Position numbers and translations under genes: made by a program
NCBI GenBank assembly: GCA_021781455.1
Contig: JAJXWV010000019.1
Location: 1 to 40,034 of the forward strand
Length of the DNA: 40,034 nucleotides
Direction: 5' to 3'
DNA from: Acidobacteriota bacterium
GTDB taxonomy: Bacteria > Acidobacteriota > Thermoanaerobaculia > Gp7-AA8
The notes under the pieces: generated by a model
What the model was told of the DNA's origin: nothing
Seen by the model: only the letters and a program-made list of their open reading frames with translations
The model's database searches: none
Part shown: positions 1 through 40,034 of the stretch, piece after piece
How the letters are laid out: each line of letters starts with the position of its first letter
Position numbering within the stretch: the stretch's first letter is position 1

Positions 1-41
1 GAACCACCTGATCGACCGTCGCTCTGAAGCCGCTCGGAACA

Positions 42-60
42 ATCGGTCGATCCGACCGAT
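42..60. other. Short perfect palindrome
   Basis: Two 8-bp arms, ATCGGTCG and CGACCGAT, are separated by 3 nt. It could be an operator or the hairpin of a terminator for a gene left of the window. There is no T-run directly after it, and an A-run follows about 25 nt later. Apart from this and the items listed next, I see nothing in positions 1-163. Confidence 0.35.
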
Positions 61-163
61 CCTGATCAGTTCGTTCTCTCCTCGCAAAAAAAGTCGTTTC
101 TTGCACAGCCTCTCAGAGTGACGGGGGTGTGCGCACTTCGCAGGTCACGATGACGCTTGGCGC

Positions 164-235
164 CTAACGCAGGTTCTCCGCGACGTACAGCTCGCTGGTC
201 ACGCGCAGCGCATCGAACGCGTAGTTCGCAATCCG
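164..235 (-). pseudogene. Possible 3' remnant of a gene
   Basis: On the minus strand this stretch reads as about 22 codons with G or C at nearly every third position, ending in TAG; the final residues are VTSELYVAENLR. The coding-like reading ends where the TTCGCAA-type repeat begins at 225. It looks like the tail of a gene truncated by repeat insertion or deletion. I cannot name the family. It may also be chance reading in GC-rich DNA, because no start codon or body is present. Confidence 0.2.
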
Positions 236-249
236 CAATATTCGCAATC
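225..249. repeat. Short tandem repeat TTCGCAA/TCCGCAA
   Basis: TTCGCAA, TCCGCAA and, after a 2-nt TA spacer, another TTCGCAA follow one another just upstream of the glycosyltransferase gene. It is a small member of the heptad-array class seen throughout the window. Confidence 0.5.
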
Positions 250-255
250 CTCTGT

Positions 256-261
256 TACTCT
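256..261 (+). promoter_or_regulatory. Candidate -10 box (TACTCT) of the glycosyltransferase gene
   Basis: The hexamer TACTCT lies 10 nt before the TTG start at 272. No Shine-Dalgarno sequence is present. The arrangement matches the short-leader pattern seen at other genes in the window. Confidence 0.3.
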
Positions 262-271
262 TCGCCGCGTT

Positions 272-1999
272 TTGAACAAGCGCTTCCTTCAGCTCTGGCT
301 TCTCGTGGTGGCGATCTGCCTTTCGATCCACATCGGGTCGTATCCGCTCTATGACGCTGATGAAGGGCGCAACGGCGAAGTGGGCCGGGAGATGGCGGCC
401 ACCAACGATTACGTGATGCCGCGGCTCGACGGCATGCCGTATCTCGACAAGCCGATCGTCTACTTCGCCGCCGAAGCCGCAGCGATGGAGATCCTCGGGC
501 CGACGGAGCTGGCCGCGCGGCTGCCGGCGCTTCTGTTCACGTTCGCCACGGCGCTGCTGCTGATGTGGTTCGCGCGGCGGGTCTGGGGAACGGAAGAGGC
601 ACTGGTCGCGGCGATCGCGTTTCTGTCGATGCCTCTGGTGCTGGCGTTCTCGCGCACCGTGATCTTCGACAGCGCGCTGTCGTTTTTCATCGTGCTGGCG
701 ATCATGGCCTTCTACTTCGCAGTGGAGGCGAAGCTTGTCATCCCGAGCGTCAGCGAGGGATCTGGGCGGGTGGAAGGCGAACGGACGGAGACTGCGGGCG
801 CCGCCCTGCCGCCCGGATCCCTCGCTCCGCTCGGGATGACAGGCTGGACGGTCCTGGCCTGGGCGGCGATCGGTTTCGGCGTGCTGACCAAGGGACCGGT
901 GGCGATCGCGCTTCCGCTGATCGTCGCGATTCCGTACGCGGTCAGGCGGAAGGCCTTCCGCGCGCTCTGGTCGTGGTGGGGCCTCCTCGTTTTTGCGATC
1001 GTCATCGCGCCGTGGGTGTGGGCGATTTCGGTGGCGGTCCCCGATTTTCTGCAATACGTCCTCGTCACCGAGACCGTGGAGCGACTGGCCACGAAGGCGC
1101 TCAAGCGGACGGGGGCGCCGTGGTACTTCGTGCCGTATCTGATCGGCGGAGCCGTGCCGTGGTCGATCGTGGCGTTCTTCGCCTGGCGCAAGGCGCGGCG
1201 CGATCATTCGATGCTGTACGTCGCGCTCTGGATCGTGGTGCCGTTCCTGTTCTTCTCGCTCTCGCAGTCGAAGCGGCCGCAGTACATCGTGCCGCTGATG
1301 CCGGCGATCGCACTGGCGGTCGGGCACCTGTGGCGTGACGACCAGCGGCGCGCCATCGCCATCCGTTGCGCCGCGATTGCCGTGCTGATCCTCGGCATCG
1401 CGCTCGTGGCCGCGCCTTCGATCATCGAGCACCGCGCGAAGATCGATCCGATCATCGTCGCCGGTGTGCGCGAGAGCGCGCTGGCGATGGGCATTGCTGC
1501 TCTGGCCGGTGCGATCGCAGCAATCGCGTTCGCGAAGCGCCGCGACATCGCCCTGGCCGCTCTGTCGCTGCCGGTGATGGCCATCCCGTTGACGGCCAAT
1601 CCCCTGCTGCAGTCCATCGGCGCGCTCCGCTCGGAGAAAGCGCTGGTCTCACAGATCAAGCCCTATCTCACGCCGCAGACGCAGGTCGTCGGCATCGAGT
1701 CCTTCAGCGGCTCGATGTCCTTCTACCTTGGGCGAGAGCTGCTCGTGGCCACGCCCAATGGCGAGGAGTTCACGAGCAACTACATCATCCGGCACTACGA
1801 GCGATTCGCCGACGATCCGCGGTCCTCGCTGCGCCGGCCGGAATGGCTGCAGCGGAATCTCGATTCATGCTGTACACCGCGGATCTACGTGATCCGCAGC
1901 AAGGATGCGGAGGGGCGGATCGCGCTCGAAAGCCGCGGCATGCGCCCGATCGCCAGCGACGGGCACTTCGCCGCGTACGGTCCGTGGCGGGGGGAATGA
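272..1999 (+). CDS. ArnT/PMT-like membrane glycosyltransferase
   Basis: A 575-aa polytopic membrane protein of the GT-C fold group (dolichyl-phosphate-mannose mannosyltransferase / ArnT-like). Such enzymes move a sugar from a polyprenyl-phosphate donor to lipid A, protein or another acceptor on the outer face of the inner membrane. The N-terminal helix is followed by the periplasmic motif DADEGRNGEVGREM (about residues 28-41) and then GMPYLDKP, matching the acidic catalytic loop of this family. About ten further hydrophobic segments follow, and a soluble C-terminal part starts near residue 455. TTG at 272 is the only start that retains the first helix. Residues about 155-190 are encoded by an interspersed palindromic repeat and form a hydrophilic insert between membrane segments. 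The asparagine synthase gene follows after 81 bp. The donor and acceptor cannot be deduced. Confidence 0.85.
   Translation: MNKRFLQLWLLVVAICLSIHIGSYPLYDADEGRNGEVGREMAATNDYVMPRLDGMPYLDKPIVYFAAEAAAMEILGPTELAARLPALLFTFATALLLMWFARRVWGTEEALVAAIAFLSMPLVLAFSRTVIFDSALSFFIVLAIMAFYFAVEAKLVIPSVSEGSGRVEGERTETAGAALPPGSLAPLGMTGWTVLAWAAIGFGVLTKGPVAIALPLIVAIPYAVRRKAFRALWSWWGLLVFAIVIAPWVWAISVAVPDFLQYVLVTETVERLATKALKRTGAPWYFVPYLIGGAVPWSIVAFFAWRKARRDHSMLYVALWIVVPFLFFSLSQSKRPQYIVPLMPAIALAVGHLWRDDQRRAIAIRCAAIAVLILGIALVAAPSIIEHRAKIDPIIVAGVRESALAMGIAALAGAIAAIAFAKRRDIALAALSLPVMAIPLTANPLLQSIGALRSEKALVSQIKPYLTPQTQVVGIESFSGSMSFYLGRELLVATPNGEEFTSNYIIRHYERFADDPRSSLRRPEWLQRNLDSCCTPRIYVIRSKDAEGRIALESRGMRPIASDGHFAAYGPWRGE
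736..841. repeat. Palindromic interspersed element inside a coding sequence
   Basis: The left arm (736-766) begins TGTCATCCCGAGCG and the right arm (812-841) ends CGCTCGGGATGACA; the arms are inverted around a 45-bp centre. The element keeps the glycosyltransferase frame open and encodes VIPSVSEGSG on one arm and GSLAPLGMT on the other. Related copies lie at 10804-10915 and 23119-23243, both outside genes. Confidence 0.85.
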
Positions 2000-2000
2000 A

Positions 2001-2069
2001 GTCCTGAGTGCTGAGTCCTGAGTCCTGAGTAAGAGCCTGGAGAAAAGTCACACTCAGGACTCAGCACTC
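2001..2069. repeat. Inverted heptad array
   Basis: The left arm is GTCCTGA, GTGCTGA, GTCCTGA, GTCCTGA (2001-2028). The right arm is ACTCAGG, ACTCAGC, ACTC (2052-2069). About 23 nt separate the arms. It fills the gap between the glycosyltransferase stop (1999) and the asparagine synthase start (2081), so any shared transcript would carry a hairpin here. Confidence 0.85.
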
Positions 2070-2080
2070 GAGTCGGAACC

Positions 2081-3925
2081 ATGTGCGGAATCTACGGAAT
2101 GATCGCCGCGCGCGCCGAGGCGCTGCGCTATCCCGAAGTGGCGGAGCTCATGGGCGAAGCGCTGCGCCATCGCGGTCCGGACGGGCGGGCCATGTTCAGC
2201 GAGGCGCAAGCCGTGATCGGCACCGAGCGGTTGCGGATCATCGATCTGCACGAGCGCGCCGACCAGCCCTTCGCCTCGCCGAACGGTGACGTCTGGCTGG
2301 AGTGCAACGGCGAGATCTACAACGCGGTGGCCATCCGTGCGCGCTATCCCGAGTATTCGTTTCGCTCGGCGTCCGATGTGGAGAGCATCCTCCCTTTGTA
2401 TCTCGAGCATGGCGTCGATGCGGTCGCGCAGCTCGACGGCATGTTTGCTCTGGCCGTCTGGGACAACCGCGATCGCACGCTGACGCTCGCGCGCGATCGC
2501 GCCGGCGAGAAGCCGCTCTTCTACGGCCGGGTCGGCGACGAGATCCTCTTCGCCTCCGAGCTGCAGTGTCTCCTGCGTCATCCGTCGCTTCCGCGCGAGC
2601 TCGACCCTGTGGCCATCGCCGAATATCTGAAGCTCGGCTACGTTCCCGAGCCGCGCACGCCGTTCCGCGCCGTGCGCCGCGTACCGGCGGGAACGATCAT
2701 GCGTTTCCACGAAGACGGCGAGGAGACGATCCGCTACTGGGATCCGGCGCTTTTCTCGACGGAGCCGGTCAGCGACCGCGACGCCATCGCCAGAACGCAG
2801 TGGCTGATCGAGAACGCCGTCGAGAAGCAGGTCCGGTCCGATGTCCCGGTGGGTGTGTTCATCAGCGGCGGGATGGACTCGTCGATCCTGGCCACGCTGG
2901 CCTCCCGCGTGATCGGTGTCGACAAGGTGCACACGTTTTCGGCGCAGTTCGCCGAGGCGTCGTACGACGAGAGCGGGGACGCGGCGCTGCTGGCCAACCG
3001 GATGCGCACGATGCACGTCCCCGTGCGCACGGACGAGGAGACGCTCCGCGAAGCGCTCGAGCACGTGACGAAGGGCGTGGCCGAGCCGCTCGCCGATCCA
3101 GCCATCCTGCCGACGTTTCTGCTGGCGCGCACGGCGCACAAGCACGTGAAGGTGATCCTCAGCGGCGAAGGCGCCGACGAGCTTTTCGGCGGCTATCCCA
3201 CGTACCTCGGCCACAAGGTCGCCCCGTACTACGACGGCATCCCTGCGCCCCTGCGGGCTCTGCTGCGCCGCGGCGTGCAGAGCGTGCCGCCGTCGGGGAA
3301 GAAGGTCACCCTCGAGTTCCTTCTCAAGCGGTTCGTATCCGATGCCGAGCGCCCCTGGATCGAGCGGCATCTGGCGTGGTTCGGCACCGGGCTCAGTGAC
3401 GAGATCTTCGCGGGGCAAAGGCCGGATATGCCGGAGTTGCGCGAGGGTGCCGAGGCGACCAACGCGCTGGAAGGGGCCATGCTGCTCGACTACCGGAGCT
3501 ATCTGCGCGACAACCTCCTGGTGAAGGTCGACCGCGCCACGATGCTGTCGTCGGTCGAAGCACGGGCACCGTATCTCGACCGGTTCGTGAGTGCATTCGC
3601 CCTTTCATTGCCGGCGGATCTTCGCGTGCGGCGCCTCACGACGAAGTGGGTGCTCAAGAAGGCCGCCGAGAAATGGCTCCCGCACGACGTCATCTACCGA
3701 CGCAAGCGCGGCCTGAGCGTGCCGATCGCCAACTGGATCAACCACGGCCTGCGCAGCGAAGTCGACCGCCTGCTCGCACCCCAGCGTTTGCGCGATCAGG
3801 GGATCGTGAACGAGCCGTATGTCAGCAGGCTTCTCGCCGAGCACCGCAGCGGTCGCGCCAATCACGCCAAGGCGTTGTGGGCGGTGATCATGCTGGAGTA
3901 CTGGATCGAGAACTGGGCGGCCTGA
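2081..3925 (+). CDS. asnB: Asparagine synthase (glutamine-hydrolysing), class B
   Basis: A 614-aa cytoplasmic enzyme that transfers the amide of glutamine to aspartate or to an aspartate-like acceptor, using ATP. The N-terminal class II glutaminase domain begins MCGIYG, so Cys2 is the nucleophile, and it contains the ALRHRGPDG and CNGEIYN motifs. The synthetase domain has the pyrophosphate-binding loop SGGMDSS near residue 264 and the GEGADELFGGY motif near residue 365, both intact. Length is typical of the AsnB family, including members in polysaccharide and exosortase gene clusters. The ATG at 2081 is fixed by the required Cys2. No good Shine-Dalgarno sequence is seen because the heptad array occupies the leader. 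The preceding envelope glycosyltransferase suggests, without proving, a role in amidating a surface polymer. Confidence 0.92.
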   Translation: MCGIYGMIAARAEALRYPEVAELMGEALRHRGPDGRAMFSEAQAVIGTERLRIIDLHERADQPFASPNGDVWLECNGEIYNAVAIRARYPEYSFRSASDVESILPLYLEHGVDAVAQLDGMFALAVWDNRDRTLTLARDRAGEKPLFYGRVGDEILFASELQCLLRHPSLPRELDPVAIAEYLKLGYVPEPRTPFRAVRRVPAGTIMRFHEDGEETIRYWDPALFSTEPVSDRDAIARTQWLIENAVEKQVRSDVPVGVFISGGMDSSILATLASRVIGVDKVHTFSAQFAEASYDESGDAALLANRMRTMHVPVRTDEETLREALEHVTKGVAEPLADPAILPTFLLARTAHKHVKVILSGEGADELFGGYPTYLGHKVAPYYDGIPAPLRALLRRGVQSVPPSGKKVTLEFLLKRFVSDAERPWIERHLAWFGTGLSDEIFAGQRPDMPELREGAEATNALEGAMLLDYRSYLRDNLLVKVDRATMLSSVEARAPYLDRFVSAFALSLPADLRVRRLTTKWVLKKAAEKWLPHDVIYRRKRGLSVPIANWINHGLRSEVDRLLAPQRLRDQGIVNEPYVSRLLAEHRSGRANHAKALWAVIMLEYWIENWAA

Positions 3926-3949
3926 GGCGGCCCACCATCGTGCCGCCGT

Positions 3950-4009
3950 CACTCTGAGCCGGCGGAGAAGAGTCTCTTACCGGGACGATCAGCAGGCCGA
4001 AGACTCTTC
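3950..4009. repeat. Palindromic repeat with GAAGAGTCT arms
   Basis: GAAGAGTCT (3967-3975) and AGACTCTTC (4001-4009) form an inverted pair, preceded by CACTCTGAGCC and followed by GGGTTACG. It lies just after the asnB stop. It resembles interspersed extragenic palindromes and could form a hairpin in the mRNA tail. Confidence 0.5.
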
Positions 4010-4071
4010 GCAGGGTTACGCCGCTCCGCCAACTGTTCGTGTGGGGAGGGCTTTCCAGCCGGCCACCGGGG

Positions 4072-4095
4072 AGGGCAGGCGGGAAAGCCTGCCCT
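4072..4095. terminator. Hairpin between convergent genes
   Basis: AGGGCAGGC (4072-4080) and GCCTGCCCT (4087-4095) make a 9-bp stem with a 6-nt loop between asnB (+) and the receiver gene (-). It could terminate transcription from both sides. There is no clear U-tract, so it may simply be another interspersed palindrome. Confidence 0.35.
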
Positions 4096-4103
4096 ACACC
4101 GCC

Positions 4104-4583
4104 TTAATTCTTGTCGTATCCCCGAACGTCATGCAGTCGCGCGAACTCGCGGATGGCGCGATCGGTCGAGGCGGACAGCTGCCCCGGGATCTGGTCGTCG
4201 AAACCTTTCGCGCAGAGTCGGACGAGGCTGCCGATGTCAAAGATTTCGAAGGGCTTCCGCAGAACGCCCGCCACGATGTCCGGATCCACCTGCTTGAATT
4301 TCTGATCGGCATAGGCGGTGACCACCAGGACGAGCGGCTTGTGCTGCGGCGGATTCTGTTTGAGGTACTCGATGACGCCGAATCCGTCGAGGCGCGGCAT
4401 CATCAGGTCGAGAAGGATGACGGCGTACTCCTTCGTCTTGAGAAGCTCGATCGCTTCCAGGCCGTCGGCGACGCAGTCGGCTTCCAGCCGCTCGCGGCGC
4501 ATGATCGTGCAGATCAATTGGCGGATTGCCTGATCGTCGTCAGCGACCAGGACGTGGGCATCGGGAGATGATTGTTCTGACAT
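4104..4583 (-). CDS. Stand-alone response regulator receiver protein
   Basis: A 159-aa cytoplasmic protein consisting of one CheY-like receiver domain (about residues 10-125) and a short tail without an output domain. The acidic pocket D15-D16-D17, the phosphoacceptor D59 in LLDLMMP, T89 and K110 in LRKPFE are all present, so it should accept phosphate from a histidine kinase. Such single-domain regulators act by protein contact or as phosphorelay intermediates. No kinase gene is adjacent, so the partner is encoded elsewhere. The 447 bp between it and the next gene hold only repeats. Confidence 0.85.
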   Translation of the reverse strand: MSEQSSPDAHVLVADDDQAIRQLICTIMRRERLEADCVADGLEAIELLKTKEYAVILLDLMMPRLDGFGVIEYLKQNPPQHKPLVLVVTAYADQKFKQVDPDIVAGVLRKPFEIFDIGSLVRLCAKGFDDQIPGQLSASTDRAIREFARLHDVRGYDKN

Positions 4584-4698
4584 TTCGAGCTGTTCGCGGA
4601 TCGAGTCCGCAGACAGATGAAATGAAAGGCGCGTGCCATCGCGGCGGCCGCGAACGCAATGTAGGGCCAGTGTTTCTGGTTAGTTACGAATTGGACCC

Positions 4699-4735
4699 AT
4701 GGGACGGATGGAACGTGCCGTCCCATCTGTCCCAT
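4699..4735. repeat. Inverted repeat with ATGGGACRG units
   Basis: The left arm reads ATGGGACGG-ATGGAACG. The right arm, on the opposite strand, reads ATGGGACAG-ATGGGACGG. These are 9-nt units in the same two-arm layout as the heptad arrays. Confidence 0.6.
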
Positions 4736-4736
4736 T

Positions 4737-4885
4737 CTGCTGAGTGCGTGGCAGATCCTCGTGCCGGGTCCCCCAGCCTTCTGTCGGACACTGCGTGCCC
4801 TCGCACGCTCATGCGGATCGCTCGCTCCGGCGGCCTGACGGCCGCCGCTAAATGCTTTCGGCGGCTCCGCCGCCTTTCGAGGTGA
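4737..4885 (-). repeat. Half copy of the MITE-like element
   Basis: The reverse complement matches the left half of the element at 14176-14405. It shares the terminus GGCGGCGGAGCCGCCG, TTAGCGGCGGCCGTCAGG, and interior blocks CGAGGGCACG, CCGACAGAA and GAGGATCTG. Only one terminus is present here, so it is a truncated or one-ended copy. A heptad array begins about 70 bp further on. Confidence 0.7.
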
Positions 4886-4952
4886 GCTCGCGATCTGGTG
4901 AGGAAACGCAACCCGACTTGTACAAGAGCCGTGCTGAGCACTGGGTGAATCC

Positions 4953-5022
4953 ACTCAGTACTCAGCACTCAGTACTCAGCACTCAGTACTCAGCACTCAG
5001 TACTCAGCACTCAGTACTCAGC
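4953..5022. repeat. Strictly alternating heptad array (ACTCAGT/ACTCAGC)
   Basis: Ten heptads alternate perfectly between ACTCAGT and ACTCAGC, giving five copies of a 14-nt unit. The single inverted partner is the short GTGCTGAGCAC around 4931. The array ends 8 nt before the stop codon of the lipoprotein gene that reads toward it. Confidence 0.9.
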
Positions 5023-5030
5023 ACTGGCTT

Positions 5031-5600
5031 CTACTCGTGCATGTCGAGTGCGAAGACGTTCCCGATGGCCCAGATGCCGTTGCGGTTGCCGAGCGGGATC
5101 CAGTACCACTGCGACTCGCGGCCGCCGAGGGAGTAGCGGCCGAAAAGGCCGGCCTCGTTCTTGGTGAAGGGATTGACGAACGGGGAGGAGAGCTCGACCA
5201 CCATGAGGTCGACGTGGCGCACCGGATCGATCTTGTCGATCGGGATCCATGAGCACGTTTTCGCATTGGCGACGTCGATGGGCATCGGCCTGAGGGAAGC
5301 GCTGATGACCTGGGCGGCTGCGGAGAGCTCTGCGTCCTTGCTGTAGAGATGCGCCAGGGAGCGGAGCGAGTTGCCGTTGACCAGCGGTTGGGTGGTCGAG
5401 ACGATGCCCATCGGCGTGTCGGAGGCCATCCCTTCGCCGCGAAGCTTTCCGCAGAACGAGTCGACGATCGCCGGCGGCAGCGTCGTCCAGTCGGGGGCGG
5501 CCATCGGCGCTTGCGGTTTGGATGCGCATCCAGGCAGCAGCAGGATCAAGAACAGACCGCAGACCGCAGACCGCAGACCGCCAGCACGACTGTTGATCAT
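5031..5600 (-). CDS. Small predicted lipoprotein, function unknown
   Basis: A 189-aa protein with an N-terminal signal ending in the lipobox LLPGC (Cys25), so it should be lipidated and anchored in the envelope. I chose the ATG at 5600 because AGGAAG lies 5 nt upstream and it places the hydrophobic segment at the N-terminus; an upstream in-frame ATG at 5762 would bury it. The mature part contains the segments WTTLPPAIVDSFCGKL, SLGGRESQWYWIPLG and NGIWAIGNVFALDM and matches no family I can name. The hydrophobic part of the signal (about residues 8-15) is encoded by four CAGACCG heptads read in reverse. The codons for the start of the gene are partly duplicated at 5710-5739. Confidence 0.75.
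   Translation of the reverse strand: MINSRAGGLRSAVCGLFLILLLPGCASKPQAPMAAPDWTTLPPAIVDSFCGKLRGEGMASDTPMGIVSTTQPLVNGNSLRSLAHLYSKDAELSAAAQVISASLRPMPIDVANAKTCSWIPIDKIDPVRHVDLMVVELSSPFVNPFTKNEAGLFGRYSLGGRESQWYWIPLGNRNGIWAIGNVFALDMHE
5553..5580. repeat. CAGACCG x4 heptads within a signal-peptide coding region
   Basis: Four perfect consecutive copies of CAGACCG lie inside the lipoprotein gene. Because 7 is not a multiple of 3, each unit is read in a different frame and yields the peptide GGLRSAVCG. Confidence 0.9.
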
Positions 5601-5709
5601 TTGCACTTCCTGTCGAAGTCTCACAGCAATCGAATGAGGTACGGCTGCGATTCTCGCATGTTGTCGTGTTCTCAGCTCGAGCGAAGACGGCCGACCGCCG
5701 ACCCCCAAG

Positions 5710-5739
5710 AACGACTGTTGCTCATTCGCACGTCCTGTC
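5710..5739. repeat. Second copy of the lipoprotein start region
   Basis: This segment matches 5585-5614 at about 27 of 30 positions, starting ACGACTGTTG and ending CCTGTCG. It includes the reverse-strand ATG and the purine-rich site of the real gene. The two copies are 125 bp apart in the same orientation, so the upstream copy looks like a duplicated, non-functional gene start. Confidence 0.75.
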
Positions 5740-5771
5740 GTGTCATCCGTTCGACCTCGCAACTTCTTGCG

Positions 5772-5848
5772 TTCCGTCTTCCGTCTTCCGTCTTCCGTCT
5801 GCCGTCTGTGGTCTGTGGTCTGTGGTCTGTGGTCTGTTGTCTGTGGTC
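5772..5848. repeat. Eleven-unit drifting heptad array
   Basis: Eleven consecutive heptads fit T(T/G)NNGTC: TTCCGTC four times, TGCCGTC, TGTGGTC four times, TGTTGTC, TGTGGTC. Unit identity changes stepwise along the array while phase is kept exactly. It lies between the helicase stop (5875) and the lipoprotein start region. Confidence 0.9.
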
Positions 5849-5874
5849 TTCGTTCTGCCCTCTCGCAAGCAAAC

Positions 5875-8316
5875 TCAAAACACGATCCTCAATTGCGGCG
5901 CAGTCCGATTCTGGAAGAAATCGCGGATCTCCAGTGCGGGCTTTTTCGAGACGAGCTCGCGCGGCGACTCTTCGTACCAGTCGGCAGGGAAGTAGCGCGT
6001 GTAGATCTCCTGGGTGAAGCGGCGGCAGAGGAGGGCGATCACGCCGATGTCACGCTCGCTGCGGATGACGCGGCCGGCCGACTGCACGACGCGGGTCATG
6101 CCGGGAATCAGGTAGGCGAACTCGAATCCGGCACCGTACTGCTCGTCGTAGTACTGCTTGAGCAGCTCCTGCTCGAAGCTGACCTGCGGCAGTGCCGGCC
6201 CGACCACCATCACCCCGGAGAGCATGTCGCCTTCGTAGTCGATGCCCTCCGCGTACATCCCGCCGGAGACGGCCAGGATGAGATTGCCGGGGGCGGGACG
6301 GTCGCGAAGGATCTGCAGGACGGCGTTGCGCTCGTAGTCGGTCATGTCGGTGCGCTGGACGGTGACGCGCTTCCCGATGGGCGGGATGCGCCCGCTGACT
6401 TCACGCAGGAAGGCATAGCTCGGGAACAGTGCCAAAAAGTTCCCGTCGTGAGCCTCGGCGATGGCGGCCACGTTCTCGGCGATCCGGTCGTAATGGTTTG
6501 CGCGCTGCTTGTATGTCGTGTCCACTTCCGGGATGACGACGATCTTGCGGTTCTCGCGCGGGAAGGGAGTGGGCAGCGAGAGCTCGACGGTACGGTCGCT
6601 GGGGAAGCCTAACGTCTTGCGGTAGAAATCGAACGGCTCGAGCGTGGCCGACAACGCGATCGTGGTGTGCGCCGACTCGAAGATGCGCCCGAGGAATCGC
6701 GAAGGATCCTTGCAGAAGATCTTCAGCTTCAGGCCTTCCGGAGTCTTTTCGATGATCCGCGCCAGCTCGTCACCGTCCTCGGTCATGAGGTTGGCGAACT
6801 TGACGAGCTTGAAATAGAAATCGACCAGCGGGTCGTCCTCTTCGACGATGCGGTTCTCGATCTTCCAGGCGATGTAGGCGAGGACGATGCGCTCCCACTC
6901 GGCGCGCTGTTCGATGAAGAGCTCGCGGTCCGGCTCGCAGAGCGCCTGCTTCTGTCCGGCCTCCTCGTCCAGCGACTCCGCCAGCCGGTGAAACTCGTCG
7001 CGGAGCATCTCCAGGAGATCTTCCCATCCCTCGATCCAGCAGCTGCGGCCGCGCAGGTGGTTGCGGATGCGGTCGAACGTCTCCTCGTGGATTTCGGGCG
7101 AGTAGTAGCCGCGGCCGCGATCGACGAGGTTGTGGGCCTCGTCGACGATGAGCACGCAGTCGCCGAAGTCGCTGTCCTGCTGGTACGACTTGAGCCCGAC
7201 GTACGGGTCGAAGATGTAGTTGTAGTCGCAGACCACCACGTCGGCCTGCTCGATCAGCTCCAGCGAGACCTCGAACGGGCAGACCTCGGTCGACTTGGCC
7301 ATCTCGAACGTGATGTCGGGATCGAAATAGCTCATCTCCGTCGTGATCCGGGAGAGCAGCCCGCTGCGGTCCATCTTCTCGGAATAGCGCGCCGCGTAAG
7401 GGCAGAAGTCCTCGTGGCAGATCATTTCCGAGTGGGCGCACATCTTCTGCTTGGCCCGGATGCGGAGGACGCGGAAGGCGCCGTCGTTGAGCATCTCCAG
7501 CGCCTTGATGGCCGCGTCCTGCCCGAGCGTCTTCGAGGTGAGGAAGAAGAGCTTCTTGCCGGTGCGCAGCGATTCGCGGACCGCCGGAAAGAGCGCGCCG
7601 ATGGTCTTGCCGATGCCGGTGGGCGCGGAGACGAGCAGGGTCTCGCGCTCGCGGACGGCGTGCGCGACGGCGTCGACCATCTCCGGCTGGAACGGCCGCA
7701 TGGCCGGGTACGGGAACACCAGCGAGTCCGCGTAAGCCTTCTTGGCGTCACGCAGGGCGCCGGCCGATTCGATCTGGTCGACGAGCGCTTCCGCGCTGGC
7801 CAGGAGCGTTTCGCCCACGCTCTGCCGGTCGAACTCCGCGTCGACCAGCCTGGTCTCGCCGGTGAGCAGGTCGATCAGGACGAGCTGCGGGGCGAAGTCG
7901 AATCCGTCGAAGTCGGGCTGGTTGCAGAGAAAGAGCGAGTAGAGCAGCAGCTGGTAGAGGTGCCGGTGGAGCTTGTCGGAGCGGTAGAGCGAGTCGAGCT
8001 CCAGGTCGAAGTGGATCGACTTCACCTCTTCGATCGAGACGCGGTGGTTGTCCCGGTCGACGGAGAGGCCGTCGATGCGCCCGGTGATGGTGATGTTCCA
8101 TCCGCGAACCGCCAGGCGATGGACCACGTGCACCTCGGCGCGGTAGTTCGGGTCCTCGCCCATGCGCAGCTCGGCGCGCCGCGTGTGAATGTTCTGGCCG
8201 ATCCACATGCGCCGGAACCCATCGCCGCGCTCCACGCCGATCCGCCGGTAGGTCGACTCATAGACGAGGTCGCCGACCGCGCAGACGATTTCCTTTTTTT
8301 CGTGGTCGACGCGCAT
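5875..8316 (-). CDS. XPD/DinG-like Fe-S DNA helicase with N-terminal nuclease-like domain
   Basis: An 813-aa superfamily 2 helicase that should unwind DNA 5' to 3' using ATP and a 4Fe-4S cluster. Residues about 1-200 resemble a PD-(D/E)XK nuclease fold, with the GRIDG...EEVKS motif carrying the typical D, E and K. The helicase core has the Walker A loop SAPTGIGKT, the cluster cysteines in KMCAHSE, MICHEDFCPYA and EVCPFE, the DEAH box in IVDEAHNLVDRG, and motif VI QSAGRVIRSERD. The nuclease-helicase order resembles Cas4-like/DinG fusions in which the nuclease motifs may bind an end or be structural. No Shine-Dalgarno sequence is visible. TACCAT sits 7 nt before the ATG, suggesting a leaderless message. 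The cyclase-like gene lies upstream on the same strand, 135 bp away. The role is probably repair. Confidence 0.88.
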   Translation of the reverse strand: MRVDHEKKEIVCAVGDLVYESTYRRIGVERGDGFRRMWIGQNIHTRRAELRMGEDPNYRAEVHVVHRLAVRGWNITITGRIDGLSVDRDNHRVSIEEVKSIHFDLELDSLYRSDKLHRHLYQLLLYSLFLCNQPDFDGFDFAPQLVLIDLLTGETRLVDAEFDRQSVGETLLASAEALVDQIESAGALRDAKKAYADSLVFPYPAMRPFQPEMVDAVAHAVRERETLLVSAPTGIGKTIGALFPAVRESLRTGKKLFFLTSKTLGQDAAIKALEMLNDGAFRVLRIRAKQKMCAHSEMICHEDFCPYAARYSEKMDRSGLLSRITTEMSYFDPDITFEMAKSTEVCPFEVSLELIEQADVVVCDYNYIFDPYVGLKSYQQDSDFGDCVLIVDEAHNLVDRGRGYYSPEIHEETFDRIRNHLRGRSCWIEGWEDLLEMLRDEFHRLAESLDEEAGQKQALCEPDRELFIEQRAEWERIVLAYIAWKIENRIVEEDDPLVDFYFKLVKFANLMTEDGDELARIIEKTPEGLKLKIFCKDPSRFLGRIFESAHTTIALSATLEPFDFYRKTLGFPSDRTVELSLPTPFPRENRKIVVIPEVDTTYKQRANHYDRIAENVAAIAEAHDGNFLALFPSYAFLREVSGRIPPIGKRVTVQRTDMTDYERNAVLQILRDRPAPGNLILAVSGGMYAEGIDYEGDMLSGVMVVGPALPQVSFEQELLKQYYDEQYGAGFEFAYLIPGMTRVVQSAGRVIRSERDIGVIALLCRRFTQEIYTRYFPADWYEESPRELVSKKPALEIRDFFQNRTAPQLRIVF

Positions 8317-8323
8317 CGGAATG

Positions 8324-8329
8324 ATGGTA
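8324..8329 (-). promoter_or_regulatory. Candidate -10 box (TACCAT) of the helicase gene
   Basis: TACCAT on the minus strand is 7 nt from the ATG at 8316. Transcription would begin at or next to the start codon. The gene has no Shine-Dalgarno sequence. Confidence 0.4.
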
Positions 8330-8354
8330 GCAAGTTATTCAGAATTGCGAACGA

Positions 8355-8452
8355 GATCGCAGATGGCAGATCGCAGGTGACTGCGTCGAATCCGAATGAG
8401 GCCGTCGAGTCGCACTGCACAACCTGCGATCCGCGATCTGCCATCTGCGATC
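8355..8452. repeat. Inverted heptad array (GATCGCA/GATGGCA)
   Basis: The left arm is GATCGCA, GATGGCA, GATCGCA followed by GGTG (8355-8379). The right arm is TGCGATC, CGCGATC, TGCCATC, TGCGATC (8425-8452). The right arm runs into the stop codon of the 776-aa gene, whose TAG is partly made of repeat sequence. Confidence 0.85.
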
Positions 8453-10782
8453 TAGAGCTTCTCCACCACCTCGCCCAACACGTACCGGTCGTAGTCCTCG
8501 GCGCGGTAGGTCTCGAGTGAGACGGAGGGCTCCAGCGAGCGGTCGCTCAACCGGTTGTAGAGATCGCGCAGGTTCTCTTTTTTCGACAGCAGCTTCTCGG
8601 TGGTGAGGTCGCCGCTGAGCGCGAAGAGGCGCTGGAAGTCGCCGCGCGAGATCCGCAGCGGCCTCCGCACGTCGTCCGATCGCGGGTCCCACTCGCCGAT
8701 GAGCACTTCGCCCTCGTCTTCGGGGGAGGACTTGAGGCAGACCACGAGCTCCGGCTCGATGATGCGCTCGGCCGTCGTGCTGACGTCGACGTGGCCGTTC
8801 GACGCGGTCTCACGCTCCTGGTGGAATTCCTGCCGGATCAGCGCGACCAGCGAATCGCCGGCGTCGGCAGCGCCGGCCTCGGCCTCGCCCGGCGCGAACG
8901 GCACGATCTCGCCGATCTCGATGTTGTCGAGTCCCTTGAGCGAGACCATGCCCAGCAGCCTGACGCCCACGTACTCGACGCCGCTCACGGCGGGCGTGAA
9001 GGCGATGTACGGTCCCGACTGCGTACGGATGCGGTACAGCGGCGCGGCCTCGCCGGTCAGCTCGGCCGAGAGCTCCTGCAGGAATTCCATGGACGCTACG
9101 ATGCCCTCGTTGACCAGGTGTCCGTTGGCGTTGATGTAGGCGTGGAACTCGCGCGCCTCCTGGGTGTGGTCGACGACGTCGACGCCGCGCGCCAGGGGAG
9201 CGAAGAACTGCTGGACGGCGATGGTGTCGTATCCGTGCGCGACGAGGAACGCCGCCAGGTCGTCGATTTGCTGGGTGGCCTTGCCCGTGGTCAGCCGCGA
9301 CAGCTCGACGATTCCCGGTCCGTAGAACTCGGTGATGCGCTCGGGCGAATCGGCCGACGTCTTCATCGGCAGAAGACGGTAGTAGCCGTAGTTCAGGGCC
9401 ACGCGCAGGCCCTTGTTGAAGGCGAAGCCCTTGCGCCGCATCTCGGAGTAGAAGCGCTGGATCTCGATGGCCGCGCGGACGAGGCGAATGGCGCGACGCG
9501 TGGTGTAGAAGGCGCCGTCGCCGAGGAATTTCTCGAATTGCAGCTTGTGGCGCTCGGCGATTGTGTCGAGCTTGCGCTGGAAGAGGACCATCTGGCGGTA
9601 GGAGCTGATCTCTTCCTTGCGGCCGCCGCGGCGAATGTTGCCGAGAGTCTCGGAAAACGCGGAGATGTCGTAAATGAGACCGAAGCGGTGGACCATGGGG
9701 TCGACGACGCCGGGGCGGCTGAAGTCGAGCGGGCGGGTGGAGCGCGAATAGGCGGCGCCGCTGCGCCGGTCGGTGGAGACGATCTGGCCGTCGGTGGTCG
9801 CGGACATCCAGACGATGCCGCGGCGCAGCTGGTTGAGCACGGCGAACTCGCGCACGCGGCGGGCGATCAGCTGAAACTGCTCGCGGTCTTCACGGCTCAC
9901 TGCGTTCTGGGCGGCCGCGTTCTCGAACAGGAAGGACTGGAATCGGCAGTCCAGCAGCAGCGACAGCGTCACGCCCTGTTCGGCGCTGATGCCGAACAGC
10001 GGCAGCGCCGCCCGGAACGTGTGATCGCGCAGCACCAGATCGGCGGCCGTCGTGCGAAGCCGCTCGAAGGCGTCGCGAAAGGCCTGGAAGTCGCGGCGCA
10101 GATAGCCGTTGAGGAACGAGCGCAGCTCGCGCAGGTCGGGCCCGATGAACTCCTCGGTCAGGATCAGCACGTCTTCCTGCAGCAGGCGGAAGAACTGCAG
10201 CCCGCGCTGCTCCTCGCCGTCCAGGATGGTCGAGGCCTTCGAGGCCAGCGCCGTCATCTGATCGCGTGTTTCCGACGCCCAGCGCGAAAAGATCCTGTAC
10301 TTCAGAGAATCGCCTTGCACGCGGCCGGCCTGCGTGTCGATGGCGCTGACCCGCCGCGGAATGGACGCGAAGTGCCGCGCCAGGTCGAACGAATGCGCCA
10401 GCCAGAAAATGGCGTGATAGTCGTTCAGCAGGTTCGACATCAGCGCGTTCTCGGCGGCCTTCATCAGCTGACCGATGTAGGCGCCGAACGCCAGCTGTGC
10501 CTTCTCCTTCCACGCCGGCTGCCGATGCACCTGCCAGAAGATCTCCTCGGACAGCCAGCGATCGAGCTTGCCGTCGAGGTCCTTCATCACCGTCGATTCG
10601 GCGACGGGGAAGCCGAGCGTCGGCAGCTGCGTCTCGTCCGCGGGATAAATCCGGTATGGCTGGGGAAGAATCCAGTCCGCGCGCGGGAAGAGCTCGCCCA
10701 GCGCCTGCTCGACCGCAGAAGGCGCGAAGAACGTCGCCGAATCGGGACGCGATTCGAGATAGGACACCAATGTGCTGGGCAT
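8452..10782 (-). CDS. Large protein with divergent class III nucleotide-cyclase-like domain
   Basis: A 776-aa, probably cytoplasmic protein with no signal peptide or clear membrane segment. The first 350 residues look alpha-helical and I do not recognise them. Residues about 365-520 resemble a class III adenylate/guanylate cyclase: LIYDISAFSE with a metal-ligand candidate D372, KFLGDGAF with the second, D422, then LRVALNYG and FYGPGIVELSRL. In true cyclases the last segment carries the transition-state Asn and Arg; here Arg is kept but Glu stands where Asn is expected. The spacing of the two Asp residues (50) is close to the family norm. The C-terminal third is unassigned. Activity is uncertain: it could be a degenerate nucleotide sensor. 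The helicase gene follows on the same strand. The start is supported by TATACT 15 nt upstream; no Shine-Dalgarno sequence is seen. Confidence 0.6.
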   Translation of the reverse strand: MPSTLVSYLESRPDSATFFAPSAVEQALGELFPRADWILPQPYRIYPADETQLPTLGFPVAESTVMKDLDGKLDRWLSEEIFWQVHRQPAWKEKAQLAFGAYIGQLMKAAENALMSNLLNDYHAIFWLAHSFDLARHFASIPRRVSAIDTQAGRVQGDSLKYRIFSRWASETRDQMTALASKASTILDGEEQRGLQFFRLLQEDVLILTEEFIGPDLRELRSFLNGYLRRDFQAFRDAFERLRTTAADLVLRDHTFRAALPLFGISAEQGVTLSLLLDCRFQSFLFENAAAQNAVSREDREQFQLIARRVREFAVLNQLRRGIVWMSATTDGQIVSTDRRSGAAYSRSTRPLDFSRPGVVDPMVHRFGLIYDISAFSETLGNIRRGGRKEEISSYRQMVLFQRKLDTIAERHKLQFEKFLGDGAFYTTRRAIRLVRAAIEIQRFYSEMRRKGFAFNKGLRVALNYGYYRLLPMKTSADSPERITEFYGPGIVELSRLTTGKATQQIDDLAAFLVAHGYDTIAVQQFFAPLARGVDVVDHTQEAREFHAYINANGHLVNEGIVASMEFLQELSAELTGEAAPLYRIRTQSGPYIAFTPAVSGVEYVGVRLLGMVSLKGLDNIEIGEIVPFAPGEAEAGAADAGDSLVALIRQEFHQERETASNGHVDVSTTAERIIEPELVVCLKSSPEDEGEVLIGEWDPRSDDVRRPLRISRGDFQRLFALSGDLTTEKLLSKKENLRDLYNRLSDRSLEPSVSLETYRAEDYDRYVLGEVVEKL

Positions 10783-10797
10783 GGGCGGAGCGGGAGG

Positions 10798-10803
10798 AGT
10801 ATA
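10798..10803 (-). promoter_or_regulatory. Candidate -10 box (TATACT) of the 776-aa gene
   Basis: TATACT on the minus strand ends 15 nt before the ATG at 10782, leaving a predicted leader of only about 7-8 nt. It abuts the palindromic element that starts at 10804. Confidence 0.4.
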
Positions 10804-10915
10804 CCAAGCGAGCGTGAGCGAGGGATCTGGGTGGAGGGCCGCGCGCTGAATGTGCTGAAACCGCTCATGTGGTGCGCCCCGCCCTCCCAGATCCGTCGCT
10901 CACGCTTGGGATGAC
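10804..10915. repeat. Palindromic interspersed element, intergenic copy
   Basis: The left arm contains GAGCGTGAGCGAGGGATCTGG and the right arm contains CCAGATCCGTCGCTCACGC followed by TTGGGATGACA. It belongs to the same family as 736-841. It occupies most of the first part of the 328-bp gap between two divergent genes. Confidence 0.8.
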
Positions 10916-10947
10916 AAGGGCGCGTTTGCACCGTTTTTGATTTCCGC

Positions 10948-10980
10948 ACAGCCTCTCCGTGCTCTCTGCGTGCTCTGTGG
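10948..10980. repeat. Short drifting CTCTCYGYG-type repeat
   Basis: CTCTCCGTG, CTCTCTGCGTG and CTCTGTGG follow each other. This is an imperfect tandem repeat with unit drift. The rest of the gap up to 11095 shows no gene. Confidence 0.35.
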
Positions 10981-11095
10981 TCAGAAAACATGCGCGCGAT
11001 TAGCTACATCTCGAACAATTCAGCTGACTCATGTGGGATCGCCTGTCCTTGGTCATCGCGACCGTCCCGTTCCCCGCCCGCTGCCCCACATCCGC

Positions 11096-11101
11096 TAAAC
11101 T
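11096..11101 (+). promoter_or_regulatory. Candidate -10 box (TAAACT) of the DnaC-like gene
   Basis: TAAACT ends 9 nt before the ATG at 11111, predicting a leader of at most a few nucleotides. The same hexamer occurs before the aminotransferase gene at 12915-12920. Confidence 0.4.
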
Positions 11102-11110
11102 GCCCACCGG

Positions 11111-11830
11111 ATGAAACTCGTGGCCGAACTGACGCCCTGCCCGCGCTGCAACGACTCCGGCTGGATTCCCGTGCCGGGCGACGCGCTGCGCGTCGAGCCC
11201 TGCGGCTGCCAGGGCGACCTGCGGCGCAGGCAGCGCTTCGCCAGCGCCGAGATTCCCAGACGCTATGCCCACTGCACGCTGGAGAGCTTCAAGGAAGAGG
11301 CGCCGGTGCTGAAGAACGCCAAGGCCCGCGTGCAGGAGTTCGTCGACACCTGGCCGGGCAGCGACGGCGGCCGCGGGCTCCTGCTCATCGGGCCGTGCGG
11401 CAGTGGCAAGACGCACCTGGCCGTGGCCGCGCTCGTCGAGATCATCAACGCCGGGAAACCGGGCCGGCTCCTCTTCTGCAATTTCCAGGATCTCATCCAG
11501 GAGATCCAGGCTTCGTTCGACTCCGATGAGGTGCCGAGCAAGTCGGAGATCCTGAAGCCGCTGCTGGAAGCGGACCTGCTCGTGCTCGACGAGCTGGGAT
11601 CGCAGAAGCCGACCACGTTCGTGCAGGACATCCTCTATTACGTGATCAACACCCGCTACAACGAGGAGCGGACGACGATCTTCACCACGAACTACACCGA
11701 CACGCCGGCCGAAGGGCGGGACGAACCGCTGGCTCAGCGCATCGGAACACGGCTGCGCAGCCGGCTGTACGAAATGGCCACGCTGGTCCCATTCACCGGA
11801 GCGTCCGACCACCGGCGCAACGTCATCTGA
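11111..11830 (+). CDS. DnaC/IstB-like AAA+ ATPase with N-terminal zinc finger
   Basis: A 239-aa cytoplasmic ATPase of the helicase-loader family. A putative zinc-binding module lies at the N-terminus (C-P-R-C near residue 10 and C-G-C near residue 35). The AAA+ core has the Walker A loop GPCGSGKTH near residue 97, Walker B LLVLDELG near residue 157, a sensor-1 motif FTTNY and an arginine-rich segment QRIGTRLRSRLYEM. This composition matches DnaC/DnaI-type loaders that help open the replicative helicase ring; IstB proteins of insertion sequences share it. No transposase is adjacent, so a chromosomal loader is more likely than an IS helper. The membrane-protein gene follows after 16 bp and is probably co-transcribed. 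Confidence 0.82.
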   Translation: MKLVAELTPCPRCNDSGWIPVPGDALRVEPCGCQGDLRRRQRFASAEIPRRYAHCTLESFKEEAPVLKNAKARVQEFVDTWPGSDGGRGLLLIGPCGSGKTHLAVAALVEIINAGKPGRLLFCNFQDLIQEIQASFDSDEVPSKSEILKPLLEADLLVLDELGSQKPTTFVQDILYYVINTRYNEERTTIFTTNYTDTPAEGRDEPLAQRIGTRLRSRLYEMATLVPFTGASDHRRNVI

Positions 11831-11846
11831 TGATCGGGACTCGACC

Positions 11847-12866
11847 ATGACCGCCGCCGCCGGCTCGACGCCACTGGGAGCGGGCAGGAGCGCCCGCAGC
11901 GTGACCGACATCCTGCGCCGCGGGCTCGACAGCTCGATCGCGAACTGGCCGGTCCTGGCGCTGCGCCTCGCCGAGACCGTGCTCGTGGCCATGCTCATGG
12001 GCCTGACGGTCGTGATGGTGGTCGTGCCGCTGGCGATCTCGATCGGCCTCTCCGCCGCGGGTCTGCAGGAGATCGTCCAGAGCTCGGAAACGCCGGCCGA
12101 GGTGCTGACCGCGCTCGTCGCTGCGCACTGGCTGATCCTGATCTACATCCTGGTGGCGGTCTCGGTGGCGCTGCTCGTCGCCATCTGCGTGCACTCGTTC
12201 GTCATGGCTGCTTCGGCACGCACGTTCGTCGATGCCGAGCGCGCGGCCGGCGCCGCGGCCACGCCACGCCAGCGTTTCGCCGTCTTCACGTTCGAACGCT
12301 GGATGGCCGGCGGCGGCCAGGCCTGGTGGCCGGTGTTCTGGATCTACAACATCGCTTATGGGGTCGCCGGCATCGTGATCCTGCTGCCGCTGCTGCCGAT
12401 CGCTCTTCTCATCCTGGTGCTGCAGCAGGCCGCTGCCGCCATCGTGCTGGGCTGCCTGGCCCTGGTACTCGTGGTCCTGCTGACGATCGTGGTCCTGATC
12501 GTGACCAACATCGTCTGCCAGAAGGCGATCGTTCTCGCCGCTCAGACGCCGATTGACGGCACGACGGCCCTGCGCCTGGGGTGGCGGGCCATGCGCGCCG
12601 ATTTCGTACGCCACTTCGCCGTCGCCTTCATCATGATGGTGCTCCTGTTCGGCGGCACGGGCGTGCTGACGATGGCGTCCGTCGGCTTCGCCGCACCGGC
12701 CATGACACACTCCTACGCCGCGTTGATGTTCATGCCCCTGCGGCTGTTGATGTCGTTCGCCAGCAGCGTTTTTTCCGCCTTCGTCGGCAACTGGTTCCTG
12801 GCCAGCTTTGCCGCCATTCCCGTTGATGCCGAGCGAGGCGAGGCATCATTGGAGCCGCTGCGATAA
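11847..12866 (+). CDS. Polytopic membrane protein, function unknown
   Basis: A 339-aa integral membrane protein with about six to seven hydrophobic segments separated by short polar loops. The two most prominent stretches are about residues 45-75 and a very long one at 170-220. The general look (repeated pairs of long helices with the loop TPIDGTTALRLGWRAMRADF near residue 235) resembles membrane domains of the glycerophosphodiester-phosphodiesterase or DUF-type integral proteins, but no active-site motif allows a functional call. It begins 16 bp after the DnaC-like gene on the same strand. ATG at 11847 is the first start after the upstream stop. Confidence 0.65.
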   Translation: MTAAAGSTPLGAGRSARSVTDILRRGLDSSIANWPVLALRLAETVLVAMLMGLTVVMVVVPLAISIGLSAAGLQEIVQSSETPAEVLTALVAAHWLILIYILVAVSVALLVAICVHSFVMAASARTFVDAERAAGAAATPRQRFAVFTFERWMAGGGQAWWPVFWIYNIAYGVAGIVILLPLLPIALLILVLQQAAAAIVLGCLALVLVVLLTIVVLIVTNIVCQKAIVLAAQTPIDGTTALRLGWRAMRADFVRHFAVAFIMMVLLFGGTGVLTMASVGFAAPAMTHSYAALMFMPLRLLMSFASSVFSAFVGNWFLASFAAIPVDAERGEASLEPLR

Positions 12867-12914
12867 GCGAGCATTCAGGACAGCGGCTTCGCTGATCCCT
12901 CGCTTCGGCCGCGA

Positions 12915-12920
12915 TAAACT
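12915..12920 (+). promoter_or_regulatory. Candidate -10 box (TAAACT) of the aminotransferase gene
   Basis: TAAACT lies 9 nt before the GTG at 12930 and 15 nt before the ATG at 12936. Between 12867 and 12915 only a fragment of the GAGGGATC-type palindrome is seen. Confidence 0.35.
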
Positions 12921-12935
12921 GAATGCGGAGTGAGA

Positions 12936-14144
12936 ATGATCTCGTACGAATCCTTCCTTTCCCGCGACGCAAACGCCTTCCGCCCCTCGGCCATCCGCGC
13001 CTTCGCCCGGATCATGAACGACCCCAACGTCATTTCGTTCGCCGGCGGAGCTCCCAACCCGGAGACGTTCCCGGCGGAGCAGATCGCGACCATCGCCGGA
13101 CAGGTGATCCGGGAGAAACGCGCCACGGCTCTTCAGTACGGCCCGACGCGCGGACTGCCCCGGCTGTGCGAATCGATCGCCACCATCTGCCGCGGCCGCA
13201 GGATCGACTGCACCGCCGCCGATGTCAGCATCACCACCGGATCGCAGCAGGCGCTCGACATCGTCGCCCACACGCTGCTCGATCCGGGTGACGTCGTTCT
13301 CGTGGAGCTGCCGACCTACATCGGTGGAACGGCCTCGTTTTACGCGCGCAGCGCGGAGCTGGCCGGAGTGGAGCAGGACGACGACGGCATCGTCCCGCAC
13401 TCGCTCGCCGAGGTGGCCGCGCGGGTGCGCGCCGCGGGCCGGCGCGTGAAGCTCCTGTACACGATTCCCAATTTCCAGAATCCCTCCGGCCGGCTGATGT
13501 CGCAATCCCGCCGCAGCGAAGTGCTGGAGATCGCCGATCGCTACGACTTCCTGGTCATCGAAGACGATCCCTACGGCGAGCTGGTGTACGTCGAGCACGC
13601 CGATACGACGCCCCTGAAGTCGCGCGACGCGGCCCAGCGCGTCATCTATCTCGGCTCGTTTTCGAAAGTGCTCGCGCCAGGGCTGCGCTGCGGCTGGATC
13701 GTCGCCCCGCCGGCCCTGCTCTCGCGGTTCGAGATCGCCAAACAGGCCGCCGATCTCTGCTCCGGAATGCTCGACCAGTCGATCGTCGACGAGTTCTGCG
13801 CGCGCGGCGAGCTGCCGCGCCAGATCGACAAAGTGCGTGCCTTTTACCGCGGCAAGCGCGGCGTCCTGCTCGACGCCCTGGAGCAGCACTTTCGCGGGAC
13901 GGCGGAGTGGACGAGCGCCGATGGAGGTTTGTTCACGTTTCTGACGCTCGACCCTTCCGTCGACACGACGGAGAGCATCGACGCGGCCGTCGCCAGCGGT
14001 GTGGCGTACATCCCCGGTGCGCCGTTCTTCGTCGACGGCAGCGGCCGCAACACCATGCGCCTGACCTTCGCCAAGGAAAGCGACGATCGCCTGCGCGAAG
14101 GTGTGGTCCGGCTGGCCAGCGTGTTTGCGACCACGAAGTGCTGA
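12936..14144 (+). CDS. PLP-dependent aminotransferase, fold type I
   Basis: A cytoplasmic aminotransferase of about 402 aa, in the aspartate-aminotransferase superfamily close to the alpha-aminoadipate/valine (LysN-like, MocR-related) group. Visible family features are ISFAGGAPNPETFP near the N-terminus, the YGPTRGLPRLCESI and TTGSQQALD segments that hold the cofactor phosphate, IPNFQNPSG, EDDPYGELVY and the Schiff-base lysine in GSFSKVLAPGLRCGW. There is no N-terminal GntR domain, so it is an enzyme rather than a MocR regulator. I prefer ATG 12936, which has GGAG 5 nt upstream; GTG 12930 in the same frame is an alternative. The TGA stop lies inside a GTGCTGA heptad. The substrate is probably a branched or dicarboxylic amino acid, not determined. 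Confidence 0.88.
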   Translation: MISYESFLSRDANAFRPSAIRAFARIMNDPNVISFAGGAPNPETFPAEQIATIAGQVIREKRATALQYGPTRGLPRLCESIATICRGRRIDCTAADVSITTGSQQALDIVAHTLLDPGDVVLVELPTYIGGTASFYARSAELAGVEQDDDGIVPHSLAEVAARVRAAGRRVKLLYTIPNFQNPSGRLMSQSRRSEVLEIADRYDFLVIEDDPYGELVYVEHADTTPLKSRDAAQRVIYLGSFSKVLAPGLRCGWIVAPPALLSRFEIAKQAADLCSGMLDQSIVDEFCARGELPRQIDKVRAFYRGKRGVLLDALEQHFRGTAEWTSADGGLFTFLTLDPSVDTTESIDAAVASGVAYIPGAPFFVDGSGRNTMRLTFAKESDDRLREGVVRLASVFATTKC

Positions 14145-14175
14145 GTCCTGAGTCCTGAAGAGCTGAGTACTGAAA
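14138..14175. repeat. Left heptad arm flanking the MITE-like element
   Basis: GTGCTGA, GTCCTGA and GTCCTGA are followed, after a short break, by GCTGAGTACTGA. This arm is inverted relative to the array at 14406-14468 on the other side of the element. Confidence 0.75.
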
Positions 14176-14405
14176 GGGCGGGTCGAGGCGGCGTAGCCGC
14201 CGTAAGAACTTAGCGGCGGCCGTCAGGCGGCCGGTGCCAGCGATTGCGTGGGCGCACGAGGGCACGGACGTGCCCGACAGAACGGGAGCAGACCCGAGGA
14301 TCTGTCGCGCGCTCCGCGCGCTCGGACGTTGGGTTCGCCTGATCGAACGGCGGCCTGACGGCCGCCGCTAAATTCTCTCGGCGGCTCCGCCGCCTCGACC
14401 CGCCC
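14176..14405. mobile_element. MITE-like element with 58-bp inverted termini
   Basis: A 230-bp non-coding element begins GGGCGGGTCGAGGCGGCG and ends with its inverse. The terminal inverted repeats (14176-14233 and 14348-14405) differ at about five of 58 positions by eye. The centre includes a GGCAC-GGAC-GTGCC palindrome. Half of it recurs at 4737-4885. No transposase is encoded, so it would have to be mobilised in trans if it is a MITE. No target-site duplication is visible because the element is bordered by heptad arrays on both sides. Confidence 0.7.
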
Positions 14406-14468
14406 ACTCAGTACTCAGTACTCAGTACTCAGTACTCAGGACTCAGGACTCAGGACTCAGGACTCAGC
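14406..14468. repeat. Nine-unit heptad array with block change
   Basis: ACTCAGT four times, ACTCAGG four times, then ACTCAGC once. The blocks of identical units suggest stepwise amplification. It begins at the exact end of the MITE-like element and ends 45 bp before the thymidine kinase start. Confidence 0.9.
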
Positions 14469-14512
14469 ACTTTTGTTATCCTGCTCCTCAGCACGTTCAT
14501 CTCGGAGGAACC

Positions 14513-15124
14513 TTGGACGGACATCGTGGCGGGTCGATCGAAATCATCGCCGGAGGCATGTTCTCCGGAAAATCGGAAGAGCTGATTCGCCGGATGCGGC
14601 GCTCGGTGATCGCCCGGCAGCGCGTCCAGGTTTTCAAGCCCGTCATCGACGATCGCTTCGGCATCGACGAGGTCGTCTCGCGCGACGACCGAAGGCTCAA
14701 GGCGCAGTCGGTCGGCAACAGCGCCGAGCTGCTCGCCCGCGTCGAGATCGGCGTGCAGGTCGTGGGCATCGACGAGGTGCAGTTCTTCGATGCCGGAATC
14801 GTGGACGTATGCATGCAGCTGGCGGATGCGGGCATCCGCGTCATCGCTGCCGGGCTCGATCAGGACTACATGCGCAGGCCGTTCGGGCCGATGCCGGCGT
14901 TGCTGTCCGTGGCCGAGGAAGTCTCGAAGATGCACGCGGTGTGCGTCCGTTGCCGCGGCGCCGCGCACTATTCGCAGCGCGTTTCGGGCGGCGATGCTCA
15001 GGTCGAGGTTGGCGACTCCGCGTACGAGGCCCGATGCCGTGCCTGTTATGAGACCTACAGGGCAGAGAAAGAGGCGGAGGAAGCTGCGGTGCAGCTGCCG
15101 ATTCCGCAACCGATCACGGGTTGA
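14513..15124 (+). CDS. tdk: Thymidine kinase, type II (zinc-containing)
   Basis: A 203-aa cytoplasmic salvage enzyme that phosphorylates thymidine with ATP. The P-loop is GGMFSGKSEEL (near residue 14), followed by VFKPVIDDRF, the Walker B/DEVQFF motif near residue 87, the AGLDQDYMRRPFGP lasso region and the zinc ligands C-V-R-C and C-R-A-C. Length is typical. The start is TTG at 14513, set by GGAGGA 5 nt upstream; the first ATG in frame falls after the P-loop start. A TATCCT hexamer at 14477-14482 may be the -10 element. The unusual tail QLPIPQPITG after the second zinc pair is a small extension. Confidence 0.93.
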   Translation: MDGHRGGSIEIIAGGMFSGKSEELIRRMRRSVIARQRVQVFKPVIDDRFGIDEVVSRDDRRLKAQSVGNSAELLARVEIGVQVVGIDEVQFFDAGIVDVCMQLADAGIRVIAAGLDQDYMRRPFGPMPALLSVAEEVSKMHAVCVRCRGAAHYSQRVSGGDAQVEVGDSAYEARCRACYETYRAEKEAEEAAVQLPIPQPITG

Positions 15125-15232
15125 CAGCTTTTGTCAGTCGATCCGCTGAAAGGCGTCACTCGCGTTGCGTAAACCCGCGTCAGATAATCCGCAAACGACC
15201 AGCGCGAAAGGGGTTGGCTCCTCTTCCCGACC

Positions 15233-15249
15233 TTGGTACTTGGTTTGCC
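15233..15249 (+). promoter_or_regulatory. Candidate sigma-54 promoter of the pilin gene
   Basis: TTGGTACTTGGTTTGCC has the invariant GG (15235-15236) and GC (15247-15248) with exactly 10 nt between them, as in the -24/-12 class. Transcription would start near 15260, giving a leader of about 26 nt that includes AGGAG. Type IV pilin genes are commonly sigma-54 dependent. An activator-binding site was not identified in the 110 bp upstream. Confidence 0.5.
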
Positions 15250-15285
15250 CAAAGCGGTGATGGTCCGAGTCCGCAGGAGATGCCA

Positions 15286-15774
15286 GTGCGTCGAAACCGA
15301 GGCTTTACCCTTGTCGAACTGCTGATGGTGGTCGCGATCATCGGCATCCTCGCCGCCATCGCCATCCCCAATCTGATGACGGCCATTCAGCGCGCCAAAC
15401 AGAAGAAGACCATGGTGAACATCCGCAACATGGCCACCGCATGGGAAGCCCGCGCGAGCGACTACTCCAAGTACAACGCCGCCGGCGCCGGCCTGGGCGC
15501 CGCCAGCATCAGCGTACCGATTGCGGACGTCTCCGCAATTCTCGTCCCGACGTACATCCGGTCGATGCCGTTGACCGACGGCTGGGGCAATACCATCAGC
15601 TGCTATCTCGACGCCGACCTCAAAAGTACGACATCCGCCAACCGTTATGTGATCGCGTCGCCCGGCCGGGACGGCGTCTACAATGCAACGCAGCCCATGG
15701 GTGCGTTCGGCAATTTTGACTGCGACATCATTTATGCGAACGGCCTCTTCCTGACGTATCCCACGGGTAATTGA
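15286..15774 (+). CDS. Type IV pilin / GspG-like pseudopilin
   Basis: A 162-aa class III signal protein. The short positively charged leader RRNRG precedes the prepilin-peptidase site G/FTLVELL, with Glu at mature position 5 and the long hydrophobic helix that packs the pilus core. The globular domain contains SMPLTDGWGN, a GspG-like feature, and two cysteines (SCYLDAD and FDCDII) that could form a disulfide. I chose GTG 15286, which has AGGAG 5-7 nt upstream; the ATG at 15280 lies directly on that site, and a longer upstream frame would put a charged segment before the leader. Assembly genes are not in the window. It could be a minor pilin or a secretion pseudopilin. Confidence 0.85.
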   Translation: MRRNRGFTLVELLMVVAIIGILAAIAIPNLMTAIQRAKQKKTMVNIRNMATAWEARASDYSKYNAAGAGLGAASISVPIADVSAILVPTYIRSMPLTDGWGNTISCYLDADLKSTTSANRYVIASPGRDGVYNATQPMGAFGNFDCDIIYANGLFLTYPTGN

Positions 15775-15831
15775 CGTCGAGGGTCCGGGAATCGATGGTA
15801 CGGACGGCTGAGAACCGACGCTCCGTGCCCG

Positions 15832-15837
15832 TATACT
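15832..15837 (+). promoter_or_regulatory. Candidate -10 box (TATACT) of the M20 peptidase gene
   Basis: TATACT is 7 nt before TTG 15845 and 10 nt before ATG 15848. No Shine-Dalgarno sequence is present. Confidence 0.4.
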
Positions 15838-15847
15838 TCGCTCATTG

Positions 15848-17254
15848 ATGACAGCACACTGCCGGCTGATCGTCCCGTTTCTCCTCACCGCTCTTCTCGT
15901 CGCCCCTTTGAGCTGCCGGCGCGCCGACGGCGAGGCCGAGGATCCGGTCGACCGTGAAGCGCGCGACGCGTTCGTCGCATATCTGAAGATCGACACCACG
16001 AATCCGCCCGGCCGCGAGACCGCCGGGGCGAAGTTTCTGCAGCAGCTGCTGCAGAAGGAAGGGATCGAGGCGCGACTGGTCGGCTCCGATCCGCAGAGGC
16101 AGTTGGTCTATGCACGCCTGCGCTCCGGCTCGACCGAAAAGGCGCTTCTGCTCCTGCACCACATCGACGTCGTCCCCGCCGTAGCGGCCGAATGGACCAG
16201 GCCGCCGTTCGGCGGAACGATCAGCGACGGCTACATCTGGGGCCGCGGAGCGCTCGATGTCAAGTCGCTGGGAATCGCGGAGGCCATGGCCCTGATCGAG
16301 CTGAAGCGGCGTAACGCTCCGCTGCGGCGCGACATCGTCTTTCTGGCCGTGGCCGGCGAGGAGACCGGAGGAGCGCAGGGAACCGCGGAGCTGCTGCAGA
16401 AGAATCCGGAGCTGTTCGACAACGTCGGCTACGTGATCAACGAAGGCGGCTACACCGAGACCATCGTCGATCGCGTGGCCCTCTGGGGAATCGAGGTCCA
16501 GGAGAAAGTGCCCCTCTGGCTTTCGCTTCACGCCAAGGGGACGGCCGGTCACGCGGCCTCGCCGCCCGACGACGGCGGCGCGCTGGGAAAACTGGTGCGC
16601 GCTCTCGATGCGGTGCAGCAGATTCCCACTCCCTACCGGCTGACTCCCGACGTGGAGCGTTACTTTCACCAGGTCGGGGCGACGCGCCATGACGAGCGGG
16701 GAGAGATCATGAGGAACATCGCCGGCGAGCTGGCGGGCGAACGGCTGGGACGCGTGCTCACGCCGTCCTATCGATCGCTGCTGCACGACACCATCGCCAT
16801 CACGCGCGTCGAGGGCGGCAGCTCGGTCAACTCGCTGCCGGCCAACGCCGTCGCGGACATCGACATCCGGCTGCTGCCTGACGAGACCACGGACGCGATG
16901 CTGAAGCAGGTCCGCAACGCCGCCGGCAAAGACGCCGACGTGGAAGTGCTGCTGGCCGGCGCGCCCACGCCCGCCACGAGCGAGAACACCGACCTCTACC
17001 GCTCCCTGGAAAGCGTGCTGAGACGGGCGGAGCCTTCGTCGCGCGTGGCGCCCATCGTCGGCGCGGGGACGACCGACAGCCGTTTCTTCCGCGCTCGCGG
17101 AATCGCCGCCTACGGTGTCTCGCCCTTCAAGGTGAACTACTACGACGCCGGAACGGCGCATGGCATCGACGAGCGAATCCGCACGCGGTTCTTCGAGGAA
17201 GGCGTCAGGGTCATGCGCGCCATCGTCAGCGACTTCTGCGAGCGCAAGAGATGA
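15848..17254 (+). CDS. M20 family metallopeptidase, probably exported
   Basis: A 468-aa di-zinc peptidase/deacylase related to carboxypeptidase S and ArgE/DapE enzymes. The N-terminal hydrophobic segment ends in APLSC, which is either a weak lipobox or a Sec signal, so it should act in the periplasm. Metal ligands are visible in LLHHIDVVP, GRGALDVKS, the catalytic AGEETGG, NEGG, and TAHGIDER near the C-terminus. The dimerisation domain (about residues 215-350) lies between them with GTAGHAASPPDDGGAL. Length is normal. ATG 15848 is preferred; TTG 15845 adds one residue. The stop overlaps the ATG of the next gene by 4 nt (ATGA), so the two are translationally coupled. The natural substrate is unknown, possibly a peptide or N-acyl amino acid. 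Confidence 0.88.
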   Translation: MTAHCRLIVPFLLTALLVAPLSCRRADGEAEDPVDREARDAFVAYLKIDTTNPPGRETAGAKFLQQLLQKEGIEARLVGSDPQRQLVYARLRSGSTEKALLLLHHIDVVPAVAAEWTRPPFGGTISDGYIWGRGALDVKSLGIAEAMALIELKRRNAPLRRDIVFLAVAGEETGGAQGTAELLQKNPELFDNVGYVINEGGYTETIVDRVALWGIEVQEKVPLWLSLHAKGTAGHAASPPDDGGALGKLVRALDAVQQIPTPYRLTPDVERYFHQVGATRHDERGEIMRNIAGELAGERLGRVLTPSYRSLLHDTIAITRVEGGSSVNSLPANAVADIDIRLLPDETTDAMLKQVRNAAGKDADVEVLLAGAPTPATSENTDLYRSLESVLRRAEPSSRVAPIVGAGTTDSRFFRARGIAAYGVSPFKVNYYDAGTAHGIDERIRTRFFEEGVRVMRAIVSDFCERKR

Positions 17255-19170
17255 CCAGCACCGGCCGGCGACGTGCCGAGTACGCCATCGCCATGGCCGT
17301 CATCGTCGCCGCCGCGCTGGTGGTGTTCGCCCCTCCTCTGGCGAAGCAGGAGATCTTCACCTTCCGCGATCACGCCGACTACTTCACGCCGATGCGCCTC
17401 TTCACGGCGCTCCATCTGCGCGCCGGCCGGCTGCCGCTCTGGAATCCTTACAACGGCTCCGGCGAGCAGTGGCTGGCCAACCCGCAGACCGGCATCTTCT
17501 ATCCGCCGACGTGGCTGATGGCGTTCATTCCCTTCAGCACGTCGTACGTCCTCTACCTTTTCCTGCACTCGCTGATCCTCGGCACCGGAGCGTGGGCGCT
17601 GTTTCGCCGGAGCGCGGGCATGCCCGCGGCGCTGGTTGGGTCGGTGGCCCTGATGTTCAGCGGTCCCGTGCTGTCGCTGCTGGACGTGCAGAACAACTTC
17701 ACCACGTTCGCCTGGCTGCCCTGGATCATCTGGAGCGCGCTGCGGGATCGGGAGCGCATCTGTGGCAACGGAGCTCCTGCCGCTCCCGAATCGAGCGGCA
17801 CCGGCCAGAGTACCGGCGCCACACGGGGCGGTGCCTCGTTCCTGCCGCGGCTGTCGGCGGTCTTCCTGGCCCTGGCGTTTCTGGCCGGCGAACCGTTCTT
17901 CGCGGCGGTGGCTGCGATGGTTTACGCGGTCGTGGTGCGGAAGGCGCGCACGATTGCCGTGGCTGCAGCCGGATCCGCGGCGTTGTGCGCGGTGCAGCTG
18001 CTGCCATTCCTGGACATGCTCGTCGGCAGCGACCGCTTCGGAGGCTTCGTCGGCGCCGACATCCTGCGCGACTCGATGCGTGCAGGGGACTGGTTGCGCT
18101 GCATCGCGCCACCGCGGCTGGTTCCGGCGGGCATGCGCGCGGAGCAGTTCGTGCTGGTTCCGTACATGGGAGTGGTGGTGGTGCTTCTGGCGATCGCCGG
18201 AATCGTGGTCTTGATTCGCGCCGGCGAGTACCGCCGGGTGACTTCGTGGGGACTGCTTGCGGCCGTGGCGGCGCTGATGGCCACGGGCCCGCACTGGATC
18301 GCGTCGCTTCCCCTGACTGTCTTCCGCTATCCGTCGCGATGCATGCCATTCGTCGCGCTGGCGGCGGTGGCGTTCGCCGTGGCTGGCTGGGACCGCCTGC
18401 GGCGCGGGAGCGCGATCGTGGACGCGGTGCTGATCATCGCCATCGTGGCGGACCTGGTCATCGCGGCGCGTCCGCTGCTGGCCACGGCGCCGCTGGAGCG
18501 TGCGCGGCTGGCGTATCCGGCGTTCATCGGCAGGAACACCAAGATCCTGCAGATCTACGGAAATGAGCCGTTGCTGAGCGGCGGGCGCGCGGCGTGGCTG
18601 TCCGGATATCTCAATCTGTACGACCGCCGGTTCGAGGCCTCGACGCCCGCGCCGCTGGCGCCGAGAGCCTACACACGCGTCTGGACGGCGGCGCAATCGA
18701 ATTTACAGCTGTTGCGGCTGATGGGGATCGGATACGTCCTGGCTTCCAGCGAGATGCCGCCGCCGTTCGAACTGGTGACGCGCGTGGGAGGCGTGCTCAC
18801 GTATCGGGTGCCGTCGCCTTTCCCGTTGGCGTACCTGCGAACGGCCAGCGGAAAGATCGACGTGCCTCAGGCCCTCTCGCTCGACGCCTCACGCGCGCGG
18901 GTGAGAATTGCCAGCGCCACCGGCGGCCTGCTCGTGCTGACGCAGAACGACGTGCGTGGCTGGCGCGTGTCCGTGGATGGGCGGCCCGCAGAAAAGAAAC
19001 TTGATCTCGGCACGTTCCGCAGCGTGGATGTTCCCCCGGGGACGCACGAAATCACCTGGGTTTATCGGCCGGTATCACTTCCCGCCGGTGCGTTTCTGAC
19101 GCTGGTGGCGCTGTTCTGGCTGGCCTTCGGCGTGCGCGTCGAGAGAGCGTCTCGCCACGCGCGCACATGA
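17251..19170 (+). CDS. YfhO-like polytopic membrane protein (GT-C type)
   Basis: A 639-aa membrane protein with about twelve hydrophobic helices and a soluble C-terminal domain. The first periplasmic loop has TFRDHADYFTPMR and LPLWNPYNGSGEQWLANPQTGIFYPP, characteristic of YfhO-family proteins, which are thought to transfer sugars from polyprenyl carriers to envelope polymers such as teichoic acids in Firmicutes. The C-terminal NDVRGWRVSVDGRPAEKK and DVPPGTHEITWVYRP motifs are also typical. A low-complexity Gly/Ala/Ser/Thr-rich stretch of about 30 residues near residue 175 interrupts the membrane region. It overlaps the M20 peptidase stop by 4 nt and must be co-translated. The acceptor in a Gram-negative setting is unknown. 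Confidence 0.85.
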   Translation: MTSTGRRRAEYAIAMAVIVAAALVVFAPPLAKQEIFTFRDHADYFTPMRLFTALHLRAGRLPLWNPYNGSGEQWLANPQTGIFYPPTWLMAFIPFSTSYVLYLFLHSLILGTGAWALFRRSAGMPAALVGSVALMFSGPVLSLLDVQNNFTTFAWLPWIIWSALRDRERICGNGAPAAPESSGTGQSTGATRGGASFLPRLSAVFLALAFLAGEPFFAAVAAMVYAVVVRKARTIAVAAAGSAALCAVQLLPFLDMLVGSDRFGGFVGADILRDSMRAGDWLRCIAPPRLVPAGMRAEQFVLVPYMGVVVVLLAIAGIVVLIRAGEYRRVTSWGLLAAVAALMATGPHWIASLPLTVFRYPSRCMPFVALAAVAFAVAGWDRLRRGSAIVDAVLIIAIVADLVIAARPLLATAPLERARLAYPAFIGRNTKILQIYGNEPLLSGGRAAWLSGYLNLYDRRFEASTPAPLAPRAYTRVWTAAQSNLQLLRLMGIGYVLASSEMPPPFELVTRVGGVLTYRVPSPFPLAYLRTASGKIDVPQALSLDASRARVRIASATGGLLVLTQNDVRGWRVSVDGRPAEKKLDLGTFRSVDVPPGTHEITWVYRPVSLPAGAFLTLVALFWLAFGVRVERASRHART

Positions 19171-19262
19171 CGCAGCGCGGAGAATTTGTCAAGCTGCATC
19201 AACACGATTTTTTTCGCGCGCGTCGATGAAAATGGCCTGGCAAATTTCACCGACGCGAGGTG

Positions 19263-19268
19263 TAGAAT
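19263..19268 (+). promoter_or_regulatory. Candidate -10 box (TAGAAT) of the Fis-like gene
   Basis: TAGAAT lies 35 nt before the ATG at 19304. A weak -35 candidate TGGCAA is 19 nt upstream. A GAGG motif sits 11 nt before the start codon. The 133-bp gap also holds a run of seven T at about 19208-19214 without a clear stem before it. Confidence 0.3.
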
Positions 19269-19303
19269 CACGCACCTCACCGCACGCTGAGGTCTGATAT
19301 CAA

Positions 19304-19603
19304 ATGGTAAGCATCGACGATCGTCTGAACGCGATCATTCGCGAGCTGATTGGCAATGGAATCACTCTCGAGCAGGCTGTCGAAGCCTTCGAAGGGAAGT
19401 ACATCGTCGCGGCCATGACGGCCAGCCGCGGCAACGTCACTCAGGCCTCCAAGAAACTGGGAGTACACCGCAATACCCTTCACAACAAGCTGCGCAGCCA
19501 GACGATGCTCAACGGATTCGCCGAGTCCATCCGGCCGGCTCGCCGCCGCGTCTCCCACAAAAGCGTCAGCGCGCCCGTGGCGCGGCGCACGCCTCGTTCC
19601 TGA
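19304..19603 (+). CDS. Fis-type DNA-binding protein
   Basis: A 99-aa protein whose centre (about residues 35-72) is a Fis/NtrC C-terminal helix-turn-helix: AAMTASRGNVTQASKKLGVHRNTLHNKL. The N-terminal part (IRELIGNGITLEQAVEAFEGKYI) is the usual helical lead-in of this domain in enhancer-binding proteins. There is no AAA+ domain, so it cannot by itself activate sigma-54; it may act as a nucleoid-type or accessory regulator. The basic tail RPARRRVSHKSVSAPVARR may add non-specific DNA contacts. It stands alone, with its own upstream promoter-like sequence, 89 bp before RNase R. Confidence 0.8.
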   Translation: MVSIDDRLNAIIRELIGNGITLEQAVEAFEGKYIVAAMTASRGNVTQASKKLGVHRNTLHNKLRSQTMLNGFAESIRPARRRVSHKSVSAPVARRTPRS

Positions 19604-19651
19604 TTCAAATCAGCGGGCAGCCTGCAGCAGGTAGCGTGCAGGCCCCATTTC

Positions 19652-19686
19652 CTACCCGCTACCCGCTACCCGCTACCCGCTACTCG
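19652..19686. repeat. Heptad array CTACCCG
   Basis: CTACCCG four times then CTACTCG, ending 6 nt before the RNase R start codon. A partial inverted partner, GGTAGCG, is at about 19630. The leader of rnr is therefore made of repeat and has no Shine-Dalgarno sequence. Confidence 0.85.
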
Positions 19687-19692
19687 CTTCCA

Positions 19693-21930
19693 ATGGAACC
19701 TCAACTGCAGCAACGCATCGTCGAGCTCCTGCGGAGCCGCGGCAATCGCCTGCTCAGCGTCGGCGACGTCCACGAGCGCCTCGCTGACCCCGCGATCAGC
19801 CGCGAGCAGGTCGCACTGGCCGTGCAGGATCTGGAGGCCGACGGCGTGATCATCGCCGTACGCGGCAAGCGCTATTCGCTGCTCGAGTTCACGCCCTACC
19901 ACGCCGGCCGCATCAAAGTTCACCCCGACGGCTACGGGACGATCTTCGGCGGCGAAGCCGAGCCAGACATCTACGTCGACCGCCGCTCCATGCGCGGAGC
20001 GATGAATGGTGACCTGGTCGTGGTGCGCGTCGACAAGAAGACCCCTTCCTTCCGCAAGCTCCACGGCCGTGACCTCATCGTCGGTGAGGTGACGCAAGTC
20101 CTGCGCCGCGCCCACAACACCATCGTGGGACGCTTTCACGCGGACGAAGTCGAGCCGTACGTCGTGCCGTTCGATTTCCGAATCGACACCGACATCCTGG
20201 TCGAGCCCGACGGCACGCGCAACGCCCGCCACGGCGAAATGGTCAACGTGGAGATCGACCGTTATCCAGACCGCTCCTCGAACTTTGCCCGCGGCCGCGT
20301 GGTGGAGGTTCTGGGCTTCATCGGCGATCCGGGCGTGGACATCGAAGTGGTCATCCGCAAGTACCACATCCCGCACGAATTTCCGCTGGAGGTGCTCGCG
20401 CACGCCGATTCGATTCCGCTCGAGGTGCCGCAGGAGGAGATCGCCCGGCGCGTCGATCTGCGCGAACACAGCATCGTCACCATCGACGGCGAGACGGCCA
20501 AGGACTTCGACGACGCCGTGGAAGTGCAGCGCACCCTGCGCGGCAATTTCCTCCTCGGCGTACACATCGCCGACGTCGCCCACTACGTCACCGAAGCGAG
20601 CGCCCTCGATCGCGAAGCGTTCGAGCGCGGCACGTCGGTGTACTTTCCCGGCCGGGCCGTGCCCATGCTGCCGGAGCGGCTGTCCAACGGCATCTGCTCG
20701 CTCAACCCGCGGGTGGACCGCCTCACCTTCTCGGTGGAGATCGAGATCGACCCGCGAGGCCGCTTCGTCGACCACCGCATTTTCAAGTCGGTGATCCGCA
20801 CCAGGGAGCGGATGACGTACACGAACGTGAACGCCATCCTGGTCGACCGCGGCCTTGCCGAGCCGGTGCCGCCGGGCGACGTGCCGCCGCCCGATCCGAA
20901 GGAGCTCGCCGGGAGGTATGGCTACCTCGTGCCCGACCTCACGCGGATGCACGAGTGTTTCGAGGTTCTCCGCAAGCGTCGCGAGGGGCGCGGCTCGATC
21001 GACTTCGACCTGCCCGAGGCCAGCGTCGTTCTCGCAGAAAGCGGCGAGATCGAGGCCATCAACCCCTCCGAGCGCAACGTGGCCCACCGCATCATCGAGG
21101 AGTTCATGCTGGCCGCGAACGAAGTCGTGGCCCGCCAGCTCGTCTTCTCCAGTCAGCCGGGCCTTTTCCGCGTGCACCAGCAGCCCGATCCGCAGAAGCT
21201 CGAAGACCTGCGGGCCATCCTGGGCGAGTTCAAGCAGACGCTGCGCGGCGACGTCGAGGACATTCGTCCCGCCGAGCTGCAGCGAGTCCTCAACGCCGTC
21301 AAGGGGACGCCCGAGGAGCGCTTCCTCACCAACATCATCCTGCGCTCAATGAAGAGAGCGTTCTATGCGCCGGAGTCGCTCGGGCACTTCGCGCTGGCCA
21401 TCGAGCACTATTGTCATTTCACTTCGCCGATCCGGCGCTATCCCGACCTGATCGTCCACCGCCGGCTCGCGAAGCTCGTGGCGCAGGGTCCGCTGGTGGG
21501 CGAGAGCCTGGCCAAGGCGGAAGCGGCCGGCGTGCTCTACGCCGCGCAGTCGAGCGAGCGCGAGCGCCGCGCCGAAGAGGCCGAGCGCGAAGTGCTGGAG
21601 TGGAAGAAGGTGATCTTCATGCGCGACAAAGTGGGGGAGACCTACACCGGGACGATTACCGGCGTGGCGCCCTTCGGCCTGTTCGTCGAGCTGCATGAAG
21701 TGTTCGTCCAGGGAATGGTGCCGGTGGCCACCATCGGCGGGGACTTCTGGCGCTTCGCCGAGCGCGAGCACCGCCTGCGCGGCGATTCCACCAGCCGCGA
21801 GCTCCGCCTCGGCGACCATGTCGTGGTGCAGGTCCAGTCCATCGACGAGGACCGCCGCCAGATCGAGCTGCGCCTTCTCGAGGTCGCTGGCTCTCCGATT
21901 GCACGCCGGGAAAGGCAGGAACGGCCGTAG
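19693..21930 (+). CDS. rnr: Ribonuclease R
   Basis: A 745-aa 3'-to-5' processive exoribonuclease that degrades structured RNA and defective rRNA and tRNA. Domains in order are a winged-helix region (about 5-65), cold-shock-like RNA-binding folds (about 70-200), the RNB catalytic domain with the metal-binding motif TIDGETAKDFDDAVEV near residue 272 and LSNGICSLNP, the conserved TSPIRRYPDLIVHR motif near residue 577, and a C-terminal S1 domain from about 648 (GTITGVAPFGLFVEL). I chose ATG 19693 because it begins the winged helix; an upstream in-frame ATG at 19636 would translate the CTACCCG repeat. There is no lysine-rich tail of the E. coli type. The TPR gene follows 49 bp downstream. Confidence 0.93.
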   Translation: MEPQLQQRIVELLRSRGNRLLSVGDVHERLADPAISREQVALAVQDLEADGVIIAVRGKRYSLLEFTPYHAGRIKVHPDGYGTIFGGEAEPDIYVDRRSMRGAMNGDLVVVRVDKKTPSFRKLHGRDLIVGEVTQVLRRAHNTIVGRFHADEVEPYVVPFDFRIDTDILVEPDGTRNARHGEMVNVEIDRYPDRSSNFARGRVVEVLGFIGDPGVDIEVVIRKYHIPHEFPLEVLAHADSIPLEVPQEEIARRVDLREHSIVTIDGETAKDFDDAVEVQRTLRGNFLLGVHIADVAHYVTEASALDREAFERGTSVYFPGRAVPMLPERLSNGICSLNPRVDRLTFSVEIEIDPRGRFVDHRIFKSVIRTRERMTYTNVNAILVDRGLAEPVPPGDVPPPDPKELAGRYGYLVPDLTRMHECFEVLRKRREGRGSIDFDLPEASVVLAESGEIEAINPSERNVAHRIIEEFMLAANEVVARQLVFSSQPGLFRVHQQPDPQKLEDLRAILGEFKQTLRGDVEDIRPAELQRVLNAVKGTPEERFLTNIILRSMKRAFYAPESLGHFALAIEHYCHFTSPIRRYPDLIVHRRLAKLVAQGPLVGESLAKAEAAGVLYAAQSSERERRAEEAEREVLEWKKVIFMRDKVGETYTGTITGVAPFGLFVELHEVFVQGMVPVATIGGDFWRFAEREHRLRGDSTSRELRLGDHVVVQVQSIDEDRRQIELRLLEVAGSPIARRERQERP

Positions 21931-21979
21931 CGGGTTCACCGCGCGGCCACCTCATCTTTCGGACCGAGGAATCTCAGGC

Positions 21980-23068
21980 ATGGTTGAAGGCAACGACGCC
22001 GCTTCGAGCATCAGGAATCTCGTCGAGGAGCGTGTGGCACTCGAGACGAGACTGCAGAACGAAAAAGGGGAGCTCGGCGAGGCGGACAGCCGTTCGTACG
22101 ACCGCCAGTACGCCGCTCTGCAGAACCGCCTGGCGCGCCTGTTCAGGGAAGCGACGGACGACCAGACGCGCATCACGGTCATGCTCGAGCTGATGCGCAT
22201 CCTGGAGAACCGCCTGGTGTACCTGCAGAACTTCGTCGTCGACCCCAGCTCGGACAGCCGGATCCTGGCGCAGCTGGTCACGAAGTTCATCGACCAGATG
22301 GCCGCGGAGAAGAGCAGCGTCCTGACTTCGCTCGAGGCCATCTACTACCGCGCCGTGGCCGCGCTTTACGCCGACGACATGGGGCGGGCCCGCGAAGGAT
22401 TCACCGCCGCATGCGCCTCCGAGGAATCGGACGAGGCCAACGACATCAAGTACAAGTCGTACGTCATCCTCGGGCACCTCTCGCACGAGGAGCGCGATTA
22501 TGCGAAAGCCAGGGAACTGCACGACCAGTCCCTTCGCTACACGCACAACAACAACGTCACCGCGCAGGCGCTGGCGCTGAAGGCTCTCAACTCGTATGCG
22601 CTGCACGACTACGACGAGGCGCTGCACCTGTTCGAGGATTCGCTGCACCTGTTCGACCTCAACGAGCCGTTCTTCAATTCGTACTTCTACCGGAATGCGC
22701 TGCTGTTCTGCGGCGCGATCTATTTCGACCGGAAGGAGTACGAACGGGCCGCGCCGCTGTACGCGCGGGTCGTGGAAAGCGTCGACCACAACTCCTACGA
22801 CTACTTCGACGCCCTTTCGCACCTCGGCCGCATGCAGTACGCGCAGGGCCGCTTCGAAGACTCCGCGGCGACCCTGCAGAAGGCGCTTCAGTCGCAGCGC
22901 TTCAGCGAGAACGAGTACATCGTCGACACCTGGTTCTGGATCGCCCGCTCGCTGCTCAAGCGCAACGACACCACCGGCGCGAAGGAGTACCTGCAGAAGA
23001 TCGCCGCGACCGACGTGCGTTACGAACGCAAGCCGCAGGCTCTCGAGCTGCTGCAGCGGATTGCCTGA
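21980..23068 (+). CDS. Tetratricopeptide-repeat protein
   Basis: A 362-aa soluble protein without a signal peptide. The first 130 residues are helical and charged, with coiled-coil character (VEERVALETRLQNEKGEL and following). From about residue 115 to the end come successive TPR-like helix pairs, for example YKSYVILGHLSHEERDYAKA, LKALNSYALHDYDEALHLF, GAIYFDRKEYERAAPLYARV and ALSHLGRMQYAQGRFEDSA. It is most likely a scaffold or regulator that binds another protein. ATG 21980 has GAGGA 9 nt upstream. It follows rnr by 49 bp on the same strand and is probably in its transcript, but no functional link is evident. Confidence 0.8.
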   Translation: MVEGNDAASSIRNLVEERVALETRLQNEKGELGEADSRSYDRQYAALQNRLARLFREATDDQTRITVMLELMRILENRLVYLQNFVVDPSSDSRILAQLVTKFIDQMAAEKSSVLTSLEAIYYRAVAALYADDMGRAREGFTAACASEESDEANDIKYKSYVILGHLSHEERDYAKARELHDQSLRYTHNNNVTAQALALKALNSYALHDYDEALHLFEDSLHLFDLNEPFFNSYFYRNALLFCGAIYFDRKEYERAAPLYARVVESVDHNSYDYFDALSHLGRMQYAQGRFEDSAATLQKALQSQRFSENEYIVDTWFWIARSLLKRNDTTGAKEYLQKIAATDVRYERKPQALELLQRIA

Positions 23069-23118
23069 CGAGAGGGCAGAGCGCAGAGAGCAGGTGGGCA
23101 GAAGCACGGCCCCGCATC

Positions 23119-23243
23119 TGTCATCCCGAGCGTCAGCGAGGGATCTGGGTGGCGCGCTGCAGCTCTGATTCTTGCCGCCACCCGCCTGCATGTTCACCCT
23201 GCGCGCCCCATCCTTCCAGATCCTCGCTGACGCTTCGAAGAAA
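23119..23243. repeat. Palindromic interspersed element, third copy
   Basis: The left arm TGTCATCCCGAGCG continues with TCAGCGAGGGATCTGGGTGG. The right arm contains CCAGATCCTCGCTGACGCTTCG. It is the same family as 736-841, with a longer unrelated centre. Confidence 0.8.
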
Positions 23244-23279
23244 CTCCCAGTGTTTATGCGGGCTCTGGCGTTCGTGGCC

Positions 23280-23305
23280 CTTCTCCCCGCCACAGCGGGG
23301 AGAAG
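23280..23305. repeat. Perfect 11-bp hairpin CTTCTCCCCGC
   Basis: CTTCTCCCCGC and GCGGGGAGAAG surround a CACA loop. It is followed by GGTGCCGAAGGCGGATGAGGGG, a pattern common to extragenic palindromes in many bacteria. It could act as a terminator after the TPR gene, though no U-tract follows directly. Confidence 0.6.
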
Positions 23306-23377
23306 GTGCCGAAGGCGGATGAGGGGCCTTCTTTTGAACGAGAACGAGACCCCTCACCCCGGCCTGGTCACTGCGTG

Positions 23378-23433
23378 GGGCGCAGTTGCGCTGCGCCGTG
23401 GAGCTTTCGTTGCGGCGCAGCGCAGCTGCGCCC
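23378..23433. repeat. 20-bp inverted repeat GGGCGCAG...
   Basis: The arms at 23378-23397 and 23414-23433 are inverted (GGGCGCAG...GCTGCGCC and GGCGCAGC...CTGCGCCC) with about one mismatch and a 16-nt centre. Three unrelated palindromic elements therefore lie side by side in the 407-bp gap at 23069-23475, which has no gene. Confidence 0.65.
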
Positions 23434-23475
23434 TACAGGGAACGTCCGGCGGCTGCGCGCGGGCCGCCCGCACTC

Positions 23476-24606
23476 CTATCCGAAGCGCGTCACCACGAAG
23501 GCGATGTCGTCCTTGAACTCTTCGGTCGAGGCGAAGCCGTTCACGTCGTCGAAGATGGCGTCGTAGACCGCTTCCAGGGACGCCTCGCGGCAGCGCTCCA
23601 GGATCGAGGCCACGCGATCGATCGAGTAGAACTCCCCGCCGGCGGTGCGGCGGTCGGTCAGGCCGTCGGTGTAGACGAAGAGCGTGTCGCCGGATTCGAC
23701 CTTCAGGGCGTGCTCTTCGAACGACATGTCCGGCATCGCCCCTAACAGGTTGCTCGGGTCCTCGAACACTGCCGTCCTCCCTCGCTCGCGCTGGTAGAGC
23801 AGGAACGGCGGATGAGCGGCATTGGCATAGACCAGATGTCCCTCTTCGTCGATGCGGAACAGCTGCGCGGTGGCGAACTGCGTCGGCAGGCTGACCGTGA
23901 AGAAGAAGTCGTTGAGACGTCGCATGAAGTCGGCCAGCGACGACTGCGGATCGGCCTCCGTGTGGATGTAGCTCTTCAGCAGCGAGACCAGGATCGCCGC
24001 CGGAAGCCCGTGTCCGGAGACGTCGGCCACGAAGAGGTACATGAACCGGTCGAGCAGGAAATAGTCGTAGAAGTCGCCCGACAGCGCCTCGCTCGGGATG
24101 TACGCCGACCGGATCTCGATGCGCGGCCCGAGGAACATCCGCTGCGGGACCAGCGCCTCCTGCACGCGACGGGCGATCTGCAGGTCCCGCGTCATCTGCT
24201 GGTTCATCATGCGCAACTGGTCCTGGTAGGCCTTCATTCGCAGCAGCGCCCGCAACCGGGCGATGAGAATCTCGACGTCCGATCCCTTCGTGACGAAGTC
24301 GTCGGCGCCGGAACCGAGGCCCTCGACCACGTGCTCCGCGGAATCGGCTCCGGTCAGCATCAGCAGGGGAATGGTCTGCAGCTGCGGGTCGGCCTTCGCC
24401 AGTCGCGCCACTTCGAACCCGTCCATGCCCGGCATGCGGTAGTCGACGACGATGGCGTCGGGGATGACGTCGCGGGCCAGGCGCAGCCCCTCCTCACCGG
24501 ACAGCGCCGGCACGATGTCGAAGCCACGCCGTTCCAGGAGCCGCCGCGTCACGGCGACATCCGTGGCGTTGTCGTCGATCAGGACGATCCGCTGCCGTTG
24601 GTCCAT
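23476..24606 (-). CDS. Receiver-domain PP2C (RsbU/SpoIIE-type) phosphatase
   Basis: A 376-aa cytoplasmic signalling protein. Residues about 5-122 are a receiver domain with D11-D12, phosphoacceptor D55 in VVDYRMPG and the conserved Lys in FVTKGSD. A helical linker (about 123-160) precedes the PPM phosphatase domain, with EALSGDFYDYF, VADVSGHGLPAAIL, the AAHPPFLL segment and YTDGLTD, all carrying the metal-binding Asp residues. Family members are switched by phosphorylation of the receiver and dephosphorylate an anti-sigma-factor antagonist (STAS protein) in partner-switching control. No STAS or anti-sigma kinase gene is adjacent. CATAAT 14 nt before the ATG may be the -10 element. Confidence 0.9.
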   Translation of the reverse strand: MDQRQRIVLIDDNATDVAVTRRLLERRGFDIVPALSGEEGLRLARDVIPDAIVVDYRMPGMDGFEVARLAKADPQLQTIPLLMLTGADSAEHVVEGLGSGADDFVTKGSDVEILIARLRALLRMKAYQDQLRMMNQQMTRDLQIARRVQEALVPQRMFLGPRIEIRSAYIPSEALSGDFYDYFLLDRFMYLFVADVSGHGLPAAILVSLLKSYIHTEADPQSSLADFMRRLNDFFFTVSLPTQFATAQLFRIDEEGHLVYANAAHPPFLLYQRERGRTAVFEDPSNLLGAMPDMSFEEHALKVESGDTLFVYTDGLTDRRTAGGEFYSIDRVASILERCREASLEAVYDAIFDDVNGFASTEEFKDDIAFVVTRFG

Positions 24607-24620
24607 CGGGTTGGCGCCAG

Positions 24621-24626
24621 ATTATG
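24621..24626 (-). promoter_or_regulatory. Candidate -10 box (CATAAT) of the PP2C gene
   Basis: CATAAT on the minus strand ends 14 nt before the ATG at 24606 and about 17 nt from the heptad array starting at 24643. Confidence 0.35.
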
Positions 24627-24642
24627 CGAAAAACCCACCAAA

Positions 24643-24749
24643 GAGTGCTGAGTACTGAGTGCTGAGTACTGAGTAAAACCTGCCGAGACGCCCACTCAGC
24701 ACTCAGCACTCAGTACTCAGCACTCAGTACTCAGCACTCAGTACTCAGC
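24643..24749. repeat. Inverted heptad array with conserved loop
   Basis: The left arm alternates GTGCTGA and GTACTGA (24645-24674). The right arm has eight ACTCAGC/ACTCAGT units (24694-24749). The loop begins AAAACCTGCCGA, nearly the same as in the array at 26993-27068. Confidence 0.9.
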
Positions 24750-24770
24750 ACTTCGCCTCACGCCCCGTAG

Positions 24771-24776
24771 TACGCT
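24771..24776 (+). promoter_or_regulatory. Candidate -10 box (TACGCT) of pth
   Basis: TACGCT ends 9 nt before the ATG at 24786. No Shine-Dalgarno sequence is seen. This is a weaker example of the short-leader pattern. Confidence 0.25.
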
Positions 24777-24785
24777 TCGGTCTCA

Positions 24786-25403
24786 ATGAAAGTGATCATC
24801 GGCCTCGGCAATCCCGGGGCGGGCTACGAAAACACGCGCCACAACGCCGGCTGGATGGTCGCCGACGCGTTTGCGCGCAAATTTCGCATCGAAGTCACCA
24901 GACATGAGAAGGAATCGTTTACCGGGAGCGGCCGGGTGGCCGGAGGGAGCGTCCTCGTGGCCAGGCCGCAGACGTTCATGAATCTCTCCGGCGACGCTGT
25001 GAAGCTGCTCACCAACGCCTACGCGGAATCGCTCGACGATCTGATCGTGGTGTACGACGACATCGACCTTCCGCTGGGGAAGCTGCGCATCCGTCCGAAC
25101 GGGTCGGCGGGGACGCACAACGGCATGCGCTCGATCGTGGCTTCGCTTGCGAGCGAGCGATTCGCACGCCTACGATTCGGCGTGCGCGGTGCTGACTATT
25201 CGGAAGGGCCCCGGCTCCGCGACTATGTCCTCGACGACTTCACGGCCGAGGAAGCGCCGATCGTGGAGCGGTCGATCGGACGGGCCGTCGATGCGCTGGT
25301 GCTGTTCGCGCGCGGCGATCTGCGCCGGGCCATGAACGAGTTCAATCGCGATCCAGAGGATGCGCCGGCCGCGGCGGATCAGGAGAAAGAGCCCAGACCA
25401 TGA
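24786..25403 (+). CDS. pth: Peptidyl-tRNA hydrolase
   Basis: A 205-aa cytoplasmic enzyme that releases tRNA from peptidyl-tRNA dropped by stalled ribosomes. The N-terminus VIIGLGNPGAGYENTRHNAGW carries the catalytic His20 and the conserved Asn residues; PQTFMNLSG, the substrate-gate VYDDIDLPLGKLRIR and GSAGTHNGMRSI follow in the expected order. A charged tail of about 15 residues after the family core is unusual but harmless. Its stop overlaps the start of the MoxR-like ATPase gene by 4 nt (ATGA), so the two are translationally coupled although their functions look unrelated. Confidence 0.93.
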   Translation: MKVIIGLGNPGAGYENTRHNAGWMVADAFARKFRIEVTRHEKESFTGSGRVAGGSVLVARPQTFMNLSGDAVKLLTNAYAESLDDLIVVYDDIDLPLGKLRIRPNGSAGTHNGMRSIVASLASERFARLRFGVRGADYSEGPRLRDYVLDDFTAEEAPIVERSIGRAVDALVLFARGDLRRAMNEFNRDPEDAPAAADQEKEPRP

Positions 25404-26986
25404 ACGTGCACACAGTCGGCGAGTTGCGCGCCGCCGGTTACAAAGTCCGCTCGGTGAAGGACGAGATGCGCTCGAACCTCCTCGCCCGGATCGCGCAGGG
25501 CGAGAACACGTTTCCCGGCATTCACGGATACGAGCGCACGGTCATCCCGGCCATTCACAACGCCATCCTGTCGAAGCACGACATCATCCTGCTCGGGCTT
25601 CGAGGGCAGGCCAAGACGCGCATCCTCCGCTCGCTGACGATGCTTCTCGACGAGCGCATCCCGGTGGTGGAAGGCTGTGAGATCAACGACTCGCCGTTCG
25701 ACCCGACCTGCAAACGCTGCCGCCGGCTGGCCACCGAGAAGGGCGAGGATCTGCCGATCGCCTGGATTCCGCGCGATCAGCGCTATCGCGAAAAGCTGGC
25801 GACGCCCGACGTCACGGTGGCGGACCTGGTGGGCGACATCGATCCGATCAAGGCCGCCAACCAGCGCCTCACGTATGCGGACGAAGAGGTCATCCACTAC
25901 GGGATCATTCCGCGCACCAATCGCGGCATCTTCGCCATCAACGAGCTGCCCGACCTTGCTCCGCGCATCCAGGTGGCGCTGCTCAACATCCTCGAGGAGC
26001 GCGACCTGCAGATCCGCGGCTTCCCGGTGCGCATTCCCATGGACATCGTCCTGGTCTTCAGCGCCAATCCGGAGGATTACACGAGCCGCGGCAACATCAT
26101 CACACCGCTCAAGGACCGCATCGACTCGCAGATCCTGACGCACTACCCCCAGAGCGTGGACGTGGCGCGCAAGATCACCGAGCAGGAGGCCTGGCTCGAC
26201 CGCGAGCAGGGAGCGAAGGTCGAGATGCCGCAGTACGTCAGCGACCTCATCGAGAGCGTCGCCTTCGTGGCCCGTGAGTCGGAGCTCGTGGACCAGTCCT
26301 CGGGGGTCTCCGCCCGGCTGACCATCGCCGCGCGTGAGCTCCTGCACTCGAACCTGGAGCGCCGCGCCGCCCTGACCGGCGACAAGCGCGTCTTTCCGCG
26401 GCTGTCCGACCTGGCCATGCTCCTGCCGGCCATCACCGGAAAAGTGGAGATGGTTTACGAAGGCGAGCAGCAGGGCGCCGAGGTCGTGGCCCGCAAGCTC
26501 ATCGGAATGGCCACCGCGAAACTGTTCGCGTCGAAGTTCCCGCCGGTCGAGCGCGCCGGCCAGCAGCGAGCCGAGCGCGAGCGGCGCTCCATGATCGACG
26601 AGGACGACCCCGACGACGCCTTCGCCAGTCGCCGCGCCACACAGAGAAAGAAACAGCCGGAGCCGCCGCAGCGCGAGGAGAAACCCGATCAGAAGCCGGA
26701 GCCGAACTACGACGCCATCCTCAGCTGGTTCGCCAGCGGCAACCGCATCACCGTGTCCGACGAGCAGCCGTTCGCCGAGTACTTCGCAGAACTGAACAAG
26801 GTGCCGAAGCTCGCCGAGACTGCACAGAAGTATGTGCATCCCACGAGCGAGTACGAGCTCGCGTTCTGGATGGAGATGATCCTCGAAGGGCTGCACCAGG
26901 CCCTGCGCCTGGCGCGCGAGGACCTCGACTCGACCATCACCTTCCACGAGCTGATGAAGTTCAACATGCTCCGCACGGTGCGGTGA
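25400..26986 (+). CDS. MoxR / magnesium-chelatase-I-like AAA+ ATPase
   Basis: A 528-aa cytoplasmic ATPase. The AAA+ module (about 35-380) has the Walker A variant GLRGQAKTR, a cysteine pair C-K-R-C near residue 104 that is unusual for the family, Walker B AINELPDL, the sensor VFSANPEDYTSR and the ITPLKDRIDSQI arginine-finger segment. A charged linker rich in E, R, K and P (about 395-440) leads to a C-terminal helical domain of about 90 residues. Such ATPases work with a VWA-domain partner as metal-chelatase-like or chaperone complexes, and a VWA gene lies 682 bp downstream. The start overlaps the pth stop by 4 nt. Confidence 0.85.
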   Translation: MNVHTVGELRAAGYKVRSVKDEMRSNLLARIAQGENTFPGIHGYERTVIPAIHNAILSKHDIILLGLRGQAKTRILRSLTMLLDERIPVVEGCEINDSPFDPTCKRCRRLATEKGEDLPIAWIPRDQRYREKLATPDVTVADLVGDIDPIKAANQRLTYADEEVIHYGIIPRTNRGIFAINELPDLAPRIQVALLNILEERDLQIRGFPVRIPMDIVLVFSANPEDYTSRGNIITPLKDRIDSQILTHYPQSVDVARKITEQEAWLDREQGAKVEMPQYVSDLIESVAFVARESELVDQSSGVSARLTIAARELLHSNLERRAALTGDKRVFPRLSDLAMLLPAITGKVEMVYEGEQQGAEVVARKLIGMATAKLFASKFPPVERAGQQRAERERRSMIDEDDPDDAFASRRATQRKKQPEPPQREEKPDQKPEPNYDAILSWFASGNRITVSDEQPFAEYFAELNKVPKLAETAQKYVHPTSEYELAFWMEMILEGLHQALRLAREDLDSTITFHELMKFNMLRTVR

Positions 26987-26992
26987 ACCGAA

Positions 26993-27068
26993 GTGCTGAG
27001 TACTGAGTGCTGAGTACTGAGTAAAACCGGCCGATCGCACACTCAGTACTCAGCACTCAGTACTCAGC
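26993..27068. repeat. Inverted heptad array, sister of 24643-24749
   Basis: The left arm alternates GTGCTGA and GTACTGA (26993-27022). The loop starts AAAACCGGCCGA. The right arm has four ACTCAGT/ACTCAGC units (27041-27068). It begins 6 nt after the ATPase stop. Confidence 0.9.
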
Positions 27069-27080
27069 ACTGCTCGGGCG

Positions 27081-27086
27081 TAGGAT
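27081..27086 (+). promoter_or_regulatory. Candidate -10 box (TAGGAT) or overlapping RBS
   Basis: TAGGAT ends 6 nt before the ATG at 27093. The AGGA inside it is also at a good Shine-Dalgarno spacing (7 nt), so the sequence alone does not tell which role it has. Confidence 0.3.
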
Positions 27087-27092
27087 TGAGAC

Positions 27093-27530
27093 ATGCCGAA
27101 GGTGACAGCCGATATCCCGAACGAGCTTTCGCGCCAGATCGACCGGATCATCCGAGACGGGTGGTTCCCCGATCAGGAGACCGTGCTGCGCGAGGCCCTC
27201 GCGCATTTCGTGGAAGCGAAGTCGTTTCTCGGCGACTCGCCGCGCATGCTGCACCGCTTCGCTGCCGACGCCCTGAATGACTCCAAGCCCGAGGTGGCCT
27301 TGAAGTTCGTCAGCCGAGCCGTGTCGTTGCTGGCCGGCCGCGACGTCACCGATTTCACGCTCTATCAGTCCCTCATCGAGCTTCGCGTGCAGATCCTGCT
27401 GGTTCTCGGCCGGGACAACGACGCCCTCAGCTCGCTCGAGGAGGCGCGGGAAATGCTTCCCAACAACCCGTCGATCCTCAAATGGATCGAGAAGCTCAAC
27501 CGGCAGCGCTTGACGAGTCCTGAGTCCTGA
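27093..27530 (+). CDS. Ribbon-helix-helix protein with TPR-like C-terminus
   Basis: A 145-aa cytoplasmic protein. Residues about 3-42 (VTADIPNELSRQIDRIIRDGWF, then QETVLREALAHFVEAK) match the CopG/ParD-type ribbon-helix-helix DNA-binding fold. Residues about 55-138 form helix pairs resembling tetratricopeptide repeats (ALKFVSRAVSLLAG, LYQSLIELRVQILLVLGR, ALSSLEEAREML). The gene sits between the MoxR-like ATPase and the VWA gene on the same strand and could regulate the module or serve as an adaptor. The stop TGA lies in a heptad unit, and the last residues SPES are encoded by repeat sequence. No toxin gene is adjacent, so an antitoxin role is less likely. Confidence 0.7.
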   Translation: MPKVTADIPNELSRQIDRIIRDGWFPDQETVLREALAHFVEAKSFLGDSPRMLHRFAADALNDSKPEVALKFVSRAVSLLAGRDVTDFTLYQSLIELRVQILLVLGRDNDALSSLEEAREMLPNNPSILKWIEKLNRQRLTSPES

Positions 27531-27665
27531 GTCCTGAGTCCTGAGTCCTGAGTCCTGAGTCTTGAGTGGCGAGTGGCGGACGCTTGCTCCGGAATTTCTA
27601 CTCAGTACTCAGCGCTCAGTACTCAGCACTTCCCACTCAGGACTCAGCACTCAGGACTCAGGACT
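27514..27665. repeat. Large compound heptad array
   Basis: The left arm has about seven GTCCTGA-type units (27515-27567). After 32 nt come ACTCAGT/ACTCAGC/GCTCAGT units (27600-27630) and then, after TTCCC, ACTCAGG/ACTCAGC units (27634-27665). The array spans the end of the RHH gene and reaches within 4 nt of the VWA start. Confidence 0.9.
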
Positions 27666-27668
27666 GCG

Positions 27669-28763
27669 ATGCGTCAACGCTACGGCTATCTCGACCCCGA
27701 CCTGATCCGCCAGCTTCTGGCCGAGATGGGGCTGCGCCGGCTCTTCAACCAGCTGCTGCTGCAGACCGGCGGCGACGTCGAAGAAGCGATGGAGTGGATG
27801 CGCCAGCTTCAGCAGCGCGGATTCATCGACCCCGAGGTCGACCTGGAAGCTTTCTTCGCGCAGCTCGTCGAGGAGAACATCCTCGGCCAGGACGCGAACG
27901 GCAATGTCGTCCTGGCGGCGGGAGGGGAGCGCCAGATCCGCCGCGATGCCCTCGACGAGATCTTCGGCGGCCTGGAGAAGTCGATGACCGGCTATCATTC
28001 CGTCAACGACGCCGGACAGGGAACCGAGCGGCTCACCGAAACGCGGCAATACCAGTTTGGCGACGACCCGATGTCGATCGACTCCATCCACTCCCTCCAG
28101 AATGCGATGAGGCACAACGATCCGTCGGATCCGATCACGATCACCGAAGAAGACCTCGAGGTGTTCGAGACCGAGCACAACTCGAACTGCGCCACCGTGG
28201 TCATGATCGACATCTCCCACTCCATGATCCTGTACGGAGAGGACCGCATCACGCCGGCCAAGAAGGTGGCGCTCGCGCTCACGGAGCTGATCCTGACCAA
28301 GTATCCGAAGGACTCCATCGACGTGCTGCTGTTCGGCGACGAGGCCATCGAGGTGCCCATCTCCCAGATTCCGTACGTGAAGGTCGGCCCTTTCCACACG
28401 AACACGAAGGCCGGCCTCGAGCTCGCCCAGCGCATCCTGCGGCGGCGGCGCCACGCGAACAAGCAGATCTTCATGATCACCGACGGGAAGCCGTCCGCCC
28501 TCCACGAGAACGGACGGCTGTACACGAATTCCTTCGGGCTGGACATGAAGATCGTGAACCGCACTCTCGAGGAAGCGGACCGCTGCCGGCGAGCCGGGAT
28601 TCCGATCACGACTTTCATGCTGGCCACCGATCCGATGCTCGTGAATTTCGTCGAGCAGCTCTCCAAGATCAACCGCGGACGGGCGTTCTACTCCTCGCCC
28701 GACCGGTTAGGCGAGTACATCCTGGCCGACTACATCCGGAATCGGCGGAAGTTCGTGCACTAG
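27669..28763 (+). CDS. VWA-domain protein, chelatase-D/CoxE-like partner of the MoxR ATPase
   Basis: A 364-aa cytoplasmic protein. The N-terminal third is helical and acidic (LLQTGGDVEEAMEWMRQLQQRG). The VWA domain occupies about residues 175-350 with the metal-ion-dependent adhesion site DISHSM, a Thr in TNTKAGLELA and the third-loop Asp in MITDGKPS, so metal binding looks intact. VWA proteins of this sort pair with MoxR/BchI-type ATPases; the ATPase gene is upstream on the same strand. ATG 27669 is preferred since it begins the conserved part. AGGA 5 nt upstream, which could serve as the ribosome site, is itself part of an ACTCAGG heptad. The stop TAG directly touches a palindromic element. 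Confidence 0.87.
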   Translation: MRQRYGYLDPDLIRQLLAEMGLRRLFNQLLLQTGGDVEEAMEWMRQLQQRGFIDPEVDLEAFFAQLVEENILGQDANGNVVLAAGGERQIRRDALDEIFGGLEKSMTGYHSVNDAGQGTERLTETRQYQFGDDPMSIDSIHSLQNAMRHNDPSDPITITEEDLEVFETEHNSNCATVVMIDISHSMILYGEDRITPAKKVALALTELILTKYPKDSIDVLLFGDEAIEVPISQIPYVKVGPFHTNTKAGLELAQRILRRRRHANKQIFMITDGKPSALHENGRLYTNSFGLDMKIVNRTLEEADRCRRAGIPITTFMLATDPMLVNFVEQLSKINRGRAFYSSPDRLGEYILADYIRNRRKFVH

Positions 28764-28869
28764 GAGTGCGGGCGTCCCGCCCGCATGCGCCGGGCGTCTC
28801 GCCCGGCGCCGCTTGCGATTCACCGCGGGACGAGACGTCCCGCGGTTGCGGACGGGACGTCCGCACTCC
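28763..28869. repeat. Triple-hairpin palindromic element at a stop codon
   Basis: The outer arms (28763-28785 and 28847-28869) are a 23-bp inverted repeat with two mismatches (GGAGTGCGG...). Inside are two further palindromes, CGCCGGGCG/CGCCCGGCG and CCGCGGGACG/CGTCCCGCGG. The left end begins at the last base of the VWA stop codon TAG. It may act as a terminator. The remaining 40 bp to the next start show nothing else. Confidence 0.75.
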
Positions 28870-28909
28870 AACCGGAATGTTCGCCGCGGCCTGAGCGGTT
28901 CCGCCTCGC

Positions 28910-30586
28910 GTGCGTAAGTTATTTGCGCTGTTCCTGCTCGCTGCCACCCCGCTTCTCGCCGACGAGACCGTCTGGTGGACAGTGCAGTCCGGCCCTCCGC
29001 AGGCCATCTACGCCACGGTCGGCCCCACTCCGCTCTCGGATCACGGCCTTCACGGCGAGGGGCAGATCATCGCCCTGCTCGACACGGGGGTCGATTTCCG
29101 GATCTGCTATTTCGCCGAGCCGGACGGCGCGATGCCGCCGGTCAACACCGGTTCGCCGACGACAGGCCTCGCCTGGCAGAACGTGGTTCCGTCGCGGCGC
29201 AAGATCATCGCCTACGACTTCCTCTATTCGTGCGACCAGTTTCCCGGACGGACCGGCTGCGATGATCCCGCTGCGATCGACTCGTACGACAAGGCCGGTC
29301 ACGGGACGGTTGCTGCGGCTACGGCCGCGGGCGACAAGGGCACGCCGGTCGTGCATGACCTCGCCGACGGAGTCGCACCGGCGGCGAAGCTGATTGTGCA
29401 GGGGGCCGGATACGTTGGTGGCGACAACTGCTCGCAGCGACCCGGCATCGGCTGCCCGGTGAATCTCACGCCGATCCTCGAGCAGGCCTACAAGCAGGGA
29501 GCGAGGATTGACTCGAATTCGTGGGGCGACCGGCAGGGAACCCCCGCGTGGCTTCCCCCACCGACGGCGAACTATTCGCAATCGGCGCATGACGTCGACG
29601 CCTTCGTCTGGTCGCATCCCGACATGCTCGTGATCTTCAACACCGGGAACTACAGCCACACGGGAGTGCCTCCGGCCAGCAGCCTGTCGGCTCCCGGCTG
29701 TGCGAAGAACACGCTGCAGGTGGGCGGCACGCGCATCACCGGACGCGACAACGACAACTGGCTCACGCTGTTCTCGCTGGTCGGCCCGACGCGTGATGGT
29801 CGCATCAAGCCGGACGTCGTCGGACCGGCCTGGATCACGACGGGTGATCCGTCGGCACAGGACGCCTGCGGCATCTTCTATCAGGGTGGTACGTCGTGGT
29901 CGTCGCCTGCGATCGCCGGGGCGGCAGCACTCGTGCGCCAGTACTACACCGACGGCTTCTATCCGACCGGGTCAGCGACACCGGCGAATGCCATGATTCC
30001 GAGCGCTGCGCTGATGAAGGCGACCATCATCGCCTCGGCTCGCCGCGCCGAGTACCAGCAGCTGAGGCCGGGCCTCGACAGTGCGACTGCCCCCGTACCG
30101 TCGTACCAGCAGGGGTTCGGATTTCCGGTGCTCGACGACGCGCTCTATTTCGCCGGCGATCGCGCCAGGCTCCGCGTGTGGGACGTACCGCTGGCCAGCG
30201 GACTCGTCGAAGGAGCTTCGTCGACGCAGCGAGTGAACGTCGTCGCGGGCACGCCGCTGAAAGTCGTCCTGGTGTGGACCGATCCGGCCGGGGTTCCACG
30301 CAGCGTCTCCGATCCCACTCCCGAACTGGTGAACGATCTCGACCTCCGCGTCACCACGCCCGGCGGAACGGTGATCCTCGGGAACGATTCGCTCCATCCC
30401 GGGCAACCGGACCGCCTCAACAACGTCGAAGCCGTCTCACTGCCCGCTCCGGACAGCGGCACGTACACGATCACGGTCACCGCACACCACCTTGGCGCCG
30501 GTCCCCGGCAGAGTTACGCGCTCGTCATGACCGGAGACATATCGGACGCAGCCACCGGCCGCGTGCGGGCCGTCCAGTCGCGATGA
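28910..30586 (+). CDS. Secreted subtilisin-like serine protease (S8)
   Basis: A 558-aa exported protease. A signal peptide (RKLFALFLLAATPLLA) is followed almost directly by the S8 domain with the catalytic Asp in ALLDTGVDF near residue 58, His in AGHGTVAAATAAG near residue 125, the oxyanion Asn in IFNTGNYSH and the Ser in QGGTSWSSPAIAG near residue 330. A C-terminal beta-sandwich (about 430-540: LKVVLVWTDPAG, LVNDLDLRVTTPGG, GTYTITVTAHHL) resembles the pre-peptidase or P-like domain of secreted proteases. A typical inhibitory propeptide is not evident between signal and catalytic domain. Several cysteines suggest disulfides. The start is GTG 28910. The gene converges on serS with a 9-bp gap. 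Confidence 0.88.
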   Translation: MRKLFALFLLAATPLLADETVWWTVQSGPPQAIYATVGPTPLSDHGLHGEGQIIALLDTGVDFRICYFAEPDGAMPPVNTGSPTTGLAWQNVVPSRRKIIAYDFLYSCDQFPGRTGCDDPAAIDSYDKAGHGTVAAATAAGDKGTPVVHDLADGVAPAAKLIVQGAGYVGGDNCSQRPGIGCPVNLTPILEQAYKQGARIDSNSWGDRQGTPAWLPPPTANYSQSAHDVDAFVWSHPDMLVIFNTGNYSHTGVPPASSLSAPGCAKNTLQVGGTRITGRDNDNWLTLFSLVGPTRDGRIKPDVVGPAWITTGDPSAQDACGIFYQGGTSWSSPAIAGAAALVRQYYTDGFYPTGSATPANAMIPSAALMKATIIASARRAEYQQLRPGLDSATAPVPSYQQGFGFPVLDDALYFAGDRARLRVWDVPLASGLVEGASSTQRVNVVAGTPLKVVLVWTDPAGVPRSVSDPTPELVNDLDLRVTTPGGTVILGNDSLHPGQPDRLNNVEAVSLPAPDSGTYTITVTAHHLGAGPRQSYALVMTGDISDAATGRVRAVQSR

Positions 30587-30595
30587 CCGAGCGGC

Positions 30596-34361
<3,766 letters not shown>

Positions 34362-34367
34362 ATGTCC

Positions 34368-34464
34368 GGTCACCGGGTCACCGGGTCACCAGGTTGCGAG
34401 GTTATGAGGTGAGCCGTCACGACCCATCTGAAGTCACCCGGTGACCCGGTGACCCGGTGACCCG
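34368..34464. repeat. Octad array with drifting units
   Basis: The left arm is six 8-nt units all beginning GGT: GGTCACCG twice, GGTCACCA, GGTTGCGA, GGTTATGA, GGTGAGCC (34368-34415). The right arm, about 34432-34464, is GTCACCC followed by GGTGACCC three times, the inverse of the left units. It fills the space between the MFS gene and the convergent exporter gene. Confidence 0.85.
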
Positions 34465-34466
34465 CT

Positions 34467-35396
34467 TCAGACGATCTTCAACACCGCCCACAATGACACG
34501 CACGAGATCGTGATCCATAGCAGAACGCCGAGGATCATCGGGCGTGCGCCGACGGCGGCAATGCTCTTGCGCGACAGGCCGGCGCCGATCAGGAACAGGG
34601 TCACCGTCAGGCCGATTTTCGCCAGCGTCGTAGTCGCGCTCCAGAGCGGCAGCGGCGCCGGGACGTACGTCCGGATCACCGAAGCCGCGATGAACCAGAG
34701 GATGAACCACGGCACGGCGATGCGCGCGGACTTCTTCCTGAAGGCGATGGCCGTGGCGATGGTCACGGGCACGATCCAGAGGGCGCGGGTCAGCTTCACG
34801 GTCGTGGCGATCTGCAGCGCCTCGGTCCCGTAGCGCGCCGCCGCACCGACCACCGAGCTCGTGTCGTGGATGGCGATGGCCGCCCAGATGCCGAACTGGC
34901 TCTGGGTCATGGCCAGCGAATGCCCGATGGCCGGGAAGACGAACAGGGCGACCGAATTCAGGATGAAGACCGTCCCGAGCGCTACCGACATCTCTTCGTC
35001 GCTGGCGTCGAGCACAGGACCGACAGCAGCGATGGCGCTGCCTCCGCAGATGGCCGTGCCCGACGAGATCAGGTGCGAGGTGATGCGGCTGATCCGCATC
35101 GTGCGCCCGATCAGGAAGCCGAGAAGCAGCGTTCCGAAGATCGTCGCGATCGTGAAGAACAGGCCCGTGCGCCCGGCTTCGACGACCTTCTGCAGGTTCA
35201 TCGAGAAACCGAGGAGGACGACCGACACCTGCAGCAGCAGCTTGGTGGCGCGCGAGGCCGTCTTGCGCGCCAGCGGCTGGCCGACCGTCAAGGCCAGTGC
35301 CAGCCCGAGCGCCAGAGCGATGGGCGGCGACGCCCACGGCGTGACACAGAAGACGAGCAGGACGATGAAGAGTGTAAGGCGGAGGGTGTCGTTCAG
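34467..35396 (-). CDS. YeiH-family putative sulfate/anion exporter, CTG start
   Basis: A 309-aa membrane protein of the UPF0324/YeiH family with about ten helices. Recognisable family features are LLQVSVVLLGFSMNL, LGFLIGRTM, the ISSGTAICGGSAIAAVGPVLDA motif and AAIAIHDTSSVVGAAARYG. Starting at the first TTG (35291) would remove the first helices. The frame stays open upstream through LTLFIVLLVFCVTPWASPPIALALGL, which fits the family N-terminus. The best initiation site is CTG at 35396, preceded by AGGA at 7 nt; no ATG, GTG or TTG exists between 35291 and the upstream limit of the frame. A CTG start is rare, so sequencing error or a lost start is an alternative. The transported ion is not experimentally defined for most of the family. 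Confidence 0.75.
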   Translation of the reverse strand: MNDTLRLTLFIVLLVFCVTPWASPPIALALGLALALTVGQPLARKTASRATKLLLQVSVVLLGFSMNLQKVVEAGRTGLFFTIATIFGTLLLGFLIGRTMRISRITSHLISSGTAICGGSAIAAVGPVLDASDEEMSVALGTVFILNSVALFVFPAIGHSLAMTQSQFGIWAAIAIHDTSSVVGAAARYGTEALQIATTVKLTRALWIVPVTIATAIAFRKKSARIAVPWFILWFIAASVIRTYVPAPLPLWSATTTLAKIGLTVTLFLIGAGLSRKSIAAVGARPMILGVLLWITISCVSLWAVLKIV

Positions 35397-35424
35397 TACG
35401 CGATCCTGGCGAAGCGGATTTGAA

Positions 35425-35497
35425 GTCCTGAGTCCTGAGTCCTGAGTCCTGAGTGAGCTCGTTTTGCTCAGGACTCAGGACTCTGGACTCAGCACTC
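35425..35497. repeat. Inverted heptad array
   Basis: The left arm is GTCCTGA four times (35425-35452). The right arm starts near 35466 with ACTCAGG, ACTCTGG, ACTCAGC units. It lies between the exporter start and the stop of the dienelactone hydrolase. Confidence 0.85.
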
Positions 35498-35507
35498 GCG
35501 TCCGCCT

Positions 35508-36182
35508 CTAAGCGATGTTCTTCCGGAAAAAGTCCAGCGCCTTCTTCCAGGAGTCCTTCGCCGCCTCGGGGTTGTACGCCGGCCGCGTGTCATTGAAGAA
35601 GGCGTGGCCGGCACTCGGATAGACCTTCAGCGTCACATCCTTGCCCATGGCCTTCAGCTTCTTCTCCAGCTCCCGCCCCTGGTCGGCGGGTACGCCTTTG
35701 TCGTTTTCGCCGTAGATGAGGAACAGCGGCGCACGCAGGTTGTCCCACTGCATGCCCACCTTCTTGAAGCCGCCGTAGAAGCTCATGGCCGCTCCAACGT
35801 TTCGATCTCGCGTGGCGTCGTATTGCGCCAGGCCGCCGCCCATGCAGAATCCGATCACGCCGTACGTTTTCGATCTGCACTCCGGACGCTTCAGCAGGTA
35901 CGCTCCCGCTCCGGCGATCTCCTTCTGCGCGCGATCGGCATCGAGCTCCATCGCCATCTTCCCGGCGTCATCGGGAGACTTCGCGATGTTGCCGTGATAG
36001 AGGTCGGGGGCGACGGCGAGGAATCCTTCCTTCGCAAAGCGCTCGACGACGTCTTCGATGTGCGGGACGAGCCCCCAGTACTCCTGGATGACGACGACAG
36101 CCCCTCCTTTGCCGCTGGCGGGTGTGGCGAGAAAGCCCTGACAGGTGTGACCATCGGATGGAAATTCGATGCGCTGACCCAT
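35508..36182 (-). CDS. Dienelactone hydrolase family protein
   Basis: A 224-aa cytoplasmic alpha/beta hydrolase. The catalytic triad is visible: nucleophile Cys in GFCMGGG, Asp in YGENDKGVP and His in AGHAFFND. The oxyanion region QEYWGLVPHIEDVVERFA and the APDLYHG segment match carboxymethylenebutenolidase-like enzymes. Classical members open dienelactone in chloroaromatic degradation; most relatives outside such operons have unknown esters as substrates, and no aromatic-degradation genes are nearby. The start at 36182 is set by GGAGGT 8 nt upstream; a longer in-frame extension would translate the repeat array at 36203-36290. Confidence 0.9.
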   Translation of the reverse strand: MGQRIEFPSDGHTCQGFLATPASGKGGAVVVIQEYWGLVPHIEDVVERFAKEGFLAVAPDLYHGNIAKSPDDAGKMAMELDADRAQKEIAGAGAYLLKRPECRSKTYGVIGFCMGGGLAQYDATRDRNVGAAMSFYGGFKKVGMQWDNLRAPLFLIYGENDKGVPADQGRELEKKLKAMGKDVTLKVYPSAGHAFFNDTRPAYNPEAAKDSWKKALDFFRKNIA

Positions 36183-36202
36183 GGGCGAATACCTCCATTG
36201 CG

Positions 36203-36290
36203 CAGGTCTCAGGTCTCGGGTCTCAGGTCTCAGGAGACCGTTCCCGACACCTGACACCCGGTACCTGACACCTGACACGCGCGACCTGCC
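36203..36290. repeat. Inverted heptad array CAGGTCT / ACACCTG
   Basis: The left arm is CAGGTCT, CAGGTCT, CGGGTCT, CAGGTCT (36203-36230). The right arm has six heptads: ACACCTG, ACACCCG, GTACCTG, ACACCTG, ACACGCG, CGACCTG (36247-36288). The arms are inverse at CAGGT/ACCTG. Beyond it, 36291-36396 shows no gene or clear promoter. Confidence 0.85.
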
Positions 36291-36396
36291 AGCTGCGCTG
36301 CTGCGCGTCCCTACGTCAGAAATAAGCGGTGATTTTAACCGAACCTCCATCACATCCCCGTCGTCCATATGTCAAACTGATGAACGGAAGGGTGCC

Positions 36397-36645
36397 ATGA
36401 CCAGAGATGACATCTCCGGACTTGCCAAGAGAGCGCACTGCCCACGGTGCGATCTCAACAAGACGATCGGAACCGCGCTGTGCCGAAGCTGTCGCAGCAA
36501 GCTTCCGGCGCACATGCGGCTGGCCCTGGAGGGGATCCCGAACAAGGAACCGTGGGCGGTCAGCCGGGCCATGCGGGCTGCGGCGAACTACTTCAACGTC
36601 CACTTCCAGTCGGTCCGGAACTTCGGCGGCGGTAAGAAGCGCTAG
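36397..36645 (+). CDS. Small zinc-ribbon-like protein
   Basis: An 82-aa protein with two C-x-x-C pairs (HCPRC near residue 14 and LCRSC near residue 29) that could bind one zinc ion. The rest is helical and ends basic (RNFGGGKKR). GGAAGG lies 5 nt before the ATG. I recognise no family; by shape it could bind nucleic acid or a protein partner. Its last 53 bp overlap the 3' end of the convergent anti-sigma-like gene, which is unusual and supports the possibility that one of the two ends is extended. Confidence 0.65.
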   Translation: MTRDDISGLAKRAHCPRCDLNKTIGTALCRSCRSKLPAHMRLALEGIPNKEPWAVSRAMRAAANYFNVHFQSVRNFGGGKKR

Positions 36646-38146
36646 CGAGCTCGGCCAGCTCGTGGGCCTTGCGGTCCAGCGGTTGCTGCCGGGCCAGTTC
36701 CTCGGCACGCCGGGCCACGTCTGCCCCGCCAGTGGAGCTCTTCAGGGACTCGCCCCAGATTGCGCCGAGTGAGGCCAGGCGATGGCGGCGCGAAGCGTCG
36801 AGCCAGGCCCGGTCGAGATCGGCGAGGCGGAGCACGATTCGGAGCGACTGCTCACGTCCGGTGTTGCCATCGCGATAAGTCAGGCGAGCCGTCACGACCT
36901 TCTGCCGGTTGCGCAGGCTGGGGCGGAGGACGATCTCGTAGAGTGCGGTGACGGAGGTGTTCTTCAGCACGACGCGCTGCGAGGCGGTGAGCGAGGCGGC
37001 TCCTCCGATGAGCCGCTCCGTGGCGACCGCGTTGTCGTCGAAGGTGATCGTCAGGTTGGCGTCGGTCGCTGCAACCGGCGCGTCCGCCGCAGCGCTGAAC
37101 GGCGTGTCGATCGTGACGCGCACGATTCGCGTGCGCGGCGTGGCCAGCACCGGCGGCGGAGATCCCTCGACCTGAAGCGACAGGCGCTTCGGTGATTCTT
37201 CGGGGATCCCGGCGAAGTAGTTGACGATTGCCTCGATGTTGACATCGGCCGGCTGCTCGCCGCGCTGCACCGCTGTGCGCACGGCTTCGATAGCGGCGGG
37301 ATCAGTCGAGATGCCGAACATCGACGGGGCGATCGACCGGGCCACGGCCGATCGTGGGATGGCGATCACGGCGTCATTGGCGATTTTCGATTTCGCAGAA
37401 GGAAACCCCGGCTCGGAGCCGCCGACGACACCGCCCTCAGCCGCAGCGGGAGCCGGCTGTAGCGCACGTTCCACGTGGTTTTCGATGACGGCCGGTGCGG
37501 AAGCCGTGACTGTGATCGTCTGCGGCCGGGCGGTGGGTTGCGCCACGACCTTCGGAGCGGCGCTCGACGCAGCTGAAGGAGGTGGCGGCGCAGCCGCGGC
37601 ATTGAGCTCACGGGTTTCCGGGGCGGTGCCCGCAACGAGGTCCCGCGACGCGGGCGTCGCCTCTTCCTTCGTTTGCGCGCGGTCGGCACGCTCGCTCCGC
37701 TGGTCATCCTTCTTGAGACTTGCGGCGCCGGATTCGGGTGCGAAGCTCGGCGCGGCGGCGACCCGGGGCGGTTCGGGCGATGCGGCAGGAGTCGGGAGCG
37801 GCGGCGCTTCCGCGGTGAGAGCCGGTTCTTGTTCTGGCGCCCGCGGCGTTCCACGATCGTCCGTGATGCTCTTTGCAGCGCGTGCGGCCATCGAGGGCGC
37901 GCCGGGTGCCTCGTTCATCGGCGCGCGAGAGAGAAGGCGCACCCCCAGGTACGCCGAGGCGATCACGAGAAGGAGTGAGGCGGCAATGCGCATGCTCGCG
38001 CCACTCCACCACCGGGCAGCGGGACGAGGATCGCCGATCGATTGCGGGATGTCGCGCTTGATCCTCGACGCCAGATCCGCCGGCGGCCTCGGCACGGACG
38101 TCATCGACAGCTTCCGCTGCAGCTCGGCTTTTCGGTTGGTGTTCAT
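36593..38146 (-). CDS. Anti-sigma-like membrane protein fused to YfbK-type domains, VWA missing
   Basis: A 517-aa single-pass membrane protein. About 50 cytoplasmic residues are followed by one membrane helix (about 52-71, MRIAASLLLVIASAYLGVRLL), then a long Pro/Ala/Glu-rich linker to about residue 270. Next comes a segment like the N-terminal domain of YfbK-family VWA proteins (MFGISTDPAAIEAVRTAV, then NIEAIVNYFAGIPEESP near residue 300), and then directly a segment like their C-terminal DUF3520 (NLTITFDDNAVATERLIGG, VTALYEIVLRP, VVTARLTYRDG). The VWA domain expected between the two is absent. The start overlaps the ECF sigma gene stop by 4 nt, so it is probably the cognate anti-sigma factor or sensor. 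Function is inferred from position. Confidence 0.72.
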   Translation of the reverse strand: MNTNRKAELQRKLSMTSVPRPPADLASRIKRDIPQSIGDPRPAARWWSGASMRIAASLLLVIASAYLGVRLLSRAPMNEAPGAPSMAARAAKSITDDRGTPRAPEQEPALTAEAPPLPTPAASPEPPRVAAAPSFAPESGAASLKKDDQRSERADRAQTKEEATPASRDLVAGTAPETRELNAAAAPPPPSAASSAAPKVVAQPTARPQTITVTASAPAVIENHVERALQPAPAAAEGGVVGGSEPGFPSAKSKIANDAVIAIPRSAVARSIAPSMFGISTDPAAIEAVRTAVQRGEQPADVNIEAIVNYFAGIPEESPKRLSLQVEGSPPPVLATPRTRIVRVTIDTPFSAAADAPVAATDANLTITFDDNAVATERLIGGAASLTASQRVVLKNTSVTALYEIVLRPSLRNRQKVVTARLTYRDGNTGREQSLRIVLRLADLDRAWLDASRRHRLASLGAIWGESLKSSTGGADVARRAEELARQQPLDRKAHELAELASASYRRRSSGPTGSGR

Positions 38147-38718
38147 GGCAGTCCCTCGTCGAGCTTCGCCTCGAGCAACGAAAAGGCCTTGTGCAGCCTC
38201 TTGCGGATGGCAACGGTCGTGATCCTCTCGATCGTGGCAATCTCCTTCACCGCCAACCCGCCCCAGAAGTGTGCCGTCACCGTGAACCGCAACTCCTCGG
38301 GCAGCTGGAGCACTGCCGCGCGAAGCCTCTCCGCCTCCTCATTCGCGGCGAGCACCTCGCCCGCATTTGGCGCCGGATCAGCCGGATCCGGCGCGTCGCC
38401 GTCATCGAGCGAGCTCGTCCGCCGCGGCCGCCGGATGGAATTCAGAAAAGTCGTGTACGCGATCCGGTACAGCCAGGTGAACAATTGCGAGCGGCCGTCG
38501 AACCCCGGCAGCGCCGCCCATGCCTTCTGATACGTTTCCTGTGTCAGGTCGGCCGCCGCATCGGCATCGCCGCACAGCCGGCAGAGCGAAGCGAACACGG
38601 CCGAGTAAGTCCGGTCGACCATCTCCTCCGCGGCGGAGCGATCGCCGCCGCGGATCGCGGCGAGAAGTCGGCGCTCATCACCGGGCGGCGCCATTGCGCC
38701 GTTGGCCTCCGTCGCCAT
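38143..38718 (-). CDS. ECF (sigma-70 family) RNA polymerase sigma factor
   Basis: A 191-aa transcription factor. Sigma region 2 covers about residues 15-95 with the DNA-melting segment DLTQETYQKAWAAL and FTWLYRIAYTTFLNSIRR. After a short acidic linker, region 4 (about 130-185) has LPEELRFTVTAHFWGGLAVKEIATIERITTVAIRKRLHKA. There is no extra C-terminal domain. I chose ATG 38718; ATG 38694, which has GGAGG 11 nt upstream, is an alternative that removes eight residues. Translation of the anti-sigma-like gene is coupled through a 4-nt overlap. A typical ECF promoter for autoregulation was not identified in the 200 bp upstream. Confidence 0.9.
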   Translation of the reverse strand: MATEANGAMAPPGDERRLLAAIRGGDRSAAEEMVDRTYSAVFASLCRLCGDADAAADLTQETYQKAWAALPGFDGRSQLFTWLYRIAYTTFLNSIRRPRRTSSLDDGDAPDPADPAPNAGEVLAANEEAERLRAAVLQLPEELRFTVTAHFWGGLAVKEIATIERITTVAIRKRLHKAFSLLEAKLDEGLP

Positions 38719-38812
38719 GGCAGGGAAGGGCGCCACTTTCGCCACGTTCGATTGGACACAGGCGGCATCGATTTCGAAACCGATCCGTCGGAATCCGCCT
38801 CCAGCTAGCTTG

Positions 38813-38818
38813 TATCCT
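38813..38818 (+). promoter_or_regulatory. Candidate -10 box (TATCCT) of the DUF1684 gene
   Basis: TATCCT lies about 100 nt before the DUF1684 start, with the GGCTCTT array between. It is only a weak candidate. Confidence 0.2.
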
Positions 38819-38840
38819 ACGCGCTTGCCGTGGGGGGGCG

Positions 38841-38908
38841 GGCTCTTGGCTCTTGGCTCTTGGGCTGGCTTGTTCCCCAAGAGCCAAGAGCTAATACCCA
38901 AGAGCCAA
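38841..38908. repeat. Inverted heptad array GGCTCTT
   Basis: GGCTCTT three times (38841-38861) is followed, after a GGGCTGGCTTGTTCC spacer, by CCAAGAGCC, AAGAGCT and, after a break, CCAAGAGCC (38877-38907). It lies in the leader of the DUF1684 gene and ends 3-4 nt before its GGAGG ribosome site. Confidence 0.85.
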
Positions 38909-38920
38909 AACGGAGGAACG

Positions 38921-39829
38921 ATGAAACAAGCGATTGCCCTTGGATTGCTGCTTGTGGCAGCAGGATGTCAGCGCATGGAATCCGCCCAAACGCCGAACGA
39001 GCAGCAGGAGATCCTGAGCTGGCGGGCACGCCGGATCACGAGCCTCAAGGCGCCCGATGGCTGGCTGTCGCTCGTCGGACTGCACTGGCTGGTCGAAGGT
39101 CCGAACAGCCTCGGCTCCGATCCTTCGAACACGATTGTCCTGAAGGCCAAAGTGCCGCCGCATCTCGGGACCCTGGTCCTTGCGAAAGGGATGGTCACAC
39201 TCGAGCCAAACCCGAGCGCAGGCCTGACGATCGGCGGAAAGCCAATGGCCGCGGCAGCGGTGCTGATCCCGGACACCGATCCGAAGGGACCGACCGTGGT
39301 CGAGGTCGGGACGGTTGGCTTTCAGGTCATCAAGCGGAACGAGCGATTCGGATTGCGGGTGAAGGACAGCGAGAGCGAGGCGCGGACTCATTTCCGCGGC
39401 ATCGACTACTTTCCGATCGACGCGAAGTGGCGCGTCGAAGCGCGGTTTGAGCCGTTCAATCCTCCGCGCCACATCAACATGCCGAACATCCTCGGCATCA
39501 CCACCGACGAGATCGCGCCCGGCCTCCTCGCTTTCACAATCGACGGAAAGGAGTACCGCGTCGAGCCGATCCTGGAGGAAGGGACGAAGGACTACTTCAT
39601 CGTCTTCAAGGACGCCACGAGCGGGAAGGAAACTTACGGCGCCGCGCGATTCGTCTACGCGCCTCCGCCCGACAGGGAGGGCCGCACCGTGATCGACTTC
39701 AACAAGGCCTACAACCCGCCTTGCGCATTCACACCGTTCGCCACCTGCCCGCTGCCGCCGCCGCAGAACCGCCTGCCGTTCCGCGTCGATGCAGGGGAGA
39801 AGAAGTACGCGGGAGGGCACGAGGAGTGA
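38921..39829 (+). CDS. DUF1684 lipoprotein
   Basis: A 302-aa exported protein with a signal peptide ending in the lipobox VAAGC (near residue 16), so it should be membrane-anchored. The body matches DUF1684: WRARRITSLKAPDGWLSLVGLHWL, then GRKP-type strands, RTHFRGIDYFPIDAKWRVEARFEPF, and the C-terminal DFNKAYNPPCAFTPFATCPLPPPQNRL with two cysteines, the hallmark tail of the family. GGAGG 4 nt before the ATG fixes the start. The biochemical role of DUF1684 is not established. It is divergent from the ECF sigma gene. Confidence 0.9.
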   Translation: MKQAIALGLLLVAAGCQRMESAQTPNEQQEILSWRARRITSLKAPDGWLSLVGLHWLVEGPNSLGSDPSNTIVLKAKVPPHLGTLVLAKGMVTLEPNPSAGLTIGGKPMAAAAVLIPDTDPKGPTVVEVGTVGFQVIKRNERFGLRVKDSESEARTHFRGIDYFPIDAKWRVEARFEPFNPPRHINMPNILGITTDEIAPGLLAFTIDGKEYRVEPILEEGTKDYFIVFKDATSGKETYGAARFVYAPPPDREGRTVIDFNKAYNPPCAFTPFATCPLPPPQNRLPFRVDAGEKKYAGGHEE

Positions 39830-39832
39830 CGA

Positions 39833-39881
39833 GTGCTGAGTGCTGAGTGCTGAGTGCTGAGTGCTGAGTCCTGAGTCCTGA
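39833..39881. repeat. Heptad array, single orientation
   Basis: GTGCTGA five times then GTCCTGA twice, starting 3 nt after the DUF1684 stop. No inverted partner is seen before the window edge. Confidence 0.9.
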
Positions 39882-39947
39882 GCGGCCTGCTCTGCACTGC
39901 TACTAGCCCTTAACCAAGCGAAGTAGAGAGGCGAAGAAAACAGAAAA

Positions 39948-40017
39948 ACTCGAAAAGCCCTGTGTTTCAATTGTTGGTGTCAACAAACGAGTGAAACATG
40001 GGGAGGGCTTTTCGAGT
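39948..40017 (+). promoter_or_regulatory. Long hairpin enclosing the ribosome site of the edge gene
   Basis: Three nested perfect stems are 14 bp (39948-39961 with 40004-40017), 7 bp (39963-39969 with 39992-39998) and 6 bp (39971-39976 with 39981-39986), with a GTGT loop. The GGGAGGG ribosome site (40001-40007) and the first two bases of the GTG start at 40016 lie in the right side, so folding should block initiation unless something opens it. It could alternatively be the subterminal hairpin of a mobile element. Confidence 0.6.
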
Positions 40018-40034
40018 GAAAGCGATCGTACGCC
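40016..40034 (+). CDS. Start of a gene cut by the window edge, possibly zinc-type alcohol dehydrogenase/quinone reductase
   Basis: Only six codons are visible, reading M(GTG)-K-A-I-V-R. GGGAGGG sits about 8 nt upstream. Medium-chain dehydrogenases often begin MKAIV, which is the only basis for the family guess. An ATG at 39998 in the same frame is an alternative start. Confidence 0.35.

Follow-up and report, generated by a model that had tools for sequence, protein, structure and literature searches.

The DNA analysed here (the window) is a 40,034-nt stretch of an Acidobacteriota genome (Thermoanaerobaculia). A tandem array of 11 heptads was identified within it, in the 274-bp spacer that separates a helicase gene from a lipoprotein gene, both encoded on the minus strand. 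The helicase gene lies directly upstream on the same strand, with its stop codon ~26 bp from the array. The features of this locus are as follows:

5031..5600, minus strand: lipoprotein-like gene encoding 189 aa, counted from the ATG at 5600 (relatives have homologues with a lipobox-like cysteine 3' of the helicase gene)
5553..5581, minus strand: partner (3') arm, CAGACCGx4 on the plus strand (protein segment GGLRSAVCGLF, translation MINSRAGGLRSAVCGLFLILLLPGCAS, fold)
5555..5615, minus strand: copy A of a duplicated 62-column segment, comprising the lipoprotein gene start (ATG 5600) and the heptad arm (alignment)
5679..5740, minus strand: copy B of this segment, in which the heptads have decayed and a separate ATG (5725-5723) is present (alignment)
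5684..5706, minus strand: putative degenerate second heptad arm, GAA then GACGGCC GACCGCC GACCCCC on the plus strand (sequence, predicted fold)
5772..5849, minus strand: focal 11-heptad array, the 5' arm of an inverted pair (repeat scan, sequence reading, minus-strand RNA fold)
5875..8316, minus strand: XPD/DinG-type helicase gene (domain matches to Helicase_C_2, DEAD_2, DEAD and HBB)

The initial annotation described the array as 11 heptads drifting stepwise in perfect 7-nt phase, which was confirmed at positions 5772-5848 at a level far beyond chance. The unit series (TTCCGTC x4, TGCCGTC, TGTGGTC x4, TGTTGTC and TGTGGTC) contains no phase breaks, period 7 continues one base further, to 5849, and the period-7 match score was 58.5, compared with a maximum of 12.5 among 25 windows simulated with a second-order Markov model. 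Units of one type were shown to cluster along the array (4 changes of type; p = 0.019 by permutation), and the summed step size between units also departed from expectation (p = 0.001). Read on the minus strand, the array (AGACCA, CAGACAA, CAGACCAx4, CAGACGGx2, AAGACGGx3, AA) represents a chain of variants with an AGAC core, which is also the core of the genome-wide CAGACCG family. Unit positions 1 and 5-7, previously noted as kept, are indeed invariant in all units; nevertheless, this is not significant for the focal array alone, since all four inferred substitutions are expected to cluster within three adjacent positions of the seven ~19% of the time by our own combinatorial count. With 11 units, the array exceeds the genome-typical length of ~4. 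GGG is absent from TTCCGTC, TGTGGTC and their complements, which are thus not G-rich, quadruplex-capable units, and an Rfam search of the window returned no matches.

In the predicted minus-strand RNA fold, approximately four heptads of the CAGACCA part pair with the array at 5553-5581 (z = -4.2), across a gap of 190 nt, most pairs being more closely spaced (median about 20). As read from the sequence, this partner arm is part of the predicted signal peptide of the lipoprotein, MINSRAGGLRSAVCGLFLILLLPGC, a portion of which it encodes. A palindromic repeat within protein-coding sequence is similarly represented by the Rickettsia palindromic elements, which are not heptad-based. Furthermore, copies A and B of the gene start region are ~82% identical, and their alignment without the heptads scored 46, compared with a shuffle maximum of 23. 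The decayed heptads of copy B, the outer copy, are suggestive of a degenerate second arm, one heptad of which is predicted to pair with the AAGACGG block.

Arrays of this kind are abundant. In total, 191 heptad and 52 octad arrays were identified in 823 kb of this genome, other periods being almost absent, and extrapolation from the 191 gives ~1,100 heptad arrays per genome; 17 period-7 arrays are located in the window. As called by a simple codon-usage gene caller, 169 of the 191 heptad arrays (88%) are intergenic, while only 15% of the DNA is non-coding (85% coding). Strong heptad arrays frequently occur in inverted, hairpin-forming pairs (119/191; 74 pairs), the polarity of which is uniform, with one exception, among the pairs listed. 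Arm lengths peak at 30-32 nt, the favoured arm consisting of four units and 3 additional nt (31 nt for heptads and 35 nt for octads). Taken modulo 7, the length of heptad arrays is most often 3 (p = 1.6e-10), and that of octad arrays modulo 8 likewise peaks at 3 (mode 35; p = 3.9e-6), and the same heptad length was observed in other members and genera of the family (34/80). Array lengths therefore show a preferred step, in contrast to the absence of one that characterizes slippage.

A CAGACCG hairpin in L091 (3459-3565) lies mid-gene (called gene 2917-4056), with the reading frame apparently still open. More dispersed repeats, not of the heptad type, are located at window positions 4780-4876, 14186-14396, 28763-28870 and 23232-23363, and these match many sites in sister species G001, several of them on both strands.

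Variation among units was shown to be focused on particular positions. In the ACTCAGN arrays of this genome, 145 variant observations fall at N, compared with 21 at the remaining six positions combined, and such focusing is also seen in the CAGATCG and AATTGAR families. Other long arrays of the genome resemble the focal array in being composed of identical-unit blocks and alternating 14-mers. Since these patterns, together with whole-unit copy changes, are products of unit duplication, slippage was counted as a driver. It is thus well supported that the focal drift reflects point changes around the AGAC core, carried to neighbouring units by whole-unit duplication. The earlier proposals of a process other than plain slippage of one unit, and of a partial motif, hold in part: the sister species retains the phase, certain positions of the unit carry most of the variation and the AGAC core is kept, but slippage is itself a main part of the process. 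At window positions 14406-14471 and 4953-5025, the block and alternating modes were observed to coexist (ACTCAGTx4, ACTCAGGx4, ACTCAGC; and strict ACTCAGT/ACTCAGC alternation).

Templating during expansion, which had also been suggested, was not borne out: the two arms of hairpins share a unit family (Fisher, p = 1e-7), but in the ACTCAGN family of this genome the unit order is not mirrored between arms beyond chance (p about 0.09). In genome G016, one mixed-unit pair constitutes an exact 38-nt palindrome with exactly mirrored arms. Mixed-unit hairpins of that genome (GAATGAA GAACGCA GAACGCA GAATGAA GAATTCA; L110 17955-18054 and L111 3929-4029) display a similar unit order at several loci, with differing loops.

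An exact 31-mer, ACTCAGGACTCAGCACTCAGGACTCAGGACT, is present in 24 copies in this genome and 26 in the sister species, as a single copy in each of three further genera, and in none of the genomes outside the family; its surroundings were read for part of the copies. In sampled DNA of both species, 35 hairpins of this unit family were identified by pattern and read singly, and their loops (compared by eye) and flanks were found to vary from site to site. By-eye inspection revealed no target-site duplication.

The orthologous focal locus of the sister species carries about 7 in-phase CAGACCG/CGGACCG units past the helicase stop, compared with 11 here, and its signal peptide likewise includes a partner arm, read in the same frame (RSAVCGL). 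Whole-unit, in-phase length change, as is characteristic of slippage, was also observed in two further orthologous spacers. The conservation of phase that had been predicted for relatives was therefore found, although slippage predicts it equally. On the question of whether change affects entire units or individual positions, the answer was both: positions mutate, while units are gained, lost and spread. Among orthologous spacers of the sister species, some share the hairpin but differ in its unit count, others hold a different hairpin, built of heptads, octads or 9-mers, and some have no hairpin at all; for example, window positions 17250-17288 are empty, whereas the sister species has a hairpin at L182 6029-6146. 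An octad array (AGTTGCTG/AGTTACTG) in the sister species (L184, between 376 and 1286) resembles the heptad AGTGCTG/AGTACTG with one additional T.

In other genera, the focal spacer holds inverted arrays of GATGGCA, GAAGGCA, GGATGAA or an ACAGAGG-type 8-mer, which often code for part of the signal peptide, and some genomes possess an ordinary signal peptide without repeats. In genome G014, a GGATGAA-type hairpin is situated in a lipoprotein signal peptide (L057 10436-10620), in two tandem copies. On a helicase tree with six inner branches open and two poor outgroup rows, the least-cost count for array presence requires four changes, of which well-supported branches make two unavoidable, with two truncated contigs (L062 and L063) scored as array-less though the spacer is not seen in them; these four changes point to repeated gain or loss.

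The fixed arm length and the turnover between species suggest REPIN-like dispersal, but no mobilising enzyme was identified: neither a transposase, a reverse transcriptase nor a target duplication could be linked to it. We consider it probable that the focal array belongs to a heptad-hairpin element that was dispersed in a REPIN- or MITE-like manner and whose arms subsequently evolved by unit slippage. The focal array would be one arm of such an element, i.e. two inverted tandem arrays flanking a unique loop. New elements would arise in hairpin form, each arm comprising about four units and a further 3 nt, and would spread from one intergenic site to another; this dispersal is inferred from the recurrence of the 31-mers, the preferred length of the arms and presence or absence between species. 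Once settled, arms would gain or lose whole 7-nt units in register, and point mutations at tolerated positions would be copied to neighbouring units by duplication, producing stepwise blocks; both of these steps are well supported. A later duplication of the gene start may have created the second, decayed partner, so that each block of the focal array may face a partner of its own. Against the copying of whole elements, loops at the inspected sites are dissimilar even though the arms are alike. A bolder reading, to which we give limited credence, is that of an undescribed class of mobile hairpins with arms of exactly four units plus a closing trinucleotide and a unit of 7 or 8 nt that varies from genus to genus, where the machinery would write the arms rather than the loop and the hairpin could supply signal-peptide code on arrival.

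Ordinary microsatellite slippage by itself, in which chance short direct repeats expand, a length of 7 nt suits the polymerase and drift results from mutation plus local unit duplication, would account for the whole-unit steps, blocks and alternating 14-mers, while the closing 3 nt could mirror a short microhomology that seeds slippage. Heptamers are also the commonest long SSRs in many bacteria (PMC4679880, PMC4692102), for which a polymerase-footprint idea has been attributed to Mrazek 2007, as cited in these two papers. As a complete explanation it is nevertheless rather doubtful, as it does not by itself account for why arrays form inverted pairs of fixed polarity, why heptads and octads share the four-units-plus-3 length, or why an identical 31-mer recurs at 24 sites. 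Selection on a partial motif, in which the arrays would act as binding sites or RNA structures and function would maintain their core positions, would fit the position-focused variation of the ACTCAGN, CAGATCG and AATTGAR families and the hairpin potential seen in the focal fold. It is considered quite unlikely, however, as related genera have wholly different units at the same locus, arrays are freely gained and lost in sister spacers, and copying of a few master variants could equally give the position bias. Moreover, a role in transcription termination is disfavoured, because arrays are not preferentially found in convergent spacers (0.22, compared with 0.37 of divergent spacers).

True REPINs moved by a RAYT transposase represent a very unlikely explanation. 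Like REPINs (Bertels and Rainey 2011, PMC3116915), the heptad hairpins are dispersed inverted doublets with conserved arms, less conserved, variable spacers and a mostly extragenic distribution; unlike REPINs, their arms consist of tandem heptads of variable length and unit, with no consistent RAYT association. The strongest Y1_Tnp match of this genome does adjoin six arrays of several unit families within 2.1 kb (L224 534-2077), but the remaining 13 Y1_Tnp loci have one array in all, and general enrichment of arrays near Y1_Tnp genes was not found (7 in 69.6 kb, six of which at one locus). Moreover, G016 (98% complete) contains heptad hairpins yet yielded no Y1 transposase or reverse-transcriptase matches, whereas ten Y1_Tnp matches occur in G036, 40 kb of which contained no heptad array. 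A RAYT link was therefore rejected. Reverse transcriptase was likewise rejected as a template source, as no more than 6 of the 18 genomes of the family gave matches, with none in G016 and others.

The closest known kind is represented by the inverted heptamer repeats of Xanthomonas (GGGAATC; Rehm et al. 2015, PMC4692102), of which there are about 185 per genome, including 70-75 inverted pairs, with 83% kept between two xanthomonads. As in Xanthomonas, the arrays described here consist of tandem 7-nt units, mostly four, are often arranged in inverted pairs, are mainly intergenic (about 90% there; 169/191 here), combine variable and fixed unit positions and vary in length between relatives. They differ in their many unit families within one genome and their octad sisters, a focal unit without the G-tracts needed for quadruplexes, a higher density (about 230 per Mb, compared with about 185 per genome), a rapid turnover from species to species and the location of arms within signal peptides. 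The Beggiatoaceae TAACTGA (PMC4679880) and cyanobacterial heptanucleotide repeats are similarly abundant intergenic heptamer arrays, but are direct repeats of essentially one unit, and the Beggiatoaceae genome studied has one inverted repeat among 170 repeat sets (PMC4679880). A search of the open literature found no published heptamer repeats of Acidobacteria.

The focal array is thus not a local curiosity, but one of many hundreds of hairpins and arrays in this soil bacterium, and across the genomes compared these hairpins and arrays evidently come and go between related species. To our knowledge, heptamer repeats have been recognized in bacteria for decades, yet no mechanism has gained acceptance. 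In each of a few related genomes, the family described here offers natural examples estimated at about a thousand, together with a founder length common to heptads and octads, presence or absence in sister species and arms that act as signal-peptide code, which makes the question of slippage versus mobility testable.

Follow-up and report, generated by a model that had tools for sequence, protein, structure and literature searches.

Insertion sequences must avoid being activated by the genes they land in, and a leader that blocks read-through is known from a few laboratory elements. In IS10 and IS50, RNA reading into the element folds over the ribosome site of the transposase gene, and the RNA that the element itself makes is without the 5' half of this fold. 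For IS200, from a group lacking terminal inverted repeats, a published account describes a leader stem-loop that occludes the ribosome binding site and a second stem-loop that ends incoming transcripts (PMC3196728). For ISPpu9 of Pseudomonas putida, the published report describes a 5' leader of the transposase mRNA that folds over the ribosome site; the structure is present on the element's own mRNA, weakening it raised translation, and an antisense RNA was proposed to open it (PMC8450116). Here we analyzed a hairpin at the right-hand edge of a 40,034-nucleotide stretch of an Acidobacteriota genome (hereafter the window), and we consider it quite probable that this hairpin is the transposase leader of an IS1380-family insertion sequence, proof against read-through.

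The hairpin itself is confirmed. A perfect outer stem of 14 bp joins positions 39948-39961 (5' arm) to positions 40004-40017 (3' arm) on the + strand, and the loop between them (39962-40003, + strand) contains a 7-bp stem (39963-39969 with 39992-39998), which was read from the sequence and not itemised as such by the stem listing that gave the outer stem, and a 6-bp stem (39971-39976 with 39981-39986) that encloses GTGT at 39977-39980. The nested stems around GTGT described earlier from the letters alone (termed here the sequence-only reading) are hence present at 39948-40017. The 105-nt fold has a predicted energy of -41.9 kcal/mol as compared to -22.96 +/- 3.5 for shuffled sequences (z -5.4), and none of 200 shuffles folded as well; in the minimum-energy fold the inner part is paired a little otherwise than as three distinct stems. 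On the + strand, a GTG codon at 40016-40018 is preceded, across a nine-base spacer, by the Shine-Dalgarno sequence GGGGAGG (40000-40006), which according to sequence and fold is split between a bulge and the outer stem. As the sequence-only reading had proposed, the stems reach the ribosome site and the edge of the GTG: the outer stem spans the 3' part of the Shine-Dalgarno (40004-40006) and runs on to the second base of the start codon. Prediction and comparison both place the Shine-Dalgarno and/or the start codon of the window in pairing with the upstream arm. An in-frame ATG at 39998, absent from the earlier description, also lies inside the hairpin. In five of the six relatives listed for comparison of in-frame starts (L027, L029, L030, L031 and L033), no in-frame start other than the equivalent of the GTG was found downstream of the preceding stop and ahead of the conserved protein; going by these relatives, we favour GTG over ATG 39998 as the likely start codon.

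A Shine-Dalgarno and a start codon paired in the fold are also what an RNA thermosensor of the transposase gene would display, and such a function had been suggested for this hairpin. The outer stem is however predicted to remain closed up to 75°C, the unpaired probability of 40004-40017 rising from 0.014 at 37°C to only 0.049 at 75°C, with no opening in the physiological range. An Rfam scan of the hairpin returned merely weak miRNA- or snoRNA-type matches far under the gathering scores, and none to a thermometer. The thermosensor was rejected on these grounds and is extremely unlikely. No terminator-like site was found in a scan of the leader region.

The end of the window is the end of its contig (C11, in an assembly of 90 contigs), which stops within the element. 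The last 127 bases (39908-40034) occur in four identical copies in this genome, each of them at a contig end. The upstream boundary of the four copies is sharp: ahead of 39908 they have in common little beyond CTAG or CTAA followed by one variable base. In the window this target site (39903-39907, no strand assigned) is CTAG with C as the variable base, and the other copies in the genome have CTAGA, CTAGT and CTAAG at this position. We infer that a repeated element whose interior was not resolved by the assembler explains the four contig-end copies. Left ends at contig ends are the only parts of the element present in the assembly of this genome, in which the right end was not found and the transposase interior gave no match. 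The exact hairpin pattern was also absent from the genome_contigs and viral_contigs collections, both of which may omit records of this genome. Three of the 18 family genomes searched, that of the window included, have a match; G009 carries five copies, likewise all at contig ends, and G016 a complete copy inside a contig (L021).

Many short tandem arrays of 7-base units (GAGTGCT, GAGTCCT, ACTCAGT, GGCTCTT, CAGACCG and others) are scattered over the window, at 5553-5580, 5772-5831, 14406-14461, 19652-19679 and 24693-24713, and further on at 27515-27556, 35424-35451, 38841-38863 and 39831-39882. Both the window element and the copy on contig C35 closely adjoin GAGTNCT arrays. The gene directly upstream of the element (38921-39829) codes for a protein of the DUF1684 type (PF07920, 161.9 bits). 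Past it, on the other strand (36593-38712), there are an ECF-type sigma factor (the part scanned being 38143-38712) and a protein with a weak, sub-cut-off von Willebrand-type match.

From the repeats and from its similarity to the complete G016 element, the segment 39908-40034 (+ strand) was assigned to a multicopy insertion sequence of the IS1380 family, as its left end. The ends of the G016 element form an inverted repeat that is 25 nt long, a few flanking bases counted in, and matches at 84%, and the left terminal inverted repeat of the window copy (39908-39924, + strand) aligns with the left end of this element, whose ends are complementary. The G016 element has a hairpin at the position equivalent to that of the window, and its open reading frame runs through the GTG equivalent to GTG 40016. 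The G016 transposase starting at that GTG (P0001) scored 251.4 bits against NF033539 (cut-off 180), above the family cut-off for IS1380, and 82.7 bits against PF13701 (cut-off 34.7). The window contains just six whole transposase codons (40016-40034, + strand, cut by the contig end), which encode V K A I V R and align with V K K I V R of P0001. The gene leaving the window, which the sequence-only reading proposed to identify by extending to the right, is thus recognized at its contig-end start through homology to the start in G016, and is probably an IS1380-family transposase, identified by its start alone.

The hairpin does belong to a dispersed repeat (four copies), a possibility raised against the start-site interpretation, and that interpretation survives because the repeat is an insertion sequence with its own gene. 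The sequence-only reading had also offered the end of a hairpin-type mobile element as an explanation. The mobile-element end was borne out by the four copies and the IS1380 homology, whereas the hairpin type was contradicted by the inverted repeats, the CTAG sites and the DDE transposase; an element of the IS200/IS605 HUH/Y1 hairpin type was rejected since the relatives have a DDE transposase and terminal inverted repeats.

Relatives were gathered from a scan of named genomes, of which the best 80 of 285 were kept, and from a search of the phylum that contributed seven loci (87 altogether). In the phylum, 23 of 396 genomes match the transposase, many weakly or partially. Judged by the titles of their records, the best 80 of 285 comprise 47 of planctomycete type and 10 with acidobacterial names, the others including Verrucomicrobia, Actinomycetes, Nitrospirae and proteobacteria; nearly all relatives come from metagenome bins, in which repeated elements can be mis-binned. 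L064, L131 and L133 had no start and were left out, and the start of L115 was set by hand, giving 85 leaders with the window; L036, L066 and L086 lacked upstream sequence, leaving 82, and removal of near-copies brought the set to 76. The start codon is GTG in 78 of the 85 leaders, window included. The left end was matched in 60/65 loci with enough sequence and the right end in 42/60, and the 38 elements with both ends measure 1.81-1.95 kb. Both ends of these 38 adjoin YTAR plus one variable base, and an identical tetramer, mostly CTAG, is found on both sides in 34 of them; the relatives thereby display the terminal inverted repeats and the short flanking target repeat of IS1380 elements. The layout is CTAG-N-CC...GG-N-CTAG, with one variable base per side between the CTAG target and the ends (38 relatives, L027 to L134), and these outer variable bases are complementary in 10 of the 38 pairs only.

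For each leader, the best pairing of the start region (-22..+3) with upstream sequence (-110..-26) was compared to dinucleotide shuffles. In 72 of the 76 non-redundant leaders (window and relatives) it was matched by at most 5% of the shuffles, and in 51 of the 76 by none of 200. Of the exceptions, L098 is borderline (0.07), and L058, L059 and L069 lack a hairpin at the start chosen for them, a choice that may be mistaken. In a control, one of 23 Shine-Dalgarno genes from the flanks beat all of 40 shuffles. Ten distant rows from the phylum, whose machine-chosen starts may be wrong, included four at p <=0.05 (L044, L052, L053 and L054, the first two on one contig). Pairing scores summed to 2609 when each arm was matched to its own partner and to 1793 +/- 36 when partners were swapped, with a maximum of 1918 in 2000 swaps; the arms therefore fit their own partners and do not merely share sequence. 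One close relative, L057 (64% identical), has another hairpin with a shorter loop, in which the Shine-Dalgarno is covered and the start codon is not: the arrangement is kept with a different sequence.

Compensatory changes, which the sequence-only reading proposed to look for in relatives, were found. In a MAFFT alignment of 71 leaders, 85.6% of cells are paired as compared to 74.2 after shuffling, a percentage favoured by cutting the 71 rows on hairpin anchors, for which shuffles and slides serve as control. Two-sided changes affect 117 cells of this alignment versus 43.3 shuffled, none of 500 shuffles reaching as high, and are found at 11 of the 14 pairs; the signal is lost when the partner is slid by one to three columns. 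On the protein tree, the pair at -2 gave 6 independent contrasts on supported branches, 5.9 of them in the expected direction and none against (median p 0.03, range 0.03-0.06), and two other pairs gave 4 and 2 contrasts, too few for the tree test. Homology and co-variation together support the sequestering of a real start site. That the palindrome arose by chance, has no role in expression and is retained just because the element repeats would agree with the four identical genome copies, which are silent on selection; its conserved position and the co-variation of its arms over many relatives run counter to this idea, to which we attach next to no credence.

The distance between the arms falls into clusters at 57-61 (7 leaders), 67-73 (57), 78 (2) and 89 (1), counted over 67 leaders drawn from the window, L027-L033 and L056-L135. 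The clusters lie about 10 nt, roughly one DNA turn, apart, and the tree shows 5 changes of spacing class. Such a periodicity would suit arms that act at the DNA level, as half-sites through which the transposase or a repressor loops the promoter region, RNA pairing being a by-product. The conserved arm core (GAAA with TTTC) fits this explanation, and so does the count of G-U pairs against A-C mismatches (29 vs 34), which shows no G-U excess, is confounded by bulges and register, and means that co-variation alone does not prove the + strand RNA to be the selected form. However, pairing with two-sided changes extends past the core into the Shine-Dalgarno, and leaders that differ in sequence still have their 3' arm on the ribosome site. 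A z below -2 was obtained for each of the 71 full hairpins, and the loop taken alone outdoes its shuffles too (mean z -1.68, below -2 in 27/71). Of 68 loci, 14 have a further occurrence of the 7-mer core (CTCGAAA/TTTCGAG) in the 1.9 kb that follow the start, at scattered positions. We give DNA half-sites a small chance of being the correct explanation.

The 5' arm also carries sequence resembling part of a promoter. Among 71 leaders (L057, L058, L059 and L069 being set aside and L087 having no anchor), a -35-like hexamer in the 5' arm reads TCGAAA in 45 and CTGAAA in 11; its counterpart in the window is TCGAAA at 39950-39955. A -10-like hexamer, defined by at least 4/6 matches to TATAAT, follows at exactly 17 bp in 26/71 leaders (shuffles: mean 3.5, maximum 9 in 1000), the remaining single offsets between 8 and 31 giving 8 leaders at most. 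With 16-19 bp allowed, the count is 39/71 (shuffles: mean 12.6, maximum 22). Medium-spacing leaders have the -10-like hexamer in 33 of 57 cases, that is in 19/20 at low G+C and 14/37 at higher G+C. The short-loop leaders, to which the window copy belongs and whose loop is about 10 nt shorter, have none at 16-19 bp (0/7), and a scan of both strands of 39800-40034 gave no consensus promoter.

A promoter start between the arms would mean that the element's own mRNA lacks the 5' arm and that read-through RNA has both. We calculated the cost of opening the start region (-16..+3) for 73 leaders (L058, L059 and L069 not included): it averages 18.2 kcal/mol with both arms and 6.5 for a transcript assumed to begin at -40, and is lower by at least 5 without the 5' arm in 69/73. 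When the 5' part was shuffled, once per leader, the opening cost was 7.5, and no leader (0/73) reached as high a cost as with its real sequence. These costs suggest that own RNA should be translatable and RNA read through from a host gene should not. When transcription from a host promoter runs into the element, the 5' arm of the resulting RNA would pair with the Shine-Dalgarno and the start codon and translation would be blocked. In many relatives, the -35 box of a promoter of the element's own would lie in the 5' arm and the -10 box in the loop; the mRNA from it, beginning some 40 nt ahead of the start codon, would be devoid of the 5' arm and could be translated. The hairpin would in this manner uncouple transposase supply from transcription of the landing site. 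Formation of the fold in RNA, its blocking of ribosomes and use of the promoter are inferences. For the window copy, structure and conservation support blocked read-through; an inner promoter is not recognisable in it, which leaves the other half of the scheme unproven. Where the 5' arm doubles as -35 box, loss of the arm would also be loss of the promoter, which could help retain the device.

Short-loop elements, having no recognisable inner promoter, would be silent unless something opens the hairpin, and a regulated switch, whether its opener is an antisense RNA, a protein of the host or some other signal, has a precedent in ISPpu9 (PMC8450116). Against a switch, neither a consensus promoter on either strand of 39800-40034 nor a known RNA family was detected, in scans that were local while a partner could be encoded elsewhere, and an inner promoter would account for expression in many relatives. 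The sequence-only reading had named a trans-acting translational switch, for which no candidate was found. We hold a regulated switch to be improbable and retain the leader that blocks read-through as the preferred explanation.

Distant members of the family were compared in the same spirit. Twenty plasmid-borne IS1380 members were tested; five of them came from a search with P0001, to which they are 23-25% identical, and the environmental subgroup as such is about 23-25% identical to the plasmid members it finds (9 records). The test paired -25..+3 with upstream sequence at annotated starts, made 20 tries uncorrected and did not require coverage of the Shine-Dalgarno. On these terms, pairing reached p <=0.05 in nine of the twenty (two from Rhodococcus and one each from Mycolicibacterium, Priestia, Streptomyces, Enterococcus (IS1678), Gordonia and Azotobacter, together with ISAzs3) and p between 0.05 and 0.08 in four more; the remaining seven, including ISEcp1, ISKpn23 and IS1677, gave p of about 0.1 or above. 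A broader reading would make the start-site hairpin a control at the level of the IS1380 family, kept or reinvented in several phyla in spite of large sequence change, with short-loop lineages having lost the inner promoter and needing a trans factor or a rare RNA end. We regard this as unlikely. If it were true, the short-loop hairpin, that of the window included, would be a real switch requiring an antisense RNA, a protein or a rare RNA end.

No description of a leader hairpin in IS1380 elements was found in the titles and abstracts listed, among them 25 of 63 IS1380 papers, in a search that covered few subscription journals and is weak evidence of absence. The present element resembles the IS1380 family in its transposase (DDE, above the NF033539 cut-off in the complete relative) and in ends that begin with CC and end with GG beside a short repeat on both sides; it differs in that the ends of this subgroup adjoin CTAG and in its start-site leader hairpin, not seen in ISEcp1, for example. 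With IS200 it has occlusion of the ribosome site in common, but its relatives possess terminal inverted repeats and no terminator-like site was found in it. With ISPpu9 it shares a leader folded over the ribosome site, whereas in ISPpu9 the structure is part of the mRNA made by the element itself and an antisense RNA is the proposed opener. The leader arrangement is the same as that of IS10 and IS50; these belong to another family of insertion sequences and are unrelated in sequence, and here the 5' arm also provides a -35-like box in many relatives. The mechanism is of a known kind, and its conservation across an IS1380 branch, with an arm that doubles as -35 box, looks new. A device that would shield transposase supply from read-through is here backed by strong comparative evidence from an environmental IS1380 branch, on contigs assigned to several phyla.
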